Source: a virus | DNA: 35,049 bases | IMG/VR virus record: IMGVR_UViG_3300033153_001975 | Coordinates: 1-35,049 of that record | Reading direction: 5' to 3' (one strand) | In this document: piece by piece, positions 1-35,049 of the stretch | Layout: every line of letters begins with the position of its first letter | How positions within the stretch are numbered: position 1 is the stretch's first letter | Notes under the pieces: generated by a model | What the model was told of the DNA's origin: nothing | The model's input: only the letters and a program-made list of their open reading frames with translations | Database searches by the model: none | Program-made: the position numbers and the translations under genes

Positions 1-14
1 CAACTCTTAGGCAT
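1..14. repeat. 14-bp terminal direct repeat, left copy
   Basis: The sequence CAACTCTTAGGCAT at the left end is identical to the last 14 bases (35036-35049). The repeat lies inside the rusA reading frame, and collapsing it restores an intact gene. It is best read as the overlap left by an assembly of a circular or circularly permuted genome. Confidence 0.9.
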
Positions 15-170
15 AGGAATATAAAACACTATATGTTGTCCATTACAAACTTCAATACCTTGTTCTTTGCATTGGTCTTTAAATGACCAGTAGCGTAAAA
101 CTACCGGTCTTTTCTTCCAACGATCTGATTGTGTCATCCTAGGTTTAGGACAAGGGGTTATATCATACAT
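1..170 (-). CDS. rusA: RusA-like Holliday junction resolvase, N-terminal part (continues at 35049)
   Basis: This is the 5' part of a gene read leftward; it runs off base 1 and continues in the same frame at the other end of the window. The full protein is 114 aa, close to RusA's usual ~120. This part holds the proline-rich start (MYDITPCPKPRMTQSDRWKK) and the strand ending in FYIPMPKSW. The start codon overlaps the stop of the metallophosphoesterase gene in a TAATG junction. RusA resolves four-way DNA junctions, here probably replication and recombination intermediates before packaging. The catalytic Asp residues lie in the other part (34861-35049). Confidence 0.85.
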   Translation of the reverse strand, partial: MYDITPCPKPRMTQSDRWKKRPVVLRYWSFKDQCKEQGIEVCNGQHIVFYIPMPKS

Positions 171-1345
171 TATACTAACACCTTATTAATTATCATATTC
201 ATTGGTTTATCTTTAAGTTTATAAGTTTTAAATCTCTCATCAACTTGATAACCTTTAACTTTACTATCTTGTAAGTCGTGTAACATAGGATTTATGAAAT
301 CACTAACTACATAACTTATTTGATTAGCTCTACCGTGTAAACTTAATCCATTATTAGAATATCCATTAGAACCTACAAGACCACCAGACCTTGCAAAGAA
401 ATCTCCAATAAACGCAGAGTGTATATGTCCAAACATACAATAATGAATAATAACACCTTCTCTTGCATAGTTAGACATAATTCTTTTTATAGTTTCTTCA
501 GGATTCTTTTTAAATGAATGACCGTGAACTAATAAGATATTAAACCCATTTACTTCAATTACTTGTTCATAAGAGTTGTTCGGTTTAATATACTTAACTT
601 CCTTAGGTAGTTTATAACTTAATACATCAGCTATCATATCATCAAAACTATTACTAATAAGAATGTTTTCATTACCCATATCTAAATCAATTCTTGATTC
701 ATTACCGGCAACATAAGTATAAGATACATCAAATCCATTATCAACAACTTCTTTAATCGCTTGAGTAAGTAACTCAACAACACCTATCATAGCATTAGCT
801 CTATTAGTACTATTCATAAGTATCTCATCTAAGCGTCTATCAGAGTTTAATAAATCACCTGTCATAGCTATAAGTACCTTCTTAATACCTTTAGCTTTAA
901 ATTCTTCAACAGACATTAGTATATGAGTTCTTAAACGAGAACTTGCAATATCCCAATTATATTTATTGAATGGTAAATTTACTTCTTCATTAAAATGTGT
1001 ATCTGTAATTTGAATAATACCAACAGCTTTACCTTTTAATTTAACTTCTTTAACTCTCTTACACTCAGTCTTTTCTTTTTTAAGTTCGGTTAAAATAGCT
1101 TTGCCTAAAGACTCCATAGCGTTACAAGTTCTGGTATCGTGTCTTAGTTCTTTACGCTCAATTCTCATAGTATCCATTTGCTTTTGAACTTTCTTAGATA
1201 AGTTTGTATTAGCTTTTTTATAATCCTTTACACTCATACCTATTTCATCTTGTAGTAATTCTCTAAACTTAAAAACAGAAACACCAAGTCTTTTAGCAGC
1301 TCCCTCAAGTCGTCTATTAGCTTCTTCATATATATCTTTATACAT
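170..1345 (-). CDS. Metallophosphoesterase (SbcD/Mre11-like fold)
   Basis: The 391-aa protein has the calcineurin-like phosphoesterase motif series: DTH at 115-117, GD at 163-164, GNE at 214-216, HGH at 274-276 and GHIH at 306-309. These residues hold two metal ions. The usual His of the GNH motif is Glu216 here, which may alter activity. Residues 1-105 are basic and helical, with an HTH-like start and a coiled stretch, and could bind DNA. The gene is next to rusA and shares its transcript, which points to a DNA-processing nuclease. Family is clear; substrate is inferred. Confidence 0.75.
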   Translation of the reverse strand: MYKDIYEEANRRLEGAAKRLGVSVFKFRELLQDEIGMSVKDYKKANTNLSKKVQKQMDTMRIERKELRHDTRTCNAMESLGKAILTELKKEKTECKRVKEVKLKGKAVGIIQITDTHFNEEVNLPFNKYNWDIASSRLRTHILMSVEEFKAKGIKKVLIAMTGDLLNSDRRLDEILMNSTNRANAMIGVVELLTQAIKEVVDNGFDVSYTYVAGNESRIDLDMGNENILISNSFDDMIADVLSYKLPKEVKYIKPNNSYEQVIEVNGFNILLVHGHSFKKNPEETIKRIMSNYAREGVIIHYCMFGHIHSAFIGDFFARSGGLVGSNGYSNNGLSLHGRANQISYVVSDFINPMLHDLQDSKVKGYQVDERFKTYKLKDKPMNMIINKVLV

Positions 1346-1588
1346 TTATTTTCCTTCCTTTACTTTGTAGTGTACTAAATTATTTTCCTCTTTCCTCTCA
1401 ATCAAACCTTCTCGAACAAGATGCAATGTTAGATGTAGATATTGTGGATCTTTTAAAATATATTCATCAGGCTCGGTAGGGGAAAAATCTATTATTTTCT
1501 TCTCAAACTTCTTATCGAATTCGTTTTGATCTTTCCACTTACTTAAAAATGTTAAAATATCTTCTCTGGCTTTAGTTTGCTTTGTCAT
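1346..1588 (-). CDS. Small hypothetical protein, winged-helix-like
   Basis: This 80-aa charged protein has a C-terminal half (about 47-80) patterned like a winged helix: a helix around LHLTLHLVREGLIERK followed by a beta hairpin NNLVHYKV. It may bind DNA, but no family is recognised. Its start lies inside the end of the DUF5664 gene (17-nt overlap), and it ends immediately before the phosphoesterase start, so it is part of the leftward operon. Confidence 0.65.
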   Translation of the reverse strand: MTKQTKAREDILTFLSKWKDQNEFDKKFEKKIIDFSPTEPDEYILKDPQYLHLTLHLVREGLIERKEENNLVHYKVKEGK

Positions 1589-1874
1589 TTTTATCCTTCC
1601 TTTTTGTTAAAAATATTAAAAACATCACATTACAAGCAACATGATATAAATGTGGTAACTTACTTTCTTTATCAAAGAACTCACCACTTCTCCAAGCAAA
1701 CAAGTGTCGTAAAAGTGCAGAGTAATATCTATTCACACCATCTTCCACTTCTTGCCAAGAATCAGCCTTATACTTCTTAGCTCCAAAAGTCAGTACCTTA
1801 CCAACACCAAATATAAACTCAGGTTGAATAAGGTCTAATCTATTTTTACCACCGTCAAATTTTAATCCTTTCAT
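1572..1874 (-). CDS. DUF5664-like protein (dATP/dGTP diphosphohydrolase N-terminal family)
   Basis: The 100-aa sequence has the family hallmarks KFDGGKNRLDLIQPE at the N terminus, TFGAKKYKADSW in the middle, and NRYYSALLRHLFAWRSGE followed by a histidine-containing helix (LPHLYHVACNVMFL). The family is annotated as dATP/dGTP diphosphohydrolase N-terminal domain; phage members may adjust nucleotide pools. Its start overlaps the stop of the next upstream gene. Family assignment is fairly sure; enzymatic activity is not shown. Confidence 0.7.
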   Translation of the reverse strand: MKGLKFDGGKNRLDLIQPEFIFGVGKVLTFGAKKYKADSWQEVEDGVNRYYSALLRHLFAWRSGEFFDKESKLPHLYHVACNVMFLIFLTKRKDKNDKAN

Positions 1875-2077
1875 TAGTAATTCCCACTATCTATTAAAGT
1901 TATACCAGCTATTTTTACAAACCATTTCTTATTAGAGCTATACCATATATTAAGTAAGTCCCAATTGTTAATTGTCAGTAAATCAAAACTAATATAAAAA
2001 CTCTTCATATAGTTGTTGTAGCTATTAGCAAGTTCTTTATCCCAGTCTATTGATAATAAGTTTAAATATCTAATCAT
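1874..2077 (-). CDS. Hypothetical protein, 67 aa
   Basis: This small aromatic-rich protein is of unrecognised family. It has a strong ribosome site (AAAGGAG) upstream of its ATG and is the first gene after the leftward promoter at 2109-2137. It shares its end with the start of the DUF5664 gene (TAATG type junction). Confidence 0.65.
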   Translation of the reverse strand: MIRYLNLLSIDWDKELANSYNNYMKSFYISFDLLTINNWDLLNIWYSSNKKWFVKIAGITLIDSGNY

Positions 2078-2108
2078 TTACTTCTCCTTTCTTTAATTAA
2101 CTAACAAC

Positions 2109-2137
2109 ATTATATACTAACTTTACAAATAAGTCAA
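2109..2137 (-). promoter_or_regulatory. Leftward sigma70-type promoter
   Basis: On the minus strand TTGACT (2137-2132) is followed after exactly 17 nt by a perfect TATAAT (2114-2109). It lies at the very end of the 57-aa membrane protein gene and faces the 2077 gene, so it should drive the last genes of the leftward unit (2077 gene, DUF5664, phosphoesterase, rusA). Confidence 0.75.
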
Positions 2138-2311
2138 CTACTTTCCTATAGTTTCATATAGCACTTGAAAACACATTGCATTATCAGATTTAAGTTTCAT
2201 AGTTCTATCGTCCCAGTACCAATTAAAATAACTATAAGTAATTACTATAAATAATACAAACAGCATTCTATCACTATACCCTTTAATAAACCGCTTAAGT
2301 ATTTGCTTCAT
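2138..2311 (-). CDS. Small single-span membrane protein, 57 aa
   Basis: The ATG (2311-2309) overlaps the stop of the HNH gene as TAATG and is preceded by AAAAGGAG. The protein starts with a basic stretch (MKQILKRFIKGYSDR), then a hydrophobic span (MLFVLFIVITYSYF, about 16-29), then a polar tail. This fits a small inner-membrane protein with the N terminus in the cytoplasm. No family is recognised. Confidence 0.7.
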   Translation of the reverse strand: MKQILKRFIKGYSDRMLFVLFIVITYSYFNWYWDDRTMKLKSDNAMCFQVLYETIGK

Positions 2312-2610
2312 TACCTACTCCTTTTCTGCTTATTATATAAACTAATCACTTCTAAATCGTTTTCGTTTCGTTTTAAAAAGTTCTTAGCGTTTATGTTCTG
2401 ATAATCATTTACAAAGTCATATAAATCAATATCGGCTTTATCTTGGTTGCATCTATAACAAGAGAACCTTATACCTTTACCGCCTTGACTTTTGGGTTTC
2501 AAGTGATCCCTTGTTGGTGTCCTATCCATTTCAAACTCCTTCGATATAAGGCATCCACACAAATAACAAAGGAGTATTTTATCTGGTATAGGTGGTTTTC
2601 TTTTTGTCAT
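2311..2610 (-). CDS. HNH endonuclease
   Basis: The 99-aa protein has a compact HNH zinc-finger nuclease core: CxxC at 15-18, the catalytic pair DH at 35-36 with KPKSQGGKG following, and the second CxxCN at 51-55 (CYRCNQDKAD). HNH proteins nick or cut double-stranded DNA. In phages they serve packaging, host DNA attack, or homing. The small terminase is far away, so a packaging role is not indicated by context. The N terminus overlaps the next upstream gene by 32 nt. Confidence 0.8.
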   Translation of the reverse strand: MTKRKPPIPDKILLCYLCGCLISKEFEMDRTPTRDHLKPKSQGGKGIRFSCYRCNQDKADIDLYDFVNDYQNINAKNFLKRNENDLEVISLYNKQKRSR

Positions 2611-2863
2611 ATCTATTCGCCTCCCATTTTAACATTTTTTCCATAACTTCTTCTTTTGTAGGTGTTACCTTCCAAGCATCTCTTTCTATACTCTCATAGT
2701 CTGTTATCTTTTCAAAGCATAGTTTAACATAATCAGCCCCACCATCTATAGATACTTTACCGCACTTACAAGTTCTATAATCATGACGGTTACAAGAATA
2801 TATTTCATCTTTACAATGAACACACCTAACCCCTTGTTGTGTTATCTTTTCTCTATTTGGCAT
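2579..2863 (-). CDS. Zinc-ribbon-like protein (DUF7695-like)
   Basis: The 94-aa protein carries CVHC near residue 14, then the block NRHDYRTCKCGKVSIDGGADY, which is the hallmark of a small phage/bacterial family with unknown role (DUF7695). Cys and His spacing suggests one bound metal. The C-terminal half is helical and charged. It is translationally coupled to the upstream 102-aa gene (TAATG). Confidence 0.65.
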   Translation of the reverse strand: MPNREKITQQGVRCVHCKDEIYSCNRHDYRTCKCGKVSIDGGADYVKLCFEKITDYESIERDAWKVTPTKEEVMEKMLKWEANRYDKKKTTYTR

Positions 2864-3171
2864 TATCTTTCCTTATCTATATATTCAAATCTCCAGAAAT
2901 CTATCATCTCTTGTTCTTCTTGAATAGCTGGTAAATCGTGGTTATCAACTGCTATCATATATTTATCTAAATGTAGTTTATTTTCTAATGGTTTAATCAT
3001 TTTACATAAATCATCTAATACATCTTGATAAACATTAACCATCCATTTTTCTTCATTAGTTTCAAGTGATAGTATTTCTTTTATAATTTCCTCCATAAAC
3101 TTACAAACTAATCTTAATTGTTCTTCATTATGGATTACTCTTTCTTCTGCTTTCTCGTGTGCATTTGTCAT
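2863..3171 (-). CDS. Hypothetical helical protein, 102 aa
   Basis: An acidic, mostly helical protein with coiled-coil-like heptads over the first 40 residues. No family is recognised. It starts just downstream of the 46-aa gene stop, with AAAGGAG as ribosome site, within the leftward operon. Confidence 0.65.
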   Translation of the reverse strand: MTNAHEKAEERVIHNEEQLRLVCKFMEEIIKEILSLETNEEKWMVNVYQDVLDDLCKMIKPLENKLHLDKYMIAVDNHDLPAIQEEQEMIDFWRFEYIDKER

Positions 3172-3172
3172 T

Positions 3173-3313
3173 TTATCGCTCCTTTACATTATTTAGTTTA
3201 ATTAGTATCTCAATACTTTGTTCATCTTCATAGCCTGATTGTTCTAGTAATATTTGGGCTAGAAGTACCAATGTATCTTTATCTAGTTTTTCTAGTAGTT
3301 CTTTATTTATCAT
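3173..3313 (-). CDS. Small acidic helical protein, 46 aa
   Basis: The ATG at 3313 overlaps the stop of the upstream 57-aa gene as TAATG; AGAAAGGAAAGAT precedes it. The product (MINKELLEKLDKDTLVLLAQ...) is a short amphipathic helical protein. Its end abuts the 102-aa gene. It is called on ribosome site, junction and packing of the operon; function unknown. Confidence 0.65.
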   Translation of the reverse strand: MINKELLEKLDKDTLVLLAQILLEQSGYEDEQSIEILIKLNNVKER

Positions 3314-3486
3314 TATCTTTCCTTTCTGTTTAATAAACAATATTGCATTTGATTTTGTACACTTTGTAAATCAAACATCTCTTTAAGAGTTTCTGCACTT
3401 ATCATTTGTGAAGTTAAATAACCTATCAAAGCGTTTAAACTTTCATCTGGTATATCTTCAAAATCTAATTTATCTTTATTTGCCAT
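3313..3486 (-). CDS. Small hypothetical protein, 57 aa
   Basis: The ATG at 3486 lies 11 nt inside the upstream 64-aa gene, and the stop forms a TAATG junction with the following 46-aa gene. The protein is acidic at its N terminus (MANKDKLDFEDIPDESLNAL) and helical. It fills the gap between neighbouring genes without leftover sequence. Function unknown. Confidence 0.65.
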   Translation of the reverse strand: MANKDKLDFEDIPDESLNALIGYLTSQMISAETLKEMFDLQSVQNQMQYCLLNRKER

Positions 3487-3670
3487 TTCGCACCTCTTCG
3501 TATTGTTTATCTAAAAGGATACCTTTTTTAGATTCTAGTATTGAGATTATAGCTTCTAATCCATCTTTAGTTAAAGACCTTTTAGTCGATAATCTTTTAT
3601 TTTTTAACTCTCTTAATTCTATAGCTGCATCAATATATTCTACTATAAATCTTATATCTTTAATTTCCAT
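3476..3670 (-). CDS. Small helical protein, 64 aa
   Basis: A highly charged helical protein (MEIKDIRFIVEYIDAAIELR...) that looks coiled-coil forming. It starts at the stop of the upstream 68-aa gene with GGAGGAG immediately before. No family recognised. Confidence 0.65.
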   Translation of the reverse strand: MEIKDIRFIVEYIDAAIELRELKNKRLSTKRSLTKDGLEAIISILESKKGILLDKQYEEVRNGK

Positions 3671-3876
3671 TATCTACTCCTCCCATTTATAGCACTTTGT
3701 ATTCTATTCTTAATCTCTTTAGCACCTTCTTCGTGTATATTATTATCTAACACATCTTGCCAAGCTTTAAGCCTTGATGTTGGTTCTATTTCAAACTCCA
3801 CCATAGCTTTAGTTTCTTCGTCAATTATTAAGTCTGCTAAGAACATTTTGTCAGCTAGTTCTAGTTTATTTATCAT
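3670..3876 (-). CDS. Hypothetical protein, 68 aa
   Basis: A helical protein of unknown family. It overlaps the upstream 133-aa gene by 11 nt and shares a stop/start junction with the next gene, typical of this operon. Confidence 0.65.
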   Translation of the reverse strand: MINKLELADKMFLADLIIDEETKAMVEFEIEPTSRLKAWQDVLDNNIHEEGAKEIKNRIQSAINGRSR

Positions 3877-4267
3877 TTATGTTTCTCCAGTCTGTTGATT
3901 GCATATCTTTTGCAGAGAAAGAGTACTCCCATTGCTTATCTATTTTAATATCTCTTAAATCAAGTTCTTTTAAATATTCCTCAGTAAAATAGCAAGTTAT
4001 ATGTCTGAATTCATCTTCGCTATCATTATAACCATCTAATATTCCAGGTATAGCAAGAAAACTACTTTTAGTTTTTGACCACTTTTCACCTCTCAACAAA
4101 CCGTCTTGCATATCTCTATATTCTTTACTTATCAAACTATCTATTTGTTTTTCTAAATATGATATTAACTCACCATATGATTTATTCATATTTAAAGGAT
4201 GTCCTATCTCGTCTCTAAAATTACACATCTCTACTTGTTTTTTAAATTTTTCTAATAATGTTTTCAT
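3866..4267 (-). CDS. Hypothetical protein, 133 aa
   Basis: The N-terminal segment MKTLLEKFKKQVEM is a basic amphipathic helix, followed by a mixed alpha/beta body. GGAGGACAAATAAG precedes the ATG. The first ~42 coding bases and the ribosome site are nearly duplicated on the other strand at about 13180-13236, where the reading frame is cut after 14 codons. No family recognised. Confidence 0.7.
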   Translation of the reverse strand: MKTLLEKFKKQVEMCNFRDEIGHPLNMNKSYGELISYLEKQIDSLISKEYRDMQDGLLRGEKWSKTKSSFLAIPGILDGYNDSEDEFRHITCYFTEEYLKELDLRDIKIDKQWEYSFSAKDMQSTDWRNINDK

Positions 4268-4268
4268 C

Positions 4269-4649
4269 TTATTTGTCCTCCGTGTGTATATTACCTATTA
4301 TTTCAGCTTCTAAACCAACAATATTTATTAAATTCGCGAAGTTATCTTCACCTACTTTTTCACAATCCCAACTAGCTATATCATCATGGAAAGCTACAAT
4401 CCATTCGTTACCGTTTTTATCTAACAATACATCATTATCATAAATCAATTTACCGTTCTTATCTTTAAGTCCTGTGCATTGTTCAATAATAAAATCATCT
4501 TGAGATATACCTTCTGTGTCGTATCCTTCGGTTCTATCTAAATTCCCATCATCATAAATCATATATTGTTCAACAAAACCGTCACTACCTATGGGCACAT
4601 TATAAGTTTTGTTTTTTATATCCCACACTCTAAATTTTAATCTACCCAT
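4269..4649 (-). CDS. YopX-like protein
   Basis: The sequence opens with MGRLKFRVWDIKNKTY, has an internal IEQCTGLKDKNGKLIYDNDVL, and then a small beta barrel ending in EIIGNIHTE. This is the layout of the YopX family, common in phages of many hosts and of unknown role. The ATG at 4649 follows the TAG of the upstream gene (TAGGATG) with GGGAG in front; an upstream ATG at 4667 is less likely because it lies inside that gene with a poorer ribosome site. Confidence 0.8.
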   Translation of the reverse strand: MGRLKFRVWDIKNKTYNVPIGSDGFVEQYMIYDDGNLDRTEGYDTEGISQDDFIIEQCTGLKDKNGKLIYDNDVLLDKNGNEWIVAFHDDIASWDCEKVGEDNFANLINIVGLEAEIIGNIHTEDK

Positions 4650-4650
4650 C

Positions 4651-4878
4651 CTATCTCTCCCTATCATTTATATCTGTTATTATACATTCATCCTTAAATA
4701 GTTTATCGATATTTTCTATATGAGTACCCATAGATTTTAATACCATTAAATCTTCGTGTATCCATTCTAATTTTTCAAGTATCTTAGCCTTCGCAGTTTC
4801 GTTTATATCTTTTGACAAGAAGTCTGCCTCAATAAACTTAAGAGCAATTCTTGCTAGTTCGAAATTATCTTTTATCAT
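4651..4878 (-). CDS. Hypothetical helical protein, 75 aa
   Basis: A helix-rich, acidic protein of unknown family. It overlaps the upstream gene by 14 nt and ends one base before the YopX-like start. Confidence 0.65.
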   Translation of the reverse strand: MIKDNFELARIALKFIEADFLSKDINETAKAKILEKLEWIHEDLMVLKSMGTHIENIDKLFKDECIITDINDRER

Positions 4879-5074
4879 TTTCTCTTCCTTTTATATCTGC
4901 CGTTATATTATGTACTATTTTTAATTCACCTTGTCGTTTCAAAGCTATTTGGTGAGCATTATATTTTCCTTTCTCAAAATCAGAGGTTGGTAATAAACTA
5001 TCTACCCATCCAGTATGATCCCAAATATAAAAACTATGCATACCATTCTTATTTTTATGTTCAATATTTATCAT
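4865..5074 (-). CDS. Hypothetical protein, 69 aa
   Basis: A small soluble protein with several Trp/Tyr/His residues (FYIWDHTGWVDSL). It starts at the stop of the upstream 106-aa gene; GGAGG lies just before the ATG. Function unknown. Confidence 0.65.
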   Translation of the reverse strand: MINIEHKNKNGMHSFYIWDHTGWVDSLLPTSDFEKGKYNAHQIALKRQGELKIVHNITADIKGRENDKR

Positions 5075-5394
5075 TAGAAGTCCTCCCTTAAATCAGTGTC
5101 TTCAACTAGATGCAATTGACCAGTCGGTATTGATTGACTATCACCACCATCTAATACCTTAAATCCTGATAATTGTTTTTCTCTATACTTCTTAAATAAA
5201 TCTTTATTTTCATTTTCAGATACTAATTTAAGAACATCAGTTATACTATCTTCTCTAAAAGTATATTTCTTATCTCTTTCATAAATAGTTAAAATACCAT
5301 CTTCAAGTTCGCAGTTATTCCAATCTAATAAAATTAGTTCTTGTTCAATAACAACTACACACGGTTTTTTAATACTAGCATAATATTTAATCAT
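5074..5394 (-). CDS. Hypothetical protein, 106 aa
   Basis: The N-terminal half is beta-rich (VVVIEQELILLDWNNCELEDG) and the C-terminal half polar and acidic. A very strong ribosome site (AAAGGAGG) and a dedicated promoter (5418-5446) lie upstream, so this is the first gene of a leftward sub-operon. No family recognised. Confidence 0.7.
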   Translation of the reverse strand: MIKYYASIKKPCVVVIEQELILLDWNNCELEDGILTIYERDKKYTFREDSITDVLKLVSENENKDLFKKYREKQLSGFKVLDGGDSQSIPTGQLHLVEDTDLREDF

Positions 5395-5417
5395 AATAAC
5401 CTCCTTTGGTTAATTAC

Positions 5418-5446
5418 ATACTAACAAATTATCTACCCTCTGTCAA
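5418..5446 (-). promoter_or_regulatory. Leftward sigma70-type promoter
   Basis: Minus strand TTGACA (5446-5441), 17-nt spacer, TAGTAT (5423-5418). The spacer ends in ATTTGT directly before the -10, as does the promoter at 7482-7510. It overlaps the 3' end of the HNH/Ref-like gene and drives the 106-aa gene and those after it. Confidence 0.7.
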
Positions 5447-5710
5447 GAACTCATCAAAGTTTTTTTTAGCTATTTCCAAACAAGTCTCTTTATTCAAGTA
5501 CTTGTCGTACCAAGTTTGCTTACCAATCCAATGAATACCATTAGCCCCTGTGTGGTGATCGTAACATAAAGGTATCTGAATATCATCTCTTAGTCTACCA
5601 ATTATATGATGCCCACAAGTTGTTTCTGTTATTCTACAACCAGGCACAGAACACTCTTTATTATGTAGTGAATTACAATATTTCTTATTTTTATATTTAG
5701 TCTTTTGCAT
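5429..5710 (-). CDS. HNH/Ref-like zinc nuclease (DUF968-type)
   Basis: The 93-aa protein has C20 and C25, HH at 34-35 (CGHHIIGRLRDD), C49 (IPLCYDHH) and the block TGANGIHWIGKQTWYDKYL. This matches the phage Ref / DUF968-type recombination nuclease group, in which a zinc site shapes a His-rich catalytic loop. Ref of phage P1 cuts DNA in RecA-coated joints. Its placement just after the NinB-like gene supports a recombination role; activity is inferred. Confidence 0.6.
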   Translation of the reverse strand: MQKTKYKNKKYCNSLHNKECSVPGCRITETTCGHHIIGRLRDDIQIPLCYDHHTGANGIHWIGKQTWYDKYLNKETCLEIAKKNFDEFLTEGR

Positions 5711-6104
5711 ATCCTGCCTTCTTTAAATAATTACTTGCTGGTTCTGGTATAGTATAATTGCCATCAGTTTTTGTATTCCATAATATGTTAACTTGTTCCA
5801 TATAATCTATAAACTCTTTAATAGATAATCTCTTAGTACTTTCTATTCCTAGTTTATATTTATTTATCTTATGTATAAAGTCTTGATCCCAACCCATTTC
5901 CATTTTATCTAGTATACAAGGTATATTATGATAGTTTAACCATCTAGCTAAATGATTACATACTTTCCAATAATATCTATTTTGATGAGAACTCCTTGTA
6001 TTAGAAAAAGGCTTAATGTCTATTACCACACTAAGCCCTTTATCAAGTATCTCTTTTATATCTTGGATCACATCTTTTATTTGTTTTAAATTATCTATTT
6101 TCAT
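5697..6104 (-). CDS. ninB: NinB-like recombination protein
   Basis: The 135-aa sequence shows the arrangement of phage NinB (Orf): RSSHQNRYYWKV at 37-48, then a C-terminal region STKRLSIKEFIDYMEQV before a Pro-rich end (YTIPEPASNYL). NinB binds single-stranded DNA and helps the phage annealing protein and RecA load. It overlaps the neighbouring genes on both sides (14 nt) and sits between the annealing protein and the Ref-like nuclease. Family moderately certain. Confidence 0.6.
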   Translation of the reverse strand: MKIDNLKQIKDVIQDIKEILDKGLSVVIDIKPFSNTRSSHQNRYYWKVCNHLARWLNYHNIPCILDKMEMGWDQDFIHKINKYKLGIESTKRLSIKEFIDYMEQVNILWNTKTDGNYTIPEPASNYLKKAGYAKD

Positions 6105-6294
6105 CTAATTTATAAATCCTATATTCATATCCATCTACAAAGATATATCCTTGGTCTATTCTCTCCATCAACTCAGTTCTAGAAAGATTCGTATTTATAG
6201 AAAGATTTATCAACCGAGCTTTGGCAGAAGCCTTATCCATATAAAGCTTCTTACCTAACTCAACACTCTCTCCGTGTTTCAATATTACATACAT
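6091..6294 (-). CDS. Hypothetical protein, 67 aa
   Basis: A small basic protein of unknown family (MYVILKHGESVELGKKLY...). It starts at the stop of the SSB-like gene and overlaps the NinB-like start by 14 nt. Confidence 0.65.
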   Translation of the reverse strand: MYVILKHGESVELGKKLYMDKASAKARLINLSINTNLSRTELMERIDQGYIFVDGYEYRIYKLDENR

Positions 6295-6530
6295 TAAAAT
6301 TCTATATCGTTAATAGAATCATCTATATCTTCTGTTTGTGTTTCTTTAACTCTAGGCTCTTGAATTTGACCAGAAAGATATTTAACTCCGTTTTGTGATT
6401 CTCTTTTCCACATACTAACTGAGTACTCTTTACCTTCGACATTTACTTTACCAGTATAATCAGGTCTCTTTTCGTTGCCTTGTTTATCGTTTACGAATAC
6501 GCTTATTGTGTTTGTATTATCATATGCCAT
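6294..6530 (-). CDS. DUF736-like protein with SSB-type acidic tail
   Basis: The 78-aa protein has a small beta domain (KRPDYTGKVNVEGKEYSVSMWKRES, then KYLSGQIQEP) resembling DUF736-type proteins, followed by a disordered acidic tail ending DIDDSINDIEF. Bacterial and phage single-stranded DNA-binding proteins end in a similar acidic tip (DDDIPF type) used to recruit partner proteins. Its place between the Rad52-like and NinB-like genes supports an ssDNA-binding role. Fold similarity is read by eye; the role is inferred. Confidence 0.55.
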   Translation of the reverse strand: MAYDNTNTISVFVNDKQGNEKRPDYTGKVNVEGKEYSVSMWKRESQNGVKYLSGQIQEPRVKETQTEDIDDSINDIEF

Positions 6531-6733
6531 TATTTCTTTCCTTTGTTTTTCTTTTTTAAAGCTTTTTCAATGTCTTCAGTTCTTTCTTGCATAACATCCA
6601 TTACGAAATCAAATAATACTGCTTTAATATGGTCATCTTCTAACATTTCCATAGGGCATCCAATCATTTCCTCCCCATATAAATAATCATAAAAATCTAA
6701 TATAACTTTAATATCTTGTTTTAATTTATCCAT
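6530..6733 (-). CDS. Hypothetical acidic protein, 67 aa
   Basis: A helical protein with a strongly basic C-terminal end (KALKKKNKGKK) after an acidic body. Unknown family. Start/stop junctions are shared with both neighbours. Confidence 0.65.
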   Translation of the reverse strand: MDKLKQDIKVILDFYDYLYGEEMIGCPMEMLEDDHIKAVLFDFVMDVMQERTEDIEKALKKKNKGKK

Positions 6734-7251
6734 TAGTACGCTTCCTTTGCTTTTTTACTATTATTAAATATAACTTGGTTACCGTGCTTTAAAGCAACAA
6801 CAACTTCGTTATCTTCTACTTTATACCCAGCAACTTTTACCTTACTAGTATAAAATCCTTTAGGTTTAAATCTCCCTTTAAACTCAACCATTTCCCAATC
6901 TATCCATATAAACGGAGCGTCATATAATTCAATTCCTATTCCCCATCTAAATCCAGCTCGTTTAAATGAATCTGAATACGACCCTTTTTCTTTTTCTGTA
7001 AAAGATTCAGAGCCAGTATCTTCTCTCCATATCCACTCATTATCTTCTTTAATACCAATAGAACAAACTACATTACTTTTATTATCCACATAATGTTTAT
7101 TTGACCATTTAACACCACACACCTCATTCAGACGTTTCATATCAGTTCTAGCTGTTTTGTAAAGTAAAAGAGAAAACCCTTTCGCAGTACAATTACCAAC
7201 TCTAATCTCAATATCATCTTTTGTAAGTGGTTTAGTTAATTCTTTTAACAT
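6733..7251 (-). CDS. Rad52-family single-strand annealing protein (putative)
   Basis: The 172-aa protein has the Rad52/Sak-like core: TDMKRLNEVCGVKWSNKHY at 37-54, a beta hairpin region with CSIGIKEDNEWIWREDTG, then EKGSYSDSFKRAGFRWGIG at 88-106. Such proteins anneal complementary single strands in phage recombination and may help make concatemers. The ATG at 7251 is chosen because GGAGGTGTGAT precedes it and it follows the upstream TGA directly. It heads the recombination block together with the SSB-like, NinB-like and Ref-like genes. Confidence 0.65.
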   Translation of the reverse strand: MLKELTKPLTKDDIEIRVGNCTAKGFSLLLYKTARTDMKRLNEVCGVKWSNKHYVDNKSNVVCSIGIKEDNEWIWREDTGSESFTEKEKGSYSDSFKRAGFRWGIGIELYDAPFIWIDWEMVEFKGRFKPKGFYTSKVKVAGYKVEDNEVVVALKHGNQVIFNNSKKAKEAY

Positions 7252-7252
7252 A

Positions 7253-7450
7253 TCACACCTCCACACTTCTTGTTGTCCATTCAAAACCTTTACCCATCTT
7301 TAAAGCAGATAGATAAGCTTTTTTACTTATACCATTTTCTTTGTAGTATTTATTCAAATTATCACAATTAGTTTGTTCAAATTCTTCATCACTTATATCA
7401 CCTTGCTCCCTAGCATAAGTCAATGGATTTCTTTGTTTGTCAAATTGCAT
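7253..7450 (-). CDS. Hypothetical protein, 65 aa
   Basis: A small polar protein (MQFDKQRNPLTYAREQGDIS...) of unknown family. The ATG at 7450 has AAAAAGGAAG in front; a further upstream ATG at 7477 would lie at the transcription start of the promoter at 7482-7510, so it is rejected. First gene of the recombination sub-operon. Confidence 0.65.
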   Translation of the reverse strand: MQFDKQRNPLTYAREQGDISDEEFEQTNCDNLNKYYKENGISKKAYLSALKMGKGFEWTTRSVEV

Positions 7451-7481
7451 ATTACTTCCTTTTTTATTTAACTTCACCTAC

Positions 7482-7510
7482 ATTCTAACAAATAAATTTA
7501 TTCCTGTCAA
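7482..7510 (-). promoter_or_regulatory. Leftward sigma70-type promoter for the recombination genes
   Basis: Minus strand TTGACA (7510-7505), 17-nt spacer ending in ATTTGT, TAGAAT (7487-7482). The -35 overlaps the stop of the HTH regulator gene. It should drive the 65-aa gene and the Rad52-like gene onward. Confidence 0.75.
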
Positions 7511-8097
7511 GAAAAAAGTTCAGGAACTTGTTCTTTTGCATACTTTAAATAAGCTTTACTTACTTTATCACTAATAATCATATTGCTTTTAGCACGCTTA
7601 ATATCTTTTTTAATATTCTTAATTGTATCGCTATAAATATCTTCACCTTTATCACGATTATTTACATAGTTCTTAATAGTAGTTTTACAAGTCATAATCA
7701 TAGCACATAATAAATTATAACAACCACTACCATCTCCATACATATCAAGTAATCTATCTTCCTTATTTTGTTTATCATACATTTTATCAAGACATTTTTT
7801 ACAAAGTCCATCAATTAAGATAGCAGTTTCTAAGCATCCTTTACAAGTTTCTTTAGCTTTAGGTTTATTGTTTTCACGACCATCCAAATTTGCTTGAATA
7901 ATTTTAAGTATCTTATTTACTTCAACACCACTAAATTTATAAACAGTCTTCTCACCATATTTAAACTCTTTATTAGGAATATTGTATTTATTGATCCAAC
8001 CTAGAACAGTATATCTCTTTAAACCCAACTTTTTAGCAATATCTAAAGCAGTATAATATCCAATAGGATGGAACAGATATTTATCGTTTTCAGCCAT
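7507..8097 (-). CDS. HTH and zinc-finger DNA-binding regulator (putative)
   Basis: The 196-aa protein starts with a helix-turn-helix of the excisionase/MerR-like type (YTALDIAKKLGLKRYTVLGW at 15-34, then a wing to about 55). A CxxC...CxxC metal site follows at 85-88 and 99-102. The C-terminal half is basic and helical. ATG 8097 is preferred over 8124 because AGAAAGGAATTAAA lies just before it. Its promoter (8128-8156) has an inverted repeat over the transcription start, so autoregulation is likely. It may switch early expression; target unknown. Confidence 0.65.
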   Translation of the reverse strand: MAENDKYLFHPIGYYTALDIAKKLGLKRYTVLGWINKYNIPNKEFKYGEKTVYKFSGVEVNKILKIIQANLDGRENNKPKAKETCKGCLETAILIDGLCKKCLDKMYDKQNKEDRLLDMYGDGSGCYNLLCAMIMTCKTTIKNYVNNRDKGEDIYSDTIKNIKKDIKRAKSNMIISDKVSKAYLKYAKEQVPELFS

Positions 8098-8113
8098 TTT
8101 AATTCCTTTCTGG

Positions 8114-8127
8114 TAGGTAATCACCTA
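8114..8127. promoter_or_regulatory. Operator-like inverted repeat
   Basis: TAGGTAATCACCTA has 5-bp arms (TAGGT/ACCTA) around a 4-nt centre. It begins one base downstream of the -10 box at 8128-8133 and covers the likely transcription start of the HTH gene, the position expected for a repressor site. Confidence 0.5.
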
Positions 8128-8156
8128 ATTATAGTTTATACCCTCTCCTCGGTCAA
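8128..8156 (-). promoter_or_regulatory. Leftward promoter of the HTH regulator
   Basis: Minus strand TTGACC (8156-8151), 17-nt spacer, perfect TATAAT (8133-8128). The HTH gene begins about 30 nt downstream. Confidence 0.75.
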
Positions 8157-8179
8157 ATATGAGCGATATAGAGTATATT

Positions 8180-8271
8180 TAATCTTTATAGGCGGTTGAT
8201 ATAACAATTATTATATTTTTAATGTTAATTTCTTTAAAATTGGAGATAAAAGAGAAATCCAACCACCTATG
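8180..8271 (-). ncRNA. Candidate small structured RNA or long leader
   Basis: The 300-nt gap between genes holds no ORF here, but a perfect promoter (8278-8306) fires into it. The expected 5' end is about 8271. The first bases, UAGGUGGUUG (8269-8260), pair with CAACCGCCUA (8198-8189) as a 10-bp helix with one G-U pair, closing a loop of 61 nt. No uridine-run terminator follows, so it could be a processed RNA or a leader that reads into the HTH gene. Confidence 0.45.
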
Positions 8272-8277
8272 AGAACC

Positions 8278-8306
8278 ATTATACAGGATATTATTTTAAA
8301 TGTCAA
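8278..8306 (-). promoter_or_regulatory. Perfect consensus leftward promoter
   Basis: Minus strand TTGACA (8306-8301), 17-nt spacer, TATAAT (8283-8278): all 12 hexamer bases match sigma70 consensus. The -35 lies inside the last codons of the 39-aa gene. Confidence 0.8.
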
Positions 8307-8415
8307 GTAGTTTATCTTCTAACCAGCAAGTATATAATCTTTCCAACTCTACTCTTGATGTAAGTTCAGTTTTATTTTGTTTTAAAAACTCTTTGTATAA
8401 ATCTATATTTGTCAT
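8296..8415 (-). CDS. Small hypothetical protein, 39 aa
   Basis: ATG at 8415 with AAAAGGAAATAAG in front. The product (MTNIDLYKEFLKQNKTELTS...) is a short helical peptide, ending WLEDKLLDI. It lies in the helicase operon just after the 60-aa coiled-coil gene, and its last codons contain a promoter -35 box. Function unknown. Confidence 0.6.
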   Translation of the reverse strand: MTNIDLYKEFLKQNKTELTSRVELERLYTCWLEDKLLDI

Positions 8416-8426
8416 CTTATTTCCTT

Positions 8427-8609
8427 TTAAAGATATGGGTTTAATTTGCTATGTTGTATAAACCAGTGTTTAGCTTTTTTATATAGCACATCATCTAATC
8501 GTTTATATTGTTTCAATTCTTTATTTTCAGCTCTTAGTTTATCTTCTCGCTCCATAGCTTCTGATAATAATTTCATAGTTTCTTTGAAGCAGTATTCTAA
8601 ATCACCCAT
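8427..8609 (-). CDS. Small coiled-coil protein, 60 aa
   Basis: Residues about 8-40 (ETMKLLSEAMEREDKLRAENKELKQ region) form a clear coiled coil. The start at 8609 is preferred over 8621 because GGAGGATAAT precedes it and the upstream gene ends one base before. Function unknown; possibly a partner of the helicase operon proteins. Confidence 0.65.
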   Translation of the reverse strand: MGDLEYCFKETMKLLSEAMEREDKLRAENKELKQYKRLDDVLYKKAKHWFIQHSKLNPYL

Positions 8610-8610
8610 A

Positions 8611-8736
8611 TTATCCTCCATTTAATTCATTATATCTATCGTACAATTCTTGTAAATATTCTGCAACATACCTATTCGTAACTCCATTTGATAAAGTATC
8701 ATCTATTTGTTTTTGTATCATTTTTAATTTAGTCAT
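8611..8736 (-). CDS. Small hypothetical protein, 41 aa
   Basis: The ATG at 8736 overlaps the helicase stop by 8 nt (ATGACTAA). The peptide (MTKLKMIQKQIDDTLSNGVT...) is helical and ends GG. Called because it fills the space between helicase and next gene with coupled junctions on both sides. Confidence 0.6.
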   Translation of the reverse strand: MTKLKMIQKQIDDTLSNGVTNRYVAEYLQELYDRYNELNGG

Positions 8737-9892
8737 CTTTCTTACCCCACTTATTTTCTTTTTTAGTTGTTTGTGTTATCTCTTCATACACCTCTTTGCA
8801 AGACGATGTATAACAACCACTCCTGTGTTGGTATTCAAAGAAGCATTGCCCAGTCTTACCACTTTCTTTATGTCTTACTTTTGAAACGATTACTCTACAA
8901 TAGTTTGTATATTCATAATCTTCATTTCTATCTCTATGAACAGTAATACCAATATCCGCTTTATTGTTCCAGTGTGCTCCACCAGATATATCATTCAACA
9001 AAGGAGGTCTTGTGTTTCTACCACTAGTTTCGTGCTTAGTAGGGTGAGCAACAAAAAACACATGTATATTAAATTGTTTCGCAAACCTTTGAACCTTAGT
9101 AATCATATTAGATATATAATCAGTTTCAGATATTCTTGTATTTCTTCCCTCAATCCAATTGTAAGGATCAATTACTATAGCATCTAAATTATATCTATGA
9201 ACAGCTTTACTTGATATATCAATAATATCATCGATAGTCAATCCAGCTTCTTCATTTTTAATAAACATAAAATGATCATTCAAAAAGCCTCTTACCTTTT
9301 GGTAGTCTTCTGTTGTTTTCATAATATCCTTAGCAGGTTTCTTAGCATGCTTTTGTAAGATATATTTCATATGCTCTTCTTTACCATTCTCAAAAGAACA
9401 TATCCCAAACTTCCAATCATGCATCTCTGCAAGGTTAACCATTATATTATCTAAGAATTGGGATTTACCACAATTGGGATAGCCAGTTAATATTGTTAGT
9501 TCTTTTTTTCTAACTCTAAATAATTTATCCATATCATCCCAACCAACAGTTAATCCCATTTTCGGTTCGTGTAAAACTTTTTCAATAAACCCCTCTTCAA
9601 AGTCTTTTAAAGTGAATAACCCTTTTATAGGAATAGGTTTACTACTATTGATAACATTCTCTACTTCTTCTAATTTCATATAAGAGTTTATAGAGGATTG
9701 AGGTTTAAAGCAATAATCTCCTCCCACATGATCAATAACTTCTTTTAAAACATTATCCCCTTTGATAAATAAAGTTGACTTACTGTTACGCTCTATCTTT
9801 TTTAGGTCTTGAGGACAGTTTATATAAATACTCTCTTTCCCTAAACAACTTAGATCATCGTGTATAGTTTTATCGTTTGTTATAATTTGCAT
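8729..9892 (-). CDS. Replicative DNA helicase, DnaB/Twinkle-like
   Basis: The 387-aa protein has a RecA-type helicase core: Walker A GYPNCGKS at 137-144, Walker B DAIVIDPYN at 237-245, and a sensing motif VAHPTK at 281-286. This is the arrangement of hexameric 5'-3' helicases such as DnaB, T7 gp4 and Twinkle. The first 100 residues lack a primase zinc domain and show only a weak trace of a TOPRIM-like end (LFIKGDNVLKEVIDHVGG), so priming is presumably by host primase. It overlaps the initiator gene by 23 nt and should be loaded by it at the origin. Confidence 0.85.
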   Translation of the reverse strand: MQIITNDKTIHDDLSCLGKESIYINCPQDLKKIERNSKSTLFIKGDNVLKEVIDHVGGDYCFKPQSSINSYMKLEEVENVINSSKPIPIKGLFTLKDFEEGFIEKVLHEPKMGLTVGWDDMDKLFRVRKKELTILTGYPNCGKSQFLDNIMVNLAEMHDWKFGICSFENGKEEHMKYILQKHAKKPAKDIMKTTEDYQKVRGFLNDHFMFIKNEEAGLTIDDIIDISSKAVHRYNLDAIVIDPYNWIEGRNTRISETDYISNMITKVQRFAKQFNIHVFFVAHPTKHETSGRNTRPPLLNDISGGAHWNNKADIGITVHRDRNEDYEYTNYCRVIVSKVRHKESGKTGQCFFEYQHRSGCYTSSCKEVYEEITQTTKKENKWGKKDD

Positions 9893-10556
9893 GGTACTCT
9901 CCTATTCTCTTTAGATCTTTGTTTATAAAGTTTTGTAAAGCAGACTTATAATCTTTATATGATTTATTCTTACTTTTGCAATACAGTATAACAGCTTCTT
10001 TTTGTTCTTCAATATAATCTCCATCAAATTTATTTTTTAAATAAGTTGATAGAGTACTGTTTTTTTTCTCCAACCATTCCATAAATATTTTATCATCCCT
10101 AAATTCCCAATCTCTAAACATTTCTAAAGTAGATATTTTTGGTATATTATTATCTTTATTATAGTTATTATCTTTATTAGTTGTTGTTAGTTGTTTGTTA
10201 GTTGTTTGTTGATTGTTTGTTAGTTGTTTGTTAGTTTGTGTGTTAGTACCTTGATACTTACTATAGTTAACTACTTGAATTAAGGTATTTTTATTAGTAG
10301 TTTTGATTGTTAGTTCGCCTGTTGATTTTAACTTATTTAAAGAGGTTCTTATGTTTTGTACTGATAAACTTAGTTCTTTAGCTAGGTTAGAATAAGATGT
10401 TATAAACTCACCTTGAGCTATGTCAAAACCTCTCCATTTTTTAGCTATGTAATTAGCTTTAAATAAACAGTGTATAAAAAGACTTTTAGTTTTATGGTCA
10501 TCATACCATTCCCATTCTAACATTTGTCTTTGTAATTGTATGAATCCATTATTCAT
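9870..10556 (-). CDS. Replication initiator / helicase loader, lambda O-DnaD-like
   Basis: The 228-aa protein has an N-terminal winged helix (about 10-95: FITSYSNLAKELSLSVQNIR, with wing TGELTIKTTNKN), a Thr/Asn/Gln-rich linker at 104-138 and a helical C-terminal domain (about 140-225) with the DnaD-like pattern EEQKEAVILYCKSKNKSYKDYKSALQNF. This is the domain order of phage replication proteins that bind the origin and hand over the helicase. The linker DNA consists of 11-bp repeats (10177-10246). ATG 10556 follows GGAGG and forms TAATG with the upstream stop. Confidence 0.75.
   Translation of the reverse strand: MNNGFIQLQRQMLEWEWYDDHKTKSLFIHCLFKANYIAKKWRGFDIAQGEFITSYSNLAKELSLSVQNIRTSLNKLKSTGELTIKTTNKNTLIQVVNYSKYQGTNTQTNKQLTNNQQTTNKQLTTTNKDNNYNKDNNIPKISTLEMFRDWEFRDDKIFMEWLEKKNSTLSTYLKNKFDGDYIEEQKEAVILYCKSKNKSYKDYKSALQNFINKDLKRIGEYHANYNKR
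10177..10246. repeat. 11-bp tandem iterons, candidate replication origin
   Basis: On the plus strand the unit TTAGTTGTTTG recurs at 10187, 10198 and 10220, with variants at 10177 (10 bp), 10209 (TTGATTGTTTG) and 10231, then a final TTAG at 10243. The period is 11 bp, near one helical turn and not a multiple of three. A strand bias (almost no C) is marked. Location inside an O-like initiator gene matches lambdoid origins. Confidence 0.6.
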
Positions 10557-10735
10557 TAGAACCTCCATTTGATTTTTCTTAATAAATTTTGAAGTTTACC
10601 TAGGTTTCTATCATTAATAATAATTATTGATTCTTTCCCAGTTAAATCTATTTGCTTAATACAAATATCTTTATTGTCATCTCGGTATACTTCAGTTTCT
10701 AATTGATGGTGTAGTTTTAATTTTGTGTTATTCAT
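10556..10735 (-). CDS. Small hypothetical protein ahead of the initiator, 59 aa
   Basis: ATG at 10735 with AAGGACAAGAGTA upstream; the stop overlaps the initiator start (TAATG), so the two are translationally coupled. The product is a mostly beta, basic protein (MNNTKLKLHHQLETEVYRDD..., tail LLRKIKWRF). Unknown family. Its ribosome site is part of a leader RNA that can switch pairing (10738-10842). Confidence 0.7.
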   Translation of the reverse strand: MNNTKLKLHHQLETEVYRDDNKDICIKQIDLTGKESIIIINDRNLGKLQNLLRKIKWRF

Positions 10736-10737
10736 TA

Positions 10738-10842
10738 CTCTTGTCCTTGTGTTTTGGTGGAGCCTATCCTTTGGACAAAAGATTTGAGAATTTTAATTCA
10801 AGGCTCCGTACTTAATTATATTTATGTATTTACCTTTTGTCC
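10738..10842 (-). promoter_or_regulatory. Leader RNA with mutually exclusive pairings (riboswitch-like)
   Basis: In the leftward transcript the order is S1 GGACAAAAGG (10842-10833), P GGAGCCU (10807-10801), S2 UCUUUUGUCC (10782-10773), P' AGGCUCC (10765-10759) and S3 GGACAAGAG (10746-10738), which contains the ribosome site of the 59-aa gene. S2 can pair with S1 (10 bp, one G-U) or with S3 (9 bp, one U-G), the latter hiding the ribosome site. P/P' (7 bp, perfect) interlocks with S1/S2 to give a pseudoknot. The gap holds no ORF. Confidence 0.6.
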
Positions 10843-10848
10843 GTATTT

Positions 10849-10877
10849 ATACTAACATTAGTTTAAAACTTATGCAA
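10849..10877 (-). promoter_or_regulatory. Leftward promoter of the replication genes
   Basis: Minus strand TTGCAT (10877-10872), 17-nt spacer, TAGTAT (10854-10849). The expected transcription start, about 10842, coincides with the 5' end of segment S1 of the leader RNA. Confidence 0.6.
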
Positions 10878-10881
10878 GCTT

Positions 10882-11034
10882 TTATTTTTTAATTGTACAT
10901 ATTGCGTTTATTCTATCTTTATTTAATACTTTAACTATAGATAAACATTCATTCTTTATCTCGAAATCACCTATAGGCATTTTACCTACAATAGTATTAT
11001 CTTGATAATATAGAAAAACTAGCGTCCAAATCAT
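10882..11034 (-). CDS. Small hypothetical protein, 50 aa
   Basis: ATG at 11034 with AGGAGATAAGAT in front, which itself lies in the coding region of the overlapping upstream gene. The product (MIWTLVFLYYQDNTIVGKMP...) is beta-rich with a hydrophobic start. It overlaps the 42-aa gene by 38 nt in another frame, unusual even for this compact operon. Function unknown. Confidence 0.6.
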   Translation of the reverse strand: MIWTLVFLYYQDNTIVGKMPIGDFEIKNECLSIVKVLNKDRINAICTIKK

Positions 11035-11125
11035 ATCTTATCTCCTCTATTATATCTGTTAAACATTCTATTTCTGTAAACCATTGTGTTGAGTCATTTG
11101 ATTGTATTGCGTTATCTTGTATCAT
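10997..11125 (-). CDS. Small acidic protein, 42 aa
   Basis: ATG at 11125 with GGAGGGAAGATA in front and TAATG overlap with the upstream stop. The product (MIQDNAIQSNDSTQWFTEIE...) is acidic and helical. Function unknown. Confidence 0.6.
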   Translation of the reverse strand: MIQDNAIQSNDSTQWFTEIECLTDIIEEIRYDLDASFSILSR

Positions 11126-11247
11126 TATCTTCCCTCCATATAATTATTATCTATTAACCATTGATATTCAAACTCGCACCATAAGTCTGGATCAATATGT
11201 CTTTCACTCATTTCTAATTGAAATTCTTTCATTACTTGCTCTACCAT
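11125..11247 (-). CDS. Small acidic protein, 40 aa
   Basis: ATG at 11247 with AGGGGAATAATT in front. The product is acidic with several Trp and Glu residues (ERHIDPDLWCEFEYQWLIDN). The stop overlaps the next start (TAATG). Function unknown. Confidence 0.6.
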   Translation of the reverse strand: MVEQVMKEFQLEMSERHIDPDLWCEFEYQWLIDNNYMEGR

Positions 11248-11249
11248 AA

Positions 11250-11471
11250 TTATTCCCCTATAGTTATATTTTTATGCTCACCTAAAAAAGAAGAATCAGC
11301 ATCAGTGTTAAAATCATCATTTACAATATTGGTATTATATGATCTATATGTAGTCCCACAACATTCAACACTCACATACTCACGACCATCTAAATCAAAC
11401 CCTCTATGGATTAGTTCAATCTCTTTTCCACATTTATCACAAGTAGACTTTACTGTTTTAATATCACTCAT
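11250..11471 (-). CDS. Small zinc-finger-like protein, 73 aa
   Basis: CDKCG at residues 11-15 and ECCG at about 36-39 give a likely four-cysteine metal site, with a disordered acidic C terminus. GGAGATAAGAT precedes the ATG. It could be a small DNA- or protein-binding factor acting early. No family recognised. Confidence 0.65.
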   Translation of the reverse strand: MSDIKTVKSTCDKCGKEIELIHRGFDLDGREYVSVECCGTTYRSYNTNIVNDDFNTDADSSFLGEHKNITIGE

Positions 11472-11474
11472 ATC

Positions 11475-11630
11475 TTATCTCCATTTATTAGCGTAGTTCA
11501 TTTCACAAGCGATGTAAGAATTACCAGTAGCATCTTGACAACCTTGTATATACTCATATTTAGCACAAGTCTTTACAACTGCTGCGAATAAGAATGTTAC
11601 GAATATTATAAATCCAATTTGTTTAATCAT
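11475..11630 (-). CDS. Small secreted or membrane-anchored Cys-containing protein, 51 aa
   Basis: ATG at 11630 with AACGGAGAAAACAA in front. Residues 1-20 (MIKQIGFIIFVTFLFAAVVK) form a signal-anchor or signal peptide, followed by a polar domain with three Cys (TCAKY, GCQD, ACEM) suited to a disulfide in the periplasm. It is the first gene of the leftward unit, so it would be made first after infection. Superinfection exclusion or envelope modification are possible roles, not shown. Confidence 0.65.
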   Translation of the reverse strand: MIKQIGFIIFVTFLFAAVVKTCAKYEYIQGCQDATGNSYIACEMNYANKWR

Positions 11631-11654
11631 TTGTTTTCTCCGTTTGTTAATATA

Positions 11655-11688
11655 GGTCTAGTATGACCGACTTTGAGTAATAAGTCAA
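11655..11688 (-). promoter_or_regulatory. First leftward promoter with overlapping inverted repeat
   Basis: Minus strand TTGACT (11688-11683), 17-nt spacer, CATACT (11665-11660, 4 of 6 matches). The inverted repeat GGTC-N6-GACC (11655-11668) covers the -10 box and could be a regulator site. It faces the 51-aa exported protein gene. Confidence 0.5.
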
Positions 11689-11748
11689 GTATAATCGAAA
11701 ATTTAACTTATTGAAATTACAGTGTTTTTAAAAATAGAAAGAAAAAAC

Positions 11749-11778
11749 TTGAGTCGCAAATGGTTTTAGTGGTATAAA
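11749..11778 (+). promoter_or_regulatory. First rightward promoter
   Basis: TTGAGT (11749-11754), 18-nt spacer, TATAAA (11773-11778), 30 nt before the first rightward gene. The 18-nt spacer and the CTTGAGT form resemble the structural-gene promoters at 16320, 19828 and 30676. Confidence 0.6.
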
Positions 11779-11807
11779 TGAATAAATAACAACAAAGGAG
11801 TTTAAAA

Positions 11808-12125
11808 ATGGAATTAGGTAAAAAATACTTTTACATACATCAAGATAGTGAAGCGATTAAAGAGGGTGTGTTAGTTAATTATGGAATAGAAACACATTCA
11901 GGATATGGAATAGCATATTTCCCAATAGAAGATAATGGTAAGAAGAACGTTGATAAAGTAGAAGATAGTTTAATCTTTGAAACATTACCACAGGCAGAAT
12001 ATAGATTAGGACAAATTCAACCTATATGGGTGCAAGCTAAAGAGATTGCAGATGAAGCCACTGAAAAGCAAAACGCTCTAAGAGAATTAGTAATAGGCAA
12101 ACCTAAATACGAAGATATAATATAG
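11808..12125 (+). CDS. Hypothetical protein, 105 aa (first rightward gene)
   Basis: A mixed alpha/beta acidic protein with an N-terminal SH3-like strand pattern (MELGKKYFYIHQDSEAIKEG...) and a helical end. AAAGGAG lies upstream. Unknown family; an early rightward function is expected from position. Confidence 0.7.
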   Translation: MELGKKYFYIHQDSEAIKEGVLVNYGIETHSGYGIAYFPIEDNGKKNVDKVEDSLIFETLPQAEYRLGQIQPIWVQAKEIADEATEKQNALRELVIGKPKYEDII

Positions 12126-12131
12126 AAACAC

Positions 12132-12163
12132 GGTTGGGTTTCCTTGATTTCCTTTTCCCAACC
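12132..12163. terminator. Hairpin after the first rightward gene (weak terminator or processing site)
   Basis: GGTTGGG (12132-12138) pairs with CCCAACC (12157-12163), a perfect 7-bp stem with an 18-nt pyrimidine-rich loop. No T run follows, so a factor-independent terminator is not convincing. Confidence 0.35.
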
Positions 12164-12180
12164 ACCAAACTTAAAGGAAT

Positions 12181-12351
12181 ATGATTATTTATAAAGTAAT
12201 AGTGTTAATAATGTTAATTAAATTTATATACCTTACTCACACCATTGATGGAGGAGAAAGTTTTAAATTAAATATAGTAAATATGGTATTATTATATATA
12301 GCAGTATTCGCACTTATAAACTTTATAGTAATGTTATTACATAAGACTTGA
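12181..12351 (+). CDS. Small two-span membrane protein, 56 aa
   Basis: ATG 12181 follows TTAAAGGAAT; the spacing is short, so an internal start at 12211 is possible. Two hydrophobic stretches (VIVLIMLIKFIYL and MVLLYIAVFALINFIVMLL) flank a polar loop (THTIDGGESFK). The stop codon overlaps the -35 box of the next promoter. Could be a holin-like or exclusion protein; position far from the lysis genes makes holin less likely. Confidence 0.5.
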   Translation: MIIYKVIVLIMLIKFIYLTHTIDGGESFKLNIVNMVLLYIAVFALINFIVMLLHKT

Positions 12352-12376
12352 CAAAGCAAAAAGAATGTTCTATAAT
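12348..12376 (+). promoter_or_regulatory. Perfect consensus rightward promoter
   Basis: TTGACA (12348-12353), 17-nt spacer, TATAAT (12371-12376): full sigma70 consensus. It leads into a structured leader and the genes up to the terminase. Confidence 0.8.
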
Positions 12377-12384
12377 GTAAATAT

Positions 12385-12440
12385 GGAGAGTGAGGACTAT
12401 AGTTTGGCTATAGTAGTCGAAGTTGATGACTTCTCCTCCG
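12385..12440 (+). ncRNA. Structured leader RNA, three-way-junction candidate
   Basis: Beginning at the expected RNA start: GAGG (12392-12395) pairs with CCUC (12435-12438), ACUAUAG (12396-12402) with CUAUAGU (12408-12414), and GAAGU (12419-12423) with ACUUC (12429-12433). This makes a closing stem and two hairpins with 5-nt loops. The 3' side UUCUCCUCC is complementary to ribosome sites of the GGAGG type. It precedes the 12524 gene by about 80 nt. No known RNA family is recognised. Confidence 0.45.
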
Positions 12441-12523
12441 AGAGAAAAGGATAGTAAGTAATGGCGATACCTAATCAGTATCCAAAAGCTTACCACTCTC
12501 CACCAAATAAAAAGGAAGTAAAA

Positions 12524-12958
12524 ATGATAACTAAAGAACAATTGATAGAAGCTATGGATTTGTTTATAGCAAGGATATGGAAAGAAGATACATCTAAAAG
12601 TAAACTACATTTAGATTGCTTAGACACTTTTGTAGAAAATCCTGATATATTTACAGAATGTATAAACAAAGTACTAGATAAGCAAGACAGTATAATTGTT
12701 CATAAGGGTGATAAAGGTTATGATTATTTAATGGCTTTGCAATCTGATAAGCAACCAATAGTAAAGAAAGCCTTGACAACTGATTTTAAAGTTGGTGATG
12801 AGGTTTTGATAGATAGTGTTTGTAAGGGAATAATTGTTGGAATAAGTGATAGTACTTACTGTGTAGATACTGAAGAGGGTATTTTCGAATATGATATAAG
12901 TTATTTATTCAAAACCCGTGAAGAAACAGAAGCAAGTATAACAAACAAAGGAGAGTAA
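12524..12958 (+). CDS. Hypothetical protein with SH3-like C-terminal domain, 144 aa
   Basis: ATG 12524 is preferred because AAAAAGGAAGTAAAA precedes it. An in-frame ATG at 12461 (adding 21 residues, MAIPNQYPKAYHSPPNKKEV...) has a weaker site, AAAAGGAT. The N-terminal half is helical; residues about 90-130 (FKVGDEVLIDSVCKGIIVG) look like a small beta barrel. No family recognised. Confidence 0.65.
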   Translation: MITKEQLIEAMDLFIARIWKEDTSKSKLHLDCLDTFVENPDIFTECINKVLDKQDSIIVHKGDKGYDYLMALQSDKQPIVKKALTTDFKVGDEVLIDSVCKGIIVGISDSTYCVDTEEGIFEYDISYLFKTREETEASITNKGE

Positions 12959-12959
12959 G

Positions 12960-13190
12960 ATGTCAGAGAATGTAATAGGTAATGTATATGAAAACGGTAA
13001 TGATTATGTATATTTTGAAAGTTATTGTAGTGATTGTGATCAAAATGGCGATGAATATTCTTGTATAGCTATAGAAAGAGGAACTTTAAAGGAAACTTGT
13101 TTTTTCAACAGCCCTCCACCAAATGGAAATATGAAATATTTATGTAAAATAAGTGAATTACCAGCATATAAAAATAAAGGAGACAAGTGA
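12960..13190 (+). CDS. Cys-rich hypothetical protein, 76 aa
   Basis: An acidic, aromatic protein with six Cys, including CSDC at about 23-26, and a PPPNGNMKYLC segment. GGAGAGTAAG precedes the ATG. It may bind metal. Unknown family. Confidence 0.65.
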   Translation: MSENVIGNVYENGNDYVYFESYCSDCDQNGDEYSCIAIERGTLKETCFFNSPPPNGNMKYLCKISELPAYKNKGDK

Positions 13191-13191
13191 T

Positions 13192-13236
13192 ATGAAGACA
13201 TTATTAGATAAATTTAAAAAACAAGTAGAGATATGA
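13192..13236 (+). pseudogene. Truncated copy of the start of the 3866-4267 gene
   Basis: The bases from 13192 encode MKTLLDKFKKQVEI then TGA, matching MKTLLEKFKKQVEM of the minus-strand gene at 4267. The first ~42 bases differ at only a few positions, and the upstream ribosome-site region (GGAGACAAGTGAT versus GGAGGACAAATAAG) is also alike. The match fades after the stop. It reads as a decayed duplicate, though a 14-aa peptide may still be translated. Confidence 0.65.
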
Positions 13237-13244
13237 TAATATTA

Positions 13245-13270
13245 AGTATACTATATAAGTATATAATACT
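13245..13270. promoter_or_regulatory. AT-rich inverted repeats ahead of the 13282 gene
   Basis: AGTATACT is a palindrome (13245-13252), and AGTAT-ATA-ATACT (13258-13270) is a perfect inverted repeat that contains a TATAAT at 13262-13267. No -35 is visible at the proper distance. It could be a regulator site or chance in AT-rich sequence. Confidence 0.25.
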
Positions 13271-13281
13271 ATGGAGGAAGG

Positions 13282-13611
13282 ATGACAGATAACACCGAAG
13301 TAAAAACATTTATAGATAATAAACCATATACTTGTGACGATGAATACATAAAGATGATGAGTGAGCTTGAAGAAGCTTTAGCTAAGATAGTAACCCTTGA
13401 TTTACAGTATAAAAGATGGAGGTCTGACTATAATAAGTGTAGCGATAAGTTATGTAAAGTTAAAGAAGAGAGAGATGTTTTATTAAAATGTATTAAAGAT
13501 GCTTATGCACCTATACACCCACAAGAACTTAAACACTCTAAAGAACACCTTATTAGTATTATAAATAAAGAACGTAGTTTTAGATATGCTATAGAACAAA
13601 CAGAGGAATAG
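13282..13611 (+). CDS. Coiled-coil hypothetical protein, 109 aa
   Basis: Residues about 20-75 form a long coiled coil (MMSELEEALAKIVTLDLQYK, then CKVKEERDVLLKCIKDA). TATGGAGGAAGG precedes the ATG. It ends 3 bases before the small terminase gene, so it may be an accessory packaging or regulatory factor. Unknown family. Confidence 0.65.
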   Translation: MTDNTEVKTFIDNKPYTCDDEYIKMMSELEEALAKIVTLDLQYKRWRSDYNKCSDKLCKVKEERDVLLKCIKDAYAPIHPQELKHSKEHLISIINKERSFRYAIEQTEE

Positions 13612-13614
13612 TAA

Positions 13615-14022
13615 ATGAACTTAACAAGTAAGCAAGAGACATTCTGTCAAGAGATAGTAAAAGGTAAAACACAATATGAATCATACTGTATAGCTTATCC
13701 AAACCAAGTAGAAACTAGTGAAAGAAGTACATTAGACAGTAATGCTTATACACTTATGCAAAACACAGAGATAGTAGATAGAATCAAGGAGTTAAGAGAA
13801 CCTATAGCAAAAGCCTTTAATAAGAGCATAGGAGACTTACTAAGAGAGATAGATAGTATAAAGCTGAATAGTATTGATAACAATGATAAACTAGCATTAG
13901 AATGTTTAAAAGAACAAGGTAAACTATTAGGTTATTATGTAGATAAGAAGGATATTAAGACTGATGGTTCAATGAGTCCTACAATAGTGATTAATACTAA
14001 CTTAAAAAAACAAGGGGAATAA
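13615..14022 (+). CDS. terS: Terminase small subunit (Terminase_2-like)
   Basis: The 135-aa protein starts LTSKQETFCQEIVKGKTQYE, the typical N-terminal HTH of Terminase_2 family small subunits, followed by a helix with SNAYTLMQNTEIVDRIKELRE and an oligomerisation helix. The small subunit recognises viral DNA and stimulates the large subunit. It is three small genes upstream of the large subunit, in the same orientation. Confidence 0.8.
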   Translation: MNLTSKQETFCQEIVKGKTQYESYCIAYPNQVETSERSTLDSNAYTLMQNTEIVDRIKELREPIAKAFNKSIGDLLREIDSIKLNSIDNNDKLALECLKEQGKLLGYYVDKKDIKTDGSMSPTIVINTNLKKQGE

Positions 14023-14023
14023 G

Positions 14024-14299
14024 ATGTTTTATAAAAAGAGAATAGAAGAGTTAGAATATATTATGTACCAACAAGATATTGTAAGGTTAAAGAATATAAC
14101 AGCTTATATAAAAGATAGAACTATGAAGTTTGGTAAAGAGAAACATATTTTTACCACTAATAAAGAGTATACAGTGTTTTATTGTAATAACTTTAGAATA
14201 GCTAAGAATAAAAAAGATTACCATTTAGTTTATAATGATAACTATATTTATTGTAGTAATTTATTTAAAAAAGAACTTTATAATAGTTTGGAAAAATAA
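14024..14299 (+). CDS. Hypothetical protein, 91 aa
   Basis: A basic, Tyr-rich protein of unknown family (MFYKKRIEELEYIMYQQDIV...). AAGGGGAATAAG precedes the ATG and it begins just after the small terminase stop. Confidence 0.65.
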   Translation: MFYKKRIEELEYIMYQQDIVRLKNITAYIKDRTMKFGKEKHIFTTNKEYTVFYCNNFRIAKNKKDYHLVYNDNYIYCSNLFKKELYNSLEK

Positions 14300-14309
14300 G
14301 GAGAGTAAT

Positions 14310-14546
14310 ATGTATAATGATATTAAAGAAATATTACCTAGTAAGAGTGGTGAATACTTAGTGGTTTATAGTATTAAAAAGCATATTGAAAATAGTATTA
14401 TGTATTTTTGCACAGATAATTTAGAGTTTAGTGATGGTGAATTTAATTACTCCAAAGGGGAAAATTATATAATAAATGATATATATGGGGATAGACAGTT
14501 ATTAGCTTGGAAACCTATAGAAGAATATACTAACTTGAAGAAATAA
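14310..14546 (+). CDS. DUF551-like small protein, 78 aa
   Basis: ATG 14310 follows AAGGAGAGTAAT; the longer in-frame reading from 14235 lies inside the preceding gene and has no ribosome site. The pattern LPSKSGEYLVVYS...FSDGEF...LLAWKPIEEY resembles DUF551-type phage proteins. Role unknown. Confidence 0.6.
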   Translation: MYNDIKEILPSKSGEYLVVYSIKKHIENSIMYFCTDNLEFSDGEFNYSKGENYIINDIYGDRQLLAWKPIEEYTNLKK

Positions 14547-14556
14547 GGAGAGTAAT

Positions 14557-14772
14557 ATTACTACTTGGAAGAATAGAAGATATAACCATCCAATAGCTAA
14601 AATGATTAGAGAAAATAAATACTTTAATCGGCAAGATGCTTATGGTAATATATTATATAAAGGTGGACTATCTAAGTTTAAGTTATTTAAATTATGGTGG
14701 ACTATAAATATAAGTACTATAAGAGATAAAAGGTTTGGTAGAAGTTGGAAGAAGAGATGGAATTACCGTTAA
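14557..14772 (+). CDS. Basic 71-aa protein, apparently with an ATT start
   Basis: An open frame of 71 codons starts at ATT (14557) right after AAGGAGAGTAAT, the same site and spacing used by the preceding gene (AAGGAGAGTAATATG). The product is strongly basic (TTWKNRRYNHPIAK, end RSWKKRWNYR) with YNHPIAKMIRENKYF and could bind nucleic acid. An internal ATG at 14602 has no good ribosome site. The 3' end overlaps the terminase start by 16 nt. Confidence 0.55.
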   Translation: MTTWKNRRYNHPIAKMIRENKYFNRQDAYGNILYKGGLSKFKLFKLWWTINISTIRDKRFGRSWKKRWNYR

Positions 14773-16076
14773 TAGAATTAAGAGATTATCAAATAGATGT
14801 ATGGAACACATTACATCAAAGTGATATAAAGAAAGCAATCCTTATATGGCATAGACGTGCTGGTAAGGACCTTTTCTGTTTTAACTATCTAATATCAAGA
14901 GCTTTAATGGAAGTAGGAAACTATTGGTTTGTACTACCAGAGGCACAACAGGTTCGTAAAGCTATATGGGAAGGTATTACTTCAAGCGGTATGAGGTATT
15001 TAGATTTTATTCCTAGAGATAGTATTCTTAAGAGAGATGATCAATCAATGACTATATATCTTAAACATCCTGATGGTGGATTAGATGTAAAGGGTAAGCC
15101 AAATGTAGGTAGTATCATATCCTTCGTAGGAGGCGATAGATACGATAAGAGAGTTGGTGCGGGTATCAAAGGTGCTGTTGTATCAGAATGGGCACTACAG
15201 AAGCCTAATTTATACGATTTAGCACTAGAACCTATGTTAGTTGAAACTAATGGATGGGTATTATTCAATTCAACACCTCGTGGAGAGAATCATTGTTTTG
15301 ATATGTTTAACTATATGAAAGAGAGTGATCAGTGTTTAGCTAGTAAACTAACTATAGAAGATACTGGAGTAGTAGACTTAGATGTTATTGAAGAACAACG
15401 TAAACGTGGAAAGCCTGAAGAGATTATACAACAAGAGTTCTATTGTTCATTTGAAGGAGCTATACATGGTTCTTATTATGGTGATATGTTAAAGACTTAT
15501 AGTGATCAAGTAATGAATGTACCTTATGAGCAAGGGCATGGTGTTCATACTATGTGGGATTTAGGAGTATCTGATAGTACTTCAATATGGTTTATTCAAT
15601 TTGTAGGTAGAGAAGTAAGAGTGATTGATTATTATGAAGCTAGTGGATATGGATTATCACATTATGCTGATGTATTAGCTAATAAAGGTTATACCTATGC
15701 AAAACATCATTTACCTCATGATGGTAATCAAAGACAACTTACAGCAACTGAAAGAGCTTTAACTATTAAACAACAACTAGTTAATTTAGGATTAGAAAAT
15801 GTAGAGATTATACCTAGGACTAAAGATGTGTATCAAGATATACAAGCTGTTAGAAGTGTATTAAGTAAATGTGTATTCGATAAGGTTAAGACTAAACCAG
15901 GTTATGAATCATTAAAACAATACCGTAGAGAGTTTGATGAGAAGAGAAATACATTTAAGAATAGTCCGTTGCATGATTGGACATCTCATGGAGCTGATGC
16001 ATTTAGAATATTACCTAAACTAATAAATACGAATGACCGTAAGTCATGGAAACCTAAACGATATAAAGGAATGTAG
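14757..16076 (+). CDS. terL: Terminase large subunit
   Basis: The 439-aa packaging motor has an ATPase domain with Walker A HRRAGKD at 32-38, Walker B GAVVSEWA at 139-146 (catalytic Glu144), and coupling motif STPRGENH at 172-179. An RNase H-like nuclease domain follows with acidic residues at Asp268 (MWDLGVSD), Asp291 (VIDYYEA) and one in the C-terminal HGADAF. It cuts and pumps DNA into the procapsid via the portal. ATG 14757 is preferred; a TTG at 14745 would add four residues. Confidence 0.92.
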   Translation: MELPLIELRDYQIDVWNTLHQSDIKKAILIWHRRAGKDLFCFNYLISRALMEVGNYWFVLPEAQQVRKAIWEGITSSGMRYLDFIPRDSILKRDDQSMTIYLKHPDGGLDVKGKPNVGSIISFVGGDRYDKRVGAGIKGAVVSEWALQKPNLYDLALEPMLVETNGWVLFNSTPRGENHCFDMFNYMKESDQCLASKLTIEDTGVVDLDVIEEQRKRGKPEEIIQQEFYCSFEGAIHGSYYGDMLKTYSDQVMNVPYEQGHGVHTMWDLGVSDSTSIWFIQFVGREVRVIDYYEASGYGLSHYADVLANKGYTYAKHHLPHDGNQRQLTATERALTIKQQLVNLGLENVEIIPRTKDVYQDIQAVRSVLSKCVFDKVKTKPGYESLKQYRREFDEKRNTFKNSPLHDWTSHGADAFRILPKLINTNDRKSWKPKRYKGM

Positions 16077-16077
16077 G

Positions 16078-16314
16078 ATGAAACATAAATTAGATAGAAG
16101 ATATAAAGAAATAGATTTAATGTACGCAGAAGATGATTATACTAATAATAATAATTATTTAGTAGGTTATCAATTTGTGTTAGATGGAGATAGTTACGAG
16201 TTTAATGCCTTTATAGGTAAAAATGATATTTTACTTGATAAATTAGATATATTATATAAGACATGTAAAGAGTGCATAGATGACTTTAATAATAAAGATG
16301 GTTATGTTATATAA
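16078..16314 (+). CDS. Hypothetical acidic protein, 78 aa
   Basis: The start at 16078 follows the terminase stop by one base and has AAAGGAATGTAGG ahead; a longer reading from 16033 overlaps the terminase and is less likely. The protein is acidic and aromatic (NNYLVGYQFVLDGDSYEF) with two Cys near the end. Unknown family. Confidence 0.6.
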   Translation: MKHKLDRRYKEIDLMYAEDDYTNNNNYLVGYQFVLDGDSYEFNAFIGKNDILLDKLDILYKTCKECIDDFNNKDGYVI

Positions 16315-16319
16315 ATAGC

Positions 16320-16349
16320 TTGAATAACATTTGTGATAAGAGTTAATAT
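16320..16349 (+). promoter_or_regulatory. Structural-class promoter with AGCTTGAATAACATTT element
   Basis: TTGAAT (16320-16325), 18-nt spacer, TAATAT (16344-16349). The 16-base block AGCTTGAATAACATTT is identical to that before the capsid gene (19828). It drives the GNAT-like gene, portal and scaffold. Confidence 0.65.
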
Positions 16350-16364
16350 GAGTTATGAATATGG

Positions 16365-16391
16365 TGGTGGTTAGTTAATAGCTGACCATCA
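16365..16391 (+). other. Leader hairpin ahead of the GNAT-like gene
   Basis: UGGUGGUUAG (16365-16374) pairs with CUGACCAUCA (16382-16391), 10 bp with two G-U pairs and a 7-nt loop, in the 5' leader. It may stabilise the late mRNA. No T run follows. Confidence 0.4.
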
Positions 16392-16412
16392 GCCCCAGTA
16401 TAAGGTGAGAAG

Positions 16413-16796
16413 ATGATATTAGATGAGTTGTTCGAATTAGTTAAAGAAGAAGGTGTTATGGATCCAACATTTGGTTACTACCAATTGAAAACTTGGATTA
16501 AAGAAGAGATTGCATTTATAGAGAAGCATGAAGACTTCTATATAGTATATGCACCAACTAAAGAGATAAACGGAGAAAGAACATTAATAGAACTATTCTT
16601 TTATATTCCTAAAGAGAAGAGAGGGAATATAAGAGCAGTACTAAATGGTATTAAAAGATTTGAGGAAGCAGCAAAAGAGAAAGATTGTGATGTCCTTAAG
16701 GTGGGAGCTAACTACGGACTTAAAAACGATAAGTTCGTGAAACTATTACTAAGACAAGGGTATAAAACAGATACTCTTCGTAAGGAGATAAAATAA
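16413..16796 (+). CDS. GNAT-fold-like protein, 127 aa
   Basis: The C-terminal part (RGNIRAVLNGIKRFEEAAKE, then LKVGANYGLKNDKFVKLLLRQGYK) resembles the end of GNAT acetyltransferases as seen in small phage proteins next to portal genes; a clear acetyl-CoA loop is not obvious. It opens the head gene block. Function unknown. Confidence 0.6.
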   Translation: MILDELFELVKEEGVMDPTFGYYQLKTWIKEEIAFIEKHEDFYIVYAPTKEINGERTLIELFFYIPKEKRGNIRAVLNGIKRFEEAAKEKDCDVLKVGANYGLKNDKFVKLLLRQGYKTDTLRKEIK

Positions 16797-17054
16797 ATGG
16801 TAGCAGCAACCGCAACAGTATTAAGTGGATTAGCAGCAGTAAGCTCTATTCATGAAGGCCGTATGGCTAGTAAGAAAGCTGAAGGTGTAGCAAAGGGTGA
16901 GGCAGTACAATTAGCAGAACAAGAAAAGAAAGCTAAGGCTGATAGATTAGAAAAGATTAAAGGGCAACGTGCTCAAATGGGAATTGATTCAACAGGATTT
17001 GGTTCTCCTTCAACAACAGGTGGGTTAGTAAACCAAGGGGAGATACTAGGATAA
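16797..17054 (+). CDS. Small virion-associated protein candidate, 85 aa
   Basis: Residues 1-20 are hydrophobic (ATATVLSGLAAVSSI), the middle is a charged helix (AVQLAEQEKKAKADRLEKIK), and the end is Gly/Ser-rich (TGFGSPSTTGG). It resembles a short form of the internal virion protein at 24074, which ends with similar Arg-gly-ile/Ser motifs. It lies between the GNAT-like and portal genes. Role unknown. Confidence 0.6.
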   Translation: MVAATATVLSGLAAVSSIHEGRMASKKAEGVAKGEAVQLAEQEKKAKADRLEKIKGQRAQMGIDSTGFGSPSTTGGLVNQGEILG

Positions 17055-18616
17055 TGTTAAACGCAAAAAGAATTATAGAAAAATACTCAAGTTCATTGAG
17101 TAAGAAATCAACAGTTGATAGTAAGTATAAAGAGGTATTCAGATATGTAATGCCTGATAGAGATAATTACAACTATCCACAAACTGATGGAGATAACTTC
17201 GATAGTAAACGGAATAGTATCTATTCCAATGTCGGAGTAAACGCAGCTATGTCATTCGTTAACAGGATACAATCCAGCCTGACGCCTATCAAGGGGGATT
17301 GGATTGAGCTGAAGGCGAATGAGCTTGCGGAAAATAGAGAAGAGGTTGATCTAGAATTAGAGAAGCTTGCTAAAATATGTAATATGTATAAGAACATATC
17401 TAACTTTGATCAAATTATATCAGAGTTCTATGGCGACTTAGTAGCAGGAACAGCTTGCTTAATGTTGCAAAAGGGTACTCCAAAGAATCCTTTAATGTTT
17501 AGAGCTATACCTATTAAAGATTTAACAATACTAGAAGGTGTTGAAGGTCAAGTATCATATGTATTTAGAAAGTTTGAAACTAGAAAAGAAAACTTAAAAG
17601 CTCAATGGGTTGAATTAAAAGGCATGGAAATATCTGCAGATGAAGCTGATAAGAATGTAAGTATTATTGAATGTACTAATTATGATTACGATACTGAACA
17701 ATGGACTTACTATGTAGTAGACCAAGAGAAAGAAAAGATATTAGTTGAAAGACCTTATGCTATTAATCCATTCATTACTTTGAGATGGTTTAAATGTACT
17801 GGTGAACTATATGGACGTGGTGTAGGTTTACAAGCTATTGATGATATCAGGACTCTAAATCTTATGACACAATATGCTTTAAGAAGTGCAGCTTATGCTT
17901 TACCGACATTTATGGTACAAGAAGATGCTGTATTTGATCCAGATGAATTTGTATTAGAACCTGGAGCTTTAAATCCTATTAGTGATGTTAATGCAATTCA
18001 ACCATTACAAGTAAATACTAATATAGATGTAAATAGATTAAACTTACAAGAGTTAGAAGCTAAAGTTAAAAAGACTATGCTTAATAATGTGTTACCTGAT
18101 AAAATAACACCAGGTGTTACTGCAACAGAGATAGCTGAAAGATCTGAACAAGATCAAGTAAATATATCTAGTGTATTTGGAAGACTTGAAAACGAATTCT
18201 TAGTACCATTAGTAAAAGGTATTATAAATACATTACAACAATTTAAATTAGTTGATAGTGAATTTGATATATCTGAGTTAGATGGTTTAGGTTTTAGAGT
18301 AGTAGTAAATACACCATTGGCTAAAGCACAACAACAAAGAGGTGTTATGAATGTTGTAAGAGCCGCAAGTATATTAGCTCAATTTGATCCAACTGGTCAA
18401 GTATTAGCAAATGCATTTAAGACTGAAGAGTTAGTGCCTTACTTATTAGATGGTATGGGAACGCCTGCTAACTTGTATAATACTTCTAAAGAGTATGCGA
18501 GCAAGAGAGATCAATCTGCTCAAGCTGGAGCTCAAATGGAAGAACAATCTGCTAATGCTGATGCTAAGAGACAAATGGCAATAGACGATAATAAGGAACA
18601 AGCTAAACAACAATAA
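17054..18616 (+). CDS. Portal (head-tail connector) protein, T7 gp8-like
   Basis: The 520-aa protein has the podovirus connector pattern: an N-terminal region with FRYVMPDRDNYNY, then a core with NAAMSFVNRIQSSLTP, the wing/stem segment ELYGRGVGLQAIDDIRTLNL, and TPGVTATEIAERSEQ before the C-terminal helices. Twelve copies form the ring through which DNA enters and leaves. Length and place before scaffold and capsid match T7-like phages. Confidence 0.88.
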   Translation: MLNAKRIIEKYSSSLSKKSTVDSKYKEVFRYVMPDRDNYNYPQTDGDNFDSKRNSIYSNVGVNAAMSFVNRIQSSLTPIKGDWIELKANELAENREEVDLELEKLAKICNMYKNISNFDQIISEFYGDLVAGTACLMLQKGTPKNPLMFRAIPIKDLTILEGVEGQVSYVFRKFETRKENLKAQWVELKGMEISADEADKNVSIIECTNYDYDTEQWTYYVVDQEKEKILVERPYAINPFITLRWFKCTGELYGRGVGLQAIDDIRTLNLMTQYALRSAAYALPTFMVQEDAVFDPDEFVLEPGALNPISDVNAIQPLQVNTNIDVNRLNLQELEAKVKKTMLNNVLPDKITPGVTATEIAERSEQDQVNISSVFGRLENEFLVPLVKGIINTLQQFKLVDSEFDISELDGLGFRVVVNTPLAKAQQQRGVMNVVRAASILAQFDPTGQVLANAFKTEELVPYLLDGMGTPANLYNTSKEYASKRDQSAQAGAQMEEQSANADAKRQMAIDDNKEQAKQQ

Positions 18617-18625
18617 GGTGAGAGA

Positions 18626-18850
18626 ATGAAGTCAGAAGCACTTAAAAGTATTATTGGAGAGGCTCAAACAAGATTCAAATTGTATAGAGATGTCTTCGGT
18701 ACTAAGTCAGGTCAACTACTATTATCCTATATGGATCACTTATATAGTGGTAAACCTGATTTAACTAATGATAATATAACATACCATAACTTAGGTAAGC
18801 GTGAAGTTATCAATCAAATAAAAGCGATATTAGATAAGGAGAGTAAATAA
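18626..18850 (+). CDS. Bbp19-like phage protein, 74 aa
   Basis: YRDVFGTKSGQLLLSYMDHL and YHNLGKREVINQIKAIL fit the small Bbp19-like domain found between portal and scaffold genes in podoviruses related to Bordetella phage BPP-1. Function unknown, probably head assembly. Its stop overlaps the scaffold start. Confidence 0.65.
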   Translation: MKSEALKSIIGEAQTRFKLYRDVFGTKSGQLLLSYMDHLYSGKPDLTNDNITYHNLGKREVINQIKAILDKESK

Positions 18851-19767
18851 TGACTGAAGAAACAAGCACAGAAGTATCAACAGAACAATCAATGACAGGT
18901 GAGTCTACAACAGCAATTGAAACAGCTAATGCTCCAGCTGATCCTAAAGTTGATGGAACAGTTGATAATCTAGGTAGAGATAATGAAGGTAAAAAACCTA
19001 ATACATTATACCCAGAAGGATTTGATGCAGATACTTATGATTTAGATAACGGTACTGTAAAGACTGATGCTGTACTAGCTAAGATGAATCTAGCTAAAGA
19101 ACAAGCTGAGAAGTTTGAGAAACAAGCTAAAGACTTAAGAAAGATTGTATCTAAAGGTAAAGCACCTGAAAAGGCTGATGTGTATCTAGAAACATATGAC
19201 GCTCCTGAAGGACTAGAAAGATATTACGGTGAAGAAGGTAATGAAGATGTTAAAGAAGTAATGACTACTCTTGCTGAAACTGCTAAGGACTTAGGATTGA
19301 ATACTGATCAATTTAAAAGTGTTGCTGATGTATTAAACAATGCTATGGTAAAAGCTAAAGTATTAGATACAAGAAGTGATGATGCTATTGCTCAAGAAAA
19401 AGCTGATTGGATTAGATCTGAAAATGGAAAACTATCTAATGATCCATTAGAAGCAAGAGCTATTGTAGATGCTAATGTTAAGTTCGTAAAAGAAACTACA
19501 CTATTAGATGAAGGACAAAAGAAGTTCTTAGTTGATAGTATGGATAAAGGAGCTATTGGTATTAGTACTGTAAATGTATTTAGAGAGTTATTCGGTGGAC
19601 GTGGTGCTGATATTCCAACTGTTGGAGTTACAGATACTGGGCTGGCTAGTGAACAATCTCTTGCAGCAGAGTTTTATGCAAAAGATACTAGTAACTTAAG
19701 AAGACAAGAAATAATTCAACAAAGAATTGAAGGCGGTAGAAAGGGTGGATTACCATTACCAAGTTAG
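18850..19767 (+). CDS. Scaffolding protein
   Basis: The 305-aa protein is acidic and low-complexity at its N terminus (Thr/Glu/Ala-rich, about 1-60), then helical with a coiled region (NLAKEQAEKFEKQAKDLRKIV) and a basic C-terminal end (EGGRKGGLPLPS). This composition and its position directly before the capsid gene match podovirus scaffolds, which shape the procapsid and then leave. A terminator follows. Confidence 0.8.
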   Translation: MTEETSTEVSTEQSMTGESTTAIETANAPADPKVDGTVDNLGRDNEGKKPNTLYPEGFDADTYDLDNGTVKTDAVLAKMNLAKEQAEKFEKQAKDLRKIVSKGKAPEKADVYLETYDAPEGLERYYGEEGNEDVKEVMTTLAETAKDLGLNTDQFKSVADVLNNAMVKAKVLDTRSDDAIAQEKADWIRSENGKLSNDPLEARAIVDANVKFVKETTLLDEGQKKFLVDSMDKGAIGISTVNVFRELFGGRGADIPTVGVTDTGLASEQSLAAEFYAKDTSNLRRQEIIQQRIEGGRKGGLPLPS

Positions 19768-19785
19768 ATAACATTGTGAGTTAAA

Positions 19786-19816
19786 TAAGAGAGTCTAGAA
19801 ATAGGCTCTTTTTTAA
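19786..19816 (+). terminator. Intrinsic terminator after scaffold gene
   Basis: AAGAGAGUCUA pairs with UAGGCUCUUUU around a GAAA loop (11 bp with two G-U pairs), followed by a T run. It ends the portal/scaffold transcript and lies just before the capsid promoter, which allows the capsid gene separate control. Confidence 0.8.
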
Positions 19817-19827
19817 TAACTAAAAGC

Positions 19828-19857
19828 TTGAATAACATTTCATTTTCCTATTATAAT
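19828..19857 (+). promoter_or_regulatory. Capsid promoter, structural class
   Basis: TTGAAT (19828-19833), 18-nt spacer, perfect TATAAT (19852-19857), within AGCTTGAATAACATTT shared with the 16320 promoter. About 120 nt of leader follow, holding a small hairpin ATGC-TTCA-GCAT. Confidence 0.75.
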
Positions 19858-19987
19858 AAAGCAAGAAGATCAACAACCCTAGTTTAATGGCTCAATGCTT
19901 CAGCATCCCATATAATAAATAAGGCCTATTCGCGAAATTCCAATAAACATGATTTAATTTAAACAATAAAATTTAAGGAGACAATAA

Positions 19988-20824
19988 ATGTCAAGAGAAA
20001 TTAGTAATGTTTTCCAAACATATTTTGATGCTGAAGTAAAAAGATCTTACGGCGACAAAAGAATGCTTGCGGGAACTATGTATGAAAAAAGTGGAGTTGT
20101 TGGTGAATCAGCATACTTCAGAAAAAAAGGTAAGGGCTTAGCTACTAGACACAACGCTGGTGCAGAAGTTACTTACATGAACACAGCATTTAGTCAAGTT
20201 GAATGTCCTCTAGAAGGATGGGAAGCTTTTGATTCTGCTGATAAATTCGACGCAACTGCAATCAACTTTTCAGAAGTATCTGAATTAGCTGAAGTAGCTG
20301 GTGATGCTATCGGTTTAAGAATGGATCAATTAGTGATTGATGCTTTAGACGCTGGATATGATTCAGTAAACAACACTGTTGGTACTGTTGGAACAGCTTT
20401 AACTGTTTCTACATTAACTGCTGGTAAGAAATTACTAGATAAAAAAGGTGTTGATTCTAATGGTAGAACTTTCATCCACAATGCAGATCAACTTGAAGAT
20501 CTATTAAACGAAACTAAAGTTACTTCATCTGATTATAACTCAGTTAAAGCTTTAGTTGCTGGTGAAGTTGGTTCTTTCTTAGGATTAAACTTTATCTGTC
20601 TTGCTGATAGACTTGAAGGTGGATTACCTAACCCAGGTGCTACATCTATAAGAGGATTTATCTACCATAACAGATCAGTTGGATTTGCTGTTGGTATGAA
20701 CATGGAAACAGAAATGACTTGGATCCCTAAAGAAAGAGCTTACATGGTAGGTGCTGAATTTAAGGCTGGTTCTGTTGTAATTGATCAAGACGGTATCGTT
20801 GCTGTTGAATCATTAATAGACTAA
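19988..20824 (+). CDS. Major capsid protein
   Basis: The 278-aa protein starts MSREISNVFQTYFDAEVKRSYG and has EGWEAFDSADKF, a typical podovirus coat pattern, with the C-terminal beta region (GFAVGMNMETEMTWIPKERA). It carries its own promoter, a strong ribosome site (AAGGAGACAATAA) and more C/G-ending codons than nearby genes (for example TTC, ATC, AAC), typical of a very highly expressed gene. Confidence 0.88.
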   Translation: MSREISNVFQTYFDAEVKRSYGDKRMLAGTMYEKSGVVGESAYFRKKGKGLATRHNAGAEVTYMNTAFSQVECPLEGWEAFDSADKFDATAINFSEVSELAEVAGDAIGLRMDQLVIDALDAGYDSVNNTVGTVGTALTVSTLTAGKKLLDKKGVDSNGRTFIHNADQLEDLLNETKVTSSDYNSVKALVAGEVGSFLGLNFICLADRLEGGLPNPGATSIRGFIYHNRSVGFAVGMNMETEMTWIPKERAYMVGAEFKAGSVVIDQDGIVAVESLID

Positions 20825-20841
20825 ACTAAGGAGAAAGTAAA

Positions 20842-21087
20842 ATGGCTTTTAAAATAGAAAACTTACTAACTGTTAGTAATAACAAATCTACTGGTGCGGG
20901 TATCCCATCAAAATTTGCTTTTTACAACAGTGCTTCTGATACAGTAACTGCAGCTGGATTTATTCCAAATGTTGTTGGTGTTAGAGAAGGCGATCAAGTT
21001 GAAGTTATCGATGCAGATTATGCAGGACATATCTTTTACTACGCAGCTGTAACTGCTGGTGTAATTACACTAACTGTTTATGCTTAA
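20842..21087 (+). CDS. Capsid-downstream small protein (decoration-like), 81 aa
   Basis: A short beta-rich protein (SKFAFYNSASDTVTAAGFIP, then VREGDQVEVIDADYAGHIFYY) immediately behind the capsid gene, co-transcribed with it and with the same codon preference. It is likely a capsid decoration or head-fiber component; no motif proves this. Confidence 0.6.
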   Translation: MAFKIENLLTVSNNKSTGAGIPSKFAFYNSASDTVTAAGFIPNVVGVREGDQVEVIDADYAGHIFYYAAVTAGVITLTVYA

Positions 21088-21098
21088 CTAATACAAGG

Positions 21099-21122
21099 GG
21101 AGAGTGCTTTCGGGTACTTTCC
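21099..21122 (+). other. Intergenic hairpin between capsid and tail genes
   Basis: GGAGAGUGC (21099-21107) pairs with GUACUUUCC (21114-21122), 9 bp with two G-U pairs and loop UUUCGG. No T run follows, so it is likely an attenuation or processing site lowering tail gene expression relative to capsid. Confidence 0.5.
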
Positions 21123-21145
21123 TCTATCTTAAAAAGAGGTATACA

Positions 21146-21733
21146 ATGGCTTATACAGAAGATCAAATAAAACAATTAGCAGCTAATAGATTAGGTTTCG
21201 ATGCAAACCTTGATTGGACTGATACAGAAGATGAGGCTATAGTGAAAATAAACTATAGTTATGAACTTATAAAGAAGAGTGTTCTATCTAGTTACAGATG
21301 GGGCTTTGCTATACCTACTGTAGACTTAACATCATTACAAGAAGATGTTACAGACGAAAAATACACATATAGATATCCAGTACCTGCAGATATGTTATCA
21401 TACTTAACAGGATATATGGATCAACAAAGAAATGTAGTGTTACAAGATTATGAAGTATACCAAGGGTATATTTATTGTAATGCAGTAAAATTATACTTAA
21501 TGTATATAAAAGATGAAGACGAAGATCAATTTCCTGATTACTTCGTAAACTATTTGAAAATCAAACTTGCATATGATGTATGTTTTGATATTACAGGGGA
21601 TACTGACTTGCTAATGTTATTAGCTAAGGAAGAGCAATCAGAAGGGAGAAAGGCTAAGAATATAGATGCTAGACAACGTAGAACAAAAGTAATACGTTCT
21701 GCACCATATTTATCTGTAAGAGGAATGGCTTAA
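21146..21733 (+). CDS. Tail tubular protein A (gp11-like)
   Basis: ATG 21146 is chosen because AAAAAGAGGT precedes it; the 21104 start would lie in the hairpin. The 195-aa protein has the tail tubular A pattern: N-terminal helices (QIKQLAANRLGFD), SSYRWGFAIPTVDL, then YRYPVPADMLSY and PDYFVNYLKIKLAYDVCFDITGD. It forms the adaptor ring below the portal. Gene order supports it. Confidence 0.85.
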   Translation: MAYTEDQIKQLAANRLGFDANLDWTDTEDEAIVKINYSYELIKKSVLSSYRWGFAIPTVDLTSLQEDVTDEKYTYRYPVPADMLSYLTGYMDQQRNVVLQDYEVYQGYIYCNAVKLYLMYIKDEDEDQFPDYFVNYLKIKLAYDVCFDITGDTDLLMLLAKEEQSEGRKAKNIDARQRRTKVIRSAPYLSVRGMA

Positions 21734-24072
21734 TGAAAACACTACAAAAGAAATTCAAAATGAGTAAGGGGGAAATAAACCCTTTACTAGCAGAAAGACA
21801 AGATACAAGTATTTTGGATAGTTCTGCATCATATATTAAAAATTATATATCAACTCCTTATGGGGGTTTTCGCACAAGAGGTGGTACTACTTTTATAGAT
21901 AGATTAGGTGAAGCAGGTAGAAAGACTAAAATAATACCTTTGATATTTAGTAATTCAGAACAATATTTATTGGTGTTAAGTAATGAACAAATAGATGTAT
22001 ATCAATCAAATACTATGTTAACAACATTACCTGCAACAGGATTATTAGAGGATTACTTTGATAGATTAAAATACACACAAACCGAAGATAGACTAATACT
22101 AACTCATCCTAATATGAGAACTAAGGAAGTGGTAAAAGCAGAGGGTTCAGTTTCAATTATACCTACATTTTTAGTTAGTGAAACAAGTAGAGATGGATAC
22201 ACTATAACAGCAGAAGGTTTTCACAATACTATATCATATGATTTAGATACAGAAGTTTATAAATCGTTTGATTCAAATGATAGTACTTTTTTGGATTTTG
22301 GCTTACCTCCTGATACAGTAGGGGGATTTACAACTATTATAGATTGTACTTTTGATACTACAAAGACAATAACAGAGGTTGGTGTATTATTTGATAGATC
22401 TACTAATATATATTTATACAAGTTAGTAGGTGGCACCTATACTTTAGTTGAGAATAGACAGTTTAAAACTAGTTCAACAGCCCCATTAGTACCACTTACT
22501 AGAACAACATTTGAAATTCCTAGTGAAAGTTGGGATGGGGTTAGAATCCAATCCACTGGTGATATTGTCGTCCCAACTTTTTATCCTGGTAGAATATATG
22601 ATATATCTGCTAGTGAGACTTCATCAGCATCATTAGATGTTAATGATTTTGTATTTAAAAATATACCTAAATATGCTTTCGATGGTGAAACTTCAACAGG
22701 GCAAACAATTGGTATAACTCCATCAGCAGAAGAAGGTAATATAACTATAACAGCAGCAAGTTCAGTGTTTTTACCTGAGCATGAAGGGCAATATATAGAC
22801 TTGGCTGTGGGAACAAGAGTTAAGATTACAGAATATATTAGTAGTATAAAGGTTAGCGGATATACAGTTATACCTTTTGTAGATGCTACAACAATAACTA
22901 GTTGGTTTTTAATCACTGGGTATACTGATGTATGGAGTACTGAAAAAGGTTATCCTAATAGCTGTTTGTTTTATCAACAAAGATTATGGTTTGGTGGTTC
23001 TAAATCACGACCAAGCTCAGTGTGGGCTAGTAGAATAGATCAAATATCAGACTTTGGAAACTTAGGAAGTTATGATAATGATGGTATAGATATAACTATA
23101 TCAGGGACAAGTGTTGGCGAGATAGTTAATTTATCTGGTAATAGAGGGTTGCAAATACTAACTGATAAAGCAGAGTATATATCACCTGAAAACAGTTTAA
23201 CACCAAATTCAATAACAGTTATAGAAACTACCTCTAAAGGAAGTTCATCAAAAGTAAATCCTGCTACTATAAATGGTATAACAATGTTTATAGATAGTAA
23301 TGAAAATTCTTTGCTTGATTTTGTATACACAGAAGAGCAAGGAGCTTACACCACAAGAGAAGGGGCGATTTTAAACTCTCACCTTATCGTCGCTCCTGTG
23401 GTTATGGGTGTTGATAATAACTCTAATCTAGGTGAAGGTAATTACTTAAATATGGTTATGAGTAATGGAGAGATGGTTACTACTTGTACTTTATTAGAAC
23501 AAAAAATAAATGCTTTCGTAAGATTTATAACAGAGGGTAATATAACAGATGTAGCCAACTTAGGTAGTGATACTTATATAACAGTGAATAGAGAAAATGG
23601 ATTATACTTAGAACAACTTACATCGAGTAAAATAGATAATACTCAAATAGTGGCAAGTGCTAGCACTATCACAGGTTTAACAGATTTTGCTAATGAAACA
23701 GTAAGAGTTTATAGTAATACAGAGAATTATAGTACTTTCCCAGTAGATGCTTCAGGAGAGCTTATATTCACTCCAGGAGACGTTGGAGATGTATTTGTGG
23801 GGTATGATATCGAATGTCAACTCATATCTAATAAGATGCAGGTTAACGGACAAACAAGTAATATCTATACTCGTATTAGTAAGACAGCTATAGTAACTAA
23901 TGATACTGATAAGGTAAAGCTAAATAAATCTACTAAAGCTACAAAAGATGGTATAGTAAGATTCTTTACAACTAGCGGTTGGAAGAGAGATAACAAATTC
24001 ACAATAGAGAGTACTTTCGATTATTTAGAAATACTATCTATAGTACTAAACTTAAACTACGGAAGAGGCTAA
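21733..24072 (+). CDS. Tail tubular protein B (nozzle, gp12-like)
   Basis: The 779-aa protein begins with KFKMSKGEINPLLAERQDTSILDSS and GGFRTRGGTTFIDRLG, the classic start of T7 gp12-type nozzle proteins. The body is beta-propeller-like, with QQRLWFGG and RPSSVWASRIDQISDF in the middle. Six copies make the tail tube through which DNA passes. It overlaps the upstream gene by 1 nt. Confidence 0.88.
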   Translation: MKTLQKKFKMSKGEINPLLAERQDTSILDSSASYIKNYISTPYGGFRTRGGTTFIDRLGEAGRKTKIIPLIFSNSEQYLLVLSNEQIDVYQSNTMLTTLPATGLLEDYFDRLKYTQTEDRLILTHPNMRTKEVVKAEGSVSIIPTFLVSETSRDGYTITAEGFHNTISYDLDTEVYKSFDSNDSTFLDFGLPPDTVGGFTTIIDCTFDTTKTITEVGVLFDRSTNIYLYKLVGGTYTLVENRQFKTSSTAPLVPLTRTTFEIPSESWDGVRIQSTGDIVVPTFYPGRIYDISASETSSASLDVNDFVFKNIPKYAFDGETSTGQTIGITPSAEEGNITITAASSVFLPEHEGQYIDLAVGTRVKITEYISSIKVSGYTVIPFVDATTITSWFLITGYTDVWSTEKGYPNSCLFYQQRLWFGGSKSRPSSVWASRIDQISDFGNLGSYDNDGIDITISGTSVGEIVNLSGNRGLQILTDKAEYISPENSLTPNSITVIETTSKGSSSKVNPATINGITMFIDSNENSLLDFVYTEEQGAYTTREGAILNSHLIVAPVVMGVDNNSNLGEGNYLNMVMSNGEMVTTCTLLEQKINAFVRFITEGNITDVANLGSDTYITVNRENGLYLEQLTSSKIDNTQIVASASTITGLTDFANETVRVYSNTENYSTFPVDASGELIFTPGDVGDVFVGYDIECQLISNKMQVNGQTSNIYTRISKTAIVTNDTDKVKLNKSTKATKDGIVRFFTTSGWKRDNKFTIESTFDYLEILSIVLNLNYGRG

Positions 24073-24073
24073 T

Positions 24074-24559
24074 ATGGATTATTTAGATCAACTAGGTACA
24101 GGACTTGATAAACAAGAAGGTATGTTGGAAGAAAAGCAAAAGGACTTAGCTAAGTTTGCAGTTATGAGTACTGCTGCTGAAATAGGTGGTTTAGCTATAG
24201 ATTATGATATGCTGAAAACACAAAGCTTATTTAAAGAGAACCAAGCTCAACAAATAGAGATCCAAGCTCAAGAACAAGCTAATATGCTTAGAGAGAGTTT
24301 TAACACTATGTTGGGGCAAGAAACATTTACAGCTACTAGGCGTGGTATATCAACTCAATCTGGTTCTGTCAGGGCTTCTAAAGAATTATCTGCAAAGAAT
24401 GTAGGTGAAGATATAGCAACTACTAAAGCTAGTGCAAAATCAAAAGCAAGTGCGTTAAGAAGTCAAGCTAGACAAGATAGAAAAGCAGGAAGAAATAAAG
24501 CAATATCTGGATTAATATCTGGTGGTTCTGCAATGTATACAAATATAAAAGCATTATAG
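24074..24559 (+). CDS. Internal virion protein, gp14-like
   Basis: The 161-aa helical protein has a long charged coiled region (FKENQAQQIEIQAQEQANML) and a C-terminal motif (ARQDRKAGRNKAISGLISGG) common in podovirus internal core proteins. It lies between nozzle and larger core protein genes, as T7 gp14 does. Probably ejected into the envelope. Confidence 0.65.
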   Translation: MDYLDQLGTGLDKQEGMLEEKQKDLAKFAVMSTAAEIGGLAIDYDMLKTQSLFKENQAQQIEIQAQEQANMLRESFNTMLGQETFTATRRGISTQSGSVRASKELSAKNVGEDIATTKASAKSKASALRSQARQDRKAGRNKAISGLISGGSAMYTNIKAL

Positions 24560-24568
24560 GAGAGAAGA

Positions 24569-26068
24569 ATGGTTTATAAAAAAAGAGCTGTATCACAAGT
24601 AGCAACAGGTGGGGTTGACTTATCTGCTACAAAACAAGCTATGCACCAAGGTTTACAAGCTACTCGTCAAGAAGGTGTTCGTCAAGCTAAAGAGCTTCAA
24701 GGTGCTGAAAGAGAAATACAACAAACTAAAAACACTATGATGACTGAAGGTTTAAATGCTAGTGGTAAGAATATGCAAGCAGCATACGCTACATTTAAGA
24801 ATGACCCTAAAGGTTTTGCTAAAGCTACTACTGATTCTCAAAAAGAATTAAGTTCTATATACAAAGACCCTGAACAAAAAGCTAAGTTCTTAGGTAGATC
24901 TATGCTAGATGTTAGTGTGTATCAAGCTAAAGTAAACAATAACTTTAAAGCACAACAAACTACAAAATCTAATAACGCTTATAAACAAAATGTTAAAGAA
25001 GAAATAGATAACGTATATAACACAGCTGGTGTTAGTATAGATGCCCTTGCAGGTAATGCTGATGAGGATACAAGACAAGCTTCTCAAATGGTTAATAAAA
25101 GAGTTGCGGGGTTATTATCTGTTAAGGACAGTAAAGATGATAAAGGTAATTATATCTTACCTTATGGAGATAGAGTTAAAATACAAGACTTAGAAACTAA
25201 TCTAGGTAAGTATAAAATCATGGATAAACTTAAGGGTTTAGATATGAATGATAAAGCCTCTATAAATAAGATGTATGATTCATTAGTTAATGACAAAGAT
25301 AATCTGCCTGAAGGTTTTCAAATGGATGAAGAAACTTACAAAGAGGTAGTTGGGAAATTAAGAAGTGCTTCTACTAAAGCTACTACACCTGAGTTATTAG
25401 CAGCTGAAATGGAGGCTGAGTCTAAAATAAAAACAACTTTTGATACTTTTAATATAGAAGATGGAGAAATTGGTAATACTGATTTAAGAAATATAGAATC
25501 TCCATTAAGTTATATAAATATGGTTAAAGAAAGTATGAATAATGGTTTAATAGATATTGCTTCTGGTGAAAAGAAGATAGCTAAAATGAGACCTCACTTA
25601 GATAAAATGATACAAGAAGGTAAAACAACTGAGAGTACTTGGACAACAACTAATAGTGAATACCTATTAGATACTATAGAATCAAACCCAGCGTATAAAC
25701 AATTACCTAAAGAAGTGCAACAAGAATTGATTGAAGAAACTTATACAAACGCTATGCAAGGTGTAAAGCTTAAAAACAAATCAAATGCTGATACAAAACA
25801 AGCTATGAATGATATTGTTAATAAGAAGTTTAGAGAAGCTACTAAGGTAGTTATGCCTTTTGCAAGAACAATACAAAGTAGTCCTCAAATGGTTATTGGA
25901 GATACTTCACAAGGAATGTCAATACTTCCTTTTGGTGGTGATGATACAGAAGGTTTAAGCTTGAATCTTGGTGGAGATTTAGAGATAATAGATGGTAGAA
26001 CATTTATAGTTAATAAAAACTCTAATGGTAAAATCTTAAGTAAAAGAAGGGTAACATCTAATGGATAA
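24569..26068 (+). CDS. Internal virion protein, gp15-like
   Basis: The 499-aa protein is almost entirely helical, Lys/Gln/Thr-rich and low in Cys, as in T7 gp15-type core proteins. No enzyme motif is seen. It overlaps the 1537-aa gene by 8 nt. Assignment rests on order, length and composition. Confidence 0.65.
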   Translation: MVYKKRAVSQVATGGVDLSATKQAMHQGLQATRQEGVRQAKELQGAEREIQQTKNTMMTEGLNASGKNMQAAYATFKNDPKGFAKATTDSQKELSSIYKDPEQKAKFLGRSMLDVSVYQAKVNNNFKAQQTTKSNNAYKQNVKEEIDNVYNTAGVSIDALAGNADEDTRQASQMVNKRVAGLLSVKDSKDDKGNYILPYGDRVKIQDLETNLGKYKIMDKLKGLDMNDKASINKMYDSLVNDKDNLPEGFQMDEETYKEVVGKLRSASTKATTPELLAAEMEAESKIKTTFDTFNIEDGEIGNTDLRNIESPLSYINMVKESMNNGLIDIASGEKKIAKMRPHLDKMIQEGKTTESTWTTTNSEYLLDTIESNPAYKQLPKEVQQELIEETYTNAMQGVKLKNKSNADTKQAMNDIVNKKFREATKVVMPFARTIQSSPQMVIGDTSQGMSILPFGGDDTEGLSLNLGGDLEIIDGRTFIVNKNSNGKILSKRRVTSNG

Positions 26069-29000
26069 CAAACTATCTTTGACAGCGAATGTAGACGAAC
26101 AATTTGAAGCGTCTGAATCATTTCAACCTAAAACAGTATATAATGCAGAGTCTGGTAGACAACTAAAGACTTCTCTTTCAAGTGTTGCTGAGACGCAATA
26201 TTTAGACTCTATAGAGCATGGTAAAGAAGTTATGGATAACTATGTAGGGATGATTAAAACAGAGTCTGATAGACCATCTATCTTCGGTGCAGCTATGGAG
26301 AAAACTGCTTATATAGGTAAGGCTGTTGCAAGTGGTGTAACTTCTGCTGTTGGCACGACTTATAGATGGGGTGTTAATGAGTTTGCTAGACAAATAGCAC
26401 AATCTAAATCAAAAGAAAGTGTATTGTTTGGTGGTGATGTATCTGTAGAAGATTTAAAAACAGGTGATGTCTTTACTCATAAGATGAATGAAGAAATAGA
26501 ATCTAAATACAATGAAGTTGTGGAAAGTATTAGATTTGATTCAGACCAACTTAAAAACGATCAATTAGAGTTTATAAATGAAGTAGGATTATCTAGACCC
26601 GAAGATGCAGGACATTTATGGAATTTAGGAGAAGGTGCTGGTTCATTAGTATTCGCTATGGGAGCATCAGTTTTAACAGGATCATCAGCCGCAGCTGGTG
26701 TGTTGTTTGGTGGTATGTCTAAACAATCTGCTTATGAAGAAATGCTAGAAGGTGGTATTGAGGATGAAGGGTATTTACAAAAAGTATCTACTGTTAATGG
26801 TGTGTTACAAGGTGTTATGGAAAAAGCTGGATTAAAAGCATTGGATGATATTATTCATGCAGGTAAAGGGTTTGCTCGTATTGGTGCTGCTGCTGCTGCG
26901 GAAGGTATTCAAGAAATGAGCCAAGGTATCAGTGAAGAAGTTATCATGCAACAATTCGGTGGTAGAGAAAAAGATATATATAGTACTTTAAAAGAAATTG
27001 GTTATGCTGGTTTAATGGGTGCTATCTTAGGTGGTGGAGCTGCTGGTGTAGGAGGAGCTATACAAAAAGGTTCTCAAGAATTGCAAGCTCAAGGTGTAGA
27101 TGAAACTACTGCAAATGCTATGTCCGAAAAGACTATACTTGCTGCATTGAGCAATCCTCAAACTTCCCAAGAACTACAAAATACTCTTATACAAATGAAT
27201 AGTAGTCTACAATATCCTAATGGAAATATAGATACTGCTAAAACACAATACAACGAAGCTAGAACTAAAGCTTATGAAGAAACTGCAAAAGAGAAAGCTG
27301 CATTCAAAACAGCTGTAGATAAATATAAAACTCAATCTATAGGTATTGATAAAGCAGTACAATCTAAGTCTATTGATTTAATGTCAGCATATGCTTCATC
27401 TATGGCAGAGAAGCTAAACACATCAAGAATACAAGTTTTAGATGATATGAACATTACTATCAATGGTACAATTGCTGATATGATTAATTATGATAATGTA
27501 CAAAAATATGCTCAAGGCGAAAGAGGACAATTCGATCCTAATACAAAAGTAATCGATTTATTCGAAACAGCTGATTCTTCAACACTAGTGCATGAATTGA
27601 CACACGGGTTCACAGAACACCAAGCTAAGTTCGCACCTGAGTTATTATCAGAGGCTATGAATGCTTATGGTTACAAGGGTAAAGCACTTAATGATTTATC
27701 CCCTAAAGAATATGTAGACTTTCACGAGAAGGTATCTAATGGTATGGAAGCATATTTAAGAGAAGGTAAAGCTCCATCAGCTAAATTAAAACAAGCTTTT
27801 GAAATGTTTAGAGATTGGTTAAGAACTATATATAAATCTGCCGAACAAATGAAAGTACAAATATCTCCTGAGATGAGAGCTTATTATGATAATATCCTAA
27901 CAACAGAAGATGATATTAAAGCTGAGATTGAAGATAGTATAATTGACATCAAGAAACCTTTACTTAACCAAGGTATGGTAGAGGAAGAAGCGGATGCTCT
28001 TATAGAACAAATTAAGAATATTAAAAATCCTACTGCAAAAGACTTACAAGCTATTAAAGAATTACTTGAAGGCAAGGTTGATTTATCTACATCACAAGTG
28101 TCAGATGTAGTTGCTGCTATTAAAGAAGGTGGTTTAGTTGTGTTAGATCCTAAAGCTATTGATAAAGCTTATGATATAGTTAAAGATGCTGCAAATATCA
28201 AGAGTAATACTGATTTAGAAAAAATGAGAGCTAAACTATCTAAAGAGTTAAATAAACTTAATATCTCAACAGATAAAAAGAATATGTTCTTAAACCATAT
28301 AAACCAAGCTACAACTCAATTACAAATGACTAATATTGCTAAGGAAATAGCATATAGAACAGAGACACTTGTAAATGAATACCAAAGAAGAAAAGCTCAA
28401 AGTAAGATTAGAAATACTTTGAAGAAGTATAAAAATATTATACAAGGTGGTGTTAGTAAAGGTAGATATGATGTTGATACTAATAACTTTTTTAAAGCTA
28501 TAAAAGAAGTGCATGGGATGTCTATAGAAGAAGCAAAACTTGAATTAATTAAATATGAAACAGATGAATATAGTGTTAAAACTGAATATCAAGGTGCTTA
28601 TGAAAGATTTTTAAATTATAAAATAAAGGGTTCAAAAGTATCCGCAGAACTAGCTAACCAAGTTGCAGAAGATTTAGATAGCATAATAGATGAGGGTAGA
28701 AGAAAGAGAGATGTGGCTAAGCTTGAGAGTATTATGCAAAAGAGAGAAGACCTAAAAGGTGCTAAAAGTTCTATAGATAGATTTAAAAAACAACCTGGAT
28801 ATATTAGAAAGAAGTTTATCAATTGGGTTGGTGATTTGGAACTAATGCTTGACGATATGTTTGGTAAAGAGTTTTCAGATAAATGGAATCTTATAAACAA
28901 AGAGAAGAAACAACAAGTTGCTGTATATAACAAAACAGAAGAAATACACGACTCTGTTGGGTCTATTTATCAATTAGAGAACAAGGCGCAAAATGCCGCT

Positions 29001-30674
29001 AAGTTATCTGAGCTTAAAACCAAGAATGAAGATTATAAACTAAGTTTAAAGAGTGACCCTACTATGCCACAAACTTTAAGTAAAATGGACTTAATTACTA
29101 TAAATGAAAGTATGAAGAACCCTTCTATAAAAGAGCGTTATAATGATTCTTATGGAGAAGCACAACTTAACAATCTATTATCAAACTTAACTGCTCAAGA
29201 CTTAGCTTTTGGTAGTAAACTATCTGGTATGGTTCAATCTTATTATGCAAAACTAAACGAAGTGTATGTGAAGCTATATAATAAAGATTTAAATAGGGTT
29301 AAAGAATATTTCCCTACTAGTTCTGAATACTCTAGAGAAGGTGATATATTTAATGACTACATGACTCCAGGAACGACACCAGGGCAGTTTAAGAGTAGAG
29401 CGGTAGGATTAACCACACCTATAGTTAAAGATGCTTACGATGTAGTTAATAGCTATATAGCACAAGCTGAGTATATTCTTAATACTGGATTAAAACACAA
29501 AGCTTTAACTGAACTTATGAAAGATGCTGAAATTAAAAGACGTATTGTTGCTAAGTATGGTGATAATGGATACAAAACATTAGAACATCAATTGCAAGAA
29601 AGTTCTTTATCTGCATTTAATAAGAGATATAATGAAGTTGGTAAGGCTTATAATAAACTATTAAGTAATATTGTTGCTGCAAAGATTATTGCTAATCCTT
29701 CATCAGGAAGTAAACAAACAATATCTAGTATAAACTTTATGACACAAATGCCTGCTGGCACTTGGAGTAAAGGTGTTGCAAAAGCCGTTGCTAATCCTGT
29801 AAAAACTATTAAGTTTATGTTAGAAAATTCTGATTACCTTAAAATGAGATTCCAACAAGGCGGTTCGCACATGGAACAAATGATGATTAAAGAGGCTGAA
29901 TCTATGTCATCTAAAACTAAACAAAAATTAGTTGAAAAAGGCGCGTACTTCCCGCTAAGAAAATGGCTATCATTTATGAATAGAGGCGGTGATATAGCAG
30001 CTTTCGTATTCGGTGGAAAACCATTAATAGATCACTATATGAGTCAAGGTATGACACAAGCAGAAGCTTTTGACAAATTTGAAGATGTCGGTTTAAGATC
30101 ACAACAATCTGGTCTAGCTTCTCAAATGTCATCTATACAAAAATCAGACTATAGAGTTTTGACAATGTTTAAAAATTCTATTATGCAATATGGTAGAGAA
30201 ATGTATAAGGCTAGTGTAGAACATGCAAGGGGAGAAATTAGCTCAGGAGAGTTTGCTAAAAAGATGTCTATATATGGTGTAGTTAATCCATCACTATTTG
30301 GAATGGCTTCTTATTTCTGGGGAACTGGGTTATGGAACTTAATAGCTGGTGACGAACCTAGTGAAGACGAATCAATGGTAAGAGATATGATGTATCAAAT
30401 TATGGTATCTCCTATGAATGCTGTACCTATTTTAGGAAGTATTATAGATGCTGGAACTAGACAAGCTATGTATGGTTATTCTTTTGATCAATCAGTACCT
30501 GTTATTGCAGATTCTGTAAAAGGTGTTAAGGCTATAATTCATAGTGTTAAAGAAGGTGAAATAAGTCTTAAAGATTGGGAGAAGATTTCTACATCAATTG
30601 GAGAGGTTGGATTAGGATTACCTGTTGGAACTGCTTACAGATACGGTAAGAAAAGTGGTATCATAGAAAAATAG
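26061..30674 (+). CDS. Large internal virion protein with HEXXH metalloprotease motif (gp16 position)
   Basis: This 1537-aa protein occupies the place of T7 gp16. The N-terminal 350 residues include Gly/Ala-rich hydrophobic stretches (AGSLVFAMGASVLTGSSAAA; GLMGAILGGGAAGVGGAI) that may insert in the host membrane during ejection. Residues 511-515 are HELTH, in the context DSSTLVHELTHGFTEHQ, a zincin metalloprotease motif. The remaining ~1000 residues are helical. T7 gp16 instead has a transglycosylase. A protease could help cross the envelope or act on host proteins after ejection; this is inferred. Confidence 0.75.
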   Translation: MDNKLSLTANVDEQFEASESFQPKTVYNAESGRQLKTSLSSVAETQYLDSIEHGKEVMDNYVGMIKTESDRPSIFGAAMEKTAYIGKAVASGVTSAVGTTYRWGVNEFARQIAQSKSKESVLFGGDVSVEDLKTGDVFTHKMNEEIESKYNEVVESIRFDSDQLKNDQLEFINEVGLSRPEDAGHLWNLGEGAGSLVFAMGASVLTGSSAAAGVLFGGMSKQSAYEEMLEGGIEDEGYLQKVSTVNGVLQGVMEKAGLKALDDIIHAGKGFARIGAAAAAEGIQEMSQGISEEVIMQQFGGREKDIYSTLKEIGYAGLMGAILGGGAAGVGGAIQKGSQELQAQGVDETTANAMSEKTILAALSNPQTSQELQNTLIQMNSSLQYPNGNIDTAKTQYNEARTKAYEETAKEKAAFKTAVDKYKTQSIGIDKAVQSKSIDLMSAYASSMAEKLNTSRIQVLDDMNITINGTIADMINYDNVQKYAQGERGQFDPNTKVIDLFETADSSTLVHELTHGFTEHQAKFAPELLSEAMNAYGYKGKALNDLSPKEYVDFHEKVSNGMEAYLREGKAPSAKLKQAFEMFRDWLRTIYKSAEQMKVQISPEMRAYYDNILTTEDDIKAEIEDSIIDIKKPLLNQGMVEEEADALIEQIKNIKNPTAKDLQAIKELLEGKVDLSTSQVSDVVAAIKEGGLVVLDPKAIDKAYDIVKDAANIKSNTDLEKMRAKLSKELNKLNISTDKKNMFLNHINQATTQLQMTNIAKEIAYRTETLVNEYQRRKAQSKIRNTLKKYKNIIQGGVSKGRYDVDTNNFFKAIKEVHGMSIEEAKLELIKYETDEYSVKTEYQGAYERFLNYKIKGSKVSAELANQVAEDLDSIIDEGRRKRDVAKLESIMQKREDLKGAKSSIDRFKKQPGYIRKKFINWVGDLELMLDDMFGKEFSDKWNLINKEKKQQVAVYNKTEEIHDSVGSIYQLENKAQNAAKLSELKTKNEDYKLSLKSDPTMPQTLSKMDLITINESMKNPSIKERYNDSYGEAQLNNLLSNLTAQDLAFGSKLSGMVQSYYAKLNEVYVKLYNKDLNRVKEYFPTSSEYSREGDIFNDYMTPGTTPGQFKSRAVGLTTPIVKDAYDVVNSYIAQAEYILNTGLKHKALTELMKDAEIKRRIVAKYGDNGYKTLEHQLQESSLSAFNKRYNEVGKAYNKLLSNIVAAKIIANPSSGSKQTISSINFMTQMPAGTWSKGVAKAVANPVKTIKFMLENSDYLKMRFQQGGSHMEQMMIKEAESMSSKTKQKLVEKGAYFPLRKWLSFMNRGGDIAAFVFGGKPLIDHYMSQGMTQAEAFDKFEDVGLRSQQSGLASQMSSIQKSDYRVLTMFKNSIMQYGREMYKASVEHARGEISSGEFAKKMSIYGVVNPSLFGMASYFWGTGLWNLIAGDEPSEDESMVRDMMYQIMVSPMNAVPILGSIIDAGTRQAMYGYSFDQSVPVIADSVKGVKAIIHSVKEGEISLKDWEKISTSIGEVGLGLPVGTAYRYGKKSGIIEK

Positions 30675-30675
30675 C

Positions 30676-30705
30676 TTGAGTAAGATTTCAAGCGAGTGGT
30701 AAAAT
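30676..30705 (+). promoter_or_regulatory. Tail fiber promoter, structural class
   Basis: TTGAGT (30676-30681), 18-nt spacer, TAAAAT (30700-30705), within AGCTTGAGTAAGATTT, two bases different from the 16320/19828 element. It begins at the stop of the 1537-aa gene. Confidence 0.6.
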
Positions 30706-30723
30706 AACGTACTGGAGAAATAT

Positions 30724-32970
30724 ATGTTTGATTTAAATAAATTAGTAACACTTGGTGGACAAGGTAAAAGAGATGAAGCTTTTCAAACTTTCGGCTATAT
30801 AACAGCTGATAGTAAAGCTTCACTACTTACTTCTGGATACTTTAACGAACTTAAAGGAAAGGTATCTATAAACGATACTGTATATGTACAAGACACTGTT
30901 TTGGATACTTATTATTATTTAACTGTTTCTAGTATAGATTTAACAGGAACTGTGGAAGTTGTGGAACTGGCAACAGAAGCTGTATTAGGTGAACAAGATT
31001 ATATAGATTTCAAACAAGATGTTATTCCTGCTCCAACTTATAAAGAAGGTAGAATCTATTGGAATGATGGAGAATATACTTTAAATATAGACACTGGACT
31101 TGGTGATACTACTATACAAGTAGGGCAAGAAACTTTATTCTTATTCTATAATGATAGTGGTAGTACTATTGCAAATGGTAAAGTACTGCATCCTGTTGGT
31201 GGAACTATGGTAGGCGATGTGATTGTTCCTACTGTGGAACTTGCAAAAGCAGATAAATACGAAACTTGTCAAGGTACATTGACTGTATCAACAATGGAAG
31301 TGCTTAATGGAGAGTTAGGCTTTGCTACAAAGTTTGGTAAAGTAAGAGGAATAGATACATCAACTTTAGGTGCTGGTGCTCAAATATGGGTTTCAGATAC
31401 AGTTGCTGGTGAGTTCGTAAATAATCAACCTCAATTCCCTTCTTATGTTTTATCTATGGGTGGTACATTAAATTCTAGTGCTACAGAAGGTGAGTTATTT
31501 ATAAACCAAACTTCTGATGTTGATGATACTATCAATAATGCTTGGGATGGAGCTATAAGAGAAACTTTTGATTTTAGAGTAGCTAGTGATGGAGCTGATA
31601 TAACAGGTACTATTAGTAATCCTAATGCTACACATGATGATTTAACACTTATTTATTCAACAGGTTTTCATACTTTTGACGCTCCTTTAAATGGAGATAT
31701 CACATTAACTGCAGGGACAGATACAAACCCACAAGCTAATTATATTTATATACCTGAAAGCACAAAAGTTTTAACTGTTAGCACAAGTGAATTTCCTGAA
31801 GATATAGAACATTGTAGAGTGGCTTATGTACTATTAAGAAGTGCCAGTGCTACACAAACTGATGACGCATTAGTAAATCAAAATTGGAATGATCATATTA
31901 AAAAAGATACAAATAATGGTCATATTCTACATATAGCAGAAAGATTAAGAAAAGAACCTGCCAAATGGGATAGTGGAGTATTGGGTAGTTGTAGTGTATC
32001 AGGAAGCCCTAGCGAAGTATATATTTCCAATACATCGGGTAAAGTATTCCAATTACATAAACAATCTTTCCCAGCTCTTGATAGCTCAACTGGTGCTGTA
32101 ATACATATTATAAATGATAGCATAAATCCATATAAAGAATTAACAGACTTATCAGGGCAAATTATAGATGCTAATGGAGATGCTTTATCTAATAGATCTT
32201 TTAGTTTTGTTATGTGGGGTGTTCAAAATAAAGGTGGAGAAACTTCACATATAATGATCAACCTACCAACTGGAAGTTATTTAAAGAATACCCCTGATAA
32301 CGCGGTAAACGATGCAGACAATTATAGTGTTTATGATATACCAGCAAAGTTTGAAAGTGTAGGTTTCTTAATAGCTAGATTTACATATATCCTAGCAAGT
32401 AATGGTGTAGATTGGACTTTATATGATACACAAGATTTAAGAGGATTTCAACCAAGTAATGCAGCTGGTGGAGCGTCAGGTGGTGGCGGTGTTAGTGAGT
32501 TTACTGCTCTAACAGATACACCAAGTTCTTATACTGGACAAACTGGCAAAGTTGCAGTGGTGAATACTGGAGAAACAGCATTAGAGTTTGAAGAAGCGAC
32601 TGTAGAAACAGACTCAACCTTAACAGGAACTGGGACAGTTGCTAGTCCTTTAAGTGTAGCTGCTACTGAAACAACTTTATGGAGTGGAAGTGCTGGAACT
32701 GGGACTACTGTAAGCTTAAGTGATAGTATGTTGAATTATTCAAAAATATGGTTTAAGGCCGGTTCTACAGCAAATATAGATAGTGAAGCTTTAAATAAAA
32801 CATTTAGGGATTATTTATTAGCTGACAATACTAGGCTTTACACTTGTTCTAATACAGGTAATGCGACTGTATCAGAAAGGGTTTTAGTTAGTTTACAAAG
32901 TAACACTTCGGTTAAAGTGGACTTTACAGAAGGTGGTAAAACATTATTAGAAATAGTAGGGGAAGTATAA
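30724..32970 (+). CDS. Tail fiber / receptor-binding protein
   Basis: The 748-aa protein is beta-rich throughout, Thr/Ser/Gly-rich, with a glycine linker (NAAGGASGGGGVSEF) before the typical phage fiber repeat TALTDTPSSYTGQTGKVAVV and a C-terminal trimer-type beta domain. It begins with a conserved-looking N-terminal virion attachment region. Own promoter and place after the internal core genes fit. Host range is likely set here. Confidence 0.8.
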   Translation: MFDLNKLVTLGGQGKRDEAFQTFGYITADSKASLLTSGYFNELKGKVSINDTVYVQDTVLDTYYYLTVSSIDLTGTVEVVELATEAVLGEQDYIDFKQDVIPAPTYKEGRIYWNDGEYTLNIDTGLGDTTIQVGQETLFLFYNDSGSTIANGKVLHPVGGTMVGDVIVPTVELAKADKYETCQGTLTVSTMEVLNGELGFATKFGKVRGIDTSTLGAGAQIWVSDTVAGEFVNNQPQFPSYVLSMGGTLNSSATEGELFINQTSDVDDTINNAWDGAIRETFDFRVASDGADITGTISNPNATHDDLTLIYSTGFHTFDAPLNGDITLTAGTDTNPQANYIYIPESTKVLTVSTSEFPEDIEHCRVAYVLLRSASATQTDDALVNQNWNDHIKKDTNNGHILHIAERLRKEPAKWDSGVLGSCSVSGSPSEVYISNTSGKVFQLHKQSFPALDSSTGAVIHIINDSINPYKELTDLSGQIIDANGDALSNRSFSFVMWGVQNKGGETSHIMINLPTGSYLKNTPDNAVNDADNYSVYDIPAKFESVGFLIARFTYILASNGVDWTLYDTQDLRGFQPSNAAGGASGGGGVSEFTALTDTPSSYTGQTGKVAVVNTGETALEFEEATVETDSTLTGTGTVASPLSVAATETTLWSGSAGTGTTVSLSDSMLNYSKIWFKAGSTANIDSEALNKTFRDYLLADNTRLYTCSNTGNATVSERVLVSLQSNTSVKVDFTEGGKTLLEIVGEV

Positions 32971-33227
32971 TGATATATTGTATAAAAGGCGATAGTATTG
33001 GCAATGGTTCAAAATCAATTATAGGCGGAACTGATTTTAAAGGAACATTAGAAGAGGCTATGGAAATAGTAAATTCTAATAAACCTAAAAAAACCTACAT
33101 AGAATTAAGGGCAGAAGCTTATGGGTCTCCTGCTGAACAACTAGAATTTATAACAGAGTTCGGCTTAACTGCCTGGAAAGCTAAAGTTAAAGAGATAAAA
33201 GAACAATACCCTAAGGAGGAAGTATAA
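32970..33227 (+). CDS. Tail-fiber-associated small protein, 85 aa
   Basis: The C-terminal part YIELRAEAYGSPAEQLEFITEFG is the motif of small proteins behind phage fiber genes that often aid fiber assembly. Overlaps the fiber stop by one base and the next ATG by one. Confidence 0.6.
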   Translation: MIYCIKGDSIGNGSKSIIGGTDFKGTLEEAMEIVNSNKPKKTYIELRAEAYGSPAEQLEFITEFGLTAWKAKVKEIKEQYPKEEV

Positions 33228-33334
33228 TGGTTAAAATAATAAACAAAGTAAAGATTAAGGGCAAAGGAAGAGTAGTAAGTAAAGTTACCACTACACAAAG
33301 ATTAATGATCAAACCTAAAAAGAAGAAAGGTTAA
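33227..33334 (+). CDS. Very basic 35-aa protein
   Basis: ATG 33227 after AAGGAGGAAGTATA, overlapping the preceding stop (TAATG). The sequence (MVKIINKVKIKGKGRVVSKV..., end KPKKKKG) has 14 Lys/Arg in 35 residues. Could be a minor virion or nucleic-acid-binding peptide. It fills the interval to the next gene exactly. Confidence 0.6.
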   Translation: MVKIINKVKIKGKGRVVSKVTTTQRLMIKPKKKKG

Positions 33335-33336
33335 TT

Positions 33337-33705
33337 ATGAGTAATATAACAAATATTATTGGCAGCCTACCACCAGAGGTTATAGCAGAAATTAGAAATA
33401 CTGTTTCAAGGGAATATACAAGTTGGGATTATTATTTAATTGCTGGTATTGTACTATCTATTTTAGGTACTATCCTTGTTGGTGTCAAGTTGGTTTTAAA
33501 TGCTCGTAAAGCTGAGGATGAAAATACTATTAAACTTTTTAACACTTTAATTAAGCCATTGGAAAAAAGAGTTGAAATCATAGAACACGATCAAGATAAA
33601 AAAGAAGCTAGGTTCGAGAAGTTATTTGAAGAAATTGTTACTATAGGTAATAAAGTATCAAATACAGAAGGTATGGTAAAAGAACACGTAAGAAAGGATA
33701 AATAG
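33337..33705 (+). CDS. Membrane protein with coiled coil (holin candidate), 122 aa
   Basis: One membrane span at about 32-54 (YYLIAGIVLSILGTILVGVKLVL) then a charged coiled coil (KPLEKRVEIIEHDQDKKEAR). Located directly before the 62-aa membrane protein and endolysin. It might be holin or antiholin. Confidence 0.6.
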   Translation: MSNITNIIGSLPPEVIAEIRNTVSREYTSWDYYLIAGIVLSILGTILVGVKLVLNARKAEDENTIKLFNTLIKPLEKRVEIIEHDQDKKEARFEKLFEEIVTIGNKVSNTEGMVKEHVRKDK

Positions 33706-33894
33706 ATGGAATTATATATGTATGTACTAATAGGAGTTACTCTTATACTGGGCGGTATAGTTGTTTATATAGCTTGGAAAAAAAGCGACAACAACCCTAA
33801 TAACGATGCTACAGCGAATAGACTATCTAAGTTTTTAGATATAGCTATGCCAAAGCTTAAACAAGTATTCACATTCTGGAAATCAAATAAATAG
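33706..33894 (+). CDS. Small membrane protein (holin candidate), 62 aa
   Basis: Residues 3-24 (LYMYVLIGVTLILGGIVVYIAW) form one membrane span, followed by a polar then basic tail (LKQVFTFWKSNK). Size, topology and position just before the lysozyme gene fit a class III-like holin. Which of this and the 122-aa protein is the true holin cannot be told from sequence. Confidence 0.6.
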   Translation: MELYMYVLIGVTLILGGIVVYIAWKKSDNNPNNDATANRLSKFLDIAMPKLKQVFTFWKSNK

Positions 33895-33902
33895 GTGGAT
33901 AA

Positions 33903-34319
33903 ATGTTAGACCTTATAAAGAAATATGAAGGATGCGAGTTAGAAGCTTATAAATGTCCTGCAGGAATATGGACAATTGGTTTCGGTAGCACTTTTTATGA
34001 AGATGGTACTAAAATCAAAGAAGGTGATACAATCACTCAGGAACGAGCTGAAAGTCTATTGCAGTGGTATTGTACCAAAAAGATTAAACTACCTAACACA
34101 AGCTTAAATAACGGACAAATAGAGGCTATTTACTCACTTATCTATAACATTGGGCAAGGAGCCTTTGATAAATCTAGTTTAAAGAAGGCTATTGAGAATA
34201 GAGACTTATATAATATCTTTAATAACTGGAATTGGATTAAAGCAGGTGGGCAGACTTATAGAGGGTTATGCAAAAGAAGAAGTCATGAGTTGTATCTTTT
34301 TATGTCAGATAAATTTTAA
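33903..34319 (+). CDS. Endolysin, T4/P22-type lysozyme (GH24)
   Basis: The 138-aa enzyme has the GH24 catalytic layout E-8-C-5-T: Glu9 (KKYEG), Cys18 (AYKCPAG), Thr24 (WTIGFGST), with Cys in place of the T4 Asp20, a known variant. NNGQIEAIYSLIYNIG and WIKAGGQTYRGLCKRRSHEL are the other family blocks. It cleaves peptidoglycan glycan. No signal anchor is present, so it needs a holin to reach the periplasm. Confidence 0.9.
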   Translation: MLDLIKKYEGCELEAYKCPAGIWTIGFGSTFYEDGTKIKEGDTITQERAESLLQWYCTKKIKLPNTSLNNGQIEAIYSLIYNIGQGAFDKSSLKKAIENRDLYNIFNNWNWIKAGGQTYRGLCKRRSHELYLFMSDKF

Positions 34320-34348
34320 TTGACATTTATATATCTATAAACTATAAT
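34320..34348 (+). promoter_or_regulatory. Perfect consensus promoter before the NrdD-like peptide
   Basis: TTGACA (34320-34325), 17-nt spacer, TATAAT (34343-34348): full sigma70 consensus, starting at the endolysin stop codon. It lies about 28 nt before the NrdD-like ATG. No structural-class element is present. Confidence 0.82.
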
Positions 34349-34375
34349 TTAATTTTAACAAACTAGGAGTATAAT

Positions 34376-34522
34376 ATGATTTTAAAAGATGAAGATAGAC
34401 AAAGATGTGAAATTTGGACAAGGGCAATGGGATATTATAGACCAGTTTCTAATTTTAATATTGGTAAAAAATCTGAATTCAAAGAAAGAATTTGTTTCAC
34501 TGAAGGTAATTGCAATGTATAA
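34376..34522 (+). CDS. nrdD-like: Free-standing glycyl-radical peptide like the C terminus of anaerobic ribonucleotide reductase
   Basis: ATG 34376 follows ACTAGGAGTATAAT. The 48-aa product contains RCEIWTRAMGYYRPVSNFNI then GKKSEFKERICF, which corresponds to the very C-terminal glycyl-radical loop of class III reductase (NrdD): Gly19 in RAMGYYRP is the predicted radical site, and N28/GK30-31 with E34 match the conserved tail. The Zn-finger cysteines and barrel of NrdD are absent and no other reductase or NrdG gene is seen. It may replace the damaged domain of host NrdD, as YfiD does for pyruvate formate-lyase. It overlaps Rz by 8 nt. Confidence 0.75.
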   Translation: MILKDEDRQRCEIWTRAMGYYRPVSNFNIGKKSEFKERICFTEGNCNV

Positions 34523-34715
34523 ACGATTTTTAATAGGATTAGCTTTTATAGGTTCCCTAATAATGATATTCTTAAAAGGTAAACAAACTGGTATTGCTGA
34601 AAAAGAAAACGAACAACTTAAGAAGGATAAAAAAACTAATGATAAATTACAAAAGATTCGTAAAGACAGTTCTAAGCTTAGCCGTGCTGATAAATTGCGT
34701 GAGTTGTTCAAGTAG
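34515..34715 (+). CDS. Rz: Inner-membrane spanin subunit (Rz-like)
   Basis: ATG 34515 (inside the NrdD-like end) gives 66 aa: an N-terminal anchor (FLIGLAFIGSLIMIFLKG) then a charged coiled coil (AEKENEQLKKDKKTNDKLQK). This is the i-spanin design. A longer reading from 34389 would add 42 residues without a ribosome site. With Rz1 it fuses inner and outer membrane at the end of lysis. Confidence 0.75.
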   Translation: MYKRFLIGLAFIGSLIMIFLKGKQTGIAEKENEQLKKDKKTNDKLQKIRKDSSKLSRADKLRELFK

Positions 34716-34827
34716 TTTTTATTCTCAAGATTGTAAATTATTATTTGATTATAAAGATTATGGAATAACTTATCTTAACGATAAAAACATTGATTCATTA
34801 TACGAACATAAACAAATGTGTAAATAA
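34639..34827 (+). CDS. Rz1: Outer-membrane spanin lipoprotein (Rz1-like)
   Basis: ATG 34639, nested in the +1 frame of Rz and running past it by 112 nt. The 62-aa product has basic residues, a hydrophobic stretch (TVLSLAVLI) and a lipobox-like CVSC with lipidation Cys23, then a 40-aa periplasmic part ending EHKQMCK. Nested Rz/Rz1 is diagnostic for Gram-negative hosts. The -3 residue is Cys rather than Leu, a suboptimal lipobox. Confidence 0.7.
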   Translation: MINYKRFVKTVLSLAVLINCVSCSSSFYSQDCKLLFDYKDYGITYLNDKNIDSLYEHKQMCK

Positions 34828-34829
34828 AA

Positions 34830-34864
34830 GTAAAGCCACCCGATTAAAGGTGGCTCTTTTTTAA
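34830..34864. terminator. Bidirectional intrinsic terminator
   Basis: AGCCACC (34834-34840) and GGTGGCT (34849-34855) form a 7-bp stem with an 8-nt loop, followed on the plus strand by CTTTTTT and on the minus strand by a T-rich run (TTTACTTTTATTT). It separates the convergent Rz1 and rusA genes. Confidence 0.85.
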
Positions 34865-35049
34865 TCATAAAATATATCTATACCTCCAACATTACCCCAA
34901 TACTTGGTAGCTCTAATATCATATATATGGCTATCCTCTGGTAATACAGCATCCATTAAAGCTTTTAATAAGTTATCAATATCAGGTTTCTGTTGATGTG
35001 GTTGTCCTAACATCTCAGCTTTTTTCTTTTTACTCCAACTCTTAGGCAT
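34861..35049 (-). CDS. rusA: RusA-like Holliday junction resolvase, C-terminal part
   Basis: This is the 3' part of the gene starting at 170 and crossing the join. It contains the catalytic acidic residues: KPDIDN (Asp75 and Asp77 of the 114-aa protein) and Asp96 in YDIRATKYWG, spaced as in E. coli RusA (Asp70, Asp72, Asp91). The basic segment SWSKKKKAEM suits DNA binding. The stop lies in the terminator. Transcription comes from the leftward operon. Confidence 0.88.
   Translation of the reverse strand: MPKSWSKKKKAEMLGQPHQQKPDIDNLLKALMDAVLPEDSHIYDIRATKYWGNVGGIDIFYD
35036..35049. repeat. 14-bp terminal direct repeat, right copy
   Basis: Identical to bases 1-14; see the left copy. Merging the copies gives a circle of about 35,035 bp. 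Confidence 0.9.

Follow-up and report, generated by a model that had tools for sequence, protein, structure and literature searches.

On the minus strand of the phage record IMGVR_UViG_3300033153_001975, a stretch of 35,049 nucleotides (35 kb) that is called the window below, a leftward operon contains a single long gap. This gap of 146 nt (10881-10736) lies ahead of an ORF of 59 aa (10556-10735), the first one of the operon, which has a Shine-Dalgarno sequence and is without a family match. The stop codon of the 59-aa ORF overlaps (TAATG) the start of a gene encoding a DnaD-like helicase loader (9870-10556; phrog_2514, E 9e-26), which begins with the ATG at 10556, a second in-frame ATG being present at 10568. 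The loader gene in turn overlaps the gene of a DnaB-like replicative helicase (8729-9892; phrog_239, E 1.5e-54; Pfam DnaB_C, E 5e-22). Because of these two overlaps, translation is likely to be coupled from the 59-aa ORF to the loader and from the loader to the helicase. An earlier note on this DNA, made from its letters, had named the coupled genes as initiator and helicase; the helicase was rightly named, but the presumed initiator is the DnaD-like loader. Shine-Dalgarno sites are present at 43 of the 59 ORFs of the window, and therefore a helix formed over such a site should matter to the genes concerned.

Interlocked and alternative helices in the leader

Within the long gap, the minus strand carries in 5' to 3' order four strands, A, B, A' and B', followed by the ribosome site of the 59-aa ORF, AAGGACAAGAG-UA-AUG. 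Strand A (GGACAAAAGGU, 10832-10842), the 5' strand or pre-emptor, pairs with the switching strand A' (AUCUUUUGUCC, 10773-10783) in a helix of 11 bp with one G.U (-13.1 kcal/mol). Strand B (GGAGCCU, 10801-10807) forms 7 Watson-Crick pairs with B' (AGGCUCC, 10759-10765; -12.0 kcal/mol), and in the order A-B-A'-B' both helices interlock as a pseudoknot. However, A' possesses a second possible partner, since a near copy of A is located at the ribosome site. In this alternative helix CUUUUGUCC (10781-10773) pairs with GGACAAGAG (10746-10738) over 9 bp with one G.U (-10.8 kcal/mol), covering part of the Shine-Dalgarno sequence AAGGA (10748-10744) and ending 2 nt 5' of the ATG at 10735. The copy differs from A by a single A-to-G change, which keeps the pairing with A' as G.U, and by nested folding the two states come out within about 1.4 kcal/mol of each other. 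The earlier note had described one strand pairing either with the 5' end of the transcript (10 bp) or with the ribosome site (9 bp), and a second, perfect 7-bp helix interlocking with the first; both pairings and the second helix were recovered as described, apart from the first helix, which has 11 bp. Scanning this region of the window for a terminator-like site revealed none, nor a T run after GGACAAGAG.

The pairings of the leader are not due to chance. When the 146-nt intergenic region was dinucleotide-shuffled 3000 times, no shuffle produced a pseudoknot of equal strength, and in the same scan over the whole minus strand the leader pseudoknot ranked first. Moreover, the triple of A, A' and ribosome-site copy occurred at only 1 of the 299 ATG starts tested in the window, the present one, and 10000 shuffled leaders yielded no triple of the window's strength (3 at a lenient cut). 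Plain nested folding is unremarkable (z -1.6), because the signal resides in the pseudoknot, which is invisible to standard folding. This modest z-score, together with the failure to find a homologue of the window's own leader (see below), is what could speak for pairings that arose by chance in AT-rich intergenic DNA. Such an explanation is nevertheless extremely improbable, given that the shuffle tests put it at about 1 in 10000 at the window's strength even before relatives are considered, and that the layout recurs in relatives.

Two candidate promoters on the minus strand were considered, both of them from sequence only. The first, TTGCAT-17-TAGTAT (10849-10877), is weak and absent from the list of the consensus promoter scan, and its predicted start is at about 10842. 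The alternative, CGGACA-17-TATAAT (10815-10843), has 10 of 12 consensus matches and a predicted start at about 10808, while the count of sites of this grade in the region is near chance. It overlaps strand A, and its transcript would be without A and able to form only the helix over the ribosome site. The claim that transcription starts exactly at strand A thus fits the weak candidate and conflicts with the better-scoring one, and a start at 10842 is one of two options for the predicted transcript.

Related layouts before the replication genes of other phages

Scanning the window against Rfam 15 gave nothing at gathering score and chance matches only at a relaxed threshold. Likewise, the type I elements described below belong to no Rfam 15 family, in agreement with the earlier statement that the leader matches no known class. 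A blastn search of the leader against phage records returned chance AT-rich matches only, and the exact A-B-A' pattern of the window is absent from IMG/VR. Neither searches by loader, helicase, terminase and small ORF in IMG/VR and annotated phages nor a window-first loader alignment revealed a close relative with a homologous leader. The only relative found through its terminase, L113 (IMGVR_UViG_3300033388_001210; 74% identity over the matched region), is a Shine-Dalgarno user; its contig, which extends for about 4 kb ahead of the terminase gene, yielded no loader. The Vibrio breoganii phages, which have the nearest annotated loaders, proved to be without the element, and three candidates from a pattern search of genome contigs (L194-L196) were discarded as chance matches without such a pseudoknot. 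A homology of the 59-aa ORF to small ORFs of relatives was also considered, but the identity of just 14-24% is too weak to claim it. In a loader tree, the window's loader is not nested among element-carrying phages, and the nearest loaders (L116-L118) are without the element. In one of these, L116, a hairpin of great length (1360-1501; stem CCTTTAATTTAGTTGCCCCC..., about -52 kcal/mol) stands before the loader gene and ends in T6 directly at the ATG, which by prediction makes it another kind of attenuator.

Via distant loader relatives, an interlocked A-B-A'-B' element was found directly 5' of the loader operon in Bacteroidetes-like phages. One carrier, Cellulophaga phage phi18:3 (NC_021794), is cultured and is a Bacteroidetes phage by its recorded host; the other carriers are considered Bacteroidetes-like on account of their TAnnTTTG promoters and their lack of Shine-Dalgarno sites, which were found in 18 of the 541 ORFs of relatives. 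In 40 elements the TAnnTTTG promoter ends 3-13 nt 5' of A, usually 9-12 nt; a promoter within 40 nt was the selection criterion for these elements, the tight spacing was not. The common form, type I, has two further helices, D enclosing A and C enclosing A', and its B' leads into a T tract. Type I is, to judge by this layout, a pair of hairpins with kissing loops of which the second is a terminator.

Covariation was assessed in an alignment (A3) of 27 type I elements, in which 94.4% of the cells pair and 24 of 28 pairs have changes on both sides. The covariation score amounts to 0.776, compared to 0.240 for shuffled alignments and about 0.1 with the partners slid. G.U cells (59) are far more numerous than A.C cells (6), and therefore it is the sense RNA that is under selection. 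From IMG/VR, a search pattern for type I that ignores A and the pairing of C retrieved at least 120 stretches from Bacteroidetes-like phages, and among the 80 that were fetched (L197-L276) the pseudoknot is present in 78, the other two being cut by contig ends. Among 53 distinct type I elements, the A:A' pairing is complete (8/8) in 52 and the C pairing (4/4) in every one; with the A' of another element, 8/8 is reached in 1.6%. A DnaD-like loader is encoded at 24 of the 72 type I loci having enough downstream sequence, 68 fetched loci have one DnaB/RecA-like helicase cluster in common, and at many loci without DnaD the first protein encoded is a member of DUF6291, which has replication-initiation families among its relatives. 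At L007, two such elements stand in tandem (4614-4700 and 4916-5005), before a 60-aa ORF and before a DnaD-like loader. Searches of the literature, covering open-licence papers, returned no description of these leaders.

The leader of the window resembles type I in its A-B-A'-B' interlock, in its size of about 85 nt and in its position 5' of loader and helicase genes. In addition, TGAA follows B and GGAT precedes B' in both, with no further letters in common, and the short GGAU match may be due to chance. In contrast to the window, type I elements have TAnnTTTG promoters, helices C and D and a T-run terminator, and at the start codon they carry no second A (0 to -4 kcal/mol); the window has ACCAAAACAC after B' and TTAGTATAAATAC before A, instead of the T run and TAnnTTTG promoter of type I. 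R1, a covariance model of type I, failed to match the window's leader even with filters switched off and hits accepted up to E 10, while it recognised held-out type I members such as Cellulophaga phage phi18:3 (E 3e-7).

The unpaired letters that are conserved in type I (ACA..ATA, AAGGNATTATT, TGAA and GGAT) surround freely covarying helices, as would be expected for a bound pocket. Hence the leader might instead bind a ligand or a protein, the pseudoknot being the aptamer or operator and the pairing of A' with the ribosome site the expression platform, for example in autoregulation by the loader or the 59-aa protein. The TGAA and GGAT of the window fit this explanation too, but these are the only two short motifs in common and possibly arose by chance. 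Moreover, the switching letters vary between phages, so that they could not serve for sequence-specific recognition by a regulator, and no ligand or protein is known. Altogether we regard a leader of this kind as unlikely.

In a second form, type II, A is repeated beside the start codon of the loader gene, and A' is able to pair with either copy. Eight independent sequence families of this form were found, with as A strands CCCACCAAGA (L136), ATACGCAACCA (L089), ATACGACCGA (L100), GGGCAG (L109), ACAACCA (L098), AGGCAGT (L178), GTGCAG (L042) and GTTGCAG (L038). Their copies end within 6 nt of the loader start codon or overlap it, a layout found in 2 of 1570 shuffled upstream regions. These eight families may have more than one origin. 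Scored in the same way, the window resembles type II in layout, its A' pairing with the upstream strand at -10.7 kcal/mol and with the start-codon copy at -10.8 kcal/mol, and the three elements A, A' and A copy are arranged alike. Unlike in the window, the genes of type II phages are without Shine-Dalgarno sites, the promoters are mostly TAnnTTTG and the copy stands at the loader gene itself; the window comes from a Shine-Dalgarno-using phage and has it at a small ORF whose translation is likely coupled to that of the loader. A permuted variant was seen at L114 (1390-1501), where GTGTTGT can pair with either of two ACAACAC copies, the second of which overlaps the loader's start codon, and where a terminator-like helix adjoins.

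The copy differs from A by A to G in the window and in L136 and by T to C in L100, and none of these differences breaks the pairing with A'. Such a pattern suggests that RNA pairing, rather than a DNA site, is under selection. This bears on the possibility that the repeats are a DNA-level feature, in which the GGACAAAAG words (+,-,+) would be origin sites bound by a replication protein. A 9-bp word that recurs in three near copies over 105 bp, adjoining a loader gene, could be read in that way. However, the word changes across phages with its pairing kept, where a DNA site would be conserved, and the copies differ by changes that preserve pairing. Type I furthermore tolerates G.U and not A.C, the promoter 5' of the relatives' elements is on one strand only, and the window has no other cluster of the word. 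A DNA-level feature is for these reasons very improbable.

The earlier note saw in the leader the logic of a translational riboswitch or regulator-binding leader, an interpretation that finds support in part. Its two-state logic, with A' bound to the 5' strand or to the ribosome site, recurs with other letters in eight families before related loaders. Beyond this pairing logic, type II families have no sequence similarity with the window, and the window's loader is not nested among theirs. The comparative support for a two-state logic in the window's leader is strong as far as predicted pairing goes and does not extend to its common descent with these families. Since R1 scores nothing, the loader is not nested, L116-L118 are without the element and the use of Shine-Dalgarno sites differs, the comparison suggests that the leader originated by convergence or was acquired by recombination.

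A proposed switch and its counterparts

We propose that the leader at 10842-10738 is a bistable RNA switch of the pre-emptor type that sets the translation of the loader-helicase operon, a reading to which we assign a probability of about 0.6. Strand A would be transcribed first and capture A' once A' exits the polymerase, B:B' would lock A:A' as a pseudoknot, and the ribosome site would be left free (ON). With A missing, cut off or masked, A' would pair with the ribosome-site copy of A (OFF). The OFF helix would then block initiation at the 59-aa ORF and, via the overlapping stop and start codons, expression of loader and helicase. From the arrangement of the sequence we infer a transcript start at A, the translation block by the OFF helix, the coupling and some trigger that chooses the state, which could be a protein, another RNA, processing of the 5' end or use of the inner promoter. 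The latter is an attractive possibility, as transcripts from the inner TATAAT promoter would be without A and therefore OFF. Counted against the switch were the better-scoring promoter, which would exclude A, and the fact that the window is without a terminator after B' and without the flanking helix D of type I. The lack of an R1 match and the place of the loader, whose nearest relatives are without the element, were also counted against it. Nonetheless, comparison with relatives gives the switch reading good support, and it is highly likely that the leader is a genuine, hitherto undescribed RNA switch, because its layout recurs with other letters before the replication genes of many distantly related phages.

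On a wider scale, the leaders might form a widespread, undescribed class of phage cis-RNA switches, with a fast-changing 5' kissing pair A:A' that is read out in type I through a terminator and in type II through a start-codon copy of A; we give this an even chance. If true, the window extends the type II logic to a phage with Shine-Dalgarno-using genes. To our knowledge, little is known beyond a few models about the timing and dosing of helicase loader and helicase in lytic phages. A conserved switch that is missing from Rfam and occurs in at least 120 stretches from uncultured phages and in one cultured phage makes the question of operon timing directly testable. Moreover, the letters of the kissing pair turn over fast and the remainder is retained, a pattern shared with plasmid copy-control RNAs, and it is a testable idea that these letters set specificity between co-infecting phages.

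Among known systems, repC of plasmid pT181 (Novick 1989, as presented in PMC5703833) has a pre-emptor that pairs with the 5' arm of the ribosome-site hairpin. As far as that account goes, pT181 and the window are alike in their mutually exclusive pairings and in the involvement of the ribosome site of a replication gene, a likeness that for the window is one of complementarity and energies. By the same account, repC is controlled chiefly through termination of transcription, with a counter-transcribed RNA as the driver, whereas the window has no terminator at the site, no sign of an antisense RNA, an interlocked pseudoknot as its predicted ON state and a presumed translational readout. An attenuator exactly like that of pT181, in which a counter-transcript on A would free A', is suggested by the three-strand logic and by the replication-protein target that both share. 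Yet opposite-strand promoters are not enriched around the elements of the relatives, promoter-like sites on the plus strand of the window are in no excess over chance, and copy control would serve no obvious need in a lytic phage, which renders antisense control distinctly improbable. A second counterpart is the translational pseudoknot switch of repZ in the IncI-alpha plasmid ColIb-P9 (Asano and Mizobuchi 1998, cited in PMC10724649). There, a leader pseudoknot is reported to decide the translation of a replication protein; it reportedly lies at the ribosome site itself, and a leader peptide and an antisense RNA are linked to it. The pseudoknot of the window, in contrast, lies upstream and would compete with a ribosome-site hairpin, so that the likeness is one in outline. 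Taken together, while the phage leader family around it appears to be undescribed, the leader of the window appears to be akin to known leader attenuators.
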